NCBI RefSeq assembly: GCF_009674585.1
Contig: NZ_WKJP01000001.1
Span: forward strand, 496,001 to 560,000
DNA: 64,000 bases
DNA from: Haloferax marinisediminis
Lineage (GTDB): Archaea; Halobacteriota; Halobacteria; Halobacteriales; Haloferacaceae
Direction: 5' to 3'
Part shown: positions 1-64,000 of the stretch, piece after piece
Layout: each line of letters begins with the position of its first letter
Numbering within the stretch: position 1 is the first letter of the stretch
Notes under the pieces: generated by a model
The model's database searches: none
What the model saw: only the letters and a program-made list of their open reading frames with translations
Told to the model about the DNA's origin: nothing
Program-made: the position numbers and the translations under genes

Positions 1-163
1 AACTGTGCCACGTACACGTCGTTCGGCGATATTCTCGCGACAGGGTACTGTCGAGGTGGGTGGAAAGGGTGTCAGACCGAACTTCGGTTGGACCTCGTCG
101 TACAGGACTGACGACCAACGAGCACAGACCGACAGAACGAGCGAGCGAGTGACCGAGGCGCGT

Positions 164-937
164 TCAGTCGTCGAGCGGTTCAGCGAATGCGAACCGCGGT
201 TTCACGTCGGTGATACGGACGCGTGGTGTGTCGCCTTCTTCGACGCCCGAGACGAAGATAGTGAAGTCTTCGACCTTGGCGATTCCGTCACCTTCGCTTC
301 CGACGTCGACGATTTCGACGTCGACTTCGTCGCCCTTGCGGACCGGCGCGGTGAGGAAGTGCTTGCCGACGAGGTACTGCTCGGACGAGCTGTCACGCGA
401 TGCCTTCGGGCGAATCGACCGCACGTACTGGAACTCTTTTTCCATGTCGGCGCGGAAGTCTGCGAGGTCCTGCCCGTCGAACACCTTCACGGCGAAGTCG
501 CCGCCGGTTGCGAGGAGTTCTTGTGCGACCTCGAACGCCTGCCGAGCGAGGTAGACAGAGCGGGCGTGGTCCAGTGAGTACTCACCGGTCATGTTCGGTG
601 CCATGTCGGAGACGACGGCGTCTGCACCGCGTTCGCCGATAATTGCGGTGAGCTTCTCTTTCGTCTCGTCTTCGGTCATGTCGCCACGGATAGTCTCGAC
701 GTTGTTCAGGTCGAGGCCGCGGATTCGCTGGAGGTCGACACCGACGACTTTGCCGTTGGATTTGACTCTCTCGGACGCGACCTGGAGCCACCCACCGGGG
801 GCGGCACCGAGGTCGACGACCGTGTTGCCGGGACCGAACAACCCGACTTCCTCGTCGAGTTGTTTGAGTTTGTAGGCCGAGCGGGCGCGATAGCCCTCCT
901 GTTTGGCCTTGTTGTAGTAGTGGTCTTTGCGCGCCAT
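164..937 (-). CDS. rlmE: 23S rRNA (uridine-2'-O-)methyltransferase RlmE/FtsJ with C-terminal TRAM domain
   Basis: Predicted cytoplasmic SAM-dependent enzyme that 2'-O-methylates a uridine in the 23S rRNA A-loop. The 257-aa protein opens with the FtsJ core: the SAM-binding segment VVDLGAAPGGW (about residues 41-51), the conserved VSDMAPN segment and the catalytic Lys in FAVKVFDG. The last ~60 residues (KGDEVDVEIVDVGSEGDGIA onward) look like a TRAM RNA-binding domain, which bacterial RlmE (about 210 aa) lacks but haloarchaeal versions carry. Start is the ATG at 935-937. It is divergent from the NmrA-like gene. Confidence 0.93.
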   Translation of the reverse strand: MARKDHYYNKAKQEGYRARSAYKLKQLDEEVGLFGPGNTVVDLGAAPGGWLQVASERVKSNGKVVGVDLQRIRGLDLNNVETIRGDMTEDETKEKLTAIIGERGADAVVSDMAPNMTGEYSLDHARSVYLARQAFEVAQELLATGGDFAVKVFDGQDLADFRADMEKEFQYVRSIRPKASRDSSSEQYLVGKHFLTAPVRKGDEVDVEIVDVGSEGDGIAKVEDFTIFVSGVEEGDTPRVRITDVKPRFAFAEPLDD

Positions 938-1083
938 GGTTCGTTGCGGGTCAGTAGCGTATCAGGCCGTATACCGCCTTCGGCTTTGGTTTCAGGCCGT
1001 GCGAACGCTAGACACGAGTCACCAACGCTGCTCGCCCACTCGCAGGTGACATAGGTGTCACCACCTGTCGCGTATGTTGCCAG

Positions 1084-1092
1084 AATTATATG
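1084..1092 (+). promoter_or_regulatory. TATA-like box of the NmrA-like gene
   Basis: AATTATATG lies about 40 nt upstream of the ATG at 1129, predicting a short leader and excluding the upstream ATG at 1090 as the start. Confidence 0.5.
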
Positions 1093-1128
1093 TGTGATTT
1101 GACCGAAGTAGAAGACAGGTCAGTACCA

Positions 1129-2043
1129 ATGTCTGCCGAACAAACACACGTACTCGTTGTCGGAGCAACCGGAAACCAGGGTGGCGCAGTCGTCGACCAC
1201 CTCCTTGAGAGTGAACACGAATTCGAGGTCAGCGGCCTCACGCGAGACGTCACCAGTGACGCCGCACAGGCGCTCGAAGCCCGTGGTGTCACGATGGTCG
1301 AAGGTGACCTCGAAGAGCCGGAGACGCTCCGTGAACCCATCCGTGACGCGGACGCTGTCTTCGCCGTCACGAACTTCTGGACACAGGGCTACGACGCACA
1401 GGTTCGACAGGGGAAGAACATCGCGACGGTCGCCAGTGAGGAGGGCGTCGAACACTTCGTCTTCTCGGGCGTCGGCAGCCACGACGAGGACACGGGTATC
1501 CCACACTTCGACTCTGCGGACGAAATCGACCAACACATCCGCGACCTCGACCTCCAGTGGACGATTCTCAAGCCCGTCTTCTTCTTCGAGAACTTCGAGG
1601 CGTTCGCCGAGAATATCGTCGAAGATGGCCAACTCGCACTCCCACTCGCAGAGGGCGTCAGCCTCCAGATGGTCAGCGACGACGACATCGGCCACGCTGC
1701 TGCTGTCGCACTCGCGAACCCCGACGCGTTCGTCGGCGAAGCAATCGACCTCGCAGGCGATTCGAAGACGCTCGAAGAGGCCGCCGCGATTCTCTCGGAC
1801 GTCACTGGCCGCGAAGTCGAAGCGATTCACGTCCCAATCGAAGACGCATACGAGACGTTCGGTGAGGAGTTCACCGTGATGTGTGAGTGGTTCAACGACG
1901 TCGGGTACAGCGCCGACATCGACGCACTCGAAGAGACGTTCGGCTTCGAGTTCACCGACCTCGAAACGTACCTCCGAGAGCACGGTTGGGAGGACAAGGA
2001 CGGAATGGCGAGCGTCCCCGGGTGGGTCAAGGCGATGCAGTAA
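1129..2043 (+). CDS. NmrA/HSCARG-type NAD(P)-binding protein
   Basis: A 304-aa atypical short-chain reductase. The N-terminal Rossmann motif VVGATGNQGG is the NmrA/HSCARG signature for NAD(P) binding. FAVTNFWTQGYDAQVRQGKN and FSGVGSHDEDTGIPHFDS follow the family pattern. NmrA-like proteins act as redox sensors or quinone/aldehyde reductases, so the substrate here cannot be assigned. An in-frame ATG at 1090 would add 13 residues. I prefer the ATG at 1129 because a TATA-like AATTATATG at about 1084-1092 overlaps the upstream start and would place transcription near 1113. Monocistronic. Confidence 0.85.
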   Translation: MSAEQTHVLVVGATGNQGGAVVDHLLESEHEFEVSGLTRDVTSDAAQALEARGVTMVEGDLEEPETLREPIRDADAVFAVTNFWTQGYDAQVRQGKNIATVASEEGVEHFVFSGVGSHDEDTGIPHFDSADEIDQHIRDLDLQWTILKPVFFFENFEAFAENIVEDGQLALPLAEGVSLQMVSDDDIGHAAAVALANPDAFVGEAIDLAGDSKTLEEAAAILSDVTGREVEAIHVPIEDAYETFGEEFTVMCEWFNDVGYSADIDALEETFGFEFTDLETYLREHGWEDKDGMASVPGWVKAMQ

Positions 2044-2207
2044 GACAGACGACACGCACTCCTCGAGTGTCGTATTCTACGAGACAACACTCCATTTTCT
2101 GACAGTCGTTATCCGGCCCGTTAGTTTCCCCAGAACCAAGTGACATCGACCACACCACAGTCGTGTATATGAGATGGTTATTATTTATTAAAACTATTTC
2201 TTATTCG

Positions 2208-2217
2208 TAAAATATAG
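2208..2217 (+). promoter_or_regulatory. TATA box within an AT-rich promoter region
   Basis: TAAAATATAG is centred about 31 nt before the ATG at 2244. It ends an unusually AT-rich tract (about 2160-2225) in an otherwise GC-rich window. Confidence 0.6.
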
Positions 2218-2243
2218 AAACATCTAGTCGAACAATCACATCG

Positions 2244-3107
2244 ATGTCACAGAAAGGGAGTTCACCAATGCACAGTCGCAGAACAGTACTCGCAGCAGCA
2301 ATTGGCGGGGTGACGACTGCACTCGCAGGGTGTACGGGTTCGACGGAAAGTTCGGACACGACTGACGAAGCGACCTCAACGCAGACACAGACGAAAGCCG
2401 AGACGGAAACACAGACGACCACGTCGACGCAACAGTCGCTGGAGGCACAGCTCGAGACGGTTCGTGAAGCGAGTGCGAAGTATACGGACATCGAAGCAGC
2501 ACTCGAAGACGGATACCAGTTCGGTGGCCCGTACGTGCCGGGGATGGGTTGGCACGTACAGAACCCCGAGTACCTCCAACAGGCCGCGGAGAACGGCTTC
2601 GACCTCGAAAAGCCGCCAATTCTCACCTATCTCGAGACCGACGACGGACTGACACTCGGTTCCGTCGAATTCGGTGCACCCGCAGCGGCCATCCCCGAGA
2701 ATCCAGACCTATTCGTCGACGAGGGCACCGACGCCACCGAGGAGTGGCACTCGCACGACGCCGCAACGCACGTGTTCGCCACGCCCGACGACCAGCAGAC
2801 GAACCCGAAAGACCTCACACTCTCGGAACTTGCCACCAAGGACTACTGGACGGAGTTCCACCCGCCAGACTCTGACCTCTCTGCCGGAGAGACGGTCGCA
2901 CTTAACTGGGGGACTGCAAGCGGAAAAGAAGGCGAGCGAACCGAACGTGTTGCCGACATCGTCGCCACGCATCCCGGTCTTCGAACCCTCCACGTCTGGG
3001 TCCACGCAGAGAACCCAGAGGGTGTGTTTGCCCCCATGAACCCACAGTTCGCGGAGAGTGACGGCGGTCACCACGGCGACAGTTCCGAGACGGAACACAG
3101 CCACTGA
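2244..3107 (+). CDS. Tat-exported lipoprotein of unknown function
   Basis: A 287-aa protein. The N-terminus has a twin-arginine motif (SRRTVLAA) followed by a hydrophobic stretch and a lipobox ending LAGC, so it should be exported folded by Tat and anchored by a lipid on the Cys. A Thr/Ser/Gln/Glu-rich linker follows (about residues 35-65), then a globular domain with conserved-looking segments GGPYVPGMGWHVQNPEYL and EEWHSHDAATHVF. The C-terminus is His-rich (GGHHGDSSETEHSH), which could bind metal; that is inference. A start at ATG 2268 would also keep the signal, but the TATA spacing favours 2244. I do not recognise a characterised family. Confidence 0.8.
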   Translation: MSQKGSSPMHSRRTVLAAAIGGVTTALAGCTGSTESSDTTDEATSTQTQTKAETETQTTTSTQQSLEAQLETVREASAKYTDIEAALEDGYQFGGPYVPGMGWHVQNPEYLQQAAENGFDLEKPPILTYLETDDGLTLGSVEFGAPAAAIPENPDLFVDEGTDATEEWHSHDAATHVFATPDDQQTNPKDLTLSELATKDYWTEFHPPDSDLSAGETVALNWGTASGKEGERTERVADIVATHPGLRTLHVWVHAENPEGVFAPMNPQFAESDGGHHGDSSETEHSH

Positions 3108-3158
3108 CTGGACTCTCCGACCTGAATCAGAACACAGATACGAGAGAAATGGGCGGCG

Positions 3159-3593
3159 TCAGGCCTCGCCGACGAGTTCGTCGAAGAGCGCCGAGACACG
3201 TCCCTCGATGTCGTCGCGAATCTCGCGAACGGCGTCCAACTCCTGTCCATCGGGGTCGTCGAGGTCCCAGTCACGGGCGTCACCGCGCCACGTCATGGGA
3301 CAGATTCCCTCTGCCGAACAGCCCATCGTGATGACGATGTCCACGTCCATAATCTCGTCTTGGCTGATGGCTCGCGGCGTCTCCCCTGCGAGTTCGAATC
3401 CCTTCTCGCTCATCACGTCGACCACCTCGTCGTGGACGTGGTCCGCCGGGTCGGTGCCGCCGGTGAGGATGTCGATTTCGTCGCCGACGTCGCGCTCGTC
3501 TCGCTCGCGCCGGGCGAACGCCGTCGCCATCTGACTTCGGCCAGCGTTCTGGACGCAGACGAACGCGACACGGGTCTGCTCGTTGTGAGCCAT
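3159..3593 (-). CDS. Low-molecular-weight phosphatase / arsenate reductase-like protein
   Basis: A 144-aa member of the LMW protein-tyrosine-phosphatase fold. The P-loop CVQNAGRS supplies the CX5R active site (Cys13, Arg19 from the ATG at 3593), and a TDPADHVHDEV segment is in the place of the general-acid loop. Thioredoxin-type ArsC enzymes and protein tyrosine phosphatases share this fold. No ars transporter or ArsR lies beside it, so arsenate as the substrate is uncertain. A GTG at 3611 would add six residues. Confidence 0.85.
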   Translation of the reverse strand: MAHNEQTRVAFVCVQNAGRSQMATAFARRERDERDVGDEIDILTGGTDPADHVHDEVVDVMSEKGFELAGETPRAISQDEIMDVDIVITMGCSAEGICPMTWRGDARDWDLDDPDGQELDAVREIRDDIEGRVSALFDELVGEA

Positions 3594-3611
3594 ATATCTA
3601 TCCAGTTGCAC

Positions 3612-3843
3612 AAACGCTCATTTGAGTGTAACGGTGTCTGAAACCCCCGAAATCGGGGTTTTCAGTATTTTGAACCCCCATGCCAAGAATAGTCATGGAG
3701 AGGGGTCGAGAGGCGAAGAGGTGGTTGCAGTGATGGGAGTACGGGTCGCGCCGACAGTGAGGGGAGCGCGGGTCGCCCTGTGTCGGGTCGCGCACGCGAG
3801 AGGGCGTGCGGGAACATCATACAGGAAGTCCAAATCAGGAGTA
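3612..3843. other. Intergenic region between the phosphatase and PCNA
   Basis: About 230 nt between divergent genes. I found no credible small ORF or tRNA. It should carry both promoters; only the PCNA TATA box is obvious. Confidence 0.6.
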
Positions 3844-3851
3844 TTTTTAAT
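3844..3851 (+). promoter_or_regulatory. TATA box of the PCNA gene
   Basis: TTTTTAAT is centred about 27 nt before the PCNA ATG, the spacing expected for a leaderless haloarchaeal mRNA. Confidence 0.7.
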
Positions 3852-3874
3852 ACCGCTGTCGTACGACGGCACAT

Positions 3875-4618
3875 ATGTTCAAGGCCATCGTGAGTGCCGC
3901 GACGCTCCGGGACGCGCTCGACTCAGTGAGCGTCCTCGTCGACGAGTGTAAGATTCGACTCAACGAGGAAGACCTCGCCATCCGCGCAGTCGACCCCGCG
4001 AACGTCGGCATGGTGGACCTCACGCTCGACGCTGCAGCGTTCGAATCCTACGAGGCTGACGGCGGCGTCATCGGTGTCAACCTCTCCCGACTCGAAGAAG
4101 TCGCCGGTATGGCGGGTTCGAACGACCTCATCCACCTCACGCTCGACGAAGAGACGCGCAAACTCAACATTCGCATCGACGGACTGTCCTACACGCTCGC
4201 GCTCATCGACCCCGACTCGATTCGACAGGAACCGGACATCCCGGACCTCGACCTCCCCGCGAACATCGTCGTCGAAGGAACCCACCTCGACCGCGGTATC
4301 AAGGCGGCCGACATGGTCTCCGACCACATCCGTCTCCGCGTCGACAGCGCCGAAGAGACGTTCCACATCGAAGCAGAGGGCGACACCGACGACGTGGACC
4401 TCTCGCTTCCCCCGGCGGACCTCATCAGCATCGAGGCAGGCGACGCCGACTCGCTGTTCTCGCTCGACTACCTGAAGGACATGAACAAGGCGATTCCGTC
4501 TGACGCCGAAGTCACCGTCGAACTCGGCGAAGAGTTCCCGGTCAAACTCCACTACCAGATTGCCGAAGGGATGGGCACCATCACGTACATGCTCGCCCCG
4601 CGCATCCAGAGCGACTAA
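3875..4618 (+). CDS. pcn: DNA polymerase sliding clamp PCNA
   Basis: A 247-aa protein matching archaeal PCNA along its whole length. It forms a trimeric ring that tethers replicative polymerases, FEN1 and ligase to DNA. Recognisable segments are [20 protein letters not shown], the region around [17 protein letters not shown], the interdomain connector around [15 protein letters not shown], and the C-terminal [20 protein letters not shown]. It has its own leaderless promoter. The primase large subunit and an RFC subunit are encoded elsewhere in this window. Confidence 0.97.
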
Positions 4619-4767
4619 CGACGCGTCCCCACCTCTTTCCAGCAACTCGACGCCTTCGAGCGGTTGCTCCGCTCACGGTTGTCGGTACATAGTCTAGACA
4701 CCATCACGACCACGGCCGGCCAGTCAGGACGAAATTACGACCACCGACTACGACCACCGACACACAG
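4619..4767. other. Intergenic region with short direct repeats
   Basis: A 149-nt convergent gap with no gene. It holds the inverted repeat GAGCGG...CCGCTC and two copies of CAGTCAGGACGAA, which may help end transcription from both sides. Confidence 0.4.
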
Positions 4768-6456
4768 TCAGGACGAACCTGACTCACCGTCGGACTGACA
4801 CCAGTGTGGGAGTCGGACCGTCGCTGTCGTCCCGTCGTCTACGTCCAACGCCAGGCGCCCACCGAGCGCATCGACCGTCCAGCGGACTGCCCACAGCCCG
4901 AGGCCGCTTCCGTGTTTGAGGGGCGATTCGCCGCCTGTTTCGACGACGGTTCGTTCGTACTCCGGGACGCCCGGGCCGTCGTCGCTGACGCCCACCACGA
5001 GGTCTGTGTCTGCTTCGTGGAGCGTAACACGAACTGTTGGGTCGTCGCCGCCGTACTCGAGGGCGTTCTCCACCAGTTCACGGACGAGAAGTTTGGCCGC
5101 AGGTTCACTCCCGGTGACGAGCAGTTCGTCGGGAGCGTCGACGGTCACGGACCCAGCATCGAAGTCGGACTGGACGTCGGAGACGCACGTCTGGACCGTG
5201 TCGACGACGTTGAAGCGCGCGCTGGCATCGATACCGGCCATGACGCGTTCGACCGTCCGCGCTTTTTCGCCGAGTGAGAGCAAGGCGTTCGACCGCGTTC
5301 GAATCGTCTCGGTGATATCCCGTTCTCCCGGTGGGAGTCTGTCCGAGACCATGTCGGCGTACCCGATGACGACGGTCATGTCGTTTCGGAGGTTGTGCCG
5401 GAGGACGCGGTTCAGCACCTCCAGACGCTGTCGTCGCCGGACCCGCCCCGTCACGTCGGAGATACTGACGGTCCGGCCGAGACGGCGGTCGTGTTGGTCT
5501 GTGACCGGCGACATCGTGACCTCGTAGGTTCGGCGACGACGGTCGACGGTCACGTCCACGAGTTGCCGGTCCTCGTCGAGGTCGACGCCGGGGAGAACTG
5601 TCGAGACCGGGTCGAACAACACCGACCCGATGTCGAAACTGAGGAGCGACGTCGCGGCCGCGTTGGCGTCCACGATGCGACTCTCGCGGTCGAGCACCAA
5701 GACCCCGACTGCCACGTCGTCGATAGCGGCCCGGCGTCCCAGACGCCCCGTCGCCGGCGAGAGGCCGAACAGTTGGAAGCGATAGAGCGCGTATCCGAAC
5801 GTCGCGCCGGTCACCGAGAGGGCAATCGGCGTGAAGTTAACCATCGGAAACGGGCCGAGCGCGAACGTGTGTGCCACGTGGGCGACAGTCGGCGCGATGG
5901 ACCCGATGGCGAGCGCGACGGCCTGTTCGCGGTACCGTGAGAGTCGCTCTAAGAGCATCCCGACGACGAGGACGATGCCAGTTCCGATGATGACGTACCC
6001 GTAGACGGCGTGGACGTAGTACCAGAGGTTCGGTTCGAACTGGACCGTCGCAGCACCGAAGACGGGAACGAGGCGGTAGTTCGACCAGAGGAGGCCGTGG
6101 TACGGGTTCGTCACGAGAGCGACGACGGTGACCGCCGGAAACAAGAAGAGTGCCAGAACGAGGCGACGTGACGCGAGTTCGCCGCGACCGGTGTACGCGA
6201 GCGAGAACGCAAGCCACGCCGGTGCGATAATCCCCTGTGCGATTTCGATAGGTACCTGAAACCAGATTCGGAGATTCGGGTCGAACGTCACGAGCGCGAG
6301 CGCGTAGGAACTCGCCCACAGCGTCGCAGCGACCAACAGAACCGAGAACCATCTGGACCCCGGTTCGGACCCCTCCCACCACGCGACCGTCGCGATAGAC
6401 CCGGAGACGCTGGCGGCGATGATACAGAGTATCACCAGGGGAGAGACCGAAAGCAC
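4768..6456 (-). CDS. Membrane histidine kinase (N-terminal 7TM, PAS, HisKA, HATPase)
   Basis: A 562-aa sensor kinase. Residues 1 to about 230 hold about seven hydrophobic segments resembling the haloarchaeal 7TM kinase sensor domain, with the typical VTNPYHGLLWSNY loop. A PAS domain follows (about 245-335). The H-box is RVLRHNLRND, with His354 the likely phosphoacceptor. The HATPase shows ELVENALEYG (N-box), DDGPGVP (G1) and GSGLGLWAV (G2). Start is a GTG. No response regulator is adjacent, so the partner and signal are unknown. Confidence 0.92.
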   Translation of the reverse strand: MLSVSPLVILCIIAASVSGSIATVAWWEGSEPGSRWFSVLLVAATLWASSYALALVTFDPNLRIWFQVPIEIAQGIIAPAWLAFSLAYTGRGELASRRLVLALFLFPAVTVVALVTNPYHGLLWSNYRLVPVFGAATVQFEPNLWYYVHAVYGYVIIGTGIVLVVGMLLERLSRYREQAVALAIGSIAPTVAHVAHTFALGPFPMVNFTPIALSVTGATFGYALYRFQLFGLSPATGRLGRRAAIDDVAVGVLVLDRESRIVDANAAATSLLSFDIGSVLFDPVSTVLPGVDLDEDRQLVDVTVDRRRRTYEVTMSPVTDQHDRRLGRTVSISDVTGRVRRRQRLEVLNRVLRHNLRNDMTVVIGYADMVSDRLPPGERDITETIRTRSNALLSLGEKARTVERVMAGIDASARFNVVDTVQTCVSDVQSDFDAGSVTVDAPDELLVTGSEPAAKLLVRELVENALEYGGDDPTVRVTLHEADTDLVVGVSDDGPGVPEYERTVVETGGESPLKHGSGLGLWAVRWTVDALGGRLALDVDDGTTATVRLPHWCQSDGESGSS

Positions 6457-6531
6457 GGATAGGTCTCTGCGTGTGCCGGCGTAACGTTTACGGGACTAGG
6501 TTCGGCGACAGGGTCACTTGCGACGACAGAG

Positions 6532-7896
6532 TCACTGACTGGTAGTACGCGGGCGACGTGCGACTGACGCGAGGACGTAGATGACGGGGACGATGAGTAC
6601 CGCCCCGACGACGAACGGCGACCAGTATGTGAGGACGTACAGGGCGGCCATCGCGGGCGGTCCAATCGTCCGACCGAGACTCCCTGCACCCTGTGTGACA
6701 CCGAAGGCGTTCCCCTGTTTCTCTGCAGACGCAGAGGTGGAGACGAGCGTCGACAGCGAGACGTTCAGCATCCCGTTTCCGAACGACAACAGCGCGCCGA
6801 CGAGCATGAGCGCCAGCAGTTCCTGTGTGAACCACGCTGGACCGCCGACCGGTGGAAGGAGTTGCCCAATCTCCGGCGAGAACGGGAGGAACGCCAACGA
6901 GAGCATGAGCCCAGTCGCCCCGACGACGGCCAGTTTCGCCTCGGAGTAGCGGCGTGCGAGTTGCCCGACGACGACACCCTGATTCAGCGTGCCGAGGAGG
7001 CCGATGTACGTCAAGAACAGCGCCGTCTCAGTCTCGCCGTAGCCGTAGATGTCCGCCGCGAACGGGATGAACATGACCTGAATTCCGGAGAAGGCGACCG
7101 AGACGATGAAGAACGACACGACTAGTCCGCGGAGGTTGTCGTCAGAGAGGGCGTCGCGGAACTGCGTCACGAGTGTCGTCGTCGACGACCCGGCTGGTGC
7201 ACGCTGTCTATCGGGTTCGCGGAGGAACACGAACGCGAACACGAGGCTGATGAGACTCAATGCGGCCGCGGTGAAACTCGGCAGCGAGAAGCGCGTAGCG
7301 GGAATAGCTGCCGGGAACACGTCGCGGGCGGCCGCGACCACCGGTTCAGAGGCCATGAGACCGCCGATGGCCGGGCCGAAGATGAACCCGAGACTGAACG
7401 AGGCACCGATGAGTCCGAGCGCGCCGGCGCGGCGTTGTGGCGGCGTGATGTCGGCGATGTACGCCTGTGCAGTCGCGATGTTGCCACCCATCGCACCGGC
7501 GAGCATCCGCGACGCGAACAGCGTCGCCACGGCGAGCGTCGTCCCGAACAGGACGTCCATCTCGCCTGCGAGGCCGAAGACAGTCCACGCGAGAACACTG
7601 CCGACCAGCGAGAGCATGATGACGGGACGGCGCCCGCGCTGGTCGGAGAGTCGGCCGAGAATGGGCGCAAAGAGGAACTGCATGATAGAGTACGAGGCCG
7701 CCAAGAAACCGATGAACACGTCGCTGACGCCGAAACTCCGGACGTAGAACGGGAGAATAGGAATGACCACGCCGAACCCGAGGAGGTCGATGAACACGAT
7801 GGCGATGACGACGGCGAGAGCGCGTCGGTTGCCACCTGCCGCTGCATCCGGTGGGGCGGATGCCTCAGAGACCGGTGCCGATTCGGGTGCACTCAC
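6532..7896 (-). CDS. Major facilitator superfamily transporter
   Basis: A 454-aa inner-membrane protein with about 12 hydrophobic segments and an acidic, Pro/Ala-rich cytoplasmic N-tail (about 25 residues). The inter-helix 2/3 motif appears as GRLSDQRGRRPVI, the classic MFS motif A. VVIPILPFYVRSFG in helix 1 resembles DHA1/TetA-like drug:proton antiporters. The substrate cannot be read from sequence. The GTG at 7894-7896 is taken as start. Confidence 0.9.
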   Translation of the reverse strand: MSAPESAPVSEASAPPDAAAGGNRRALAVVIAIVFIDLLGFGVVIPILPFYVRSFGVSDVFIGFLAASYSIMQFLFAPILGRLSDQRGRRPVIMLSLVGSVLAWTVFGLAGEMDVLFGTTLAVATLFASRMLAGAMGGNIATAQAYIADITPPQRRAGALGLIGASFSLGFIFGPAIGGLMASEPVVAAARDVFPAAIPATRFSLPSFTAAALSLISLVFAFVFLREPDRQRAPAGSSTTTLVTQFRDALSDDNLRGLVVSFFIVSVAFSGIQVMFIPFAADIYGYGETETALFLTYIGLLGTLNQGVVVGQLARRYSEAKLAVVGATGLMLSLAFLPFSPEIGQLLPPVGGPAWFTQELLALMLVGALLSFGNGMLNVSLSTLVSTSASAEKQGNAFGVTQGAGSLGRTIGPPAMAALYVLTYWSPFVVGAVLIVPVIYVLASVARRPRTTSQ

Positions 7897-7967
7897 GACT
7901 CACCAAACGCGAGACAAATCCCTAACCATTGCGCCCGTATCGCGGTGAAAATCCAACGAGGTGTCGT

Positions 7968-8561
7968 TCAGGTCCGGTAGCGGTCGATGACGCGCTTGGC
8001 CGAGGTGGCTTTCTCTTTCCACCCGTAGCCAGCGTCGTAGACGTGGCGCTTCTTCTCGACGAGTTCCTGTGGCGTGGCCTCTTCGAATCCACCGCGGTCC
8101 CACGTTCCAGTCTCTCGAATCCAGTTCACTACGTTCTCGCGGGTCTCCGGCCACGACAGGCCAACCATCTCGTACCACGCAATCATGGCGAAGACGGCGT
8201 TGTCGTGGCAGCCGGGGACGCTTCCGTACGTGAAGAGCGTCCGCATGGGTTCGCGCGTCGGTTCGGAGACCTCTTCTCTGAACTCCTCCGCAGTGAGCAG
8301 TCGGAGGACGCCGGACTTCGCCTCAGAGATCCGGTCGTCACGTTTGAGCCGAGTGAGCGCGGACTGCTGAAGCGCACCCCACTCGCCCGGCGCCTCGCGG
8401 CGAAGCGTCTCTTCGTCACACGGCCCGCCCGTGAGGACGGACACGATGTCGACGTAGGCGCGTTCGACGTCCACCCACGGCGTCCCCTCGAACTGACAGT
8501 CGGCGTCGTGGAGGCTGGTCGTCGCGCGGCAGTCCGGACACGGATAGTCGAAGTGCGGCAC
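7968..8561 (-). CDS. Conserved haloarchaeal protein with Cys-rich N-terminus
   Basis: I set the start at the GTG at 8559-8561, giving 197 aa beginning PHFDYPCPDCRATTSLHDADC. The open frame extends further upstream, but that part is Ser/Arg-rich and overlaps the primase gene. CPDC plus C...H/C residues in the first 25 positions could form a zinc ribbon. The middle (LTRLKRDDRISEAKSGVLRL) has the feel of a winged helix, and the C-terminus is Trp/Glu-rich. Function unknown. It shares a divergent 124-nt promoter region with priL. Confidence 0.8.
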   Translation of the reverse strand: MPHFDYPCPDCRATTSLHDADCQFEGTPWVDVERAYVDIVSVLTGGPCDEETLRREAPGEWGALQQSALTRLKRDDRISEAKSGVLRLLTAEEFREEVSEPTREPMRTLFTYGSVPGCHDNAVFAMIAWYEMVGLSWPETRENVVNWIRETGTWDRGGFEEATPQELVEKKRHVYDAGYGWKEKATSAKRVIDRYRT

Positions 8562-8685
8562 GTGAGTGGGTGAGGAAGCGGTCCGTAATAGGTCGTGTGA
8601 TGCGTCGCTGCCGAGCGGTGTCACCGGCGACCGGGGCACCGGGGAATTCGTCGCGTTTATCGGGTGGCACCCGGAACGTGGCGGT

Positions 8686-9783
8686 ATGCGGATGCGCCCG
8701 CTCCACGCTCGATACCCATTCTTCGCCACCGCTAGAGATGCGGTCGAATCGGCAGACGTGGCTATCGCGACGCTCGTCGCCGAGGACGCCCCAGCAGTCG
8801 AGCGCGGGGTTGAGCGCGTCGAACGCGCCCTCATGGAGGGCACCGTCGAAGCCGAATCGCCCTACTCGTGGGACACGAAATCCGAACTCCTGTCGTACCC
8901 CATCGCCCGCATCATCGTCTCGCTCGTCGAGACGCCGGCGGCGGTCGACAAGTACGCACGTGCCGAAGCAGACACGGCCTACGAGCGTATGGTCGCGGAC
9001 TTCGAGTCCAGCGACGACGACATCAACAGCGACGCTCGCGCCAGCCTCGACGACGTACTCCGCGAGTTCGACCTGACCGGTGCCGTGCGCCCGGCAGAGA
9101 GAGGGAACAGTCGACGTGGTCCAGCACACTACTGGGTCGACGTCGGCGCGTACCTCACCTACTGTGACCCTGACTGGGGCGACGACTGGCGACTCGTCAA
9201 CCGCGCGCTCGCCGACGGCGCGGTTCGCGTCGCTCGCGAGGAACTGTACGAACTCCTCCGAGAGGCGACCCGACGCCGCGTCGCCGAAGGGTTGCCCTTC
9301 ACGGTTCGCGGGAGCGACGCGGGTGACCAACTCGCGTCGGCACTCCAACCACACGTCGAACGACTTCGGAACCTGCTCTCTGACCGGGGCGCCATCAACG
9401 TCGTCTACACCGACACGGTCGAACCTGACCTGTTCCCCCCGTGTATCAGCGCGCTCTTGACGCAGGCACAGGACGGCGACGACCTCTCGAACGAAGCGGC
9501 GTTCACGCTCGCAGCGTTCCTCGTCGGAATCGGCCTCGAACCCGAAGCAGTCGGAAGCGTCGTCGGCGACGCCCACGCCGAGGCCCTCGAAGCACGCGCG
9601 ACTGTCCTCGCCGACTCCAGCGGATCTCAGTACGCACCCCCGACCTGCGAGACGATGCAAGCGTACGACCTCTGTGTGAACCGAGACGACCGCTGCGACA
9701 CGATTTCGCACCCGATGACGTACTACGAGACGGCGACGCAGGACGCAGCGGCCACCGACGCAGCGACTTCCGACGCAGACTGA
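8686..9783 (+). CDS. priL: DNA primase large subunit PriL
   Basis: Regulatory large subunit of the archaeal/eukaryotic-type primase; with PriS it makes RNA primers. The 365-aa product begins MRMRPLHARYPFF, matching the PriL N-terminus, and its C-terminal half holds four cysteines (253, 321, 330, 337) in the pattern of the PriL iron-sulfur domain (PPC..., PTC..., DLC..., RC...HP). A TATA-like GTTTAT about 30 nt upstream supports the ATG at 8686 over the longer frame from 8566. The alternative ATG at 8692 is equally close. PriS is not encoded nearby. Confidence 0.93.
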   Translation: MRMRPLHARYPFFATARDAVESADVAIATLVAEDAPAVERGVERVERALMEGTVEAESPYSWDTKSELLSYPIARIIVSLVETPAAVDKYARAEADTAYERMVADFESSDDDINSDARASLDDVLREFDLTGAVRPAERGNSRRGPAHYWVDVGAYLTYCDPDWGDDWRLVNRALADGAVRVAREELYELLREATRRRVAEGLPFTVRGSDAGDQLASALQPHVERLRNLLSDRGAINVVYTDTVEPDLFPPCISALLTQAQDGDDLSNEAAFTLAAFLVGIGLEPEAVGSVVGDAHAEALEARATVLADSSGSQYAPPTCETMQAYDLCVNRDDRCDTISHPMTYYETATQDAAATDAATSDAD

Positions 9784-9915
9784 GACGAGTCCACTCGCGC
9801 GGACCGAAGAGAACAGACCGACCTCGAGAGCGACTGCTGTCGCTCGAGACCGACGTGTGCTGTGACGGCGAGGACGACGGTGAGAACGTCACCGACCGCA
9901 TCGCCGAGACGTGCT

Positions 9916-10119
9916 TCAGGACGAACGAGAGAGCCAGACGCCGATACCTGCCATCACGAGGACGAACGCTGCGATGGCACCCACGAGTGCGAGGCCGCCC
10001 GTGGCGACCAATCCGCCTTGGTTGAAGGTCGCACCGATGCCGACGATGAGGGCGATAAATACCCCGACCGCGACCATGGAGACGACAATCTTCCGACGCA
10101 TCTCCGCTTCGATAGCCAT
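9916..10119 (-). CDS. Small two-helix membrane protein
   Basis: A 67-aa hypothetical protein starting MAIEAEMRRK, with two hydrophobic segments (about residues 11-30 and 37-60) joined by NQGGLVATGG. A TATA-like sequence (CTTTTAGAAT on the minus strand, about 10141-10150) lies about 25 nt upstream of this ATG and argues against the longer frame from 10182. Widespread small haloarchaeal membrane proteins look like this. No function can be assigned. Confidence 0.7.
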   Translation of the reverse strand: MAIEAEMRRKIVVSMVAVGVFIALIVGIGATFNQGGLVATGGLALVGAIAAFVLVMAGIGVWLSRSS

Positions 10120-10296
10120 GCGACGACGTATCCGCGGCCATTCTAAAAGGTCTTCGATGGGTCGATGACCGACGAGAGCCACTCACACGGTCGATTTCCA
10201 CACAGAACGAGGGTTTAGGTCGTCTCGGCACCTATATTCGGTCGATGGAAACGGCCCCAAAATCGCCGTACGGCGAGGGGTCGAAACCGCACCACC

Positions 10297-10986
10297 ATGA
10301 CGCACATCGCATACACACCCGCGTCGACTCGCCGCCCGGTGCGCCGTAAGACCACGCTCCCGTCCGACGGGATGACCGGCCGCGCGCGCCGTGCCCGCGT
10401 CGAACCGATGGCAGTCCGCCCGCTTCGTGACGGTCGGTACGTCGTCGAGACCGACGGCGGCACCTACGTCGTCGACGTGGAAGCCCGCACCTGCACCTGC
10501 CCCGACAACGCCATCCGACACGCCCGGTGTAAGCACCTCCGCCGGGTCGCTATCGAGATTACCACCGGTGAGGTCCCACCGCCGGGTCGCCGACGCGCCA
10601 CCTGTGCCGTCTGCGGCGACGACACCTTCGTCCCGATGGACGCCCGTGGGCCGCAACTCTGTCACGAACACGAACACCACCCCGGTGACCTCGTCCACGA
10701 CAGAGAGGTAGGGAGCCTCCTCGTGGTTACGCGAGCACTCCACTCCCGCGCCGACGAGACGCCGACGGAGACGGGAACGCTCGTCTCCGACTACGAGAGC
10801 AATCTGGAGTACGGCGACCACGAACCTGTCTTCGAAGCTGTCTACCTCGATTCGCTCCCCGCGAACGCCGGCCTCACCAAACTCGGCGAGTTGCGCGCGT
10901 ATCGATTCCCCGCCTCGCGTCTCCAACGAGTCGAACGAGGGTTCATCAGGTCACGGTCACTCGCCGAACGACTCGCTCACGCCTGA
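10297..10986 (+). CDS. SWIM zinc finger protein
   Basis: A 229-aa protein. Residues ~47-83 contain a SWIM finger, CTCPDNAIRHARCKHLRRV (CxC...CxH), a domain that binds DNA or mediates protein contacts. A second potential zinc site (CAVCGDD...CHEHEHH) follows at about 102-130. The C-terminal ~100 residues are unassigned. The first 30 residues are basic and disordered-looking. A TATA-like CCTATATTC near 10230 would give a leader of roughly 35 nt. Convergent with hjc. SWIM proteins can assist recombination, but nothing here proves that. Confidence 0.85.
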   Translation: MTHIAYTPASTRRPVRRKTTLPSDGMTGRARRARVEPMAVRPLRDGRYVVETDGGTYVVDVEARTCTCPDNAIRHARCKHLRRVAIEITTGEVPPPGRRRATCAVCGDDTFVPMDARGPQLCHEHEHHPGDLVHDREVGSLLVVTRALHSRADETPTETGTLVSDYESNLEYGDHEPVFEAVYLDSLPANAGLTKLGELRAYRFPASRLQRVERGFIRSRSLAERLAHA

Positions 10987-11048
10987 GTTCGAAGCAGGAA
11001 ACCAGTCAGAGAACGCCGACAGCAGTCAGTCGTCCGCGTCGACAGCAA

Positions 11049-11477
11049 TCAGTCGTCCGCGTCGCTGAGTCGCGTCTGCGTCGGGCCGCCGACGAACGAG
11101 TCGAAGTCTTCGCCCTCCGCCAGCGCCGTCTCCTTTTTTACGCGGTAGTTGCCACCGTCGGTCACGTAGAGTTCACCGGGGTGGAAGAAGTACCAGTCCT
11201 CACGGTCGAATCGGACTGCGATTCGCGCCTTGGCACCGAAGTTCTGTGAGAAGTAGATGAGCGCTTCGACCTCTTCGCCGCTGAGATAGATGGGTCGGCC
11301 GCTGGACGCCTTCGCCTCGATGGCGTAGAAGACCTCACCGTTGCCCGCGAGCACGTCTGGGAGTTCGCGCGTCGTCGCGCTTCCCGAAGCAGGGGCGCGC
11401 ATCACCGCGAATCCGGCCTCGTCGAGTTTGTTGACGAGTTCCCGTTCGCGTCGGTCGCCCTTTCTGTTCGAAGACAT
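11049..11477 (-). CDS. hjc: Holliday junction resolvase Hjc
   Basis: Structure-selective endonuclease that cuts four-way DNA junctions during recombination and fork repair. The 142-aa protein has the nuclease catalytic set in order: [13 protein letters not shown] (Glu12), a basic loop, ELPDVLA (Asp41) and YAIEAKAS (Glu54, Lys56). Start is the ATG at 11475-11477 (MSSNRKGD); the 14 extra upstream residues are not family-like. The acidic C-terminal tail is a halophilic extension. Confidence 0.94.
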
Positions 11478-11588
11478 GCTCGTGACTCGGCCGTGGTCGT
11501 TCATAAATGGGACGACCACCGCCGATGTGGCGCCGATACGTTCAGTAGAATCTCACATACGGACGTTGATTTCGTCTGAGAGCGCCAG

Positions 11589-11897
11589 TCACGTGCCACC
11601 GCCGTTCCCGCCGTACCCACCGGCTTCTGCCTGCATCTCTTTTTCTCGTCGTTTCGTTGCGTCGCTCTTCTCAGAATCGTGGTCACGGTGGGTGTCTCGA
11701 CGTGACCGTGTCCGTGTTCGACGCATTGCCCAACTCACGATGAAGAGTCCAGTGACGAACGAGAGTACCGAGTACAGCGCATACGACGTGCCGCCAACGA
11801 CGAGAAACGACACCGCAAGTACGAGACAGAGTCCGACTGCATAGCCAAATTTGTTGGGCCGTTTCGGGAGGTCCACGGGTACTCCGAAAGTTGGCAT
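11589..11897 (-). CDS. Small membrane protein with charged C-terminal tail
   Basis: A 102-aa hypothetical starting MPTFGVPVDLPKRPNKFGY. Two hydrophobic helices (about residues 18-38 and 43-62) are followed by an Arg/Lys/Asp-rich tail ending in Gly repeats (GGYGGNGGGT). The upstream frame to 11999 is less convincing. No family recognised. It is divergent from the kinase gene at 12095. Confidence 0.65.
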   Translation of the reverse strand: MPTFGVPVDLPKRPNKFGYAVGLCLVLAVSFLVVGGTSYALYSVLSFVTGLFIVSWAMRRTRTRSRRDTHRDHDSEKSDATKRREKEMQAEAGGYGGNGGGT

Positions 11898-12094
11898 TCG
11901 AGTGTCAATAAATCTGAGCCACTCCCACTGAGACAGCGCGCCCAACTCGGCACAGCCACGTCCTCCAGTCACCAACGACGAATTCGGCCACGTCGGCAAT
12001 ATTTCGGGTGGCCACGAACGGTTTGGCCGGTCTGGCGGCTGAACTGACAGTCACCAAAAGAATAAGGCAGGCATCGACTAACAGGGAGTTCGAG

Positions 12095-13630
12095 ATGGAG
12101 GGACTGCGGGGGCACGGTGTCAAATATGGCGGATTCGTGGTCGCGGCCATTGGCTTCGTCGCGACGCGATACACTGTCTTAGAGTCGATCGACGCCAGCG
12201 CGAGTCTCGTCGAATTTCTCCTCGGGCAAGCGACGTTCCTCGCGTTGGGCCTCGGGTTGACTGTCTTTGGCATCGGGCTATCTGTGAGTTCGTACGACGA
12301 GTCGTTCGTCAACACCATCGCCACGTGGAGTGTCCTCGGCACCGCGTCGATGGTCCTCGTGTTGGGGTTGACGTTCGTCGGCATCGGCGACGTCGACACG
12401 GTTGGCACCGCCACACGGTCTGTCCTCGTCGCGAACGTCCTCATCGGGGGGTCCATCGGCGGCGTGCTCACTGGCTTTCGCGCCGCGTTGAACAACCACA
12501 ACCGTCGTGAACTGTCGAAGCAGGCAGACCGGTTGACCGTCCTCAATCGCATCCTCCGACACGAGGTCCTGAACAAGGTGAACGTCATCCGCGGCTACGC
12601 TGACCTCGGTACCGAGCAGACGGCGGTGGGGACGTCGAGTCTGCAGGTCATCCAGCGAAACGCCGACCGTATCGACGACTCGATTACCGAACTGCGGGCT
12701 ATCGTCGGGCCGGCGGGCGAACGCCCCGTCTCGACCGACGTGCTGTCGGCGCTTCGAACGGCAGTCGACGACGTCTCTGCGGCACATCCCGAGGCGACGA
12801 TTTCGCTCGATATCGATGCACAGGAGCGGCTACGGGTTCTTGCTGACGCCCACCTCGATACTGCGCTCAGGCACCTGTTGGACAACGCAATCGTCCACGC
12901 CGGCTGCGACAGCCCACACGTCTCGGTGGCCGTCTCGGCGGCAACAGACCGCGTCGAAATCGCGATTGGAGACGAAGGACCGGGCATCCCCGACGACGTG
13001 GCGGCCGTCCTCGAAGAGCGTCGCCTTCCCGAGTACGACGACCCGACGACAGGATTCGGACTCACACTCGTTCGTCTCCTCATCGTCGACAAATACGGCG
13101 GCATCGTCGACGTCGACGCCACCGACGAAGGGTCCGTCGTGGCCGTCACGCTCGCCCGACCGATAGACAGGAGCATCGCCGACAACAGCGAATACGGCGT
13201 CCCACCGTTCATCCTCGGCGTGACCGCCATCGCTGGAATCGTCGCCGGCGTCCTGATGGGTCTCGTCTCGCAGGAACTCACGGGCTCGCTCGCCATCATC
13301 GGCGCGCTCTACGGCGTGATGAACGGCGGCGTCGGCTGGGTTCTCCACATCTTCCACAGTGTCGTCTTCGGCATCCTCTTCGCAGTGGCCGTGACCCGCC
13401 GCAACCCATTGGACGTCCTCAACCGACCGGTTGCGACGACGGCGCTTGGCGTCGCCTACGGCCTGTTCCTCTGGTTCTTCGCCGGCGGGTTCGTCATGCC
13501 GCTGTGGCTTCGAGCCGTCGGGATTCCCGCGACTGTCCCGTCGCTCTCGATGCCAATCTTCGTCGCACACGCAGTGTGGGGTGCCGTCTTCGGTGCGATA
13601 TTCGCTGCGGGTATCGCCCGTCACTGGTGA
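12095..13630 (+). CDS. Histidine kinase enclosed by N- and C-terminal membrane domains
   Basis: A 511-aa protein with an unusual order. Four hydrophobic segments (about residues 9-130) precede a cytoplasmic kinase core: H-box NRILRHEVLNKVN (His156), N-box LLDNAIVHAG, G1 DEGPGIP (about 293-299) and G2 TGFGLTLVRLL. A second membrane domain of about four segments then fills residues ~371-511. A TATA-like AAAAGAATAA about 30 nt upstream supports the ATG at 12095 over 12008. No adjacent response regulator. The C-terminal domain could be a second sensor or an output channel; both are inference. Confidence 0.88.
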   Translation: MEGLRGHGVKYGGFVVAAIGFVATRYTVLESIDASASLVEFLLGQATFLALGLGLTVFGIGLSVSSYDESFVNTIATWSVLGTASMVLVLGLTFVGIGDVDTVGTATRSVLVANVLIGGSIGGVLTGFRAALNNHNRRELSKQADRLTVLNRILRHEVLNKVNVIRGYADLGTEQTAVGTSSLQVIQRNADRIDDSITELRAIVGPAGERPVSTDVLSALRTAVDDVSAAHPEATISLDIDAQERLRVLADAHLDTALRHLLDNAIVHAGCDSPHVSVAVSAATDRVEIAIGDEGPGIPDDVAAVLEERRLPEYDDPTTGFGLTLVRLLIVDKYGGIVDVDATDEGSVVAVTLARPIDRSIADNSEYGVPPFILGVTAIAGIVAGVLMGLVSQELTGSLAIIGALYGVMNGGVGWVLHIFHSVVFGILFAVAVTRRNPLDVLNRPVATTALGVAYGLFLWFFAGGFVMPLWLRAVGIPATVPSLSMPIFVAHAVWGAVFGAIFAAGIARHW

Positions 13631-13676
13631 GCTAAGAGCTACCAAACATTTGTCAGGTTGGGTGAGTGGACTGTGT

Positions 13677-14396
13677 ATGAACCGCCAGAACTGGCGAGGG
13701 TTCGTCTTCCTCCTCGTGGGGATTGCACTTCTGGCGAATCCGCTCTATCTGTATCCTGACAACGTCTCCTACGAGACAGCGGTGACGTTCGAGGGGGAGC
13801 AAATCGACGAGATTCCTCGCCACGGGCAGCTCGAAATGGACCTCCGCTACGGGAACCTCCAAACGGACATCCACTGGTGTCCGGGAAACGGTCGTGAGTG
13901 CGCGATTGCCGAGGCACTGGCCGACGGACAGACGCTCCGATACGACATTCCGTCACATCGCGAACCCGGAGACTACGACGAACCGTTCCCCGCGGACTAC
14001 GACTACATTCACCTCAGCGAAGGAGAAGGCGACTATTATCGGCCCGCTCAAACGGTCGAAAACGGGTCGGTGGTCCTCTCGCTCGAACAGGTCGACGAAG
14101 GGACGGTGATGCAGGCCGCCGCCGAGGAGTATCACAGCGACCGACCCCTCCACGCGGCCGTCGAAAACGGCACCACCACAGTCGTCGAGGACGAAGTGTA
14201 CTGGGACGGGGCGATACTCGTCGAACAGAACGGGAACTACTACGTCGTTCGCGCAGTCGAGAGCGACCGTTACCCGACCGGCTGGGGATGGAAAGCACCG
14301 TCACCAATCGTCATCGACGCGATGCGACTCGCGGCGTGGATTGGCGGCGTCGCGCTCATCTGGCGCGCAGGTGAGTGGACAGAACGCGGTCGCTAG
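13677..14396 (+). CDS. Membrane-anchored extracytoplasmic protein
   Basis: A 239-aa protein. An N-terminal transmembrane helix (about residues 9-26) and a C-terminal one (about 210-232) bracket a hydrophilic, Tyr- and acid-rich region of about 180 residues containing two cysteines (DIHWCPGNGRECA) that may pair outside the cell. ATG at 13677 begins MNRQNWRGFVFL. It follows the kinase gene by 46 nt on the same strand, so co-transcription is possible, but no function can be assigned. Confidence 0.75.
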   Translation: MNRQNWRGFVFLLVGIALLANPLYLYPDNVSYETAVTFEGEQIDEIPRHGQLEMDLRYGNLQTDIHWCPGNGRECAIAEALADGQTLRYDIPSHREPGDYDEPFPADYDYIHLSEGEGDYYRPAQTVENGSVVLSLEQVDEGTVMQAAAEEYHSDRPLHAAVENGTTTVVEDEVYWDGAILVEQNGNYYVVRAVESDRYPTGWGWKAPSPIVIDAMRLAAWIGGVALIWRAGEWTERGR

Positions 14397-14434
14397 CGGG
14401 GTGAAAACAGGAAAAATGGTTCGAGCGAGCCGGC

Positions 14435-15721
14435 TTACGTTCCGTGTGCCCAGCTGCCCATGTATTCGCGCTGTTCGTCGGTCAGCGAGTCGAACTCGAT
14501 GCCTTCTGCTTCGAGTTTGATTTCGGCGACTTCGCGGTCGAGTTCGTCCGGCACGTCGTGGACGCCGGCGTCGTAGGCGTCACCGTTCTCGACGATTTCG
14601 CGGACGACGACGGCTTGCACACCGAACGACTGGTCCATGACTTCGACGGGGTGGCCGAGTGCGATGGGCGACGCGAGGTTGACGAGGCGGCCCTCTGCGA
14701 GGACGTTCAGGCGGCGACCGTCTTCCATCTCGTAGGCGTCGACACCGTCACGGGCTTCGTACTCGTCGACGGCGAGGTCCGAGAGCGCGTCGAGGTCGAT
14801 TTCGATGTCGAAGTGCCCGGCGTTCGCGAGGAGGACACCGTCTTTCATGTTCTCGAAGTCCTCGCGGGTGATGACGTCGCGGTTGCCGGTGGTCGTGATG
14901 AACACGTCACCGACCTTCGCGGCCTCTTCCATCGGCATCACGTCGTAGCCTTCCATGTGGGCTTCGAGGGCGCGGCGTGGGTCGACTTCCGTGACGATGA
15001 CGTCTGCGTTCTGGCCGGCGGCCTTCTTCGCGACACCCTTGCCACAGTAGCCGTAGCCACCGACGACGACGTTCTTGCCGGCGTACGAGAGGTTGGTCGT
15101 CATGGCGATGGTCGCCAGCGACGACTCACCGGTGCCGTGGACGTTGTCGAAGAGCGTCTTCATCGGCGTGTCGTTAACGGCGAAGACGGGGTACTTCAGT
15201 TCGCCGTCGGCGTCCATCGCTCGAAGGCGGTGGACACCAGTCGTCGTCTCTTCTGCGCCGCCGAGGATGGTGTCGATGAGTTCGGGGTACTCCTCGTGGA
15301 TGGTGAACACCATGTCCATCCCGTCGTCGACTGTAATGGTCGGTTCGTGGGCGATGACTGCGTCGATGGCAGCGTAGTAGTCGTCGTCACCGACGCCGCG
15401 AACGGCGTACGACGTGATGTCGTCGTTCGCGTCGAGTGCCGCCGAAACGTCGTTGTGCGTCGAAAGCGGGTTGCACCCGGTGATGGCGACTTCCGCGCCA
15501 CCGAGGGCGAGCAGTTCGACGAGGTTCGCCGTCTTCGCCTCGACGTGCATAGCCATCCCGATGACCTGCCCGTCGAACGGTTTGTCGGCCTCGAACTGGT
15601 CGCGCAGTTCCTGCAGGATGGGCATGTGCTGGAGTGCCCAGTCCATCTTGCGACGTCCCTCTTTCCGGGCGGCCTCGACGTCGTCGAGGTGCTCGGAGAC
15701 AGGAGCGTAGTGTTCGCTCAT
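14435..15721 (-). CDS. ahcY: Adenosylhomocysteinase-like hydrolase
   Basis: Cytosolic NAD-dependent enzyme that cleaves S-adenosylhomocysteine (or, in some archaea, S-inosylhomocysteine) to homocysteine and the nucleoside. The 428-aa product has the family's ETTTGVHRL block, the NAD-binding segment VVVGGYGYCGKGVAKKA and the C-terminal family-typical GHPVEVMDQSFGVQAV. Start is the ATG at 15719-15721 (MSEHYAPVS); the frame runs upstream to 15814 but without family-like sequence. The MTA/SAH deaminase gene is 460 nt away, which raises the S-inosylhomocysteine possibility. Confidence 0.93.
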   Translation of the reverse strand: MSEHYAPVSEHLDDVEAARKEGRRKMDWALQHMPILQELRDQFEADKPFDGQVIGMAMHVEAKTANLVELLALGGAEVAITGCNPLSTHNDVSAALDANDDITSYAVRGVGDDDYYAAIDAVIAHEPTITVDDGMDMVFTIHEEYPELIDTILGGAEETTTGVHRLRAMDADGELKYPVFAVNDTPMKTLFDNVHGTGESSLATIAMTTNLSYAGKNVVVGGYGYCGKGVAKKAAGQNADVIVTEVDPRRALEAHMEGYDVMPMEEAAKVGDVFITTTGNRDVITREDFENMKDGVLLANAGHFDIEIDLDALSDLAVDEYEARDGVDAYEMEDGRRLNVLAEGRLVNLASPIALGHPVEVMDQSFGVQAVVVREIVENGDAYDAGVHDVPDELDREVAEIKLEAEGIEFDSLTDEQREYMGSWAHGT

Positions 15722-15825
15722 GGCCGGTGGTTCGGAGAGGTGTCCGAAAACCCTACCGAAGGGAGATGCACCAACTGACCCCGAATCTACAAGTGTCAAC
15801 GGAGCGATTGGCATGGAGAGGCCTG

Positions 15826-16137
15826 ATGCTCGTTATAGATGACGGCACGACGATGGCCGAGCAAGAGCTGTTCGCTCTGATGAGTGCACCAGCGGTTCCC
15901 GACCTGCTGCGCGTGGCTGACGAGCCACTGACAGTCAAAGAGCTGAGTTGCCGCGCCGACGTTCCCCTCTCGACGGCGTACAGAGAGGTCAAACGCCTCC
16001 ACGAGGCATCGCTCCTCGAGAAGTCGATAATGGTCGACCACAGCGACGGCCGACACGTGGCGCAGTACTGTCGAACGTTCGAGCGGATGGAGGTCTGCGT
16101 CACCGACGACGGCCTTCGCATCGAACTCGCAAGGTAG
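15826..16137 (+). CDS. Winged-helix transcriptional regulator
   Basis: A 103-aa protein (from the ATG at 15826; 15766 or 15853 also possible). LTVKELSCRADVPLSTAYRE followed by VKRLHEASLLEK is a clear helix-turn-helix with wing, of the ArsR/TrmB-like haloarchaeal type. It sits between the ahcY-like and MTA/SAH deaminase genes on the opposite strand, so it could regulate methionine-cycle genes. That is inference from position only. Confidence 0.75.
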   Translation: MLVIDDGTTMAEQELFALMSAPAVPDLLRVADEPLTVKELSCRADVPLSTAYREVKRLHEASLLEKSIMVDHSDGRHVAQYCRTFERMEVCVTDDGLRIELAR

Positions 16138-16180
16138 CCCCGACTTCGGAGTGGGGTCCGATTCTGTCGATTCTGAACGC

Positions 16181-17473
16181 TCAGGCGCGTTCGTGGAGTG
16201 CTTCGGTGGCCTCACGAGCGCGGTCCATGACGGCCGACTCGTCGAGCGTCAAGACCTCACGGTCACGCATCAAGACCTGCCCGTCACAGATGGTGTGTCG
16301 AACGTCTGACCCGCGGGTGGCGTAGACGAGATGACTCACGAGGTTGGTCGCGGGCGTGAGGTGCGGTGCGTCGAAGTCGACGACAGCGATGTCGGCGACA
16401 CCACCGACTTCGAGTTTCCCACCCGGAAGGCCGATAGCTTCCGCAGAACCGGCTGTTGCCATGCGAATCACGTCCGGCGCAGCGACCGCACTGGCGTCGT
16501 CTGCAGCGAGTTTTCCAATCATCGCGGCGTCACGCATCTCGTCGAACATGTCGAGGTCGTTGTTCGAGGCGGCGCCGTCGGTTCCGATGCCGACCGTGAC
16601 TCCCGCGTCGAGCATCGCTTGCACTGGTGCCATACCCGAGGCGAGTTTCATGTTCGACGCCGGGCAGTGGACGACGCCCGTGCCCGCGTCGGCGAGCAGG
16701 GATATCTCTTCGTCGTCGACGTGGACGCCGTGAGCGAGGAAGTCGTCGGCCGTCAGCATGCCGAGGTCCTGTGCGTACGCGAGTGGGCGCTCGTCGCGTT
16801 CGTCGACGATGGGGTCGACTTCGTTCGTCGTCTCGTTGGCGTGGTAGTGGACCGGAATGCCCTCGTCGTGTGCTTCTTCGGTTGCCCCACGCAGGTACTC
16901 TTCACCGACCGTCGTCAACGAGTGCGGCATCACTGCCGTCCGGATTCGGCCGTCTGCGGCACCATCGAACTCACGGGCCACGTCGAGGCTCTCTTCGATG
17001 TCGTCCCACGCGTCTTCGTCGTCTTTCCCGATGGTGACGGCGCCGTGACCGACGCGGGCTCGGAGCCCTGCTTTCTCGACGGCAGCGACGACTTCGGGGA
17101 CGTGGAAGTACATGTCCGCGAACGCAGTGGTTCCGGATTTAATCATCTCGACCAGCCCGAGTTCTGCGCCGATGCGCACGTCGTCGGGCGTGAGCGCGGC
17201 CTCTGTCGGCCAGATGTCTTCTTGCAGCCACGCATCCAGTGGCTTGTCGTCGGCGTAGCCTCGGAGCAGCGTCATCGAGACGTGACAGTGAGCGTTGACC
17301 AGACCCGGCATGACCAGACAGCCCTCGGCGTCGAGTGTCTCGTCCGCCTCAGCGTCGAGGTCGGACCCGATGTCGAGGATGGTTCCCTCGTCGCGGTCTA
17401 CGAGAACGTCGGCGTCTTCGACTGTCCCGTCGGGACGGAGAACCTGTCCGTCCGTGATTCGGAGCGTATCCAT
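16181..17473 (-). CDS. mtaD: 5-methylthioadenosine/S-adenosylhomocysteine deaminase
   Basis: Amidohydrolase that deaminates SAH, MTA or 5'-deoxyadenosine to the inosine forms. The 430-aa protein has a TIM-barrel metal site: NAHCHVSM (His62, His64), HYHANET for the third ligand, and GIGTDGAASNN for the catalytic Asp. Family-typical segments HCPASNMKLASG and PGLVNAH are present. In methanogens the homologue DadD feeds S-inosylhomocysteine to an AhcY-like hydrolase, and such a gene lies just downstream here. Start ATG at 17471-17473. Confidence 0.92.
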   Translation of the reverse strand: MDTLRITDGQVLRPDGTVEDADVLVDRDEGTILDIGSDLDAEADETLDAEGCLVMPGLVNAHCHVSMTLLRGYADDKPLDAWLQEDIWPTEAALTPDDVRIGAELGLVEMIKSGTTAFADMYFHVPEVVAAVEKAGLRARVGHGAVTIGKDDEDAWDDIEESLDVAREFDGAADGRIRTAVMPHSLTTVGEEYLRGATEEAHDEGIPVHYHANETTNEVDPIVDERDERPLAYAQDLGMLTADDFLAHGVHVDDEEISLLADAGTGVVHCPASNMKLASGMAPVQAMLDAGVTVGIGTDGAASNNDLDMFDEMRDAAMIGKLAADDASAVAAPDVIRMATAGSAEAIGLPGGKLEVGGVADIAVVDFDAPHLTPATNLVSHLVYATRGSDVRHTICDGQVLMRDREVLTLDESAVMDRAREATEALHERA

Positions 17474-17612
17474 GTCGGGCGTTCGGTTCGGGTACGTCGT
17501 GAATCCACCGTCTCGGCGCGACGGTCGAACGAAGAGTTTTCAAATCCCGCCTCGTCGGCCCACTCAGCGCCCAGAAACCCGGTTCCCGAAAATCGAGAAG
17601 CAGGAAGCCCCT
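17474..17612. other. Divergent intergenic region upstream of the deaminase gene and the 17641 gene
   Basis: About 140 nt with no credible ORF. It should contain both divergent promoters. Confidence 0.4.
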
Positions 17613-17621
17613 TACGTATAA
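17613..17621 (+). promoter_or_regulatory. TATA box of the membrane protein/regulator pair
   Basis: TACGTATAA is centred about 24 nt before the ATG at 17641, consistent with a leaderless bicistronic mRNA. Confidence 0.6.
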
Positions 17622-17640
17622 CCCCCAATTATGCAGGTGC

Positions 17641-17991
17641 ATGGAGCCCCTGTTACGGTTCGCGCTCGTTCCGGGGCACGTCCAGACTGCAGAGAGTCCG
17701 TTCATCACTGTCGTCGTCGTCCTCGCAGGGATTGCATCGGTGATGCTCGCGGGCCTCGGCGTCGCGGTGTTCTACCGCAGACAGACGCGGTCGCACCTGC
17801 TCATCGCGCTGGCACTCCTCGTGTTCGCGTCACGAGCGTGCATCGCCGGCCTGTCGCTCGGCGGCGTCCTCTCGTCGTTCGACCACCACATCGTCGAACA
17901 CGGGTTGGACTTCGCGATGGCGTCACTCGTCCTCGCGGCCATCTACTACGCCCGGAAAATCGAGCGCGAAGCAGGGGTAAACGAACCATGA
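17641..17991 (+). CDS. Small three-helix membrane protein paired with a regulator
   Basis: A 116-aa protein with three hydrophobic segments (about residues 22-44, 53-75 and 86-104) and short charged ends. Its last codons overlap the start of the next gene by four bases (ATGA), so translation is coupled to that of a double winged-helix protein. Such membrane-protein/regulator couples recur in haloarchaea. The membrane partner may act as the sensor or sequester the regulator; this is inference. Confidence 0.8.
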   Translation: MEPLLRFALVPGHVQTAESPFITVVVVLAGIASVMLAGLGVAVFYRRQTRSHLLIALALLVFASRACIAGLSLGGVLSSFDHHIVEHGLDFAMASLVLAAIYYARKIEREAGVNEP

Positions 17992-18500
17992 GCGAGACAC
18001 GAATCCGCGTCGCAGACCACATCAAGCACAACCCGGGAGTCCACTTCAACGAGCTCGTGCGCGCGCTCGACCTCGCCCCCGGCCAAGTACAACACCACGT
18101 CCGCCGACTCCTCTCCGACGAGACGGTTCATCGAACCGAATACTACGGGCGAACCCACTACTATCCGCCCGAGTTCGACGAGTGGGAGCGCGGCGCTCTC
18201 GCGCTCGTCCGACGGGAGACGTCGCGTGACATCCTCGGGCATCTCATCGAACACAGTGAGGCGCGTCCCGACGACGTCGCCGAGGAAATCGGCGTCGCCC
18301 GAAGCACGCTAGAGTGGCACCTCAACCACCTCACCGAGCGCGACGTGGTCCGAAAAGAACGTGACCTACACAATCGCGTGACGCTCGTCCTCACCCACCC
18401 GAACCGGACTACCAAACTCTTAGACGACGTGTCGCCGTCGCTTCCGGCACGGTTCGTCGACCGATTCGACCGCCTGCTCGACGCACTCATCGACGGCTAA
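17988..18500 (+). CDS. Double winged-helix transcriptional regulator
   Basis: A 170-aa protein with two HTH modules. The first is VHFNELVRALDLAPGQVQHH with VRRLLSDETVHRTEYY (about residues 18-60). The second is RPDDVAEEIGVARSTLEWHL with NHLTERDVVRKERDLHN (about 90-125). The YYGRTHYYPPEF segment matches haloarchaeal ArsR/MarR-like proteins. The start ATG overlaps the stop of the preceding membrane-protein gene. The target genes are unknown; autoregulation of the pair is plausible. Confidence 0.85.
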   Translation: MSETRIRVADHIKHNPGVHFNELVRALDLAPGQVQHHVRRLLSDETVHRTEYYGRTHYYPPEFDEWERGALALVRRETSRDILGHLIEHSEARPDDVAEEIGVARSTLEWHLNHLTERDVVRKERDLHNRVTLVLTHPNRTTKLLDDVSPSLPARFVDRFDRLLDALIDG

Positions 18501-18573
18501 CCCGCCGACCACCCGTTTCCCATCTCCGTGCGTCGGGCGAAAGCCAATTAGCCCCTGAGTGTGAGGTGTCGGT

Positions 18574-19419
18574 ATGCGAATCGCCGTGCCCAACAAGGGC
18601 CGTCTGCACGAACCGACCATCGACCTCTTGGAACGTGCGGGACTTCACCTCGACAACGGTGCCGACCGAAAACTCTACGCTGGAACCGTCGACCCCGACG
18701 TGACCGTTCTCTTCGCGCGCGCCGCCGACATCCCCGAGTACGTCCGCGACGGGGCCGCCGAAGTCGGCATCACGGGACTAGACCAGGTCCGCGAGTCCGG
18801 CCACGAACTCGAAGACCTCCTCGACCTCGAATACGGCAAGTGTCGTCTCGTCCTCGCCGCGCCAGAAGACGGCGACATCGACTCGGTCGAAGACGTCGCC
18901 GGCAAAGTCGTCGCCACCGAGTTCCCACACATCGCCCGGACGTACTTCGACGAGAAAGGTATCGACGCCGAAGTCGTCGAAGTGACCGGTGCGACGGAAC
19001 TCACTCCCCACGTCGAGATGGCCGACGCCATCATCGACATCACCTCGACGGGGACGACGCTCAGAGTCAACCGACTCGCCGTCATCGACGAGGTCCTCTC
19101 GTCGTCGGTTCGACTGTTCGCCCGTCCCGACGTGGTCGACGACCCGAAGGTCCAGCAACTCGTCATGGCGCTCGAATCCGTCCGCTCTGCGGAGGGCAAG
19201 CGCTACTTGATGATGAACGCACCGCGCGAGAAACTCGACGAGGTTCGAGAGGTCATTCCGGGCCTCGGCGGCCCAACCGTGATGGACGTCGCCGGCAACG
19301 ACACCGTGGCCGTCCACGCCGTCGTGAACGAACGCGACGTGTTCGAAGTCGTCAGCGACCTCAAGAACGTCGGTGCCAGCGGTATCCTCGTCACCGAAAT
19401 CGAACGGTTGGTCGAATAG
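18574..19419 (+). CDS. hisG: ATP phosphoribosyltransferase, long form
   Basis: First enzyme of histidine biosynthesis, joining ATP and PRPP. The 281-aa length and C-terminal regulatory domain mark the long, histidine-inhibited, hexameric HisG. Visible motifs are IAVPNKGRL at the start, [13 protein letters not shown], and the PRPP loop [14 protein letters not shown]-like segment ([13 protein letters not shown]). An AT-rich CCAATTAGCC about 26 nt before the ATG may be the TATA element. No other his gene is adjacent, as is usual in haloarchaea. Confidence 0.95.
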
Positions 19420-19425
19420 CGGAGT

Positions 19426-20391
19426 TCACTTCCGCCACCGTAACTCCGGAATCGTCACGCTGGGGTCCAATCGGAGTGTCCCGTATCTGAACTGCACGTA
19501 CCACGCGATGACCGCCATCCCCGCGACCATCGCACCCACACCGAAGAGGCCTGCTTCCGGGCCGAATGCGCCACCGGTGACGATATCCGGTCCCTGTTCT
19601 GTCGTCTCGACGAGTGACGTTCCGAAGTCGAGGCCACTCACGGCGAACCCGTAGACGCCACCCTGCACGAAGTTCCACGAGATGTGGATACCGACTGGAA
19701 TGGCGAGGTTGCCCGTCAGAACGTATCCAAAGCCGAGCATGACGCCCGCGAACGTGATGCTGAGCGTACTGGCGACACTCGAATTCGGGTTCTGGAGGTG
19801 GGCGAGGCCGAAGAGTGCAGACGAGGCGACGAGGGCGACGAGAATCGCCGTCCGGACGTCGAATCGCCAGCGCATTCCCTCGGCGATGTCCGTGAGCACG
19901 ACACCTCGCAACAGGAGTTCCTCTGCGAGTCCGACGGAGATGAAGAACACGAACAGCGCCGCAGCGCCAGCGAGGCGGTCGATTCCGAACCCAACCTCGT
20001 CGACGACGAGCCACTCGGTCGCGAGTCCGACGAGGAAGATACCGGTCATCAACGCACCACCGAGAACGAGTCCGAACACGAGGTCAGTGAGCCAGTCACG
20101 GTCGATGCCGAACCCGAGGTCGGAAATCGTCCGCCGGTCGACGTACCGGGCGGCGACGTATCCACCGATTCCGGTCGCACCAGTCAGGACGACGGAGACG
20201 AAGACTCGGGCGAGGACGCTCGTCTCGACGACGTCACTGAACGAGATGGTGATTCCCACACCGATGACGAGCGAGATGAACACGACGACGACGAGCGTCG
20301 CCACCAGTCGAAACGGGGCGCGCAAGCGTCGTTCGGCGTCGTTCCAGACGAGTCTGCGTGGAGACACGCGTGTCGGTTCTCCGTCATCCAT
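19426..20391 (-). CDS. CPBP (CAAX/Abi) family intramembrane metalloprotease
   Basis: A 321-aa polytopic membrane protein (about eight hydrophobic segments). The CPBP catalytic motifs are intact: EELLLRG (Glu157, Glu158), FGLAH (His198) and HISWN (His236, Asn240). In eukaryotes Rce1 cleaves prenylated CAAX proteins; prokaryotic members cut or protect against peptides, but the substrate here is unknown. The N-terminus has a short basic cytoplasmic segment. It is convergent with hisG, six nt apart. Confidence 0.9.
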   Translation of the reverse strand: MDDGEPTRVSPRRLVWNDAERRLRAPFRLVATLVVVVFISLVIGVGITISFSDVVETSVLARVFVSVVLTGATGIGGYVAARYVDRRTISDLGFGIDRDWLTDLVFGLVLGGALMTGIFLVGLATEWLVVDEVGFGIDRLAGAAALFVFFISVGLAEELLLRGVVLTDIAEGMRWRFDVRTAILVALVASSALFGLAHLQNPNSSVASTLSITFAGVMLGFGYVLTGNLAIPVGIHISWNFVQGGVYGFAVSGLDFGTSLVETTEQGPDIVTGGAFGPEAGLFGVGAMVAGMAVIAWYVQFRYGTLRLDPSVTIPELRWRK

Positions 20392-20420
20392 TAAGAAAGT
20401 ACGCTGGGACGAGCGTCACC

Positions 20421-20801
20421 TCAGATGGGTGCGCTCGTCAGGAGGACGAGGAGGCCGAACAGGATGACCCCGAGGATGATGGTTACGACGAAGTGGATGA
20501 ACACCGCGTACGCAGTGAGTCGAGTCGACCGGCCGTAGAGGTACTTGACCAGCACGAAGTCGGACCCGATCGCGAGTGCGAGGGCGACGAACGAATTCCA
20601 CCCGAACGACGTGAAGACGACGGCAATCGCCGCGGGGACTGGGCCGACGGCGAACGCCTTCTTGCGTTCGACGTCACCGAAGACGTTTCGCACGGCGATG
20701 TGCGCAGTGAGAGAGAGAAACAGCGCGAACAGCGCGAACGTTCCGGCGACAGCGGTGACCGGCGCACCGGAAGCGGCCGTCTGCAAGATGAGCGCGTCCA
20801 T
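20421..20801 (-). CDS. Four-helix membrane protein of unknown function
   Basis: A 126-aa protein dominated by four hydrophobic segments (about residues 16-36, 53-75, 80-98 and 104-122). VERKKAFAVGPVPAAIAVV links helices 1 and 2. I know no characterised family. It lies 29 nt upstream of the CPBP protease gene on the same strand and may be co-transcribed with it. Confidence 0.75.
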   Translation of the reverse strand: MDALILQTAASGAPVTAVAGTFALFALFLSLTAHIAVRNVFGDVERKKAFAVGPVPAAIAVVFTSFGWNSFVALALAIGSDFVLVKYLYGRSTRLTAYAVFIHFVVTIILGVILFGLLVLLTSAPI

Positions 20802-20850
20802 ATCGGCCCGTCGGACGCGACGAACTTAGGTTCGGTCGATTCGTGTCGCG

Positions 20851-21420
20851 TTAGAACGAGCTGCCGAGCAGTCCGAGTTCTGAGAGTCGCTCCATGATAA
20901 CGTCGACTGCTGCCTCTGCATCTGCTGGTTTCTTGCCGCCGGTGATGACGAGTTTGCCCGACCCGAAGAGAAGCGCCACCACGCTCGGTTCGTCGAGACG
21001 GTAGACGAGACCCGGGAACTGCTCGGGTTCGTACTCGATGTTCTCCAGACCGAGGCCGATCGCGATGGCGTTGAGGTTCAGATTCTCGCCTAAGTCTGCG
21101 CTGGTGACGATGTTCTGAACGGTGATTTCAGGGTCTTCGTCGACAGGAATCTGGAGTTCTCGAAGTTTGTCGAAGACGATACCGAGACTCTCGTGTACGT
21201 CGGCCGTCGACTTCGCACCGGTGCAGACGATCTTACCCGAGCGAAAGATGAGCGCCGCAGATTTCGGATTCTGCGTCCGATAGACGAGACCCGGGAACTG
21301 TTCCGGGTCGTAGTCGGCGCCTTCGAGGTCCATAGCCACACTCTGGAGGTCGAGTTCTTGGCCGATTCCCGTGGAGGCGACGACGTTTTCGATGTTGATG
21401 GTGTCCTTGGGGTCGGTCAT
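20851..21420 (-). CDS. tbp: TATA-box-binding protein
   Basis: General transcription factor that binds the TATA box and recruits TFB. The 189-aa protein is two direct repeats of the saddle fold: residues ~8-90 ([20 protein letters not shown] ... [18 protein letters not shown]) and ~100-180 ([20 protein letters not shown] ... [20 protein letters not shown]). [10 protein letters not shown] and [10 protein letters not shown] end the repeats. Haloarchaea carry several TBPs; this one is full length. Start ATG at 21418-21420 with an upstream minus-strand TTTTAAA box. Confidence 0.96.
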
Positions 21421-21447
21421 GCAACATTTTAAGTCTCGTATTTAACG

Positions 21448-21454
21448 TTTAAAA
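21448..21454 (-). promoter_or_regulatory. TATA box of the TBP gene
   Basis: TTTTAAA on the minus strand lies about 30 nt upstream of the tbp ATG, within an AT-rich stretch. Confidence 0.6.
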
Positions 21455-21478
21455 AGATTGGTGCAAGAGTTTGACAAT

Positions 21479-21790
21479 TTAGATTCGCCGTCGGATAATC
21501 TGGACGTTCCGGGCCGTGACGATGGTCCCGAGTAATGTCAATGCAGTGGGAACTGCGAGTCGGGCAGTCGTCGGTCTGAGTGTCCAGTACGCGGCGACGA
21601 AGAGCACGACTGAGACGACTTTCAAGACGGCGAACGACCCCGGTCCGGGGTCACCACCAGAGAGAAATCGAACGATTGGGTTGCCCTCCTGTACGCCTGC
21701 CATCCTGACCCCGACGATGGTCGTGACGTAGTCGCCGAGGCCGTAGGCGAGTGCCGCCGCACCCCAGAGGATGGCGTCGAGCGAAGTCAT
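21479..21790 (-). CDS. Small membrane protein, DUF5658-like
   Basis: A 103-aa protein starting MTSLDAILWGAAALAYGLGD. Three hydrophobic segments are present, and the YGLGDYVTTI...MAGVQEGNPIVRF pattern resembles small archaeal membrane proteins of the DUF5658 type; that assignment is tentative. The longer frame to 22024 is Arg-rich and unlikely. A minus-strand GATTTATCA about 27 nt upstream of 21790 supports the start. Confidence 0.7.
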   Translation of the reverse strand: MTSLDAILWGAAALAYGLGDYVTTIVGVRMAGVQEGNPIVRFLSGGDPGPGSFAVLKVVSVVLFVAAYWTLRPTTARLAVPTALTLLGTIVTARNVQIIRRRI

Positions 21791-21936
21791 GCGGGTGGAT
21801 TCGGACCATCCATGATAAATCTCGCCGTCTGTGGTCGAACAGATACCGTCTCTCTGGTGGGTGCCCGACTGCCGACTCGGACGGCAGACTCGTCGGCGAC
21901 CGATACCCTCATTTTTCCGCCCCGTCAGGTCCGAGC

Positions 21937-22902
21937 GTGTACGGATTGGAACTCGCCGGCGAGGAAGACCCGTTCGCCGCGCGTGAGGCCGAAGCGGCCG
22001 CGACGGCAATCGAGGTCGTCGCACCGGGCCTCGCCACCGCCCGCGGCGTCGACATCGAGCGAGCCACGCAGCTCGCGTACACCCGCCGCGTCGTCGAACT
22101 CGTCGGGAACTGCGACCCCGACGTCGAGGCCGCTAGCGCACTCGTCGAAGCCGCCAGCATCGACCGCGAAGGAACCGTCGCCGTCCGCGCCCGCGACATC
22201 CGTGGCCTGACAGACGTCAGTACGACCGACGCCGAGCGGACCGTCGGGTCGGTCCTCGTCGAGCGCGGCTTCGACGTGGACTTGGACGACCCAGACCACG
22301 AACTCCGCGTCTACTTCTCGGAAGGAACGTGTCTCGTTGGCTGGGCCGTCGCCGAGAGCGTCCGTGACTTCGCGGACCGTAAACCAACCGACCGCCCGTT
22401 CTTCCAACCGGGGAGCATGGCCCCCGTGGACGCCCGTGCCTTCGTCAACATCGCTGGCGCGGAACCGGGTGCTCGAATTTTGGACCCGATGTGCGGCACC
22501 GGCGGCGTCCTCCTCGAAGCGGGACTCGTCGGTGCCGACGTCGTCGGCGTCGACGCACAGGCGAAGATGGCCCGTGGTGCGCAGGTGAACGTAGACCACT
22601 ACGTCGGCGACGGGCACGTGATTCGTGGAGATGCGACGTCACTCCCGCTCTGTGACGACACCATCGACGGCGTGGTGTTCGACGCGCCCTACGGAAGACA
22701 GTCGAAGATTGCCCGACACACGCTTGCGGACTTAGTCGGCGGTGCGTTAGAAGAGGTGTACCGGGTCGCGCCGCAGTGTGTGATGGTCGCCGACCGGTCG
22801 TGGGTCGACGAAGCAGAAGCTGCGGGCTGGGAGGTCGAACAGGTGTTCGAGCGGCGAGTTCACCGGTCGCTCGTCAGGCACGTGCATATTCTGCGCCGAT
22901 AA
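21937..22902 (+). CDS. trmG10: tRNA (guanine(10)-N(2))-dimethyltransferase Trm-G10
   Basis: SAM-dependent enzyme forming m2G and m22G at tRNA position 10. In the 321-aa product the N-terminal ~150 residues form the RNA-binding (THUMP-type) part. The C-terminal Rossmann fold has ILDPMCGTGGVLLEA (SAM loop) and the catalytic FDAPYGRQS, the (D/N)PPY-type motif. The start is read as the GTG at 21937 (YGLELAGEED follows); the in-frame extension to 21751 lacks family-like sequence. Confidence 0.9.
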   Translation: MYGLELAGEEDPFAAREAEAAATAIEVVAPGLATARGVDIERATQLAYTRRVVELVGNCDPDVEAASALVEAASIDREGTVAVRARDIRGLTDVSTTDAERTVGSVLVERGFDVDLDDPDHELRVYFSEGTCLVGWAVAESVRDFADRKPTDRPFFQPGSMAPVDARAFVNIAGAEPGARILDPMCGTGGVLLEAGLVGADVVGVDAQAKMARGAQVNVDHYVGDGHVIRGDATSLPLCDDTIDGVVFDAPYGRQSKIARHTLADLVGGALEEVYRVAPQCVMVADRSWVDEAEAAGWEVEQVFERRVHRSLVRHVHILRR

Positions 22903-22924
22903 CGTCGGCAAGACAGCTTTCGAA

Positions 22925-23075
22925 CCTCCACACGTGGCACTCAGCGTAGTTCTACTCCAGTACCGCAGTGTGACGAGCGCAACCGCTCAGAGTGTTAGAA
23001 CGACGGGGTAGGTCAGCCAGCCAAACCCACCGTGGAAACCACGAGGGTCGAAAGGAGCCGTCTGACCGTGCCGTC
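22925..23075 (-). ncRNA. Candidate structured non-coding RNA (three hairpins)
   Basis: The 271-nt gap between convergent genes folds well. On the minus strand, hairpin 1 pairs 23071-23075 with 23002-23006, 23062-23067 with 23011-23016, 23045-23048 with 23025-23028 and 23039-23043 with 23031-23035. Hairpin 2 pairs 22984-22988 with 22975-22979. Hairpin 3 pairs 22968-22972 with 22929-22933 and 22959-22964 with 22936-22941. The pair 22962/22938 is U-G on the minus strand but A-C on the plus strand, favouring minus. A minus-strand TATA-like CTTATAG ends exactly where a start near 23075 is predicted. It does not match SRP, RNase P or C/D RNAs that I know. Confidence 0.45.
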
Positions 23076-23097
23076 TACATGAGACTCTCTGCTGGCG

Positions 23098-23104
23098 CTA
23101 TAAG
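23098..23104 (-). promoter_or_regulatory. TATA-like box upstream of the candidate RNA
   Basis: CTTATAG on the minus strand is centred about 25 nt before 23075, the first base of the outermost stem of the candidate RNA. It lies downstream of the GNAT stop codon. Confidence 0.45.
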
Positions 23105-23173
23105 ACACCTGCGGAACTACAGTTTGACACGTGCGCCAAACGCCGGCGAGAGAACGTGAACAACCTACCCGGC

Positions 23174-23662
23174 TTATTCCAACGCGTACCGATTTTCCCG
23201 ATACGAGTCGCCACCGATGGTCGTCTTCGCCTCGTCGACGAACTCGAATCCGAACTGTTCGTAGAAGGTGTTTCCCGGCTCGTTCTCGGCGAGAACCATC
23301 GCGTTGATTCGGTCGACGCCTTCGGTAGAGAGGTCGCCACGTATTCGTTCGAGCAACTCGGACCCGACGCCCTGCCGTCGGTGGTCGGGGTGGACGTACA
23401 GACGGAGGATGTACCCCTCGTGTTCGTCGTTGCTCCACGTCGCGTGAGCGAATCCGACAACCGATTCGTCGCGTTCGGCGACGAGCACGAGTGACCGCGC
23501 CGGGAGCAGCGCATCCGCGATTTGCTCGTGTGCGTACCAGTCTTCGACACCCGCGTCGATAGTCTCGCGTGTCAGTATCTCCGGGTAGTCAGTCTCCCAC
23601 GACCGTTTCGCCACCCGTCGAATCGCCTCGATGTCGTCCTCGGTGGCCGCTCGTATTGGCAT
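23174..23662 (-). CDS. GNAT family N-acetyltransferase
   Basis: A 162-aa acetyl-CoA-dependent transferase. The acetyl-CoA pyrophosphate loop is LYVHPDHRRQGVGSELL (motif A), preceded by SVVGFAHATW and followed by NAMVLAENEPGNTFYEQFGF (motif B with Asn and Tyr). The acceptor is unknown. The ATG at 23660-23662 (MPIRAATEDD) is preferred to the 15-residue extension to 23707. Confidence 0.88.
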   Translation of the reverse strand: MPIRAATEDDIEAIRRVAKRSWETDYPEILTRETIDAGVEDWYAHEQIADALLPARSLVLVAERDESVVGFAHATWSNDEHEGYILRLYVHPDHRRQGVGSELLERIRGDLSTEGVDRINAMVLAENEPGNTFYEQFGFEFVDEAKTTIGGDSYRENRYALE

Positions 23663-23718
23663 GAGAATAAGTACCACGGGTACACCGATATTCCTTCCCT
23701 TCAGCACGGACTGCGAGA

Positions 23719-24321
23719 TTACCGCTTCGCCAACACCGTTTCGCCCGCTCGAACCGACTCGCCTTTCTCCACGACGATGTCGTCCGAACTGAACCCCTCG
23801 GGCAACAGCACGTCCGCCCGAGAGCCAAAGTCGATGTGGCCAATCTTGTCGCCGCGTTCGAGGTCGTCTCCAGCGGAAACGTACGGGTGTATTCGCCGGG
23901 CGAACGCACCCGCAATCTGGGACACCTCGTACTCGCCGTCGTCGGATTCGACGGTGATATCGACGCGCTCGTTCTTGTCCGAGTCTTTCGAGAACGCCGG
24001 TTTGTGCGCACCGGGACGGTGCGTCACGTCCTGAACGGTTCCGGAAACGGGGGCGCGGTTGACGTGAACGTCGGTGACGTTCATGAACACCCCAACACGA
24101 ATCCGGCCGTCTTCGACGCGAATCACCGAAACGTGGCCGTCGGCGGGTGAGATGATACCCGATTCGGCGGGTGGCGACCGGTCCGGGTCACGGAAGAACC
24201 ACAGAACGAACACGCCGACGCCGAGGAGGACGGCACCTACCGGTGGGAACACGAACGTTGCGACTGCCGCGCCGAGGAATGCAGGAACGGCAAACCGTCG
24301 ATAGCCGGGGGCGAACTGCAT
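23719..24321 (-). CDS. asd: Archaetidylserine decarboxylase proenzyme
   Basis: Pyruvoyl enzyme that converts archaetidylserine to archaetidylethanolamine in membrane lipid synthesis. The 200-aa protein has two N-terminal hydrophobic segments (about residues 9-42), then WFFRDPDRSPP, ISPADGHV, HVNRAP and the self-cleavage region IDFGSRADVLLP, where Ser of FGSR would give the pyruvoyl group. These are hallmarks of short PSD-type decarboxylases. Its start abuts the stop of the RFC gene, so the two are likely one transcript. Confidence 0.92.
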   Translation of the reverse strand: MQFAPGYRRFAVPAFLGAAVATFVFPPVGAVLLGVGVFVLWFFRDPDRSPPAESGIISPADGHVSVIRVEDGRIRVGVFMNVTDVHVNRAPVSGTVQDVTHRPGAHKPAFSKDSDKNERVDITVESDDGEYEVSQIAGAFARRIHPYVSAGDDLERGDKIGHIDFGSRADVLLPEGFSSDDIVVEKGESVRAGETVLAKR

Positions 24322-25347
24322 CTATGCCTCACCACGGACGTCGGCGCCCCAACTCGTCAGGAGGTGCGTGATGTGCAGACGGTCGTCGATACCTGTCGAG
24401 AGGTCCAGATCCACCTGGCCGGCGATTTCGTGGAGGCGCGCGAGTTCGCCGTCCGCGAAGCGTTCGGGAGTGGCGTCCGCGACACGGAGGACGTCACGGA
24501 GGAGTTCCTGCCCCTCGTAGCCCTCGTCGTCGAGGAGCGTCGTAATCGTCTTGCGGGCGTCCTTAATATCGCCGTCGCGAGCGTTGATGAGGAGCGTCTT
24601 CAAGTCGTCGTCGAAGCCGACGTCGCCGAGCGCGGCGTGGACCGTCGACATGGTGACTTCGTCCGCCTCGTTGGCCGTTCGCTGGGCCGAGAGGATGGCC
24701 TTGCGAATGTTCCCACCGGAGGCGTCGACGAGGAACTGGAGGCCGCCAGCGTCGTAGTCGATACCCTCGGCATCGAGGATGTCCGCGACGAGGGCTTCGA
24801 GCGCGTCGTCGTCCGGTGCGGGCATCGGGATGGGGAAACACCGCGAGCGAATCGGTGGGATGAGTTTCGACGGCTGGCGCGTGGTGATGACGAACTGCGT
24901 CGTTCGGTGGTGTTGTTCCATCACCCGGCGGAGCGCCTGCTGGAAGTCCTCGCGGATGGCCTCGGCGTTGTCGAGGACGATGGTCTTGTACTCACCCGAC
25001 ATCGGGGCGTAACTGGCCGACTCCTTGAGCACGCGATTTATCATATCGCGTTTCGCCATGCGACTCCGGCCGTCGAGGAACTGCTCGAAGCGCGGGTCCT
25101 GTCGAATCTGCTTCTTCGTCCGGTTGAAGAAGTCCGCGACGTTGAGTTCGATGAGGTCGTTCTCCGGGTCGGCGTGTGCTTCCTCTGCGAGTGCACGGAC
25201 TGCAGCAGTCTTGCCGACGCCCGGCGGCCCCTGAACCACGAGGTTCATCGGTTCGTCCACGGCGCGACGAAGGCGCTCGCGGACCTCCTGTTGTGGGAGG
25301 TCGTCGAGCGTCGGCGCATGCGTCTCGGTCCACAGCGGCGCGTCCAT
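24322..25347 (-). CDS. rfcB: Replication factor C small-subunit homologue with degenerate Walker B
   Basis: A 341-aa AAA+ clamp-loader subunit that helps load PCNA. Walker A is GPPGVGKT (residues 40-47) and the SRC motif is at 168-170. Walker B reads VLDNAEA (126-129 DNAE) where RFC small subunits normally have DEAD, and sensor 1 reads TTRQPSK instead of the usual Asn-containing CNYxxK. ATP may therefore be bound but not hydrolysed. Start at the ATG at 25345-25347 (MDAPLWTETHAPTLDDL). The symbol rfcB is from memory of Haloferax naming. Confidence 0.88.
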   Translation of the reverse strand: MDAPLWTETHAPTLDDLPQQEVRERLRRAVDEPMNLVVQGPPGVGKTAAVRALAEEAHADPENDLIELNVADFFNRTKKQIRQDPRFEQFLDGRSRMAKRDMINRVLKESASYAPMSGEYKTIVLDNAEAIREDFQQALRRVMEQHHRTTQFVITTRQPSKLIPPIRSRCFPIPMPAPDDDALEALVADILDAEGIDYDAGGLQFLVDASGGNIRKAILSAQRTANEADEVTMSTVHAALGDVGFDDDLKTLLINARDGDIKDARKTITTLLDDEGYEGQELLRDVLRVADATPERFADGELARLHEIAGQVDLDLSTGIDDRLHITHLLTSWGADVRGEA

Positions 25348-25460
25348 TGGATTTCGGTAACAGTCGGTCGGGTAAGAATCGGTCGGTCCGTCGCACTCGG
25401 TGGGGTCTGAGCCCAGAACGATTCGACGCACGTTTAGCCCCGCCGCTATCAGTATCAGCC

Positions 25461-26390
25461 ATGTCCATGCGTGCGACCTTCCTCGGGACCGGCGGGGCCG
25501 TCCCCACCACGGCGCGAGCGCCGAGCGCGTTTCTCGTAAACCGCGACGGCGAGCGCCTGCTGTTCGATTGCGGGGAGGGAACTCAGCGACAGATGATGCG
25601 GTTCGGAACCGGGTTCGGCATCAGCCACCTGTTCGTCACGCACCTCCACGGCGACCACATCCTCGGCATTCCGGGGCTGATTCAGACGCTCGATTTCAAC
25701 GAGCGAGAGGGGCCACTGGCCATCCACGGCCCACCGGGAAGCAAGCGCCATCTCCGGCGTCTCGTCCACGCCGGTGGCTACCAGCCCGGATTCCACGTCT
25801 CGTTCCACGAAGTCTCTCCCGGGAACGTCGCCTACAGCGCCGACGACTACGAAGTCCGAACCTTCGAGACCGAACACCGAACCTCCTCGATTGGCTACGC
25901 CCTCGTCGAAGACGACCGGCCCGGCCGGTTCGACCGCGAAAAGGCCGAAGAACTTGGCGTCCCAGTTGGCCCGGCCTTCGGTCGCCTCCACAACGGCGAA
26001 GACGTCGAACTCGAAGATGGGACCGTCGTCAAGTCTGACCAGGTCGTCGGCGACCCCCGACCCGGTCGAAAAGTCGTCTACACCGGCGACACGAGACCAC
26101 TCGACTCGACAGTCGACATCTCCCGCGACGCCGACTTGCTCGTCCACGACGCGACGTTCACCGACGAGGAAGCAGACCGGGCAAAATCGACCGCCCACTC
26201 GACTGCACGTGAAGCAGCGCGCGTCGCCCGCGACGCGAACGTTCGCCGGTTCGCACTGACTCACGTCTCGGCCCGGTACGCGGCCAATCCGAACCCGCTT
26301 CTCGAACAGGCGCGAGAAGTCTACCACGGCGACGCGTTCGTCGCCGAAGACGGGCAGAAAGTCGAGATTCCGTTCCCGGATAGCGAGTAG
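25461..26390 (+). CDS. rnz: Ribonuclease Z (tRNase Z)
   Basis: Zinc endonuclease that trims the 3' trailer from tRNA precursors. The 309-aa metallo-beta-lactamase protein has FDCGEGTQRQM, the HxHxDH motif THLHGDH (61-66), TGDTRP, HDATF and the distal HVSARY histidine, plus the flexible exosite region around HGPPGSKRHL. Start at 25461 (MSMRATFLGTGGAVPT) or 25467. It is divergent from the RFC/asd operon. Confidence 0.94.
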   Translation: MSMRATFLGTGGAVPTTARAPSAFLVNRDGERLLFDCGEGTQRQMMRFGTGFGISHLFVTHLHGDHILGIPGLIQTLDFNEREGPLAIHGPPGSKRHLRRLVHAGGYQPGFHVSFHEVSPGNVAYSADDYEVRTFETEHRTSSIGYALVEDDRPGRFDREKAEELGVPVGPAFGRLHNGEDVELEDGTVVKSDQVVGDPRPGRKVVYTGDTRPLDSTVDISRDADLLVHDATFTDEEADRAKSTAHSTAREAARVARDANVRRFALTHVSARYAANPNPLLEQAREVYHGDAFVAEDGQKVEIPFPDSE

Positions 26391-26436
26391 CCACCCGACA
26401 CGCACGCTTTTCTCGCCACCGCACACATCGTCTTGC

Positions 26437-27312
26437 GTGCCAACCAACGCCTTCCACATCGTAGACGTGTTCGCGACGGCGACGTACGCCGGGAACCAAC
26501 TCGCCGTCTTCGAAGACGCCGACACGCTCACAGACGAGCAGATGGCCGCACTCGCACAGGAGATGAACTACTCCGAGACGACGTTCATCGAAGGCGGCAA
26601 TCCGGACGACGGCTTCGACGTTCGCATCTTCACCCCCGGCGGAGAGATTCCGTTCGCCGGCCACCCTACGCTCGGAACTGCCGCAGTCCTTCGCGAGCAC
26701 TTCGACGCCGGCGACGAGGTGACGTTGAACCTCGGTGTCGGACCGATTCCGGTCGAAGTGCGCACGGGGAACGGCAACGAGGAGTACTGGATGACGCAGA
26801 ACGCGCCGGAGTTCGGCGACGAACTCGACCACGAGACGCTCGCAGACGTACTCTCGCTCGACGTATCCGACCTCGACACTGACTGGCCGGTACAGGTCGT
26901 CTCGACTGGCCTCCCTGCGGTGATGATTCCGCTACTGGACCGCGATGCACTGGGCCGATGCACGGTCGACCCGGCAGCGTACCAGGCATTCGTGAGCGAC
27001 GTGGGCGTCGAGAATCTCTTTCCGTTCTGTCCGGACCCACGCGACGAGGCGAACGACATCGCAGCGCGAATGTTCGCCCCTGGTCACGGCGTCCCCGAAG
27101 ACCCAGCCACTGGAAGTGCAAACGGGAACTTCGCCGGCTATCTCGCCCGCCACCGCTACTTCGGTGACTCCGAAGTCGAGGCGACCGTCGAACAGGGCTA
27201 CGAGATGGGTCGCCCCTCGCACCTCTTCCTCGAAGCGAGCGACGACGGCGACGAGGTGTCCGTCCGCGTCGGTGGAGCGGTGGAGTTCGTCGCAGAAGGG
27301 AATCTGGTCTGA
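26437..27312 (+). CDS. PhzF family isomerase/epimerase
   Basis: A 291-aa protein of the PhzF (diaminopimelate-epimerase-like) fold. FHIVDVFATATYAGNQLAVF opens the first half, NYSETTFIE carries the catalytic Glu, and IFTPGGEIPFAGHPTLGTA and PATGSANGNFAGYL are the paired conserved motifs of the two halves. No phenazine genes are present, and family members outside phenazine clusters are mostly uncharacterised. Starts at a GTG. Confidence 0.9.
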   Translation: MPTNAFHIVDVFATATYAGNQLAVFEDADTLTDEQMAALAQEMNYSETTFIEGGNPDDGFDVRIFTPGGEIPFAGHPTLGTAAVLREHFDAGDEVTLNLGVGPIPVEVRTGNGNEEYWMTQNAPEFGDELDHETLADVLSLDVSDLDTDWPVQVVSTGLPAVMIPLLDRDALGRCTVDPAAYQAFVSDVGVENLFPFCPDPRDEANDIAARMFAPGHGVPEDPATGSANGNFAGYLARHRYFGDSEVEATVEQGYEMGRPSHLFLEASDDGDEVSVRVGGAVEFVAEGNLV

Positions 27313-27328
27313 GTCGGCAGTTCTGGAC

Positions 27329-27673
27329 TCAGTCCAGGTGGTCGTCACAGACCGGATTTCGGCCGTCGTCGAGAAGCACGACGGGGACGCCGAGAACGAC
27401 CCATTCACGCACGTATCGCCGAATGGTCGTCGCCGGCGCGCCACACTCGACGCACGTGGCATTCGTGTCTGAGGACGTCGATTCGAGTATCCGCCTACGC
27501 GGCCCAAACGTCGTCCGCGAGTACGCCGGTGTTTTGAACAAGAGATAGCCGAGACTGGCGACGACACCGACAGCGACGAGTGGCAGGACGAACCGCCCTG
27601 CACTCGTCCGCACGAGTGCGCCGATGATGACTAAGAGAACAACCACGACGACGAGTTCGCGGCGGAGTCGCAT
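27329..27673 (-). CDS. Membrane protein with C-terminal zinc-binding-like motif
   Basis: A 114-aa protein with two N-terminal hydrophobic segments (about residues 6-25 and 28-46) and a soluble tail carrying CVECGAP and CDDHLD, a possible treble-clef/zinc-ribbon site (C-x2-C ... C-x2-H). Its ATG overlaps the stop of the SPFH gene by one base (TGATG), so translation is coupled. It does not resemble NfeD, the usual SPFH partner. Confidence 0.75.
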   Translation of the reverse strand: MRLRRELVVVVVLLVIIGALVRTSAGRFVLPLVAVGVVASLGYLLFKTPAYSRTTFGPRRRILESTSSDTNATCVECGAPATTIRRYVREWVVLGVPVVLLDDGRNPVCDDHLD

Positions 27674-28638
27674 CAGGCCGAACTGGTGGAGTTGCTGGAA
27701 TCGCTCGACGAGGACGACGAAGACGAGGATGAGGACGTGGAGGAGGACGACCCGTCACTGTCGAGCGACCGCACGAACTGCGGATAGCCGTCCCCACCGA
27801 CCGGGATGTACACCGTGTCCGTCTCGTCTAACTTCTCGATGTACTTCTGGGCGAGCACCTCGTCAGAGAGTGACTCCGCGAGGATGCGGTTGGCGTCGGC
27901 TTCACCCTGTGCCTCGATTCGCTTCCGTTCTGCTTCGAGTTCTTCGACGGCCAGTTCGTCTTGTTTCTGTTGGCGTCGTTGTTCGGTAATCTCCTTTTGT
28001 TCGACGGCCTGCGCGTACTCGGAGGGGAGTTCCACGTTGCGAATCTGAACCGCTTCGAGGATGAGGCCGGCCTCTTCGAACTCCGCACCGAGTTCTCGTT
28101 CGGCGGCGGCCTTCAGCTGCGTCTGGCCCTCGCCGGTGTAGATGACCGTGACCGGGAGGCGTCCGGCCTCGGTGCGGAGGACAGACCGAATCGACGGCCG
28201 GATGAGACGCTCTTCGGCGGACTCGACCGTCCGGTAGTTCTGGTAGAACTTGACCGCTTGCGCGGCGTCGACGCGGTAGCGGACCGTCACGTCGATGTCG
28301 GTTCGGAGGCCGTCCTGTGTGAGGACGGTGATGGCGTCGTCGCCCTGTCGTTCACCTTCGCTGGCAGCCGAAGACATCGTGTACGACTGCGGACGAACCG
28401 AGAGGGAGACGGTAGATTGCGAGACTGGATTGACGAGGTGCGCACCGGGGTCGAACACCGTGCCCGTCGTCGCACCCCACTTCTTGACCACCTTTACGTT
28501 CCCCTCTTCGACGGGTTCCCACGCGAGCAGTCCCGCGATGGGTGCAGCGACGAGGAGGAGGGCGATACCAGCAATGAGGGCAATCCGCGTCAGCGACCGG
28601 GGAGTCACCGACGGCGGGTCGGGGATGTCTGAGCTCAT
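27673..28638 (-). CDS. SPFH/prohibitin-like membrane protein
   Basis: A 321-aa protein: N-terminal transmembrane helix (about residues 18-42), an SPFH domain (KVVKKWGATTGTVFDPGAHLVNP onward, to about 220), and a charged coiled coil (EITEQRRQQKQDELAVEELE...). A final run of about 30 Ser/Asp/Thr residues is unusual. SPFH proteins make ring or cage scaffolds in membranes that control proteases and microdomains. Order and start resemble prohibitin/HflC-like proteins. The GTG/ATG at 28636-28638 starts MSSDIPDPPSV. Confidence 0.9.
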   Translation of the reverse strand: MSSDIPDPPSVTPRSLTRIALIAGIALLLVAAPIAGLLAWEPVEEGNVKVVKKWGATTGTVFDPGAHLVNPVSQSTVSLSVRPQSYTMSSAASEGERQGDDAITVLTQDGLRTDIDVTVRYRVDAAQAVKFYQNYRTVESAEERLIRPSIRSVLRTEAGRLPVTVIYTGEGQTQLKAAAERELGAEFEEAGLILEAVQIRNVELPSEYAQAVEQKEITEQRRQQKQDELAVEELEAERKRIEAQGEADANRILAESLSDEVLAQKYIEKLDETDTVYIPVGGDGYPQFVRSLDSDGSSSSTSSSSSSSSSSSDSSNSTSSA

Positions 28639-28748
28639 CGTGTCGATATTATGCCCATCTGATTTGTTACTTCCGTGTCAAGCCACGTCACAACCGGCAG
28701 CGTGCGTCACGACGCTCGTGGACTGAACTGAGACACCTCGGCGTGGAG
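28639..28748. other. Divergent intergenic region upstream of the SPFH and DUF460 genes
   Basis: Short gap with no ORF. It should contain the SPFH promoter on the minus strand; the DUF460 TATA box lies at its right edge. Confidence 0.4.
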
Positions 28749-28756
28749 TATATATT
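28749..28756 (+). promoter_or_regulatory. TATA box of the DUF460 gene
   Basis: TATATATT is centred about 27 nt before the GTG at 28779, making that codon the likely leaderless start and excluding the upstream ATG at 28743. Confidence 0.7.
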
Positions 28757-28778
28757 CAGTGCGTCCCTAGTCGGCGAC

Positions 28779-30779
28779 GTGAACGACCGGACGAGCGCGC
28801 TCGACTCGGTCGTCTTCGGCGTTGATATCCAAAGCGGCGACGTCCGCGGGGATTCCCCCTCGTACGCCCTCGTCGTGTTGGACACCCGAGACACCGAGTC
28901 AGACGAGGTCCGAATCGAACGAGACGTCGTCTCCTTCCGCAAGTTACGTCGCCTCATCGAGCGCGACGAACCCGCACTCGTCGCGACGGACAACATGTAC
29001 GAACTCGCGACGGACAAAGACGACCTGGTTCGCTTCCTGCGATGGCTTCCTCACGAGACCAGACTGGTGCAAGTCACGGGGGCCGAACGGCCAGAACCAC
29101 TCTCCCGAGTGGCATCACGCCACGGCGTCCCCTACGGCAAAGAGCCGATGAAAGAGGCGGAAGCGGCCGCCAGACTCGCCCTTGCGAACGTCGGCTACGA
29201 AGTCGTCGCCTTCGAGAACACGACCACAGTCAAGGTCTCTCGCGGGCGGTCGACCGGTAAGGGTGGCTGGAGCCAAGACCGCTACACGCGGCGTATCCAC
29301 GGGTCGGTCAAACAGCAGTCCCGTGAGGTCGAAGCGGCGCTCAAAGAGGCGAACCTCACGTACGAACACGAGGTGACCGAAAAGTACGGTGGCTACTCAC
29401 AGGCGCTGTTCACGGTCGAAGGGCGACCACAGGACATCCCCGTCTCCTCACGGCGGTCCGGTGACACCCGTATCGAAATCGAGCGCGAACGACGCGACGG
29501 CATCGAGTTCGAACCGCTGGTCAAGCGGCGTGACCGCGTCATCGTCGGTATCGACCCCGGAACGACCACCGCCGTCGCTGTCGTCGGACTCGACGGACGC
29601 GTCCTCGACGTCCACTCGACCCGAACCGCGGACACAGCGACCATCATCGAATGGCTCATCGAACGCGGTCGCCCGAGTCTCGTCGCCGCCGACGTCAACC
29701 CGATGCCAGAGACGGTCGAAAAGTTCCGCCGGAGTTTCGACGCCGCTGGGTGGGCCCCGCCGAGCGACATCCCGGTCGACGAGAAACTCCATCGGACGCG
29801 CGAGGTGAACTACGAGAACGACCACGAGCGCGACGCACTCGCGGCCGCGCTGTTCGCCTTCGACGACCACGAAGACCAGTTCGAACGTATCTCGCGGAAG
29901 GTTCCCGCCGACGTGGACCGCGAAGAGGTCATCTCTCGCGTCCTCACGAGCGAGGAATCCGTCGAAGCCGTCCTCCGGGAGATGAACGACGACGACACCG
30001 ACACGGGTGACGACGACGCCGACGAGACACCCGAGCAACCCGAACTCACTCCCGAAGAGCGTCAGATTCGGACCCTGAAGTCGCGTGTGGCCCGGCTGGA
30101 ATCTCACGTCGAAGACCTGAACGAGTCGCTCGACGAGAAGAACGAGACCATCGAGGAGTACAAGAAGGAGCTCTCCGATGCCCGCCGCGAAGAACGGCGT
30201 GAGGCCCGCGAGCGACGTGAAGTGAACCGACTCGAACGCGAAAACGGACGGCTGGAGCGGGAAGTCGAGTCACTCGAAGCCGACAAGGAGGAGTTGGCAG
30301 AGAAACTCGACCGCCTCAAGTCGCTGTGGAAACTCGACCACTCGAACTTCGATGACGTGAACACCGACGGCAACCTCGCCCCCGTGAAAATCGTCGAGCA
30401 GTTCACCAACGGGGCGCTGGACCACACCGTCGAAGAGTACGGCATTGCCGCCGGTGACGTGGTCTATCTCCGTGACGCCAGCGGAGCAGGGCGAACGACG
30501 GCCGAGCGACTCGCAGCGTTCGAGCCACGCGTCGTCCTCCGGTCAGGAAACCTCTCGGACGTCGCCGACGAGGTGCTCTTCGAAGCAGAAGTGCCGGTCG
30601 CACCCGCCGACGACCTCACGATTCAGGAGATAGACGAACTCGCCGTCGCCCGCGAATCCGAAATTGCGGCCGCCATCGACGCGTGGGAAGAACGCGCCGA
30701 AGCGCGTCGGAAGAAGAACAGAGAGTCGATGGTCGACCAGATTATCTCCGAGCACCGCGCCGAGAACCGGCGACAGTAA
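28779..30779 (+). CDS. DUF460 protein: RNase H-like (RuvC/YqgF-type) domains with long coiled coil
   Basis: A 666-aa protein of the archaeal DUF460 family (COG2433). Two RNase H-like folds appear: an N-terminal one beginning VVFGVDIQSGD and a second beginning IVGIDPGTTTAVAVVGLDG, the YqgF/RuvC signature. A very charged coiled coil (about residues 420-540; repeated ERREVNRLERENGRLEREV-like heptads) precedes a C-terminal domain. The family is predicted to be nucleic-acid related, but no activity is known to me. I chose GTG 28779 from the TATA spacing. Confidence 0.88.
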   Translation: MNDRTSALDSVVFGVDIQSGDVRGDSPSYALVVLDTRDTESDEVRIERDVVSFRKLRRLIERDEPALVATDNMYELATDKDDLVRFLRWLPHETRLVQVTGAERPEPLSRVASRHGVPYGKEPMKEAEAAARLALANVGYEVVAFENTTTVKVSRGRSTGKGGWSQDRYTRRIHGSVKQQSREVEAALKEANLTYEHEVTEKYGGYSQALFTVEGRPQDIPVSSRRSGDTRIEIERERRDGIEFEPLVKRRDRVIVGIDPGTTTAVAVVGLDGRVLDVHSTRTADTATIIEWLIERGRPSLVAADVNPMPETVEKFRRSFDAAGWAPPSDIPVDEKLHRTREVNYENDHERDALAAALFAFDDHEDQFERISRKVPADVDREEVISRVLTSEESVEAVLREMNDDDTDTGDDDADETPEQPELTPEERQIRTLKSRVARLESHVEDLNESLDEKNETIEEYKKELSDARREERREARERREVNRLERENGRLEREVESLEADKEELAEKLDRLKSLWKLDHSNFDDVNTDGNLAPVKIVEQFTNGALDHTVEEYGIAAGDVVYLRDASGAGRTTAERLAAFEPRVVLRSGNLSDVADEVLFEAEVPVAPADDLTIQEIDELAVARESEIAAAIDAWEERAEARRKKNRESMVDQIISEHRAENRRQ

Positions 30780-30787
30780 CGTCGTTT

Positions 30788-31099
30788 TTATCCTGTCACG
30801 TCGTCGCCGCCGGCGAGTCCCCCGACGACGAAGTACAACGCCGCACCGAGGAGTGGCACGAAGAACGCGAACGCGGCCCAGAACGTCGCGTTTCGGCCTT
30901 TGAACGTCGCGTCCTTGTGGACCCGATAAGGAAGATAGATGTGGAAGACGAGGAAGTAGACGGCGAAGCCGAGGATGTACGGGAGGAGGTCACCACCGCT
31001 CACCGACGCCCACATGACTGCCAGCAGGCCGAAGACGGCGAGCATGAGCGCTGCGAAGATGAAGATTGGCGCTCTCGTTCGAGTTCCTGAGTCGGACAT
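30788..31099 (-). CDS. Small three-helix membrane protein
   Basis: A 103-aa protein (MSDSGTRTRAP) with three hydrophobic segments (about residues 11-28, 40-52 and 72-95). The segment YLPYRVHKDATFKGRNATFW suggests a cytoplasmic loop. No family recognised. It is convergent with the DUF460 gene. Confidence 0.72.
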   Translation of the reverse strand: MSDSGTRTRAPIFIFAALMLAVFGLLAVMWASVSGGDLLPYILGFAVYFLVFHIYLPYRVHKDATFKGRNATFWAAFAFFVPLLGAALYFVVGGLAGGDDVTG

Positions 31100-31189
31100 C
31101 ACCCGGAGTTAGGACCGGGACGTGTTGTCGGTTTCGCCCGCGAGCGGGTTTCCAGAAGTCATATCCCACATCCCCGTCAGAAACCACGT

Positions 31190-32176
31190 ATGGACGCATA
31201 CGACCTGATCACTCGGAACGCCTCCGAAGTGGTCACGGAGGACGAAGTGCGCGCGCTGGCCGACGACCCCGATGGAAAGCGAGCGTACGTGGGCTACGAG
31301 CCTTCGGGAGTCCTCCACATCGGTCACATGCTCACGGCAAACAAGCTCATCGACCTGCAGGACGCGGGCTTCGAGGTCGTCGTGCTGCTCGCCGACGTGC
31401 ACGCCTACCTCAACGGCAAGGGCACGTTCGAGGAGATTCGCGAGACGGCCGAGCGGATGAAAGAACAGTTCATCGCCTACGGCCTCGACGAGAGTCAGAC
31501 CGAGTTCGTCCTCGGGTCGGAGTTCCAACTCGACGAGAGCTACGTGCTCGACCTGCACGCGCTCGAACTGGAGACGACGCTCTCGCGTGCCGAGCGTGCG
31601 ATGGCCGAAATCAAGAGCGGTGAGAGTGTGACCGTCGCGCAGGCAGTCTACCCCATCATGCAGGCGCTGGACATCGTCTACCTCGACGTCGACCTCGCCA
31701 TCGGTGGGATGGAACAGCGGAAGGTCCACATGCTCGCCCGTGACACGCTCCCGAGCATCAACGAGGACGCACCGACCTGTATGCACACACCGCTCATCGC
31801 GGACCTCGCGACTGGCATCGGCAAGATGTCTTCCTCGAAAGGCGTCACCATCTCGATGGAAGACACCACCGAGGACATCGAAGCGAAGGTCAACGATGCC
31901 TTCTGCCCGCCGACGGCGGACCCCGAGCCGACCGACGACGGCGAGGCACGTGAGAATCCTGTGCTTCAAATCTTCGAGTACCACGTCTTCCCGCGCTTCG
32001 AACGCGTCGTCGTCGAGCGCCCCGACAAGTACGGTGGCAACCTCGAATACGACGACTACGAGTCGCTCGAAGCCGACCTCGAATCCGGTGAACTCCACCC
32101 GCTCGACGCGAAGGGCGCGCTCTCGGGCTACCTCGACGAACTCATCGCACCGGGCCGCGAGAAGATAGACGCCTAA
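31190..32176 (+). CDS. tyrS: Tyrosyl-tRNA synthetase
   Basis: Class I aminoacyl-tRNA synthetase that charges tRNA-Tyr. The 328-aa protein is of the compact archaeal/eukaryal type with no bacterial S4 domain. The HIGH motif is at 43-46 (VLHIGHMLTA) and KMSSS at 212-216 (GKMSSSKGVT). YEPSGVLHIGH and YPIMQALDIVYLDVDLAIGG are typical. ATG at 31190. Confidence 0.96.
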   Translation: MDAYDLITRNASEVVTEDEVRALADDPDGKRAYVGYEPSGVLHIGHMLTANKLIDLQDAGFEVVVLLADVHAYLNGKGTFEEIRETAERMKEQFIAYGLDESQTEFVLGSEFQLDESYVLDLHALELETTLSRAERAMAEIKSGESVTVAQAVYPIMQALDIVYLDVDLAIGGMEQRKVHMLARDTLPSINEDAPTCMHTPLIADLATGIGKMSSSKGVTISMEDTTEDIEAKVNDAFCPPTADPEPTDDGEARENPVLQIFEYHVFPRFERVVVERPDKYGGNLEYDDYESLEADLESGELHPLDAKGALSGYLDELIAPGREKIDA

Positions 32177-32194
32177 TCGGCGAACAGGGCCGTC

Positions 32195-32374
32195 TCAGGC
32201 CATCCCGAACATTTTCATCACGTTCTCTGCGAGACCGCCAGCGACGAGCCCCAGTCCCGCGACGACGAGTGCGATACCGGCCGCGACGAGAGGTGCTTGG
32301 ACAGCGACGATGGCGATTCCTGCGAGGAGACACGCCACGCCAGCGATGCCTTTCGTTCCGAGTTTGTCGAGCAT
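32195..32374 (-). CDS. Very small membrane protein
   Basis: A 59-aa protein starting MLDKLGTKGIAGVACLLAGI, with two hydrophobic segments and a short KMFGMA tail. A minus-strand GTTTAGG about 25 nt upstream supports the start at 32374 over 32437. Short membrane proteins like this are common in haloarchaea. Function unknown. Confidence 0.65.
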   Translation of the reverse strand: MLDKLGTKGIAGVACLLAGIAIVAVQAPLVAAGIALVVAGLGLVAGGLAENVMKMFGMA

Positions 32375-32478
32375 ACCACGACGGCGGGCCGGCAGCCCCC
32401 TAAACGCGTCGTTCGGCGCGACAGTCCCGTCAGACAAACGTCGGCGGGTTTAAACATGACGACGTAGAAGCGTCGCGC

Positions 32479-32769
32479 ATGAGCGACGACGAGAACGAGC
32501 GCCGCCGAGACCTCCGAATGCCGAACGACGACGAAGTGTTCGCCGTCGTGACCAACATGCTCGGTGCCAATCGTGTCCGCGTCCGCTGTGCAGACGGCGT
32601 GGAGCGGACCGCTCGCATCCCTGGCCGAATGCAGAAGCGTATCTGGATTCGAGAAGACGACGTAGTCCTCGTCGAGCCGTGGGACTGGCAGGACGAGAAA
32701 GGCGACGTGACGTGGCGCTACGAGAAGTCCGAAGCCGACCAGCTCCGCCGCGAAGGCCACATCCAGTAG
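32479..32769 (+). CDS. eif1A: Translation initiation factor aIF-1A
   Basis: Binds the A site of the small subunit during initiation. The 96-aa protein has the OB-fold core ([39 protein letters not shown]) and the short charged tails of aIF1A. ATG at 32479. It starts a run of translation and RNA genes (Rio1, KH protein) on the same strand. Confidence 0.95.
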
Positions 32770-32900
32770 ACTGACTCGCATCGACACCGCGACACCACGA
32801 TATCGACCGAGACAGACGCTCTGGACGGTCCAGTAGCCGACAAATCCCACGAAGACAGAGCCTGTGGCCTTTTCATCTCGCCTCCCGTAGGCCTAGTTCA

Positions 32901-33758
32901 ATGAGTGACGAGTTCGGCTTGGTCGAACCCCAAGAGGGCGAGGCGTTTGGCGACGAGTGGGAAGAGATAGACCTCTCTGACGACGAGGCAGACCGCATCG
33001 CCAAGCGGCGTGACCGCGACTTCGACGAGTTCAGGATTCGGATGAAAGACGCCGACCAGTTCAAAGTCGAACAGTCGGTGTTCGACGACGCCACCTTCGC
33101 GGCAATCTACAAACTCGTCCAAGACGGCCACATCGCCGCCTTCGGTGGCCCCATCTCGACAGGGAAAGAGGCCAACGTCTACGAAGCACTCGGCCCCAAC
33201 GAGACCGAAGTCGCCGTCAAAATCTATCGCATCAACGCCTCGGACTTCCGCCACATGCGGGACTACCTCGAAGGCGACCCGCGATTCGAGGGCATCGGCC
33301 ACGACAAAGGACAGGTCGTCCGCGCGTGGGTCAGAAAGGAGTTCGCCAACCTCGAACGCGCCCAACGCGCCGGCGTCCGGGTTCCAAAGCCAATCGACGT
33401 CCAGCGGAACGTCCTCGTGATGGAACTCGTCGGATTGGCCGAGGACCGGGCGCGCCGTCTCTCCGAGGTGAACGTCGAGAACCCACAGACTGCGTTCGAA
33501 GTCGTCCGCGAGTACATGCGCCGCCTCCACCGCGCTGGCCTCGTCCACGGCGACCTCTCCGAGTACAACCTCATCATCCACGACGGCGAACTCGTCGTCA
33601 TCGACCTCGGCCAAGCGGTGACGATTCACCACCCGAACGCCGAAGAGTTCCTCCGGCGTGACTGCCACAACGTTGCCAAATTTTTCCAGCGGCAGGGTGC
33701 CGATGCCGACGAAGACATGCTGTTCGAGTTTGTCACGGCCGACGAAGAGGAGGAATAG
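32901..33758 (+). CDS. rio1: Rio1-type serine/threonine kinase
   Basis: Atypical kinase needed for late small-subunit assembly. The 285-aa protein has the RIO ATP site STGKEANVYEAL with Lys107 in VAVKIY, the catalytic HGDLSEYN (216-223) and the metal motif IDLGQAV (Asp235), in a rio1-type N-terminal extension rich in Asp/Glu. Neighbours eIF1A and the Dim2-like KH protein fit a role in 40S-like/30S maturation. Confidence 0.93.
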   Translation: MSDEFGLVEPQEGEAFGDEWEEIDLSDDEADRIAKRRDRDFDEFRIRMKDADQFKVEQSVFDDATFAAIYKLVQDGHIAAFGGPISTGKEANVYEALGPNETEVAVKIYRINASDFRHMRDYLEGDPRFEGIGHDKGQVVRAWVRKEFANLERAQRAGVRVPKPIDVQRNVLVMELVGLAEDRARRLSEVNVENPQTAFEVVREYMRRLHRAGLVHGDLSEYNLIIHDGELVVIDLGQAVTIHHPNAEEFLRRDCHNVAKFFQRQGADADEDMLFEFVTADEEEE

Positions 33759-33836
33759 TCGATGACGGGAGGCGTCAGGAGTCGATTCCTCGTCGGAGCG
33801 TGCGAGTGAGACACGTAGCGCTCCCGCGAGCGAACG

Positions 33837-33843
33837 CTTAAAC
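33837..33843 (+). promoter_or_regulatory. TATA box of the KH-domain gene
   Basis: CTTAAAC centred about 27 nt before the ATG at 33867, which suggests the KH gene has its own leaderless promoter rather than depending only on rio1 read-through. Confidence 0.55.
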
Positions 33844-33866
33844 CACTCCACTGGGTATCCATCCCT

Positions 33867-34409
33867 ATGCAGCACGTCAAGGTGCCGCAGGACCGTATCG
33901 GTGTTCTCATCGGCGAAGGTGGCTCGACGCTTCGAGAGATCGAAAGTCGCGCAGAAGTTCGACTCGACGTCGACTCCGAAAACGGCAGCGTCGCAATCGA
34001 CAGCGTCGGCGACCCCGTTCTGGGTATGGTCGCCCCCGATGTCGTCCGCGCCGTCGGCCGTGGCTTCGCCCCTGAGGACGCGATGTCGCTCCTCGACGAC
34101 GATATGCGGATGTTCGAACTCATCGAAATCGACCGGCACACCCGGAACAAGAACGACATGCGGCGCAAGAAGGGCCGACTCATCGGTGAGAACGGGCGCA
34201 CCCGCGAACTCATGGAAGAGTTGAGCGGTGCAACCGTCGTCATCTACGGGTCGACGCTCGGCATCATCGGCCAACCCGAGGAAGTCGAAGTCGTCCGTCG
34301 CGCCGTCGAGATGATTCTCGATGGTGCGCCCCACGGCGCCGTCTACTCGTTCCTCGAACGCAAGCACAACGACCTGACCAGCGGCTTCAACGTTCGCCAG
34401 AACAACTGA
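33867..34409 (+). CDS. KH-domain ribosome biogenesis protein (Dim2/Pno1-like)
   Basis: A 180-aa RNA-binding protein with two KH modules: VPQDRIGVLIGEGGSTLREI (about 5-30) and KKGRLIGENGRTRELMEEL (about 95-120), each with a GxxG loop. Archaeal Dim2/Pno1 binds near the 3' end of 16S rRNA and works with Rio1 and Nob1. Its placement downstream of rio1 supports this. Confidence 0.9.
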   Translation: MQHVKVPQDRIGVLIGEGGSTLREIESRAEVRLDVDSENGSVAIDSVGDPVLGMVAPDVVRAVGRGFAPEDAMSLLDDDMRMFELIEIDRHTRNKNDMRRKKGRLIGENGRTRELMEELSGATVVIYGSTLGIIGQPEEVEVVRRAVEMILDGAPHGAVYSFLERKHNDLTSGFNVRQNN

Positions 34410-34521
34410 GGCGCCACCACCGACGGGGCATCCGCAACCGCGGGACCTCACAGACGAGGACACCGTTCACGCGGTCCTGACCCACCGTATCATCTTTTTG
34501 CCACACATCGTATCGTGAGTC

Positions 34522-35262
34522 ATGACGCCGCAGTTCGAGACGGTGGATGGACGGTCCGTCCCCGCCGTCACGGCCGACCAGATGCGAGAGGTGGACCGTG
34601 TCGCAGTCGAGGAGGTTGGACTCGCACTCCTCCAGATGATGGAACACGCCGGGCGCAATCTCGCCGAGGTCGCTCGTGAAGTCGCAGATGGTGGCCACGT
34701 CGTCGTCCTCGCAGGCGACGGTGGGAACGGTGGCGGCGGCATCTGCGCCGCTCGACATCTGGCGAACGGCGGCGCGGACGTGACGCTCGTCCTCGACCGA
34801 GACGCAGACGAGTTGACCGGTGCGGCCGCTCGACAGCGTCGCATCCTCGCCGCCACGGATGCGAACGTGGTCGCAGCAGCGGACGCGACACAGACTGAAG
34901 TCGCAGCGGCGCACATCCGAGACGCAGCAGTCGTCGTCGATGCACTCGTTGGCTACGGGCTTTCGGGAGCGCTCCGCGGAACGGCAGCATCCCTCGCCGA
35001 AGCGACGCTCGACGCCGCCCACGTCGTCTCGCTCGACGTTCCCTCGGGGATGGATGCGACGACCGGCGAGACACCCGGCGTCGCAGTCGAGCCCGACACG
35101 ACGCTCACACTCGCACTTCCGAAGACGGGACTCACTGCGGCGACTGCTGGCGACCTCGTCCTCGCCGACATCGGGATTCCCCGCGGCGTCTACGACGAAC
35201 TCGACATCGACTATCGTGACCCCTTCGCTGGCGCACGCCGAGTCTGGCTTCGGATTCGGTAA
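34522..35262 (+). CDS. nnrE: NAD(P)H-hydrate epimerase domain protein
   Basis: A 246-aa YjeF_N protein that interconverts R and S forms of hydrated NAD(P)H for repair. The nucleotide-binding pattern VVLAGDGGNGGGGICAARHL and the LVGYGLSG...SLDVPSGMDATTGE pattern match the epimerase. The dehydratase (ADP/ATP-dependent) half is absent, unlike many archaeal bifunctional Nnr proteins. That makes it either the stand-alone epimerase or a diverged relative. Confidence 0.87.
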   Translation: MTPQFETVDGRSVPAVTADQMREVDRVAVEEVGLALLQMMEHAGRNLAEVAREVADGGHVVVLAGDGGNGGGGICAARHLANGGADVTLVLDRDADELTGAAARQRRILAATDANVVAAADATQTEVAAAHIRDAAVVVDALVGYGLSGALRGTAASLAEATLDAAHVVSLDVPSGMDATTGETPGVAVEPDTTLTLALPKTGLTAATAGDLVLADIGIPRGVYDELDIDYRDPFAGARRVWLRIR

Positions 35263-35343
35263 TAAACCCTCGTGATTAGCAGCCCTCTTCGGGGTGCCAC
35301 TGCACCACTGTGTTGCGTTTTGACATACCAATAAACACAACCC

Positions 35344-35350
35344 TTTTATA
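35344..35350 (+). promoter_or_regulatory. TATA box of the thermosome gene
   Basis: TTTTATA preceded by CCC lies about 30 nt before the ATG at 35377, a strong promoter sequence fitting an abundant chaperonin. Confidence 0.7.
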
Positions 35351-35376
35351 GAATCACAAACAATCAGGCGATGACT

Positions 35377-37056
35377 ATGAGCCAGCGAATGCAGCAGGGT
35401 CAGCCCATGATCATTCTGGGTGAAGACTCGCAGCGCACATCCGGTCAGGATGCGCAGTCGATGAACATCACGGCCGGCAAAGCTGTTGCCGAAGCCGTAC
35501 GCACCACGCTCGGCCCCAAGGGGATGGACAAGATGCTCGTCGATTCGTCGGGCCAGGTCGTCGTCACGAACGACGGCGTCACCATCCTCAAGGAGATGGA
35601 CATCGACCACCCCGCGGCCAACATGATCGTCGAAGTCTCCGAGACGCAGGAAGACGAAGTCGGAGACGGGACGACGACGGCCGTCATCATCGCAGGTGAA
35701 CTTCTCGACCAGGCCGAGGACCTCCTCGAGTCTGACGTCCACGCGACGACCATCGCACAGGGCTACCGCCAGGCCGCCGAGAAGGCCAAGGAAGTCCTCG
35801 AATCGAACGCCATCGAGGTCACCGAGGACGACCGCGAGACCCTCATGAAAATCGCCGCCACGGCGATGACGGGCAAGGGCGCAGAGTCCGCCAAGGACCT
35901 GCTCGCCGAACTCGTCGTCGACGCCGTGCTGGCAGTGCAGGACGACGACGGCATCGACACGGACAACGTCTCCGTGGAGAAGGTCGTCGGCGGCTCCATC
36001 AACAACTCCGAACTCGTCGAGGGCGTCATCGTCAACAAAGAACGCGTCGACGAGAACATGCCCTACGCGGTCGAGAACGCGAACGTCGCCATCCTCGACG
36101 ACGCGCTCGAAGTCCGCGAGACGGAGATCGACGCCGAAGTCAACGTCACGGACCCAGACCAGCTTCAGCAGTTCCTCGACCAGGAAGAAAAGCAGCTGAA
36201 GGAAATGGTCGACAAACTCGTCGACGTCGGCGCCGACGTCGTCTTCGTCGGTGACGGCATCGACGACATGGCACAGCACTACCTCGCCAAGGAAGGCATC
36301 CTCGCAGTCCGCCGCACCAAGTCCTCTGACCTCAAGCGCCTCGCCCGCGCCACGGGCGGTCGCGTCGTCAGCAACCTCGACGACATCGAGGAAGACGACC
36401 TCGGCTTCGCCGGCTCCGTCGGCCAGAAGGACGTCGGTGGCGACGAGCGCATCTTCGTCGAGGACGTCGAAGACGCCAAGTCCGTCACGCTCATCCTCCG
36501 CGGCGGCACCGAGCACGTCGTCGACGAACTCGAGCGCGCTATCGAGGACTCCCTCGGCGTCGTCCGCACGACGCTCGAAGACGAGAAGGTCCTGCCCGGT
36601 GGCGGCGCCCCCGAGACGGAACTCTCGCTCGTCCTGCGCGAATTCGCTGACTCCGTCGGTGGCCGCGAACAGCTCGCCATCGAAGCCTTCGCCGAAGCGC
36701 TCGACATCATCCCGCGCACCCTCGCCGAGAACGCTGGTCTCGACCCCATCGACTCCCTCGTCGACCTCCGCTCCCGCCACGACGGCGGCGAGTTCGCCGC
36801 TGGCCTCGACGCCTACACGGGCGAGGTCATCGACATGGAAGCAGAGGGCGTCGTCGAGCCCCTCCGCGTCAAGACGCAGGCCATCGAGTCCGCAACCGAA
36901 GCCGCTGTCATGATTCTCCGCATCGACGACGTCATCGCTGCTGGCGACCTCTCCGGTGGCCAGACCGGCGACGACGACGACGAAGGCGGTGCACCCGGCG
37001 GCATGGGTGGCATGGGTGGCATGGGCGGTATGGGCGGCATGGGCGGTGCGATGTAA
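35377..37056 (+). CDS. thsA: Thermosome (group II chaperonin) subunit
   Basis: Subunit of the ATP-driven double-ring chaperonin that folds cytoplasmic proteins. The 559-aa product (from ATG 35377; 35371 adds two residues) carries the ATPase motif [38 protein letters not shown] and [12 protein letters not shown]. The C-terminus is a halophilic GGM-repeat tail ([11 protein letters not shown]...) that fills the cavity. The 12-nt repeats encoding it span about 37000-37050. A poly-T tract follows. Confidence 0.97.
37003..37053 (+). repeat. Tandem GGM-coding repeats at the end of the thermosome gene
   Basis: Variants of GGCATGGGTGGC run in tandem and encode the Gly-Gly-Met tail typical of GroEL/thermosome C-termini. 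It is coding and not an intergenic repeat. Confidence 0.8.
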
Positions 37057-37134
37057 ATCGCCCCCTGTTAGGCCACCATACACCCACCATCTGACCCACG
37101 CACAGACTCGAATCGTCGGCCCGATTTCGCACCG

Positions 37135-37140
37135 TTTTTT
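37135..37140 (+). terminator. Oligo-T termination site after the thermosome gene
   Basis: A run of six T residues 80 nt past the stop codon; archaeal RNA polymerase often ends at such tracts. Confidence 0.5.
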
Positions 37141-37333
37141 CTGAGTTCACACCCGCGAGTGGCGTCCACGCCCTGAGAATCACGGTTGTCGTCGCGTTAA
37201 TCGAGCACCGGGAGCGCGCTGGAACACTCAGTGGACCACAAATAGCCTATTTGTTCAGTATCTGAGACAGAAGTTGACAAAACGTTCTAAAATACCAGTT
37301 ATGGTGTTCGAAATGTCGGTGGGGGAATCTATA
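37141..37333. other. Intergenic region with a perfect inverted repeat
   Basis: About 190 nt with no gene. It contains ACAAATAgccTATTTGT (37238-37254) in an AT-richer context, about 110 nt upstream of the orphan ABC-tail gene. It could be a regulator operator. Confidence 0.5.
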
Positions 37334-37340
37334 CTTATAC
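37334..37340 (+). promoter_or_regulatory. TATA box of the orphan ABC-tail gene
   Basis: CTTATAC centred about 29 nt before the ATG at 37366. Confidence 0.55.
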
Positions 37341-37365
37341 CCCGTGGCAACCACTGACAAGGTAT

Positions 37366-37773
37366 ATGACCTCCACCGAGACATCGGACCACTCCGCCGT
37401 CTCGGACGCTGCCGACCCAGCGAGACGACCGGCGTTTCTCGCTGTGGTTGGTCCCCGCGTCTCCGAGGCGGCATCGGTCGCCGCCACGTTAGCCTCCGGG
37501 CCACTCGTCCACGCCCCTCTCAGCAAGTCGCCGTCGCGACTCCGTGCGACACTCGCGGCGATGCGCCAACCAGATACGCCGTTCGTCGTCGCGACCGACA
37601 GCGCCGCCGCAGTCCGGGATGCCGACCACGTCCTCGTCACCGACGGCGGGGTCGTCGTCGAAGACGGAACACCGACAGACCTCCTCGCCATCCCCGGTTA
37701 CTACGCCCAGCGATACGGTGACGAAATCGGTGCGAACTTCTCCGACCCCGGGAAGGACGTCGCCGACGAGTGA
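37366..37773 (+). CDS. Orphan protein resembling the C-terminal tail of an ABC ATPase
   Basis: A 135-aa protein. From about residue 65 it aligns by eye with the last ~60 residues of ABC exporter nucleotide-binding domains: RATLAAMRQPDTPFVVAT, then VRDADHVLVTDGGVVVEDGTPTDLLAIPGYYAQRYG (typical ADRIxVLDxGRIVExGTHxELL...GYYAxLY). Walker A, the signature and Walker B are absent, and the H-loop His (usually IAHR) is replaced (VATD). It is therefore not an ATPase. It has its own promoter. Either it is a domesticated domain or a remnant. Confidence 0.75.
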   Translation: MTSTETSDHSAVSDAADPARRPAFLAVVGPRVSEAASVAATLASGPLVHAPLSKSPSRLRATLAAMRQPDTPFVVATDSAAAVRDADHVLVTDGGVVVEDGTPTDLLAIPGYYAQRYGDEIGANFSDPGKDVADE

Positions 37774-37820
37774 CGAACCGGCCCCCAACCTTCTCTTTGC
37801 GTGCTCTCGTAGCCTCTGCC

Positions 37821-37928
37821 ATGGGCGACAGAGCGTGCTACCGTGAGTTCTGCCCGGACTGCGACGCGCAGGTGACGGTCGTCGACGACGAGTGCCCGGG
37901 GTGTGGGCGTGAGTTGGAACTGAAGTGA
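37821..37928 (+). CDS. 35-aa zinc-finger microprotein with two CPxC(G) motifs
   Basis: Too short for most gene finders. ATG 37821 to TGA 37928 encodes MGDRACYREFCPDC... with CPDC and CPGCG spaced about 12 residues apart, a typical haloarchaeal zinc-ribbon microprotein. Haloferax is known to express many of these and several affect biofilm or stress growth. It lies 48 nt after the ABC-tail gene on the same strand. Confidence 0.78.
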   Translation: MGDRACYREFCPDCDAQVTVVDDECPGCGRELELK

Positions 37929-38012
37929 GCAGATTTTCCCGAAGAGCCGAATCCCGCGCGAGTCTGTTCCAACACGCCTCGCTGTGGCTCTCCGATTTTC
38001 CATCAACGAAAA

Positions 38013-38025
38013 GAGCGCGACGGGA
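38013..38025 (+). repeat. 13-nt copy of the tRNA-Arg 3' end
   Basis: GAGCGCGACGGGA here is identical to 38088-38100 inside the tRNA-Arg gene, which are the 3' T-stem and acceptor bases. The two copies are 75 nt apart. Confidence 0.6.
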
Positions 38026-38056
38026 CTCCCGTGAGCACCGCGAGCGGGAGTCAGGA

Positions 38057-38093
38057 GCGCTCGCTGAACGAACGAAGTGAGAGAAGCGAGCGC
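38057..38093. repeat. 9-bp perfect inverted repeat entering the tRNA acceptor strand
   Basis: GCGCTCGCT (38057-38065) pairs with AGCGAGCGC (38085-38093) across a 19-nt loop. The right arm covers the 3' acceptor strand of the tRNA-Arg gene. Confidence 0.6.
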
Positions 38094-38160
38094 GACGGGA
38101 TTCGAACCCGCGGCCGTCGGATTAGAAGTCCGACGCTCTGTCCAACTGAGCTACGCGCCC
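38087..38160 (-). tRNA. tRNA-Arg (anticodon UCU)
   Basis: On the minus strand GGGCGCG (acceptor 5'), TAGCTCAGTTGG (D arm), CGGAC TTCTAA TCCG (anticodon arm, UCU), GGGTTCGAATCCC (T arm) and CGCGCTC (acceptor 3', one G-U pair), with G as discriminator. CCA is not encoded. No intron. Reads AGA, and AGG by wobble. Confidence 0.95.
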
Positions 38161-38203
38161 TCGTATCTCAAAAACAGGTGCCAAATGAAAAACGAATCGG
38201 CTT

Positions 38204-38581
38204 CTATCCGTCGAAGCGGTACAGCGACGTGACCGCCGGAAGCCGGTTGAACATCCAGTAGGCGATGGGCAAGCCGACGATCGTAACCGCGAAGAACGCG
38301 GCGACGTTCGCCCAGAACCAACTGAGCCACCAGCCGACGAAGAGGAAGTACACGCCACGGACGAGGAGCGAGCGCTGTCCCCGGCCAGCGTCGGGCGCCC
38401 CGAGTGAGCGCGGTTCTTTCAGCGAAAGTACCGTCGGCACGAGATTGATGAGTTTGATACCCAGTGGAAGGCCGATGATGGTCGCGTTCAGGAACCACGC
38501 GATGTTGACGACGGCGGGCGTCGCCCACCACCCGATGAACAGGAACCAAATCGCCCTGACGAGGAGGGACCGTTGTTTCAT
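38204..38581 (-). CDS. YccF (DUF307) domain membrane protein
   Basis: A 125-aa protein with the duplicated YccF unit: WFLFIGWW...NATIIGLPLGIKLINL and YFLFVGWW...VTIVGLPIAYWMFNRL. Each repeat is a hydrophobic hairpin. These small inner-membrane proteins are widespread but uncharacterised. Start at ATG 38579-38581 (MKQRSLL); the extension to 38623 is not conserved-looking. Confidence 0.82.
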   Translation of the reverse strand: MKQRSLLVRAIWFLFIGWWATPAVVNIAWFLNATIIGLPLGIKLINLVPTVLSLKEPRSLGAPDAGRGQRSLLVRGVYFLFVGWWLSWFWANVAAFFAVTIVGLPIAYWMFNRLPAVTSLYRFDG

Positions 38582-38707
38582 ACACGACAGTATGCGACAG
38601 GGGAGGAAAAGAGACGTGGCCACACGAGAGTCGGACGGCCGCTGATTTTGCGTGCCCGGAGCGACGTGAAGGGAGGCTTTAACAGCGCGAACACGGTATC
38701 ACCGCCT

Positions 38708-39277
38708 ATGAGAGTCATCGGGACGGTCGGCTTGCCCGGAAGCGGAAAGGGCGAACTCGCCGAAGTGGCCCGCGAAGCAGGCATCCCTGTCGTGACGATG
38801 GGCGACATCATCCGCGAGGAGTGTCGCGCCCGCGGTCTCGACCCGGCGACGGACCACGGGAAGATAGCGAAGGCGCTCCGCGAAGAGGAAGGCGATGACG
38901 CCATCGCCGCGCGCTCGCTTCCCGTCATCGAAGACCACCTCGAATCGAACGACGTGGTCGTCGTCGACGGACTTCGGTCGGGCGTCGAACTCGACCGCTT
39001 CCGTGACGCATTCGGCGACGAGTTCGTCCTCGTGAGCGTCGAAGCGCCGTTCGAGATGCGCGCCGACCGCCTCACCGACCGCGGCCGCGACGAGAGCGAC
39101 ACCGACGTCGAGGCGCTGAAGAAGCGCGAAGCGCGTGAACTCGACTTCGGCATGGACGAAGCGATGGAGCGTGCAGACGTGGTCATCGAGAACACGGGGA
39201 CGCTCGACGAATACCGCGAGACCATCACGCAGTTGTTCGAAGCGGGACCAGACGCGGTTACGGAGACCGCCGAATGA
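38708..39277 (+). CDS. UPF0200 P-loop kinase-like protein
   Basis: A 189-aa nucleotide kinase-like NTPase similar to adenylate or dephospho-CoA kinases. The Walker A is GLPGSGKGEL at the start, and VVVDGLRSGVELDRFRD and RLTDRGRDES are typical of this archaeal family. Substrate unknown. Its stop overlaps the next start by four bases (ATGA), an archaeal couple (UPF0200-UPF0201). Confidence 0.88.
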   Translation: MRVIGTVGLPGSGKGELAEVAREAGIPVVTMGDIIREECRARGLDPATDHGKIAKALREEEGDDAIAARSLPVIEDHLESNDVVVVDGLRSGVELDRFRDAFGDEFVLVSVEAPFEMRADRLTDRGRDESDTDVEALKKREARELDFGMDEAMERADVVIENTGTLDEYRETITQLFEAGPDAVTETAE

Positions 39278-39690
39278 TATACAGCGTCGACGTTCGAATC
39301 GAGGCCCCAGTTCGAGATACCGAGGTCACAGACCGCGTGGCGGACGCTGTCGAGAACCTCTTCCCCGGCGTCGAACTCACCCACGAACCCGGGAAACTCG
39401 TCGCCGAGACCCACGAGTTAGAACGGTTCTCCGAGCGTCTGCACGAGCAGGCGATTCTCGACACTGCTCGTCGGGAGTTCGACAAACGTCGCGACGAGGA
39501 CAGTTTCTCGTTCGCCCTCAAGAAGCAGGCCGCGTTCAAAGGCGTCGTCAACTTCTCTGTCGGCAATCCCGACGAACTCGGCGACATCGAAGTCCACGTG
39601 ACCGTCCGCGACCCGTCGGTCGAAGAACTCGTCGACTACATCGCGCCACCGACCGAAGACGGCCGGCCAATCGACCCCGCAGACAGATAA
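39274..39690 (+). CDS. UPF0201 (RNA-binding-like) protein
   Basis: A 138-aa protein of the UPF0201 family. The segments VDVRIEAPVRDTEV, VADAVENLFPGVELTHEPG and FALKKQAAFKGVVNF are family-like. It is coupled to the UPF0200 kinase-like gene. The family has a fold related to ribosomal L5-like RNA-binding proteins and is thought to touch RNA, but a function is unproven. Confidence 0.85.
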   Translation: MIYSVDVRIEAPVRDTEVTDRVADAVENLFPGVELTHEPGKLVAETHELERFSERLHEQAILDTARREFDKRRDEDSFSFALKKQAAFKGVVNFSVGNPDELGDIEVHVTVRDPSVEELVDYIAPPTEDGRPIDPADR

Positions 39691-39708
39691 CGACGCACAC
39701 GCACCGGC

Positions 39709-40683
39709 TCACGCGACCAACAGCGCCACCGCGATGGCGATGAAGACGATTTTGAGACCGGTGTTGACGGCGATAACTTTCGACCCAAACTCCGGCCCCC
39801 AGATACCGTACTGGAACGGAATCGACCGCTTGAACGTCGAGACGGCGAAGGAGATGATGCCGCCGATGAGCATCGTCGCCACAGCCTGTTTCGGCGTGAA
39901 CGTCTCCCCAATCGCGGGCGCAATCGTCGCGGCACCGGTCGTCGTGTCGAACGCAAAGGCGACGACGACGGGAACGGCGGCACCCGGGAGGCCGACGAGG
40001 TTCGTCAGCGGACTGGCGAGTTCGGTGAACGATTCGAGGTCGGTCGTCTGCAACAAGAGGGTGACGAGTACGTAGACGACGGCGAGTCGTGGGACGATTC
40101 GGCGAACCGTCTTCCACGTCTTTCGACCGGCGTCTTCGACCATCGACCGAACTCCTGATTCGTCCTCGTCGGTCGTCCCACCTGCCCCGTCTGTCTCGGC
40201 GAGTGCCGACGGGGTGACGTTCTGCTTCGAGAGGAGTACCGCACCGGCGACGACACCCGTGAGCGTGATGGCGAGTGCGATTGCCGCACGAGCGCCGACG
40301 TACATGAACCCGACTTCACGGCCGAGAATCGGGATGAGGACCGGCCAGTAGAACGTGAAGATGTGCTGGACGAACCCGAAGAACGTGTTGATGGTGACGG
40401 CGACGAGCGTCGCTCGGTCGTCGAGGACGCCCGACTCGCGGAACTCTGCGAGCATCCCGTACCCTGCCGTCGTCGATGCAGCGGTCGTGACGATAGCCGT
40501 GCCAACCTCGTCGGGGAGGTTCGCGGGACTCGTCAGGTAGCGCGAGAGGCCGGCGATGCGCTCGACGAGGCCGAAGGCGACGACGAGGTTCGCCGCGAAG
40601 ACACCGAGCGCGATGTAGACGGCGATGCGAGCGACCCGTGGAAGGACCTCGAACAGCACCGGGAGGACGGTCGACGTCTGCAC
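39709..40683 (-). CDS. Nucleoside-recognition-domain membrane protein
   Basis: A 324-aa polytopic membrane protein related to the nucleoside recognition/Gate domain family (SpmA/YjiH/FeoB-tail-like). Two hydrophobic halves are separated by a hydrophilic loop (about 160-195). Segments such as TTAASTTAGYGMLAEF and FAFDTTTGAATIAPAIG are characteristic of Gate domains. It may transport a small solute, but the substrate is not deducible. Confidence 0.85.
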   Translation of the reverse strand: MQTSTVLPVLFEVLPRVARIAVYIALGVFAANLVVAFGLVERIAGLSRYLTSPANLPDEVGTAIVTTAASTTAGYGMLAEFRESGVLDDRATLVAVTINTFFGFVQHIFTFYWPVLIPILGREVGFMYVGARAAIALAITLTGVVAGAVLLSKQNVTPSALAETDGAGGTTDEDESGVRSMVEDAGRKTWKTVRRIVPRLAVVYVLVTLLLQTTDLESFTELASPLTNLVGLPGAAVPVVVAFAFDTTTGAATIAPAIGETFTPKQAVATMLIGGIISFAVSTFKRSIPFQYGIWGPEFGSKVIAVNTGLKIVFIAIAVALLVA

Positions 40684-40736
40684 GGGAGGTGGTCGGAGGC
40701 CAGGTAACTAATCGCCGTCGGTCGGTGACGCCCGGT

Positions 40737-41297
40737 TCAAATGAGCAACTGTGCGACGGCGAAGAGGACGACCACACCGAGCACGTCACAGACGTTCGTG
40801 ACGACCGGGATGACCACGTCGTCAGGGTCGAGACCGAACCGGTACGCGATGTAGGTGGCCGTGAACGTCACGAGGACGGCCAAGACGGCGAGCACGATAC
40901 CACTCGTCAGCGCGATCAAGACGACAGAGGAGATAGCCAGCGCCGGGTCGCCGGTGACGACGAGCGTCGCGAACCACGCACCCGTTCCGATGATTGGGAA
41001 CACCGTTATCGCGAGGACGACAGTCGCCAGCGCGTTCCCTGCGAGTTCGTCGTCTGTCGGTGAGAACGTGAGCGTCCCGAGGTGGAACGACGTGGAGAGT
41101 CGTGCCGCGAGGATGCTCCCGAGGTTGCCCGCCGTCCCAATCGTGACTGGCACGAGGACGAGCAACGACGGGAATCGAAGCAACTGCGCCTCGAAACTGC
41201 CGAGGACGAGTCCACTGCCGAGTTCGACGAGCGTGAGTACCAACAAGACAGGGAGCATCGCCCGTGAAATCGCGCGAACGGTCCACTCTGTTGGCAC
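40737..41297 (-). CDS. MgtE-type divalent cation transporter membrane domain (second of a pair)
   Basis: A 186-aa membrane protein of the MgtE/SLC41 transporter core. FPSLLVLVPVTIGTAGNLGSIL-type and RLSTSFHLG segments are the family pore motif. The cytoplasmic CBS and N-domains are missing. It is one nt from the next upstream gene of the same type, so the two probably form a heterodimer that makes one pore, as MgtE is normally a homodimer. Confidence 0.85.
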   Translation of the reverse strand: MPTEWTVRAISRAMLPVLLVLTLVELGSGLVLGSFEAQLLRFPSLLVLVPVTIGTAGNLGSILAARLSTSFHLGTLTFSPTDDELAGNALATVVLAITVFPIIGTGAWFATLVVTGDPALAISSVVLIALTSGIVLAVLAVLVTFTATYIAYRFGLDPDDVVIPVVTNVCDVLGVVVLFAVAQLLI

Positions 41298-41298
41298 G

Positions 41299-41880
41299 TC
41301 AGAACACCCCTGCGATGGCGAGGACTGTTCGCACGGCGATGAGCAAGAACAGGATACCGAAGACGTCGCCGGTCGTCGTCACGAGTGGGCCGACGATGGT
41401 GTCGGGATTTCGCCCGCGTCGGTAGCCCGCGAAGACGACGGTAATCACGACGACGGTGAGGACGACACCCGAGAGCAAGCCGGCAACGATGGCGATACCG
41501 ACGAGAATCGGGAGCGGTGCCACCCGCTGTCCGAGAAACGTGAGGAGAAAGAACGCCACGATGGAAGCGAACGTGCTCGTCAACACGCCGTTTGCGAGGG
41601 CGGCAGTCGCGGCGGCCCGCAGTCGCCTGTCGCCGCCGACGACGTAGGGTTCGATGAGACCCTGATGGAGTGCGGTCGCGATGCGAGCACCGAGTGACCC
41701 GTAGACGTTCCCGCGAGTCGCGAGCAGTGCCGGGATGAGAACGAGTAAGCCCGGGACTGCTCGGAGTTCGGCACGCATGCCGCCGAGGACGACACCGGCG
41801 ATGAGTCCCCCGACGAGACTCGCCGCGAGCGCAGGGAGGGCTTCTTTGTAGGCCTCGACTGCCACGTCTCGGACCGTCAT
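41299..41880 (-). CDS. MgtE-type divalent cation transporter membrane domain (first of a pair)
   Basis: A 193-aa paralogue of the gene just downstream, with PGLLVLIPALLATRGNVYGS and RIATALHQG in the corresponding positions, and five hydrophobic segments. It lacks regulatory domains, so gating must differ from bacterial MgtE. Probably transports Mg2+ or another divalent ion. Confidence 0.85.
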   Translation of the reverse strand: MTVRDVAVEAYKEALPALAASLVGGLIAGVVLGGMRAELRAVPGLLVLIPALLATRGNVYGSLGARIATALHQGLIEPYVVGGDRRLRAAATAALANGVLTSTFASIVAFFLLTFLGQRVAPLPILVGIAIVAGLLSGVVLTVVVITVVFAGYRRGRNPDTIVGPLVTTTGDVFGILFLLIAVRTVLAIAGVF

Positions 41881-42151
41881 TGTCGGGTTCGACGGCCCCG
41901 AGCGTTAAAAGTCGGCGGTATGTCGAATCGCAGTACGGAGTGGTCTGAGTCGAGATGTCTCTCGGTGGTGAACGTGGAGAAAACGCCGATTCAGGGGTCA
42001 GTACTGTTCGAAAAATGGGTGAAGTCTATCGCAATTAGTCCGGCTTCCTTGCCGGAGCGAACGCTGCGTTGTATTCACATTTGTATGAGCCCGAGGTAGT
42101 CACTGACAACGCGACGAAACGGCGGAGCAAAAGAACCGAGTGGGAGAGTCG
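41881..42151. other. Intergenic region with a hairpin
   Basis: About 270 nt with no supported gene. TCCGGC (42039-42044) and GCCGGA (42051-42056) form a hairpin. The composition is less GC-rich than neighbours. Confidence 0.4.
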
Positions 42152-42767
42152 CTACGTCTCGACGACTTCAGTCGGGCCGAACGCGGCTTTCGCAACCGTT
42201 GGGAGTTTCTTGTAGCCAGTCCCATTCGAGGGGACGGAATTGCCATTCGGGAGGTTGGGAACGACGGGGTCCTTGCACTCGTGTGCAGGCGAGTTGAACC
42301 GGTAATACGACCCGACTGTCAACTCTTTTCGCGTCGCGATGACCGTCATGCCAACGGGCTTCGAATTGATTCCGTTGGTCTTCACGCCATTAGACGGGTA
42401 CAGGTACCGAACGAGGTAGAAGTGGTACTTTTTCAGCGCCGACTCGCTCGCGTGGCAGCTCGCAGGCAAGCAGTACTGGAACGCCGGAGCGGGACACAGG
42501 GCCTCCCACGGCGCTTTCCGCTGGAATGCAGAGAGACGGGGGCAACGAGATGTAGTTGTACTTCTTGGGCAGCGCGAACGTCGGGGGAGGACAGTAGTCG
42601 TTCATCATGACGAGCGCCGTCCCGCCCGTGGTTCCGTCGTTCTGTGCCGCCGCGTCGCCTGCGAAGGCGACACCACCGAGTGTCAGCGCACCTGCTGTAA
42701 TCGCACTCTTCCGCAGTACCCCTCGCCGAGAGATACGGTCACCTACCGAGTTTGTTTTTCCTGTCAT
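42152..42767 (-). pseudogene. Tat-signal protein gene interrupted by a frameshift
   Basis: Reading from ATG 42767 gives a Tat signal (ISRRGVLRKS followed by a hydrophobic stretch and AGDAAAQ) and then CPPPTFALPKKYNYISLPPS before running into out-of-frame sequence around 42480-42530, ending at 42390. The rest continues in another frame down to 42152 (ALKKYHFYLVRYLYPSNGV...). Going from frame 1 to frame 2 needs one base skipped, i.e. a one-base insertion in this copy, perhaps in the GGG/GG runs near 42505-42515. Otherwise a small secreted protein of unknown family. Confidence 0.55.
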
Positions 42768-42814
42768 AGCGTTCTCTGGAGGGGAATATCACCACAGCCC
42801 CTCTGTCAGTATTT

Positions 42815-42866
42815 CAACTCATTAGATGATAATATATATTCACAATCTGTCATATTATCGCATTTT
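42815..42866. promoter_or_regulatory. AT-rich promoter-like tract
   Basis: TTCAACTCATTAGATGATAA followed by TATATATT and ATATTATC forms an AT-rich tract upstream of the frameshifted gene (minus strand) and possibly drives it. Confidence 0.4.
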
Positions 42867-42921
42867 AGAGAACGTCTCAGGTCAGGAATAGTTTAGCAGA
42901 GAACATCTCGAGTCAGTACTA
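42867..42921. repeat. Imperfect 24-nt direct repeat
   Basis: 42867-42890 (AGAGAACGTCTCAGGTCAGG...) and 42898-42921 (AGAGAACATCTCGAGTCAGT...) agree at 19 of 24 positions, spaced 31 nt. Nature unknown. Confidence 0.45.
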
Positions 42922-43063
42922 CTCTGGGCAGACAACGCGACGTACACGAAGTCGTGCGCATCGCGTGAATTAGGTACTGACAAGCCTCACTCGACTCCCG
43001 GAAGCCACCGGCGTCTCTACCCGCGAATCAAACGACTCGCGTCGAAGCGACGCGTGGTCAGGG

Positions 43064-44467
<1,404 letters not shown>

Positions 44468-44548
44468 CTACGCCACCGCGCCGGTAAAGGCTTTATCCGT
44501 CGCGTCCGCGGCCGAAGACTTAACCAACGAGCCAGCGACGCGTCTACG

Positions 44549-45535
44549 ATGGTTCGAATCCTGGTCCTCGACCAACCCGCAGACAGTATCCCTGCTGAGG
44601 TGCACGCCGACGCGCTCCGTGAACGACTCCCCGACGAGACCATCGTCCATCCGAAGACGACCGAAGAAACCCTCGAAGCTGCACGAGACGCAGACGTAAT
44701 CACTGGGTCCAGACTCCCGGACGGTGTTCTCGATGTGGCCGACAACCTCACACTCTTTGCGGGTGCGATGGCTGGATACGACCATCTTCCGCTGGAGGCG
44801 TTTCGCGAACGGGGCGTCGCCGTCACGAACGCCTCGGGCGTCCACGGACCCAACATCGCCGAACACGTCATCGGGTGGCTGTTGACCATTACCCGCCGCC
44901 TCGACGAGGGAATCCGCCGACAAGACCGCGGCGAGTGGCGATACTTTCAGGCCTACGGGGAACTGCAGGGGTCCACCGTAACCGTCGTCGGCCTCGGCGC
45001 GATTGGGCAGGCAGTGGTCGAACGCCTCGACCCGTTCGGCGTCGAAACCATCGGCGTTCGCTACACACCCGAGAAAGGCGGCCCGACAGACCGTGTGATT
45101 GGCTTCGACGAACTGGACTCGGCCCTCGTCGAGACAGAGTACCTCGTGCTCGCGTGCCCGCTAACCGACGCGACGCGGAACCTCATCGACCAGCAGGCGT
45201 TCTACGCACTCCCGAACCACGCCGTCCTCGTGAACGTCGCCCGCGGAGGCGTCGTCGATACCGACGCACTCGTCAAGTCGGTTCAGCGCGGACATATCCG
45301 AGCGGCCGCACTCGACGTGACCGAGCCAGAACCACTCCCACACGACCACCCGCTGTGGGACTTCGAGAACGTGTTCATCACCCCGCACGTCGCGGGCTAC
45401 ACGCCACACTACTTCACCCGACTGGCCGACATCCTCGCGGAGAACGTCGAGCGGCTACGAGATGGCGACCCAGCTGTCACGCTTCGGAACCAAGTGCTTC
45501 CCCAAACCCCACGTACTTCATCCGAGGATACATAG
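44549..45535 (+). CDS. D-isomer-specific 2-hydroxyacid dehydrogenase
   Basis: NAD(P)-dependent oxidoreductase of 328 aa. The nucleotide-binding VVGLGAIGQAVVERL is clear, along with VNVARGGVVDTDAL and catalytic positions in the EPEPLPHDHPLW region and HVAGYTPHYF. The substrate (glyoxylate, phosphoglycerate or other) is undetermined. ATG 44549. Confidence 0.9.
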   Translation: MVRILVLDQPADSIPAEVHADALRERLPDETIVHPKTTEETLEAARDADVITGSRLPDGVLDVADNLTLFAGAMAGYDHLPLEAFRERGVAVTNASGVHGPNIAEHVIGWLLTITRRLDEGIRRQDRGEWRYFQAYGELQGSTVTVVGLGAIGQAVVERLDPFGVETIGVRYTPEKGGPTDRVIGFDELDSALVETEYLVLACPLTDATRNLIDQQAFYALPNHAVLVNVARGGVVDTDALVKSVQRGHIRAAALDVTEPEPLPHDHPLWDFENVFITPHVAGYTPHYFTRLADILAENVERLRDGDPAVTLRNQVLPQTPRTSSEDT

Positions 45536-45544
45536 CGAGAGTCG

Positions 45545-46162
45545 ATGACGGGACTCGTGTTCGGACTGCAACCCACCACTGTCCTCGCCTTCTCCGGGGC
45601 GGCCATCGCGCTCATCCTCACACCCGGTCCCGACACGATGTACGTCCTCGCGCGCGGACTCGACGGACGTGAGTCGGGCGTTCGCTCGGCGTTCGGTATC
45701 GCAACCGGCGTCCTGTTTCACACGATGCTCGCCACGCTCGGCGTCGCCGCACTCCTCCAGACGGTGCCCGAAGCGGCGATGGCAATCCAGTACGTCGGTG
45801 CGGCGTACCTCATCTACCTCGGCGTGGTGGCCTTACGAAACGACGAGTTCGACCCATCTGTCGAGACGGACGCGTCGGGGAGTTTTCGTCGGGGCGTCCT
45901 CGTCAACGCATTGAACCCGAAGGTCGCGCTGTTCTTCCTCGCATTTCTGCCCGGATTCGCCGGACGTGGCCCCGGTGCAGGCCAGCGGATGGCGTTCCTG
46001 GGTGCGCTGTACGCGCTCCTCACGGCGATATATCTCTCCAGTGTCGCACTCGGTGCCAACAGACTCGGCGACGCACTGGCCGAGACACGAGTCACCCGCC
46101 TGTTGAACTACGTCGGCGCGGGGACGATGCTACTACTCGGTGTCGTACTCGCGCTGGAATGA
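45545..46162 (+). CDS. LysE/RhtB family translocator
   Basis: A 205-aa membrane protein of about six helices with the family start ALILTPGPDTMYVLARGL and QYVGAAYLIYLGVVAL. These proteins export amino acids. It follows the D-2-hydroxyacid dehydrogenase by nine nt, so they are probably co-transcribed; a functional link is uncertain. Confidence 0.88.
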   Translation: MTGLVFGLQPTTVLAFSGAAIALILTPGPDTMYVLARGLDGRESGVRSAFGIATGVLFHTMLATLGVAALLQTVPEAAMAIQYVGAAYLIYLGVVALRNDEFDPSVETDASGSFRRGVLVNALNPKVALFFLAFLPGFAGRGPGAGQRMAFLGALYALLTAIYLSSVALGANRLGDALAETRVTRLLNYVGAGTMLLLGVVLALE

Positions 46163-46215
46163 GAAGAACGACGGACTGAGTCGACTGCAGAGCGCAGTGG
46201 CGTGTCTGCAGTGCG

Positions 46216-47517
46216 TTACTCGTCGTCGCCGAGGAGTCGTTCGACCATCGCTTCGGGGTCGAACCGCTCGATGTGGTCGTAGCCCTGTCCCACGCCGAGG
46301 AACAAGATTGGCTTGCCCGTGACGTAGGCGATGGAGATTGCCGCGCCACCGTTCGAGTCGGCGTCGGCCTTCGTGAGGATGGCACCGTCGATGGCCGCCG
46401 CGTCGTTGAACTTGCGGGCGCGTTCGACTGCGTCCTGTCCGGCGACGGCCTCGTCCACGAAGATGGTGAGGTCCGGGCCGACGACGCGGTCGATTTTCTC
46501 CAACTGCGCCATCAGGTCGTTCGACGTGTGAAGTCGACCGGCAGTGTCGCCGAGGACGATGTCGATGTCGTGCGCGTCGGCGTACTCGACGGCGTCGTAG
46601 ATGACGGCCGCCGGGTCACCACCCTGTTCGTGGGTGATGAGTTTCTTGTCGAGCGCCTCTGCGTGCTCGCGAATCTGCTCGTTCGCACCGGCGCGGTAGG
46701 TGTCACCGTTGGCGAGGACCGTCGAGTAGCCCTGCTTTTCGAAGTAGCGGGCGAGTTTCGCGATGGTCGTCGTCTTCCCGACGCCGTTGATGCCGGTGAA
46801 GATGAGGGTGACAGGCTTGTCCGCGTCGGCGATGTGCTGGTCGAAGTCGAACTGTCCGACGCTGATGACTTCGTAGAGCGCATCGTGGAGCGCTTCGGAG
46901 ACGAGTTGGCCCGTACTCTGGACCTGTTTTCGCGTCTCGCCGATGAGTTTCTCGCGGATGGTATCGAGAATCTCCTCTGCGACCTGCATCTCGACGTCGC
47001 TCTGGAGGAGCGCCATCTCCAGTTCCCACAGGGGGTCTTCGAGGTCTTCTTCCTCGATGACGACTTTCCCCGTGGCGAACGCGGCAGCGCGCTTCAGTCT
47101 GCTCGCACTGGACGACGAATCCGTATCGTCCTCCTCGGCGAGGGCCGCTTTGGCGGCGTCCGACGCGAGCGACTCACGCGTCTCTTGGTCAGTCGCGGCG
47201 TCCGAATCGTCTGCCGTCGTCTCGGCTGCGTCGTCCGCTTCGGGGGCGGGCGTCTCGGCCGATGCAGCGTCTGCTTCGTCGGCCTCGGCGGCCGTATCGG
47301 GTTCCGAAGCGTCTGCTGTCTCGGTGTCGGCCGATGCCGCATCGGTCTCGGTCACCGGTTCTTCGTCGAATTCCGCCTCTGTCTCTGCGTCTGCTGCTTC
47401 GGCTTCGGCGTCTGCTGCCTCTGCCTCGGCCTCAGCCTCCGCTGCGGCTTTCTCTTCGGCGGTATCTTCGACGTCTTCCCGGAAGCGGTTGAGTTTCTTC
47501 TTCAGTCCGTCGAACAT
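46216..47517 (-). CDS. ftsY: Signal recognition particle receptor FtsY
   Basis: GTPase at the membrane that accepts SRP-ribosome complexes. The 433-aa protein has a long, very acidic N-terminal A region rich in Glu/Ala/Asp (residues ~15-135, EAEAEA-like repeats), then the NG domain with GINGVGKTTT, DTAGRLHT and LTKADAD. The A region is longer than in most bacteria, typical of haloarchaea. It is the last gene of a ribosomal operon. Confidence 0.95.
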   Translation of the reverse strand: MFDGLKKKLNRFREDVEDTAEEKAAAEAEAEAEAADAEAEAADAETEAEFDEEPVTETDAASADTETADASEPDTAAEADEADAASAETPAPEADDAAETTADDSDAATDQETRESLASDAAKAALAEEDDTDSSSSASRLKRAAAFATGKVVIEEEDLEDPLWELEMALLQSDVEMQVAEEILDTIREKLIGETRKQVQSTGQLVSEALHDALYEVISVGQFDFDQHIADADKPVTLIFTGINGVGKTTTIAKLARYFEKQGYSTVLANGDTYRAGANEQIREHAEALDKKLITHEQGGDPAAVIYDAVEYADAHDIDIVLGDTAGRLHTSNDLMAQLEKIDRVVGPDLTIFVDEAVAGQDAVERARKFNDAAAIDGAILTKADADSNGGAAISIAYVTGKPILFLGVGQGYDHIERFDPEAMVERLLGDDE

Positions 47518-47536
47518 CTGAATAGGGGTTTAGGGG

Positions 47537-48013
47537 TTACTCGTCGTCGCCGTCTTCGCCTTCGCCCTGCATCTGCTGCTGCATCTGCTGCATCTGCTGC
47601 TGCTGCATCTGCTGTTGGGCCTGCATCGCCTGCTGTTCGACCTGTTCGCTCTCTTCTTCGAGCTCTTCGATCTCGCCGCGGATGCTGGCGATCTCTTCGT
47701 CGAGCATGTCCTGCTTGCGGCGGAGCGCTTCGACTGCGCTCGACTGGTCCTGTTCGGCGGCGTAGTTGGCACCGAGCGAGACGATGACTTCGTCGATGTC
47801 CTGCACTTCGGCGCGGAGGTACGCGTCGCCACCGAGTGGGACCTGCACGGTCGAACCCGTCTCGAGCGTCTCGATTGCTTCGACGGCTTCGTCGATTTCG
47901 GCCTTCTCGTCGTTGAGGTCCGAGACCTCGCCTTCGAGTTCTTCGATTTCCTCGTCGAGTGCCTGAAGCTGCTGGGAGAGCTGCTGGAGTTGCTGCTGAC
48001 CGCCGCCCATCAT
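47537..48013 (-). CDS. pfdA: Prefoldin subunit alpha
   Basis: Subunit of the hexameric jellyfish-shaped chaperone that hands unfolded proteins to the thermosome. The 158-aa protein is largely coiled coil: an N-terminal helix ([20 protein letters not shown]), a hairpin ([16 protein letters not shown]) and a second helix. The C-terminus is a Gln/Met-rich run from repeated CAGCAGATG codons. The start overlaps the L18a stop codon (ATGA). Confidence 0.93.
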
Positions 48014-48186
48014 GCTGCGGTCACCTCCGTGAGTTCGACCTTCGTACGTTTGATGCCGTGCTCACTCCCGATGAGAGAGAATGCACGGTCTCGTGCGACG
48101 TTCTCGTTGGGTGCGTCCACAGTTTTCGTGAACTCGTGGGTCACTCCACGGCTCGTGAAGCGTCCAGAGATAGTGAACTGGCTCAT
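48010..48186 (-). CDS. rpl18a: Ribosomal protein L18a-like (LX/L20e)
   Basis: A 58-aa protein, shorter than the ORF cut-off. [19 protein letters not shown]... and [17 protein letters not shown] match archaeal LX (L18Ae) of the large subunit. The TGA overlaps the ATG of pfdA, so it is translationally coupled. In archaea this gene usually sits between eIF6 and pfdA, as here. Confidence 0.9.
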
Positions 48187-48267
48187 GCACGTCGGTCGGG
48201 TGGCGAGCGGGAAAGGTCTTCCTACTCGAAGCGAAAACGAGCCGCGAAAAGGGGGAACGAGTGACCC

Positions 48268-48933
48268 TCAGTCGATGTAGCCGAGGGCGTCTTCGATGCG
48301 GCCCAGTTCTGGACCAGTCGTATCTTCGCCGACGAGGTACGACTCGTCGTTGGCGACGAGGCCAGACCCGACGAGCGGGCCACCGTAGTTGATGGTTCCG
48401 AGGTCGGCGCGAACGTCGAGGAGCGCTTCGAGCGCTTCGAGTTCGGGTTCGCGGGACTTCGGGTGGCAGAGGACGCCACGGTTGTTGGCAACCGCGGCCA
48501 TCCCGACGGTTCGAACGTCGGCGAGGTCGCCGCGTTCGACGGGGACCTCGAGTGCCTCTTCGACGACCGAAACGGCCTCGTCGGAGAGGTCAGCGTGGAC
48601 GTACGCGCCGTAGTCGTTCGCGAGAACGACGTTCCCAGCGGCGTTGATGCGACCGGGTAGTTCGTAGACGGGGAGGTCTACAGCGTCGGCGAGTGCCTCC
48701 TGTTCGCGGGTCGTCGCACGGCTCGAGACGAGCAGTCCGTTCTCGTTACCTGTCGCTAATGCACCGACGGTCCCGGACCCGCCGACGGTCGTCTTGACCA
48801 GCGGCACGTCGAGTTCCTCGGCCATCTGCTCGGCGAGCGAGTCGTCAGCGTCGGGGCGAACGAGGAGTACGTCGTCGGTCGCCCGAGCGAAGACGCCGAT
48901 GTAGGATGAACCGGCGAAGGAGGCGCGGAGCAC
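48268..48933 (-). CDS. eif6: Translation initiation factor aIF6
   Basis: Binds the large subunit and prevents premature joining. The 221-aa protein has the five-fold pseudosymmetric penteins: [31 protein letters not shown] and [19 protein letters not shown]. Three nt separate it from the L31e gene. Confidence 0.95.
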
Positions 48934-48936
48934 CGT

Positions 48937-49215
48937 TTACTCGGCCGGTTCGGCTTCGACGACCGACTCGCCGTCCTCGTCGAACCGTGCGGCGCGGACG
49001 CGGAACTTGCTCGGCGGGTCCTGTCGACCGTGCGCCCAGATCGTCTCGTTGATCTGCGTGTCGAGACGCACGTCGTCGGCGTCGACCTTGAAGTGCTTCG
49101 CGAGGTGCTCGCGGATGATCTTCATCGCGCGGCCAGCACGCTCGTAGGACGGGACAGCCTTCACGTCGCGGAGCGGGACGGTGACGACGCGCTCCTCGAA
49201 GTCGTTTGCGCTCAT
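48937..49215 (-). CDS. rpl31e: 50S ribosomal protein L31e
   Basis: A 92-aa large-subunit protein. FEERVVTVPLRDVKAVPSYE, RAGRAMKIIREHLAKHFKV and LDTQINETIWAHGRQDPPSK match L31e, with an acidic C-terminal extension. Two nt after rpl39e in the operon. Confidence 0.95.
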   Translation of the reverse strand: MSANDFEERVVTVPLRDVKAVPSYERAGRAMKIIREHLAKHFKVDADDVRLDTQINETIWAHGRQDPPSKFRVRAARFDEDGESVVEAEPAE

Positions 49216-49218
49216 TGC

Positions 49219-49371
49219 TTACTCGTCCGTGTTGCTTCGCCGCCAGTTGCGACGCTTGGGGTTTCGCGTAACTTCCATGTCGGTCTTGAGCATGACCCAC
49301 GCGGGGACACGACTGTTCTGGCGTTCGAGCTTCGCCAGACGCTTCTTCTTAGCCTTCGACTTCTTACCCAT
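49219..49371 (-). CDS. rpl39e: 50S ribosomal protein L39e
   Basis: A 50-aa basic protein ([20 protein letters not shown]..., ending [11 protein letters not shown]), the shortest ribosomal protein and lining the exit tunnel. First gene of the L39e-L31e-eIF6-L18a-pfdA-ftsY operon. A minus-strand TATA (ATTTTAT) is 30 nt upstream. Confidence 0.95.
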
Positions 49372-49397
49372 AGTGGCCTACAGTTTCTATCCTCCGC

Positions 49398-49404
49398 ATA
49401 AAAT
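49398..49404 (-). promoter_or_regulatory. TATA box of the ribosomal/ftsY operon
   Basis: ATTTTAT on the minus strand, centred about 30 nt before the rpl39e start. Confidence 0.65.
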
Positions 49405-49663
49405 CTTGTTCCTTCGCGTTTGAGAGGTGTGAGAAGCGTCCACAGGGCTAAATCTGCAGAATTCACCCGATGGGCGGTTCTCCACAGCCGAATCGACCTG
49501 TTCGAAACGATGGACGAATCCGGACGTTCAGGAATCGCAGACCGCTCCCGAAGTCAAGAACCGAAGACGAACACAAAAGTCAGAGACGACGGGCGAACCG
49601 GCTCGGACGGAACCGACGTTCGAATCGACTCATTCAGTATCGTCGGTACAGAATCACGGATGA
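49405..49663. other. Divergent intergenic region between rpl39e and the EamA gene
   Basis: About 260 nt. An open frame crosses it but lacks halophilic protein composition and a promoter. I see no real gene in it. Confidence 0.45.
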
Positions 49664-50605
49664 ATGAGTCGGGCCCGTACACTCGTCGGTTTTCTCGCTC
49701 TCTCTGCCGTCTGGGGAAGTGCCTTCCTCGCGACCGAAATCGCCCTCGAGACGGTTCCACCGGCGTTTCTGGCGGCGATTCGGTTCGACATCGCTGCCGT
49801 CCTCTTGTTCGCGCTCACCATCGCCCGTGGCGACCGGTTTCTCCCCAAACTGCGAAGCGAGTGGCGACCGATTCTCGCCGGCGGCGTGTTCAGCATCGGG
49901 GCCCACCACGCACTCTTGTTCTCGGGGCAGGTGTACGTCCCCGGGTCCGTCGCGTCCGTTCTCCTCGGCATCATCCCGCTCGCGACGCCGACACTCACTC
50001 GACTGACCGCCACGCGAGAGCGCATCTCGTCGGTTCAGGCGGCGGGGCTAGTCCTCGGATTCCTCGGCCTCGTCGTCATCGCCAACCCGAACCCCGAGAA
50101 CTTGCTGTCGTCGAACCTCGTCGGCGCAGTGTTGGTGTTTGGGTCCGCCATCGCGTTCGCCCTCGGGGCCGTACTCACCCACGACAGCGAGACGGGCATG
50201 TCGCTGCTCGCGGTGCAGGCGTGGATGATGCTCATCGGTGCGATTACGCTCCACGTGACGAGTATCGCGCTCCCGTGGGAGTCTGCTGCCGACGCGACGT
50301 GGATTCCGACGACACTCGTCGCGACGGGATACCTCGCGGTCGTCGCAGGTGCCGGAGGCTTTCTCCTCTACTTCTGGCTCCTCGACCGAATCGGACCCAT
50401 CGAGGTGAGCCTCTTGGAGTACGTCATCCCGTTGTTCGCCGCCCTCGCAGAGTGGCTGGTTCTCGACCGCGTCCCGACACTGACGACTGTCGCTGGGTTC
50501 GCACTCATCTTCGGTGGCTTCCTGCTGTTCAAGCGAGAGTCGCTTCGTGGAGTGCTTCGTCGCGCAGTCGAACGGAGACGGAAACGCAAACCTGTCGACG
50601 ACTGA
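49664..50605 (+). CDS. EamA/DMT family transporter
   Basis: A 313-aa membrane protein with ten hydrophobic segments in two EamA repeats. ALSAVWGSAFLATEIALETV starts the first and VPPAFLAAIRF, then LEYVIPLFAALAEWLVLDRV in the second, are typical. Members move metabolites or drugs. The substrate is not deducible. Confidence 0.88.
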   Translation: MSRARTLVGFLALSAVWGSAFLATEIALETVPPAFLAAIRFDIAAVLLFALTIARGDRFLPKLRSEWRPILAGGVFSIGAHHALLFSGQVYVPGSVASVLLGIIPLATPTLTRLTATRERISSVQAAGLVLGFLGLVVIANPNPENLLSSNLVGAVLVFGSAIAFALGAVLTHDSETGMSLLAVQAWMMLIGAITLHVTSIALPWESAADATWIPTTLVATGYLAVVAGAGGFLLYFWLLDRIGPIEVSLLEYVIPLFAALAEWLVLDRVPTLTTVAGFALIFGGFLLFKRESLRGVLRRAVERRRKRKPVDD

Positions 50606-50617
50606 ATCGAGAAACGG

Positions 50618-51172
50618 TTACAGCGAGAATCGAGAGACTGTCTCGTATTCGGGGCCGTCGGGACCGAGTTCGCTCTTCTTTAACCGCACCTCTCGAACGG
50701 GGAACGACCCGATAGTTGGGTCTTCGTGTTGGACGACACGCGTGACGTAATCCTTTCCGCGCGCGTCGTTCATGCGGGCGAGCGTGACGTGTGGAGAGAA
50801 GTCGTGACCTTCGGCATCGAATCCAATCGCTGTCGTCTCCCGTTCGATGGCCTCGTGGAGGCGAATCATCTCGTCGGCACCGTCGTCCACACCAGTCCAG
50901 ACGACGCGGATGTAGTCCAGTGAGGGGAACACACCCAACCCACCAACCGAGGCGTCGAACGGGCCGACGTCGGCAGCGTCGATGGCCGATTCGACCGCCT
51001 CTTCGACTGCAGAGACGCGGTCCGATGGCGTCTCACCGAGAAACTTCAGCGTGATGTGGGCCTGTTCAGGGTCGGTAAATCGGAGCCCACCCGCGTCGTG
51101 GAGCAACGCCTGCGCCGCGGCGACACCCTCCGAGAGCGACGACGGCAGGTCGAGAGCGAGGAAGAGCCGCAT
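50618..51172 (-). CDS. thpR: RNA 2',3'-cyclic phosphodiesterase ThpR (LigT family)
   Basis: A 184-aa 2H phosphoesterase. The two HxT motifs are QAHITLKF (about residue 40) and PHVTLAR. It opens 2',3'-cyclic phosphates on RNA ends. The ATG at 51170-51172 gives MRLFLALDLP, as in the family. Confidence 0.9.
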   Translation of the reverse strand: MRLFLALDLPSSLSEGVAAAQALLHDAGGLRFTDPEQAHITLKFLGETPSDRVSAVEEAVESAIDAADVGPFDASVGGLGVFPSLDYIRVVWTGVDDGADEMIRLHEAIERETTAIGFDAEGHDFSPHVTLARMNDARGKDYVTRVVQHEDPTIGSFPVREVRLKKSELGPDGPEYETVSRFSL

Positions 51173-51198
51173 GGAGGATAAATGACGGGAGAACGACG

Positions 51199-51792
51199 TT
51201 AAGCTTCCGCCGACTCCTCGTTCGGTGGCACCCACGTCCGCACGATACCGGCGAGTTCGCCGTCGACGAACGTCGCTTCGTACACGTCGGGCATCGACAG
51301 GCCACTCCAGAACTCGTAGCCGTAACGGGGGTCGTAGGCGTTGAACACGAGTGCCATGAGCGTTCCGTGCGTCCCGACGACGACGTGGCGGTTGGGGTAC
51401 GCGTCGACCAGTCGTTCGACGGCAGCGACGCCGCGTTCCTGTGCTTCGGCGTGCGACTCACCACCTGGATGGGAGGCCGTCGGATTCGCCCAGAGGTGTT
51501 CGACAGCCGCGTCAAAGTCCTCGACGTGTTCCCCTGCAAGTTCGCGCTCTCGCAAGTCGTCGTCCAGTACGAGTGGGACGCCAGCAGCGTCGGCGATTCC
51601 TTCGACGGTTGCGCGAGCACGTTCGAACGGGCTCGTGACGACGATGTCGGCGACAGGAGCGAGGTGGGCCGTGATGGCGGCGGCCGCCCGCCGACCCTCC
51701 TGTGAGAGCCCACGACGCCGCTCGGCGTTCGGGACGTACGGCGAGTGCGCGTGTCGGACGAACGAGACCACAGTCGTCGAGGGGGGTGACAT
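51199..51792 (-). CDS. Histidine phosphatase family protein
   Basis: A 197-aa phosphoglycerate-mutase-like phosphatase with the catalytic RHxxS variant VRHAHSPY, VTSPFERARAT and VVGTHGTLMAL. Substrate unknown. ATG 51790-51792. Confidence 0.87.
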   Translation of the reverse strand: MSPPSTTVVSFVRHAHSPYVPNAERRRGLSQEGRRAAAAITAHLAPVADIVVTSPFERARATVEGIADAAGVPLVLDDDLRERELAGEHVEDFDAAVEHLWANPTASHPGGESHAEAQERGVAAVERLVDAYPNRHVVVGTHGTLMALVFNAYDPRYGYEFWSGLSMPDVYEATFVDGELAGIVRTWVPPNEESAEA

Positions 51793-51883
51793 TCGGCGAG
51801 AGTACACGAACTGTGAGTAAAAAGCGGTCGGTGTCGCCCCTCTGACGTAGCGTTTAACCGCCGTGAATCCCAATCGCGCCTAT

Positions 51884-52624
51884 ATGACCGACGACGGCAA
51901 GCGACCCCACCGCTTCTCTGAGGGGCAGGGGTTCGACGAGGACTACTCCGACTTCTCGCTCGACCCACCCGAACTCTCGGTGGACCCGACGAAGGTCGAC
52001 CCAGTTGACTCGCGCGTCCTGACCGACATCCTCGACCGTCGCAACATCGACCCCGAGGACGTCGACGTCGAGAAACTGCTCGACGTGGGCCTCTCGTACA
52101 TGCAAATCAACCGGTTCGAGGAAGCGACCGAAGCGTTCGAGCGGACGGCACGCTTCGCCGGCGAAGACTCGCCCATCGCACAGGAGGCGTGGGTGAACAA
52201 AGGTGCGGCACACGCCCAGCTCGAAGAGTGGGACGAAGCAGTCGGATCCTACCGCGAGGCGCTCCGAGTCGACGATGACAGCGAACACGCCGCGACGGCC
52301 CACACGAACCTCGCGTACGCGCTGTGGGAGTCGGGACAGACTGCCGACGCCCTCGACCACGCAGAACGTGCCGTCGAACTCGACCCCCGCTTCCCCCAGG
52401 CGTGGTACAACCGTGGGTTCTTCCTCCTCGAACGCGGCCTGAGCGAAGACGCGGTCAACGCGTTCGACAACGCCATCCGTCTCGGAATGCGGACGCCCGC
52501 CGTCCACGAAGAGAAGGCGCGCGCACTCGAAGAACTCGGCCGCGACGAAGAGGCAGAACAGGCCCAAAAACAGGCTGACGACATTCGCGAGCAGGCCGAA
52601 GCGGAACTCGTCGAGGACTACTGA
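51884..52624 (+). CDS. TPR-repeat protein
   Basis: A 246-aa protein. After an acidic N-terminal region (about 75 residues) come about four tetratricopeptide repeats: LDVGLSYMQINRFEEATEAF, AWVNKGAAHAQLEEWDEAVG, AHTNLAYALWESGQTADALD and AWYNRGFFLLERGLSEDAVN. TPRs mediate protein interactions. The stop overlaps the DUF424 start by one base (TGATG). Partner unknown. Confidence 0.9.
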   Translation: MTDDGKRPHRFSEGQGFDEDYSDFSLDPPELSVDPTKVDPVDSRVLTDILDRRNIDPEDVDVEKLLDVGLSYMQINRFEEATEAFERTARFAGEDSPIAQEAWVNKGAAHAQLEEWDEAVGSYREALRVDDDSEHAATAHTNLAYALWESGQTADALDHAERAVELDPRFPQAWYNRGFFLLERGLSEDAVNAFDNAIRLGMRTPAVHEEKARALEELGRDEEAEQAQKQADDIREQAEAELVEDY

Positions 52625-52926
52625 TGCTGCTTCGCGAACGCGAGACCCCGGAAGGACTCCTCGTCTCAGTCTGTGACGCGGACTGCATCGGTGAGACGTA
52701 CACGGACGGCGGTGTCTCGCTGGACGTGACCGAAGACTTCTACGGCGGCGAAGAGGCCCAGACGGTCGACCAAGATGCCGTCGTCGAGAGCCTCACCCGC
52801 GCAACCGTCGCCAACATCGTCGGTGAAGAGTCGGTGAACGTCGCCATCGACGCCGGCCTCGTCGACGAGGAGACGGTCCTCGAAGTCGGTGGGACGCTCC
52901 ACGCACAGCTCCTCTGGCTTCGGTAA
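52624..52926 (+). CDS. DUF424 protein
   Basis: A 100-aa archaeal protein of the DUF424 family with ETPEGLLVSVCDADCIGETY and VARATVANIVGEESV-like segments. Coupled to the TPR gene. Function unknown. Confidence 0.85.
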   Translation: MLLRERETPEGLLVSVCDADCIGETYTDGGVSLDVTEDFYGGEEAQTVDQDAVVESLTRATVANIVGEESVNVAIDAGLVDEETVLEVGGTLHAQLLWLR

Positions 52927-52994
52927 TCTCGTCGCCGTCGACCACGTCGTCTGGTTTTCTCGTCTTCGACCACCGACGAGCAGTCGCTTCTCGT

Positions 52995-54041
52995 CTACTC
53001 GCCCAGTTCGACGCCCGTGATTTCGAACCGAGCACCGCCTGATTCTGACTCGGTGAGTTCGATACACCACCCGTGGGCGTCGACGGCCTGCGAGACGATC
53101 GACAGTCCGAGACCCGTTCCATCGGTTTCCGACGAGTATCCATCGTCGAACACGTCGTCGCGTTCGTCGGCGGGGATGCCGACGCCGTCGTCTTCGACGT
53201 AAAATCCGGTGTGTTCGGTCTCGTCAGCGAGTGTTCCCACCGTCACAGTCAACTGGGAGTCGGTGTCTCGACGGCCGTGTTCGACCGAATTGCGAAACAG
53301 GTTCTCGAAGATGTGTGCGAGGCGATTCGAGTCCGCCTCGAACGCCACCGAGTCGGCAACGACCAACGACTCGTCGGCTGTTTTGACGTGCGACCACGCA
53401 GTGCGGGCCTCCGATTCGAGGTCGACAGTGGCCAACTGCGTCACCGAATCCTGTCGGGCCAACACGAGCGCATCTGAGACGATGTCGTCCATACGCTCCA
53501 GTGAGTCGACGATACGGCCGAGGCGCTCGGTCGCGATTCCTTCGTCGATGAGCGTCTGCGCGTACCCGAGGGCGACAGCGAGCGGGTTCCGAAGGTCGTG
53601 CGACAGGATGTTGGCGACGTTCTGTAGTCGTCCAGCCTTCTCGTCGACTTCGAGTTCGGCGAGTTTCCGGTCGGTTATGTTCAAGTGGACGACCTGAATG
53701 TACGTCTCCTCCTCGTGGGAGAACCGAGTGGCACGCATCGTGAACCATCGCCGTTCGTCGGGTGAGTGGCACGGATACTCGTGCGAGAAGTCGTCTGTCT
53801 CACCGTCGATGACCGACCGAATCCCGTCGGCGACGGCGTGTAAGCTTCCGTCGTCGCTGAGTTCGCAGACACCGAGGTAGTTCTCTCCGACGAAACTGCT
53901 GTCGCCGACGTAGTCGTTCGCTTCGCCGAACGCTCGCCACGCCTCGTTCGTGTAGATGATCTCGCCGTCCGTGTTCAGAATCGCGAGTTGCATCGGAAGC
54001 GCGTCCAAACTGGACGAGGCGAGAGGAGACGAGGGAGACAT
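52995..54041 (-). CDS. PAS-domain histidine kinase
   Basis: A 348-aa soluble kinase. A PAS domain (about residues 15-125, ILNTDGEIIYTNEAWRAFG) precedes the H-box LSHDLRNPLAV (His148) and an HATPase with NLFRNSVEHG, DDGVGIP and GTGLGLSIV. No transmembrane segment, so the signal is cytoplasmic (redox or ligand). No response regulator is adjacent. Start taken at ATG 54041. Confidence 0.87.
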   Translation of the reverse strand: MSPSSPLASSSLDALPMQLAILNTDGEIIYTNEAWRAFGEANDYVGDSSFVGENYLGVCELSDDGSLHAVADGIRSVIDGETDDFSHEYPCHSPDERRWFTMRATRFSHEEETYIQVVHLNITDRKLAELEVDEKAGRLQNVANILSHDLRNPLAVALGYAQTLIDEGIATERLGRIVDSLERMDDIVSDALVLARQDSVTQLATVDLESEARTAWSHVKTADESLVVADSVAFEADSNRLAHIFENLFRNSVEHGRRDTDSQLTVTVGTLADETEHTGFYVEDDGVGIPADERDDVFDDGYSSETDGTGLGLSIVSQAVDAHGWCIELTESESGGARFEITGVELGE

Positions 54042-54163
54042 ACACCGATACACACGCGTCCAGTACTTCATTGATGCGCCCGAGACGTTCGTGCTCGCCA
54101 ACAGGTACTTTTCCACAGAGAGCCATACACGCTGTGTCTTCGAAGCCTACTATCCATCCTGCC

Positions 54164-54340
54164 GTGCTCGTCAAACTCGACGCCATAATCGGGTTACTCC
54201 TCGTCGTCAGCCTCCTCCTCGCACTCGTCGTGGTCGGTGTCGCCGGCACGCTCGGTGTTCTCGGCGTCCTCGTCGTCGCCGTTCTCGGTGTGGTTGGGTG
54301 GTACAGCTATCTCAAGAACCTGAATCGGTACGACGCGTAG
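54164..54340 (+). CDS. Small two-helix membrane protein
   Basis: A 58-aa protein from GTG 54164 (LVKLDAIIGLLLVVSLLLAL...), two hydrophobic segments and a short basic tail. No family known. Upstream longer frame is unlikely. Confidence 0.6.
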   Translation: MLVKLDAIIGLLLVVSLLLALVVVGVAGTLGVLGVLVVAVLGVVGWYSYLKNLNRYDA

Positions 54341-54494
54341 GCCAGCGACCCACCGAAACGACGACCGATTTCTCGTGGCCCCCCACGGTCGTCGCTCTCT
54401 CCGGCAACAGACGCCGGGTCACGTAACGGGTTTTAGTTTCACGCGAACGCCGGGACCGAAGACGTGTTGTGCCTCGGGTGGTAACTCATTCGCA

Positions 54495-55775
54495 ATGGGA
54501 GTGCAGGAATCGTACCCTGTCGACGTCGAAGCCATCCGTGAGGATTTCCCAATCCTCCAGCGGAAGGTCGGCGGCGACATCTCGACGCCCGGCGAGCACG
54601 ACGACGACACCGTCCCCCTCGTCTATCTCGACAACGCCGCCACGAGCCACACCCCGAAGCAAGTCGTCGACGCCATCGTCGACTACTACTACGGCTACAA
54701 CTCGAACGTCCACCGTGGCATCCACCACCTGAGTCAGGAGGCCTCGGTCGCATACGAGGACGCTCACGACCGAGTCGCCGAGTTCATCGGCGCCTCCGGC
54801 GGCCGCGAAGAAGTCGTCTTCACCAAGAACACCACCGAGGCGATGAACCTCGTCGCGTACGCGTGGGGTCTCGAAGAACTCGGTCCCGGTGACTCCGTCG
54901 TCCTCACGCAGATGGAGCACCACGCCTCACTGGTCACCTGGCAGCAAATCGCCAAGAAGACCGGTGCCGACGTTCGCTACATCCGTGTCACCGACGACGG
55001 CCGACTCGACATGGAACACGCGAAGGAACTCATCGACGAGTCGACCAAGATGGTCTCGGTCGTCCACGTCTCGAACACGCTGGGTACCATCAACCCCGTC
55101 TCGGAGCTCGCCGACATGGCCCACGAAGTCGGTGCGTACATCTTCGTCGACGGCGCGCAGTCGGTGCCGACCCGTCCGGTCGACGTCGAAGCCATCGACG
55201 CAGACTTCTTCGCGTTCTCGGGACACAAGATGTGCGGCCCGACCGGTATCGGCGCTCTGTACGGCAAGCGCGACATCCTCGAAGAGATGCACCCGTACCT
55301 CTACGGCGGCGAGATGATTCGTCGCGTCACCTTCGAGGAGTCGACGTGGGAAGACCTGCCGTGGAAGTTCGAGGCCGGAACGCCGCCAATCGCACAGGGT
55401 ATCGCGTTCGCCGCCGCCGTCGACTACCTCGACGACATCGGCATGGAGAACGTCCAGGCCCACGAAGAACTCCTCGCCGAGTACGCCTACGACCGCCTAA
55501 GCGAGTTCGACGACATCGAAATCTACGGGCCGCCGGGCGACGACCGGGGTGGCCTCGTCGCGTTCAACCTCGACGGCGTCCACGCGCACGACCTTTCGAG
55601 CATCCTCAACGAGCAGGGCGTCGCCATCCGCGCCGGCGACCACTGTACGCAACCGCTCCACGACATCCTCGGCGCATCCGCCTCGACGCGAGCGTCATTC
55701 TACATCTACAACACCAAAGAGGAAGTCGACAAGTTGGTCGATGGACTCCAGGTTGCACGCGACCTCTTCGCCTGA
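54495..55775 (+). CDS. sufS: Cysteine desulfurase SufS
   Basis: PLP enzyme that takes sulfur from cysteine for iron-sulfur clusters. The 426-aa protein has the PLP Lys245 in SGHKMCGPTG, HHASLV and the sulfur-carrying Cys384 in RAGDHCTQPL. Length and motifs fit group II (SufS/CsdA). SufU is encoded 3.7 kb downstream. Confidence 0.94.
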   Translation: MGVQESYPVDVEAIREDFPILQRKVGGDISTPGEHDDDTVPLVYLDNAATSHTPKQVVDAIVDYYYGYNSNVHRGIHHLSQEASVAYEDAHDRVAEFIGASGGREEVVFTKNTTEAMNLVAYAWGLEELGPGDSVVLTQMEHHASLVTWQQIAKKTGADVRYIRVTDDGRLDMEHAKELIDESTKMVSVVHVSNTLGTINPVSELADMAHEVGAYIFVDGAQSVPTRPVDVEAIDADFFAFSGHKMCGPTGIGALYGKRDILEEMHPYLYGGEMIRRVTFEESTWEDLPWKFEAGTPPIAQGIAFAAAVDYLDDIGMENVQAHEELLAEYAYDRLSEFDDIEIYGPPGDDRGGLVAFNLDGVHAHDLSSILNEQGVAIRAGDHCTQPLHDILGASASTRASFYIYNTKEEVDKLVDGLQVARDLFA

Positions 55776-55802
55776 GGCGGCGTCAGAACCCTCGATTCGT
55801 TC

Positions 55803-58625
55803 TTATCGCTCTCGAACGAACACGGTGTACATCGAGTGCGTATCGGGTGCACCGCCGAGACGGGCCGTGCCCGCGTCGAACTGTTTTCGGTAGACACGTC
55901 GCGTCCCATCAGTCGTCCCGATGGTATCGCCAGTGTCTGTCCATCCCGAGAGCCACTTCGGCCGTGTCTCGGCGTCGTAGGCGACGAACACAGTCGCCGG
56001 TGCCGAGAGCGTGAGCGTCAAGAACGACTGACGTTCCGAGTCGGCGTCGTCGTGTTCCGGGCGGATGTACGGCAGTCCAGTGTACCGACCCGGGACCGTG
56101 AGGAACGTCGCTTCGTCGAAGACGTACAGTGGTTCGTCCGACCGAAGGCGCCCGAGTTCGTACACCGACCCCTCGGCAGAGTGGACGCGTTCGACCGGGC
56201 CGAGCGACTCGGAGATTGCCGGACCAGACCCACCGACGACGAACCCACCTTCGACACCCGGAGCAGGGCCGGCGTCGTCCGGACGCACGTCACCTTCGAC
56301 GGCGAGGCCGTAGGCGTCGAACAACTCGGCGTTCGTTTTGCCGACGAGCGCGTTCGGCGACACGTCGCTCAAGTCGGCGAGGGCGTCGTCATCGGGGTCG
56401 GCAGCGTTCAGGTCGGAGTTCGTCGGGAACGGGACAAAATCGGGTGCCTGCTCGGCGAAGTAGAGCGCCTCACCGTCGCGGCGGACGTGCCCCTCGGGGG
56501 TAAAGAGTCCGTAGATGTGGTCGTCGAGTTCGGCGCTGAGGAACAGGTCGGCACGGCCGCTCTCGGCGAACTCGACTCCCTCTACGTCGATTTGCTGTTT
56601 CTTCGACCAGCGGCGGTCGGTGGTCCCGCCGATGACGTGGACGTCGATGTAGTTGTCGAGTCTGCCGCCACGAATCGGTGCAGATCCGCGTGGTGGCGCA
56701 CGAATTCCAACGAACCAGCCTTCGACGTCGGGGTTCTCGACGTGGACGTTCGCGGGTGCGTGGTTTCGGTTGATGCCGACGCCACGGCGGCCGCCCGACC
56801 CTGAGACGAGCGTCGGATTTCGGAGGACGACGTTCGCACTGTAGCGAATCGAGATGCCGTTTTCTCCACCCTGCGCACCACGGTCGTTGGGCGTTCGGAG
56901 GTGGTCCCACTGACTGTAGTGTGACCCGATGTTGAACGCGGTGAAGTCCTCGACGACGCTGTAGGCGTCGACCCGGTCGTGCGAGAACGTGAACATGTGC
57001 CGCGAGATGTCGAGGCCGCCGCCAGAGGCGAAGACAGTGTTGCGAGCGAACGACGCGAAGCGGACGAAACTCGACGGGACCATCCCGTCTTCGACGCGGT
57101 CGGAGCGAGCGAGTTCGGGTTGGCCATCGAGGGCTTCGACGGGGATGTTCGGAACCTTCCCGACGAGGCTATCGAGTGTCTCGGGAGAGACTTCGGCGTC
57201 GGGTTTCGCTCGGTTCCAGTAGACGAAGCCGTAGTGTCTGTGGCCGGCGGCGACGTTGTCTTCGACCACGACGGCCGGCCCCTGAAACCAGAATCCGTAG
57301 CCACCGTGGCCGAAGTCGTCGATGTTCCCTTCGGAGTCGGCTTTGAACTGCCGACCGTCGGGGACCGACCCGGACCCGTGCGAACGGAGCGCAAAATTCC
57401 GACGGAACGTTCCACGTTCGGCACCCGTCTCGGCGACGAATCCCGCGCCGAAGACACGGAACGAGACGTTGTCTTCGAATCGGACGTGACTCGCGTGGTT
57501 GACGTAGCCCCAACCGGGACTGCCATCGACGACGCAGCCTTCGACCACACGCGGTCGATTCTCGGTGCTGGTTCCAGTGCGATGGAAGTGGCAAGCGTAC
57601 CGAGACTGTGGGTTCGGGTCGGCATCGCTGGGTGGGACACCGTTCTTTGGGTCGGTGAAGGGCCGAGACTTGTCGGTGCGGCCGAGCGACGAGAACCCGG
57701 TGTGGCTGATGTGAACGTCGTCGCTCATGAACATCACGTGCCCACGGCGGTTCGTCTGCGACGACTCGGATTCGAGTGTCACCGCACGGGTCAACGAGGC
57801 GACGACTGCCGAGAACGAGTCGCGCGGCGGAACGTGGTCGAATTCGAGCGGCGTGTCGAGACGGACGCGTCGACCATCGACGCCGGCGACGGTCAGCACC
57901 TCGTCTTCGTCGCGGTCGGGGTGCATTCCGGCGAGGGCGAGCGTGTCACCGATTTCCCATCCAGTCGGTGATTCGGCGAGAAGAAGTTCCGCATCGCCGG
58001 CTCGGGGCGCGCGCTCCAGAGTGGCCCACGGCGTCACCGTCGCACCGGCAATTCGGATGGTCGCGCCGGCGAGCGTCAGCAACCCGCGCCCGATTCGTAC
58101 GGGGTCTGCCGCCTCGTCGAGTGGACCACGGTCGAGGAACGTGAGTCGGGAGCCAGCACCTCGCTCGATGGGGTTCTCGGGCGTTCCGAGTTCGAGTGTC
58201 CCCGTCTCGGTGACGACGAGCGTGTCGAGGAGGAGCTGTGTCGTCGCCGTCGGGTCGACTGTGAGCGTCCCATCGACGCGAACCGTCCGTAGACGAGCGG
58301 TGGCTTCGTGGTCGAGCGTCATCGTCACGCCCTCGGGGACGAGGACACGAGCACCGTCGTCGGGGACCGCACTATCCCACGCGTCGGCATCGCGCCAGCG
58401 ACCACCGGCCGCTCGGTGAGTGACGTCGTCAGTCGAGACGAGTGCGCGGACGTGATGTGCATCAGAGTGGCCGTCGTCGCCGTCGACGAAGCGCGTCACG
58501 TCGGGAACGCCAGTCAGCGCACCCGCTGTCCCTGCGGCACCAACGCCGAGTCCGGCGAGGAAAGCACGACGGGAGGTGACGAGCGCACGGTCGGTCGTAT
58601 TGGAGGCAGGAGGGTCGTCAGACAT
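55803..58625 (-). CDS. Exported G8-domain / parallel beta-helix protein
   Basis: A 940-aa secreted protein. A Tat signal (TSRRAFLAGLGVGA) begins it. A G8-like domain follows (about residues 70-190; VPEGVTMTLDHEATARLRTV... DGTLTVDPTATTQLLL), then many beta-helix-like units rich in Gly/Asn/Asp (roughly 260-680). The C-terminal ~250 residues are a further domain. G8 domains occur in animal hyaluronan-processing CEMIP/TMEM2; here a polysaccharide role is an inference. Convergent with sufS. Confidence 0.83.
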   Translation of the reverse strand: MSDDPPASNTTDRALVTSRRAFLAGLGVGAAGTAGALTGVPDVTRFVDGDDGHSDAHHVRALVSTDDVTHRAAGGRWRDADAWDSAVPDDGARVLVPEGVTMTLDHEATARLRTVRVDGTLTVDPTATTQLLLDTLVVTETGTLELGTPENPIERGAGSRLTFLDRGPLDEAADPVRIGRGLLTLAGATIRIAGATVTPWATLERAPRAGDAELLLAESPTGWEIGDTLALAGMHPDRDEDEVLTVAGVDGRRVRLDTPLEFDHVPPRDSFSAVVASLTRAVTLESESSQTNRRGHVMFMSDDVHISHTGFSSLGRTDKSRPFTDPKNGVPPSDADPNPQSRYACHFHRTGTSTENRPRVVEGCVVDGSPGWGYVNHASHVRFEDNVSFRVFGAGFVAETGAERGTFRRNFALRSHGSGSVPDGRQFKADSEGNIDDFGHGGYGFWFQGPAVVVEDNVAAGHRHYGFVYWNRAKPDAEVSPETLDSLVGKVPNIPVEALDGQPELARSDRVEDGMVPSSFVRFASFARNTVFASGGGLDISRHMFTFSHDRVDAYSVVEDFTAFNIGSHYSQWDHLRTPNDRGAQGGENGISIRYSANVVLRNPTLVSGSGGRRGVGINRNHAPANVHVENPDVEGWFVGIRAPPRGSAPIRGGRLDNYIDVHVIGGTTDRRWSKKQQIDVEGVEFAESGRADLFLSAELDDHIYGLFTPEGHVRRDGEALYFAEQAPDFVPFPTNSDLNAADPDDDALADLSDVSPNALVGKTNAELFDAYGLAVEGDVRPDDAGPAPGVEGGFVVGGSGPAISESLGPVERVHSAEGSVYELGRLRSDEPLYVFDEATFLTVPGRYTGLPYIRPEHDDADSERQSFLTLTLSAPATVFVAYDAETRPKWLSGWTDTGDTIGTTDGTRRVYRKQFDAGTARLGGAPDTHSMYTVFVRER

Positions 58626-58783
58626 GGGAGCCGTTCAGGTTCGGGAGAACATCCGTATCGAAAGAATGCACTCGCATAAAACTGGACCCAAACATCTTCG
58701 ACCCGCACCGTTCGTCGGGACCGCCGACACTCGGTTTTACACCGGGCGAAAGACTTTGGCGGACTGATACGTCATCGGACCAC

Positions 58784-59371
58784 ATGCTCCAATCGGTGAC
58801 TGAGTTCGTCCTCGACGTCCTCGAAAGTACGCTCATCGAATTCGGCACCGTGGTTCGCGACGCGGCACCGAAGGTACTCGCTGGCATCGTCTTCGTCGGA
58901 CTCGCCTACGTCGGCATCAAAATTATCTTGTACCTCCTTCGGGGTGCCCTGGACGGCCTCTATCCCGAAGAGCAGGAACTCGTCGTCGACCTCGGCGTCG
59001 CCATCGCCGGCGTCTTCCTCTGGTTCGGCACGGCACTCGCACTCTTGAACATCGTCGGCATGGAAGAGATTGCGGCGAGTCTCGGGACGGCGACAGGGTT
59101 CATCGCACTGGGCGTCTCCTACGCACTGTCGAACATGATTGCCGACACCGTCGCCGGTGTCTACCTCCTTCGAGACCCCGACTTCAATCCCGGCGACCGC
59201 GTGAAGTCCGACCCAGTCACTGGGACAGTCGCGGCCATCGAACTTCGGAAGACACGGTTCGAGAGTGACGAGGGCGACACGGTGGTCGTCGCGAACCGCG
59301 ACGTCGAAAAGAAGTGGACGAAGTTCGACGAGGTGGACGCGACGACTGTCTCTGGGACCGAATCGGCGTAA
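58784..59371 (+). CDS. Small MscS-type mechanosensitive channel
   Basis: A 195-aa protein with three hydrophobic segments and the MscS pore/beta region (LGTATGFIALGVSYALSNMI ADT then DFNPGDRVKSDPVTGTV). The C-terminal cage domain is very short, so this is a minimal MscS homologue. Opens under membrane stretch. Confidence 0.85.
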   Translation: MLQSVTEFVLDVLESTLIEFGTVVRDAAPKVLAGIVFVGLAYVGIKIILYLLRGALDGLYPEEQELVVDLGVAIAGVFLWFGTALALLNIVGMEEIAASLGTATGFIALGVSYALSNMIADTVAGVYLLRDPDFNPGDRVKSDPVTGTVAAIELRKTRFESDEGDTVVVANRDVEKKWTKFDEVDATTVSGTESA

Positions 59372-59443
59372 TCGCCGAAATCGACCGATTTGGGCACCCC
59401 GGAACCCTTTTACGGCGGTCGGGCGTACCCCCGACGAACACCA

Positions 59444-59869
59444 ATGGGCATTGGCTCAGACATGTATCGTCAGCAGATTTTGGATCACTACAAGAACCCC
59501 CGTAACCACGGTCGACTGGAGTCTCCGACGTTCAGTCACACGGGGGAGAACCCCTCCTGCGGCGATACGATTACGATGGACGTGCAGCTCGCCGACGACG
59601 GCGAGACGATAGAGCGCGTCGCGTTCTCCGGTGATGGGTGTGCCATCAGTCAGGCGTCCGCGAGCATGCTCACGCAACGACTCCCGGGAACGACGCTCTC
59701 GGAACTGAACGAGATGGACACCGACGACATCACCGAGATGCTCGGCGTCGACATCTCACCGATGCGAATCAAGTGTGCCGTCCTCGCCCGACAGGTCGCA
59801 CAGGACGGCGCGAAGATTCACGAAGGTGAGATAGAAATCGAGAAGACGAAGACCGAAGACGACGCGTAA
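59444..59869 (+). CDS. sufU: Iron-sulfur cluster assembly scaffold SufU
   Basis: A 141-aa scaffold with three Cys: PSCGD (39), GDGCAIS (66) and IKCAVL (111), as in SufU/IscU. Takes sulfur from SufS. ATG at 59444 (MYRQQILDHYKNPRNHG follows six residues later). Confidence 0.93.
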   Translation: MGIGSDMYRQQILDHYKNPRNHGRLESPTFSHTGENPSCGDTITMDVQLADDGETIERVAFSGDGCAISQASASMLTQRLPGTTLSELNEMDTDDITEMLGVDISPMRIKCAVLARQVAQDGAKIHEGEIEIEKTKTEDDA

Positions 59870-59978
59870 GCCGAGCCGCGATTTTCTCTTCGTTCGACTG
59901 GTTGCTGAGCGCAGTGGCTACTGGGTGGTGTAGTGCCGAAAGGGGGAAGAAAGAACGTGTATTCGCAGCCAGTCGGCC

Positions 59979-61010
59979 TTATTCGGGCTTCAGACCGCCG
60001 TCCTGCACGCGCATGACTGCCTCACCGTCGGCGAGGTTCGGCGCGTCGACGAGGCGGACGATACGCTTGTCGCCCTTGGACTTGCGGAGGTAGATACGGA
60101 ACGTCGAGGTGTGGCCGAGGATGTTGCCACCGATCGGCTGGGTCGGGTCACCGAAGTAGGAGTCGGGGTTGGACGCGACCTGATTGGTCACGAGAATACC
60201 AGTGTTGTACAGGTCGCCGATTCGCATCAGGTCGTGCAGGTGCTTGTTGAGCTTCTGCTGGCGTTCGGCGAGTTGTCCGCGGCCAACGTACTCGGCACGG
60301 AAGTGGGCGGTGAGCGAGTCGACACAGAGCAGTCGAACCGGCCAGTCAGAGTCTTCATGCTCGCCAGCGAGTTCCTTGGCCTTCTCGGCGAGGAGAATCT
60401 GGTGGTTGGAGTTGAACGCCTTCGCGACGTGAATCTTGTCGAGGAAGTCAGCGATGAGTTCTTCCATCGCGTCTTCGTCGTCCGGCGAGCCTTCGATTTC
60501 GCGCTCGTCCATCGTCGTCTGGAGAATGTCGTCGTCGAGGCCGCGGACCATGTCGTCGATACGCTCGGGACGGAACGTGTCTTCGGAGTCGATGAAGATA
60601 CACGCACCGCCGAGACCACCGAGTTCGCGGGGGAGTTGGACGTTGACTGCGAGTTGGTGGGTAATCTGGGACTTACCGGCACCGAACTCACCGTACACTT
60701 CGGTGATGGACTGCGTTTCGAGTCCGCCGCCGAGGAGTTCGTCTACCTCGTCGATTTGCCAGCTGAGTTTGCCAATTTCCTTGCGTCGTTCGAGGACCAT
60801 CGAACCGGTCTCGAAGCCACCGACGTCGGCGGCCTTGCGTGCCGCGTTGATGATATCCGAGGCCGTGCTCGAACCGATGTCAGCCTTGTTCGACAGTTCG
60901 CCAGGGCTGGCGACTGCGATGGACTGATAGCTGTCGTAGCCGTTCTCGACGAGTTTGTCGGCGGTTGCCGGGCCGACACCGGGGAGACTTTCGAGGTCGT
61001 CTTCTGCCAT
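59979..61010 (-). CDS. radA: DNA repair and recombination protein RadA
   Basis: Archaeal RecA/Rad51 recombinase that forms the strand-exchange filament. The 343-aa protein has an HhH N-terminal domain ([20 protein letters not shown]), Walker [10 protein letters not shown] (107-115), and the [13 protein letters not shown]-type and [20 protein letters not shown] segments. Start ATG 61008-61010, TATA about 28 nt upstream. Confidence 0.97.
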
Positions 61011-61035
61011 ACATCGTCGTTCCGCCCATACCCAC

Positions 61036-61042
61036 ATAAACC
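61036..61042 (-). promoter_or_regulatory. TATA box of radA
   Basis: GGTTTAT on the minus strand lies about 28 nt before the radA ATG. Confidence 0.65.
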
Positions 61043-61195
61043 CTCGTTAACAGCAGGGTGAAAGTGAAATCGAGAGACGAGAGCGAGTCGGTGACGAGCG
61101 TCTGACGAGGGTTCAAGTCGGAAGTCGCGTAGAGTGCGGCGCGAGCAGAGAAGCGAGACGAGGAGAACAGAGAAGTCAGGAGCGACTGTTCGGAA

Positions 61196-61801
61196 TCACT
61201 CCCACGGGTGACCGTTGGGCGTGGAGGGCCACAGCGGGTACCAGTACCCCTCGTCGTCTTCGATTTCGAGTTCACCGTCGAGGACTGATTCGAGTTTGAA
61301 CTCCAGTTGCTGGTTTCGTTTGGAAGTGCCCTGCGGCGCGAAGGGGTAGTACGCACCGCGGCGGAACGAGTAAATCCAATAAACGCGGTCGTCAGCCTTC
61401 CGGAACCCGAAGAGTGCAGCGAGAAGGCGCGACCCGTAGCCTCGTTCGATGAACTCGTCGGCGGCAAAGTGGATGCTCGTCACGAGGTCCTCGGGGTCGT
61501 CGTCCACGAGAACGACCCAGTTGTAGCCGTGGCCGTCGGTGTGACGTTTGAACTCCGTCCCGGTCTCTTCGCTCCCGGCGCTGAGAATCGCCTCGACAGC
61601 GTCGACGGTGTCTTCGAAGTCAGTGCTGTCTACGGAAGAGAAACAGAGTGCTGCCTCGTCGGCCGAGTCGAATCGGAGGTCCGCTTCCATCGTCAAATAC
61701 GCCGTACTCATGCCGAAGAGGTCGTCGGGGTCGGCCCGACTGGTCGCGTCCGACTCGGCACTGATACCGAGGACAGAGCGAAGCGAATCTAAGAGTCCCA
61801 T
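61196..61801 (-). CDS. pspAB: PspA-associated protein PspAB
   Basis: A 201-aa protein (MGLLDSLRSVLGIS) of the PspAB family, linked to HtpX in archaea and actinobacteria. Segments MSTAYLTMEADLRFDSADEA and VYWIYSFRRGAYYPFAPQGT are characteristic. It follows htpX by 69 nt, so probably one operon for membrane stress. Confidence 0.85.
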   Translation of the reverse strand: MGLLDSLRSVLGISAESDATSRADPDDLFGMSTAYLTMEADLRFDSADEAALCFSSVDSTDFEDTVDAVEAILSAGSEETGTEFKRHTDGHGYNWVVLVDDDPEDLVTSIHFAADEFIERGYGSRLLAALFGFRKADDRVYWIYSFRRGAYYPFAPQGTSKRNQQLEFKLESVLDGELEIEDDEGYWYPLWPSTPNGHPWE

Positions 61802-61870
61802 GGGCACCGCTAGGGTGTCCGAGAACTTATAGGGTGTATCGAAACGAGAACGGTGAGAACCGAGTTCGGA

Positions 61871-62752
61871 TTAGAACGTCTCCATCTCGCGCTCCATGTC
61901 GCGGAGGCGCTCGACACGCTTCTCGGTCGAGGGGTGGGTGCTGAACAGTTTTCCGATGAAGTCGGACTTGATGGGGATGATGAAGAACGCGTTCATCTCC
62001 GAAGTCTCACGCATGTCGCGCTTCGGGACGTTCTCCATTCGACCCGAAATCTTCAGCAGGGCGGACGCCAGCGCCGACGGGCGACCCGTGATAATTGCCG
62101 CCCCACGGTCGGCGGAGTACTCACGGTAGCGCGAGAGCGCCCGGATGAGCAGGTACGAGATAATCCACACCAGCAGCGACGCGATAATCGCGACGATGAC
62201 CGGCATATTCTGGCGGTTGTCGTCGCCGCCGAAGAGCCAGCCCCAGCGGACGATGAGGAACGCGATGCTGGAGAGGAACGACGCGATAGTCATGACCATC
62301 ACGTCGCGGTTCTTCACGTGCGCGAGTTCGTGCGCGAGCACGCCCTCCAACTCGTCGTCGTCTAGCGTTCGCAGCAGGCCTGTCGTGACACAGACGGCCG
62401 AGTTCTTCTGTGACCGACCCGTCGCGAAGGCGTTCGGCATGGACGAATCCGAGATTGCGACCTTCGGCTTTGGCAGGTCCGCCTGCTGGGAGAGACGGCC
62501 AATCATCGCGTGAAGCTTCTGCGCCTGTGGTCCGTCGTCTTCGTCGACGACGCGTGCGCCCATGCTGTAGAGCGCGATCTTGTCGCTGAAGAAGAACTGG
62601 GCGAAGAGGAAGACACCCATGAACAAGACCATGATGGTCAGGCTCTGGAAGTACGCGACCAGCACTCCCGCGAAGACGATGTAGAGAGCGAACAACAGGA
62701 ACATCGTGAACGCCATTCGCCCACGGAGTCCCCAGTCCGGTTTCCATTCCAT
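61871..62752 (-). CDS. htpX: Zinc metalloprotease HtpX
   Basis: Membrane protease that degrades damaged membrane proteins. The 293-aa protein has two N-terminal hydrophobic segments, the zinc motif HELAH (141-145) in LAHELAHVKNRD, and two further hydrophobic segments. ATG 62750-62752, with a minus-strand GTTTATTAG about 27 nt upstream. Confidence 0.93.
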   Translation of the reverse strand: MEWKPDWGLRGRMAFTMFLLFALYIVFAGVLVAYFQSLTIMVLFMGVFLFAQFFFSDKIALYSMGARVVDEDDGPQAQKLHAMIGRLSQQADLPKPKVAISDSSMPNAFATGRSQKNSAVCVTTGLLRTLDDDELEGVLAHELAHVKNRDVMVMTIASFLSSIAFLIVRWGWLFGGDDNRQNMPVIVAIIASLLVWIISYLLIRALSRYREYSADRGAAIITGRPSALASALLKISGRMENVPKRDMRETSEMNAFFIIPIKSDFIGKLFSTHPSTEKRVERLRDMEREMETF

Positions 62753-62775
62753 ACCCCGTGATTAGTAATCCGGCT

Positions 62776-62784
62776 AATAAACGC
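62776..62784 (-). promoter_or_regulatory. TATA box of htpX
   Basis: GTTTATTAG on the minus strand centred about 27 nt before the htpX ATG. Confidence 0.6.
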
Positions 62785-62857
62785 TGTTGGAGTGCGACAG
62801 TTTCGCACACCAGCGCTGGGAAGCACACAGGTGGACGAATGTGCACACAGATGCGTG

Positions 62858-62865
62858 GTTTTAGC
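62858..62865 (+). promoter_or_regulatory. TATA box of the epimerase gene
   Basis: GTTTTAGC centred about 28 nt before ATG 62890. Confidence 0.55.
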
Positions 62866-62889
62866 ACGACGGAACTCCACCTGCAACAT

Positions 62890-63780
62890 ATGGAGACTGT
62901 CATCGTCACCGGCGCCCTCGGGCGCTCCGGTCGCTGGATTGCCGACCGACTCGCCGACGAGTACGACGTGGTCGCCGTCGACCTCGACCACCCCGGATTC
63001 GAAGTCGACGCCCGCGAGAACCTCGATTTCCGCGCTGCTGACCTGACGAACATGGGCGAAGTTGCGGACCTCGTCGCCGACATCGACCCTGACGCAGTGG
63101 TTCACTGGGCTGCGATCCCCTCACCGACCCGCAACGCCGGCTCTCGTGTCTTCGAGACGAACGTCCAATCGACGTACAACGTCCTCGTCGCCGCCGCGCG
63201 TGCCGACGCACGAATCGTCTGGGCCTCGTCTGAGAGCGCCTACGGCTTCGCCTTCGCCGAGGAGAAACCACTTCCCGACTTCCTCCCCATCACCGAGGAC
63301 CACCCGCTCCGACCCGAAGACCCCTACGGGACCGCCAAAGTCGCCGGCGAAGAGGTGTCGAAGATGGTCACCCGCAAGTACGGTGTCTCGACGTGTGCCA
63401 TCCGCCCGTCGTGGATTCAGTACCCCGGTGAGTACAACTGTCGCGACATCGCGGAATCTGGAGACCTCGCTGGCGGTGCGGGGAACTGCTGGTCCTACGT
63501 GGACGTGCGCGACGTTGCCGGACTCGTCGCTGCCGCCCTCGAAACACCAGTCGACGGCCACGAAGCAGTTCACGCCGCCGCCGCAGAGAACTACCTCGGG
63601 CGACCGACCGCTGACGCCGTCGAAGCGTTCTGGGGCGAATTGCCACAAGAATGCACCCTCGATGGCGAAGAATCCGCCCTCGCGACGACAAAAGCAGAAC
63701 TCCTGTTCGACTGGGAGCCTGCCCACTCGTGGCGCGAGGCGGTCGACGAGGACGTTCCAGAACCGACGCTCTGGGAGTGA
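62890..63780 (+). CDS. NAD-dependent epimerase/dehydratase family protein
   Basis: A 296-aa extended SDR protein: METVIVTGALGRSGRWIADRL (Rossmann), VVHWAAIPSPTRNAG and the YGTAKVAGE (Tyr-x3-Lys) active site. Nucleotide-sugar or uronate substrates are usual, but none is provable. The upstream frame to 62758 is not used since the TATA fits 62890. Confidence 0.9.
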   Translation: METVIVTGALGRSGRWIADRLADEYDVVAVDLDHPGFEVDARENLDFRAADLTNMGEVADLVADIDPDAVVHWAAIPSPTRNAGSRVFETNVQSTYNVLVAAARADARIVWASSESAYGFAFAEEKPLPDFLPITEDHPLRPEDPYGTAKVAGEEVSKMVTRKYGVSTCAIRPSWIQYPGEYNCRDIAESGDLAGGAGNCWSYVDVRDVAGLVAAALETPVDGHEAVHAAAAENYLGRPTADAVEAFWGELPQECTLDGEESALATTKAELLFDWEPAHSWREAVDEDVPEPTLWE

Positions 63781-63869
63781 AGCCGAACGAGTAGGGAGCA
63801 GTGCCGGCTTCTCAACCGGCAGACGCGAGACACACTGTTTTCCCAACGGGGCGCATAGGTCTAGATAAC

Positions 63870-64000
63870 ATGTTCGCCGATAGAAAAGACGCAGGCCGCC
63901 GACTCGCGGACCTGCTCGACGAACGGGGAGAAACGGCGGACGTCGTCCTCGCTATCCCCCGGGGAGGACTTCCAGTCGGCCGTGAAGTTGCCGACCGACT
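63870..64000 (+). CDS. Phosphoribosyltransferase (5' part, cut by window end)
   Basis: ATG 63870 begins MFADRKDAGRRLADLLDERG, followed by VVLAIPRGGLPVGREVADRL, the N-terminal part of the haloarchaeal phosphoribosyltransferase family (PRGGLPVG motif). Continues beyond 64000. Confidence 0.85.
   Translation, partial: MFADRKDAGRRLADLLDERGETADVVLAIPRGGLPVGREVADR

Follow-up and report, generated by a model that had tools for sequence, protein, structure and literature searches.

What, if anything, is encoded in the 180-nt gap between two protein-coding genes of Haloferax marinisediminis, and on which strand? The gap lies in the window that we analyzed, a 64,000-nt stretch of the genome. It is flanked by a trmG10-like THUMP/methyltransferase gene (21751–22902, plus strand; Pfam PF01170 and PF02926), which is a convergent neighbor of the RNA described here, and by a GNAT acetyltransferase gene (23174–23707, minus strand; Pfam PF00583), which ends upstream of the RNA's promoter; both were considered to be outside the system. 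A TATA-binding protein gene is encoded about 1.5 kb away (20851–21420, minus strand), and a genome search revealed six TBP-domain matches, corresponding to about three genes.

An initial annotation had proposed that the minus strand of the gap encodes a structured ncRNA, expressed from its own promoter and starting near 23075. This proposal was supported by the homologs, their compensatory changes and their conserved upstream block, with the start position predicted from the promoter. Based on these comparisons, the minus strand of 22973–23079 is almost certainly a freestanding gene of a structured, trans-acting ncRNA: it has its own promoter and a conserved RNA structure, and its neighbors are not conserved. 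The RNA is about 105 nt long and fits no previously classified family. To our knowledge, few archaeal ncRNAs beyond the universal set have a fold that is backed by covariation across families.

Fold and covariation

The whole gap folds with an energy of −74.1 kcal/mol on the minus strand and −66.2 on the plus strand (z = −2.1 for both), which is only marginally better than chance, as 8 of 200 shuffled sequences matched or exceeded it. When the fold was computed for 22973–23079, the minus strand reached −46.2 (z −3.1; 1 of 200 shuffles), versus −38.6 (z −1.8) on the plus strand. The core spanning the helices P1–P3 alone (22997–23075) was more distinct, with z −3.8 and none of 200 shuffles matching it, and the most distal hairpin of the gap (22925–22972) had z −2.0. 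The better folding of the minus strand had been noted in the initial annotation. In homologs, G-U pairs are frequent and would read as A-C on the opposite strand, which assigns the RNA to the minus strand. Covariance models scored 75–114 bits on this strand vs. 19–27 bits on the opposite one.

We tested the structure on an alignment of 55 distinct sequences (A3), counting 5 bp in P1, 6+3 bp in P2 and 11 pairs in P3. The 5′ strand of P1, GACGG (23071–23075, minus strand, as are all elements of the RNA), pairs in all 55 sequences with the invariant CCGUC (23002–23006), and the changes within P1 are one-sided only, from A-U to G-U and from C-G to U-G. A short CAC/UACC internal loop joins P1 to P2, where GGUCAG, a mismatch and CGG (23058–23067) face the 3′ strand at 23011–23020, and six of the nine pairs show two-sided compensatory changes. 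The larger, asymmetric loop between P2 and P3 carries the motif CCUUUC (23050–23055), five of whose six positions are invariant among the 55 sequences and the first nearly so. P3 is an apical hairpin (GACCCUCGUGG UUU CCACGGUGGGU; 23025–23049) with two-sided changes in 6 of 11 pairs, and at the 3′ end follows a tail (22973–23001) that is conserved, is largely unpaired and includes NCUCUAACACUC and GAGCGRCNGC, in which GAGC is invariant in the 55 sequences. Altogether, the invariant or near-invariant segments are GGCAC or GACGGCACGG, the CCUUUC of the P2–P3 loop, CUACC..CCGUC or CCUA..CCGUC, and the GAGCG of the tail.

Across P1, P2 and P3, 93.6% of the cells in the alignment are paired. We searched the homologs for uncompensated substitutions that break the helices, and the RNA passed this examination: two-sided changes were evident in 12 pairs (63 cells), far above two types of controls. 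The covariation score was 0.242, compared to 0.152 ± 0.007 for shuffled controls and at most 0.088 for slid structures, and on all five measures none of the 500 shuffled controls matched the real structure.

The initial annotation had described three hairpins, the outer one with nested helices of 5, 6, 4 and 5 bp. These helices are P1, the lower and the upper part of P2, and P3, respectively, and the outer hairpin is conserved. The second hairpin (approximately 22974–22989, GAGCG...CGCTC) is retained in some relatives only, and the third, at 22925–22972, has no similarity even at the syntenic locus of Haloferax marinum and, by this comparison, lies outside the conserved RNA. The extent of the RNA was therefore overestimated, as one conserved hairpin followed by a tail was found instead of three hairpins.

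The GAGCGRC of the tail is complementary to a GUCNCUC that overlaps P1 (columns 84–90 with 106–112 of A3), and the R and Y positions of the two segments are always compatible with pairing, hinting at an alternative fold. This helix excludes P1; 83.4% of its cells can pair and covariation is absent. It is costlier than P1 by 5.4 kcal/mol on average and better in 3 of 55 sequences only. A switch between the two helices is possible but unproven, and the energies favor P1.

Promoter and predicted start site

Upstream of P1 we identified a conserved block resembling a BRE/TATA promoter (CCGCAGGTGTCTTATAGCGCC / CCGCAGGTGTCTTATAGCG; 23094–23114, minus strand; genome positions 519094–519114). Its consensus in relatives is ACCGGAGGtGTTTTRTAGCG (also ACCGGAGGnnTTTTRTAGCG) or a variant thereof. 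By script matching, the T-run lies 23–26 nt from P1 in 54 of 57 sequences, and a similar upstream block was recognized by eye in the remaining three. The TATA-like CTTATAG noted in the initial annotation, estimated there at about 25 nt from the outer stem, is located at 23098–23104, 23 nt ahead of the stem's first base (23075), and homologs carry TTTTRTA in the corresponding position with constant spacing. The promoter spacing suggests that the transcript begins with the first bases of P1, placing the predicted 5′ end at about 23075–23079; the 3′ end is likewise an estimate. Conservation drops off on either side of the RNA.

The rRNA leader of the same genome contains TTCGACGGCCTTTTATGTAACCG, which resembles the promoter block of the ncRNA and is similar to CCGGAGGCCTTTTACGCGG, found before the ncRNA in some Haloferax. 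A combined promoter pattern occurs at four places in the genome, a rarity that is not independent evidence, since the pattern was designed from both the ncRNA and the rRNA promoters.

Distribution and genomic context

A DNA search detected homologs in 15 of 60 genomes of the family, covering the first hairpin and often also its upstream sequence. The covariance model R1, built from 16 sequences (match at 22979–23079, 103.1 bits), identified the RNA in 45 of 145 genomes of the class and in all 15 Haloferax genomes. A second model, built from 55 sequences (R2; match at 22973–23079, 100.6 bits), identified it in 111 of 341 haloarchaeal genomes, representing 32 of 81 genera, with E-values mostly between 1e-12 and 1e-25; intermediate scores were rare. 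When 39 negative genomes were scored more deeply, only four weak matches emerged, all with E > 0.01, and most absences therefore look real. In a sample of 120 genomes of the phylum, no R2 match was found outside Halobacteria, nor were viral copies confirmed, as none of ten pattern matches was supported by the covariance model.

The carriers include Haloferax, Natrinema, Natronomonas, Halobaculum, Halolamina, Halovivax, Natronorubrum, Haladaptatus, Halomicrobium and Halorubellus, while about two thirds of the genomes, among them congeners of carriers, lack the RNA. Some genomes encode two or three copies (G019:C5, G126, G369 and G392; L056 and L092, Natronomonas gomsonensis); the copies are identical in sequence in N. 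gomsonensis and diverged in Halobonum tyrrellensis. Plasmids of Halomontanus rarus and Halorussus halophilus carry copies in unannotated gaps.

The genes nearest to the RNA belong to different families in most loci. In Haloferax denitrificans and H. massiliensis, an FAD-dependent oxidoreductase-like gene and a luciferase-like gene flank the homologous locus. Recurrent neighbor clusters (ABC ATPases, TPP enzymes and the like, as judged by eye) represent large common families or close relatives, with nothing consistent that would link the RNA to a neighboring gene. A cis-regulatory leader, such as a riboswitch or a ribosomal-protein leader, was also rejected, as the downstream genes differ and are often encoded on the opposite strand. 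The unrelated locations, the plasmid copies and the presence and absence within single genera suggest that the function is accessory rather than universal. The RNA constitutes a new Rfam-type family to be annotated in about one third of haloarchaeal genomes. Alignments, a covariance model and a predicted start site are available for it, and Haloferax offers a tractable host: all 15 species examined carry the RNA in single copy, so the partner and the function can be tested directly.

Comparison with known RNAs

In agreement with the initial annotation, which did not recognize a family, a search of Rfam 15 gave no family for the RNA in the gap. Across the window no family exceeded the gathering cut-off except for one tRNA elsewhere, and lowering the stringency around the gap to E = 5 yielded a single chance match to HIV-1_SD, outside the gap. 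Inspection of A3 revealed neither the conserved GA/UGA strand pair of a K-turn or K-loop in the P2–P3 loop nor the conserved RUGAUGA of C/D box sRNAs. Searches of openly accessible papers, using names as well as pieces of the sequence, turned up no description of the RNA.

Among 27 sRNAs that were examined in H. volcanii by deletion, 22 are confined to that species (PMC3956466). H225.2R (HVO_1727s2), which is 96 nt long and present in 19 other haloarchaeal genomes, is like our RNA in length and in how widely it is conserved. It is followed by HVO_1728, a 16S rRNA gene, which places H225.2R beside the rRNA operon, and identity of the two was rejected, as the loci of our RNA in the examined Haloferax lie elsewhere. 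The length also fits STRG.2577.4, a 111-nt intergenic sRNA of H. volcanii and the most highly expressed one; that the two are the same is a guess from length, not a finding.

Possible modes of action

The nucleotides with the strongest conservation are held between helices, in loops and junctions, as would be expected of protein-binding RNAs. Our best single guess, tentative as it is and placed ahead of an antisense seed, is therefore that the freestanding, trans-acting ncRNA binds a protein through the CCUUUC internal loop. Transcription starting at the first bases of P1 would close the 5′ end into this helix, yielding a stable RNA; the protein-binding site would consist of the CCUUUC loop together with the junction of P1 and P2, and the tail would contact a second partner. 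The RNA would then act not as an antisense RNA but as a protein-bound regulator: a sponge, a mimic or an RNP scaffold. An indispensable RNP seems unlikely, as some members of a genus carry the RNA and others lack it.

CCUUUC may just as well serve as a seed for base pairing, and the likeliest rival is a trans-acting antisense sRNA, whose CCUUUC, CUACCCC or tail would pair with target mRNAs and alter their stability or translation, although we consider it rather unlikely. Its own gene and promoter, its accessory distribution and its pyrimidine-rich conserved loop would suit such a regulator, and sRNA regulation is known in Haloferax, where sRNA132 and rancRNA_s194 of H. volcanii, intergenic RNAs of about 100–140 nt that are independently transcribed from TATA-type promoters of their own, were proposed to act in trans (PMC6560208; PMC6104027). 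Those two functionally studied sRNAs are restricted to the genus, whereas the RNA studied here spans many haloarchaeal families with a covarying fold, and its most conserved segments lie partly within helix P1. The likeness between the rRNA leader and the upstream block in some Haloferax raises a different reading, a 6S-like or ribosome-linked RNA whose promoter would be growth-rate-controlled and similar to the rRNA promoter. It is improbable, since the rarity of the pattern carries no independent weight and the RNA is missing from most genomes, congeners of carriers included.

Slightly less probable still is a guide RNA for rRNA, either a divergent pseudouridylation guide of the H/ACA type or one of another kind. 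Like archaeal H/ACA guides, the RNA has a hairpin with internal loops, followed in many sequences by a tail that contains ACA, and stretches of 9–10 nt complementary to rRNA do exist. It differs from these guides in pocket, ANA position and targets: among the uridines of the rRNA operon, the best bipartite fit to the pocket is 3+3 bp (sense strand); the ANA box expected directly 3′ of the basal stem is a variable ACA, AUA or CUA about 6–7 nt after P1; the complementarity to rRNA is within the range of shuffled controls; and an Rfam match is absent. The variable location and the occasional duplicates would also fit a conserved DNA element, a mobile repeat or a coding fragment rather than an RNA gene. 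We regard this as very improbable, as the compensatory changes point specifically to RNA pairing on a single strand, the model scores differ between the strands to the same effect, the promoter is found at transcription spacing, and indels in the 55-sequence alignment are not in threes.

A second RNA candidate in genus g14

A weak R2 match in genome G014 (E 0.013; 26.1 bits) led to a second conserved candidate ncRNA of haloarchaea, about 120 nt long and present in 21 genomes of genus g14 in addition to G014 (L184:1502–1620, plus strand; also L192–L212). It forms a long covarying stem, with 99.7% of cells paired and two-sided changes in four pairs. No Rfam family was assigned to it, and the other members that were tried had no R2 match at the corresponding place. 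It shares with the Haloferax RNA a GAC...GUC basal stem and a CUCUACA...GAGC tail, while its CCUUUC motif is on the opposite strand of the loop. The candidate is possibly a distant relative, with homology unproven on these sequences. A bolder and still less certain extension of the protein-binding reading, which we consider unlikely, is that the Haloferax RNA forms the core of a novel ribonucleoprotein of haloarchaea and that its structure is rearranged in at least one relative (the second family, at L184 and in genus g14, with CUUUC on the opposite loop strand). If true, a whole class of lineage-specific stable RNAs in haloarchaea has been overlooked. Conserved features of the second candidate also include a GCCUUUCAAC loop, the CUCUACA..GAGCCG form of its tail and an upstream block, GTGAACGAGGGTTTATATAC.
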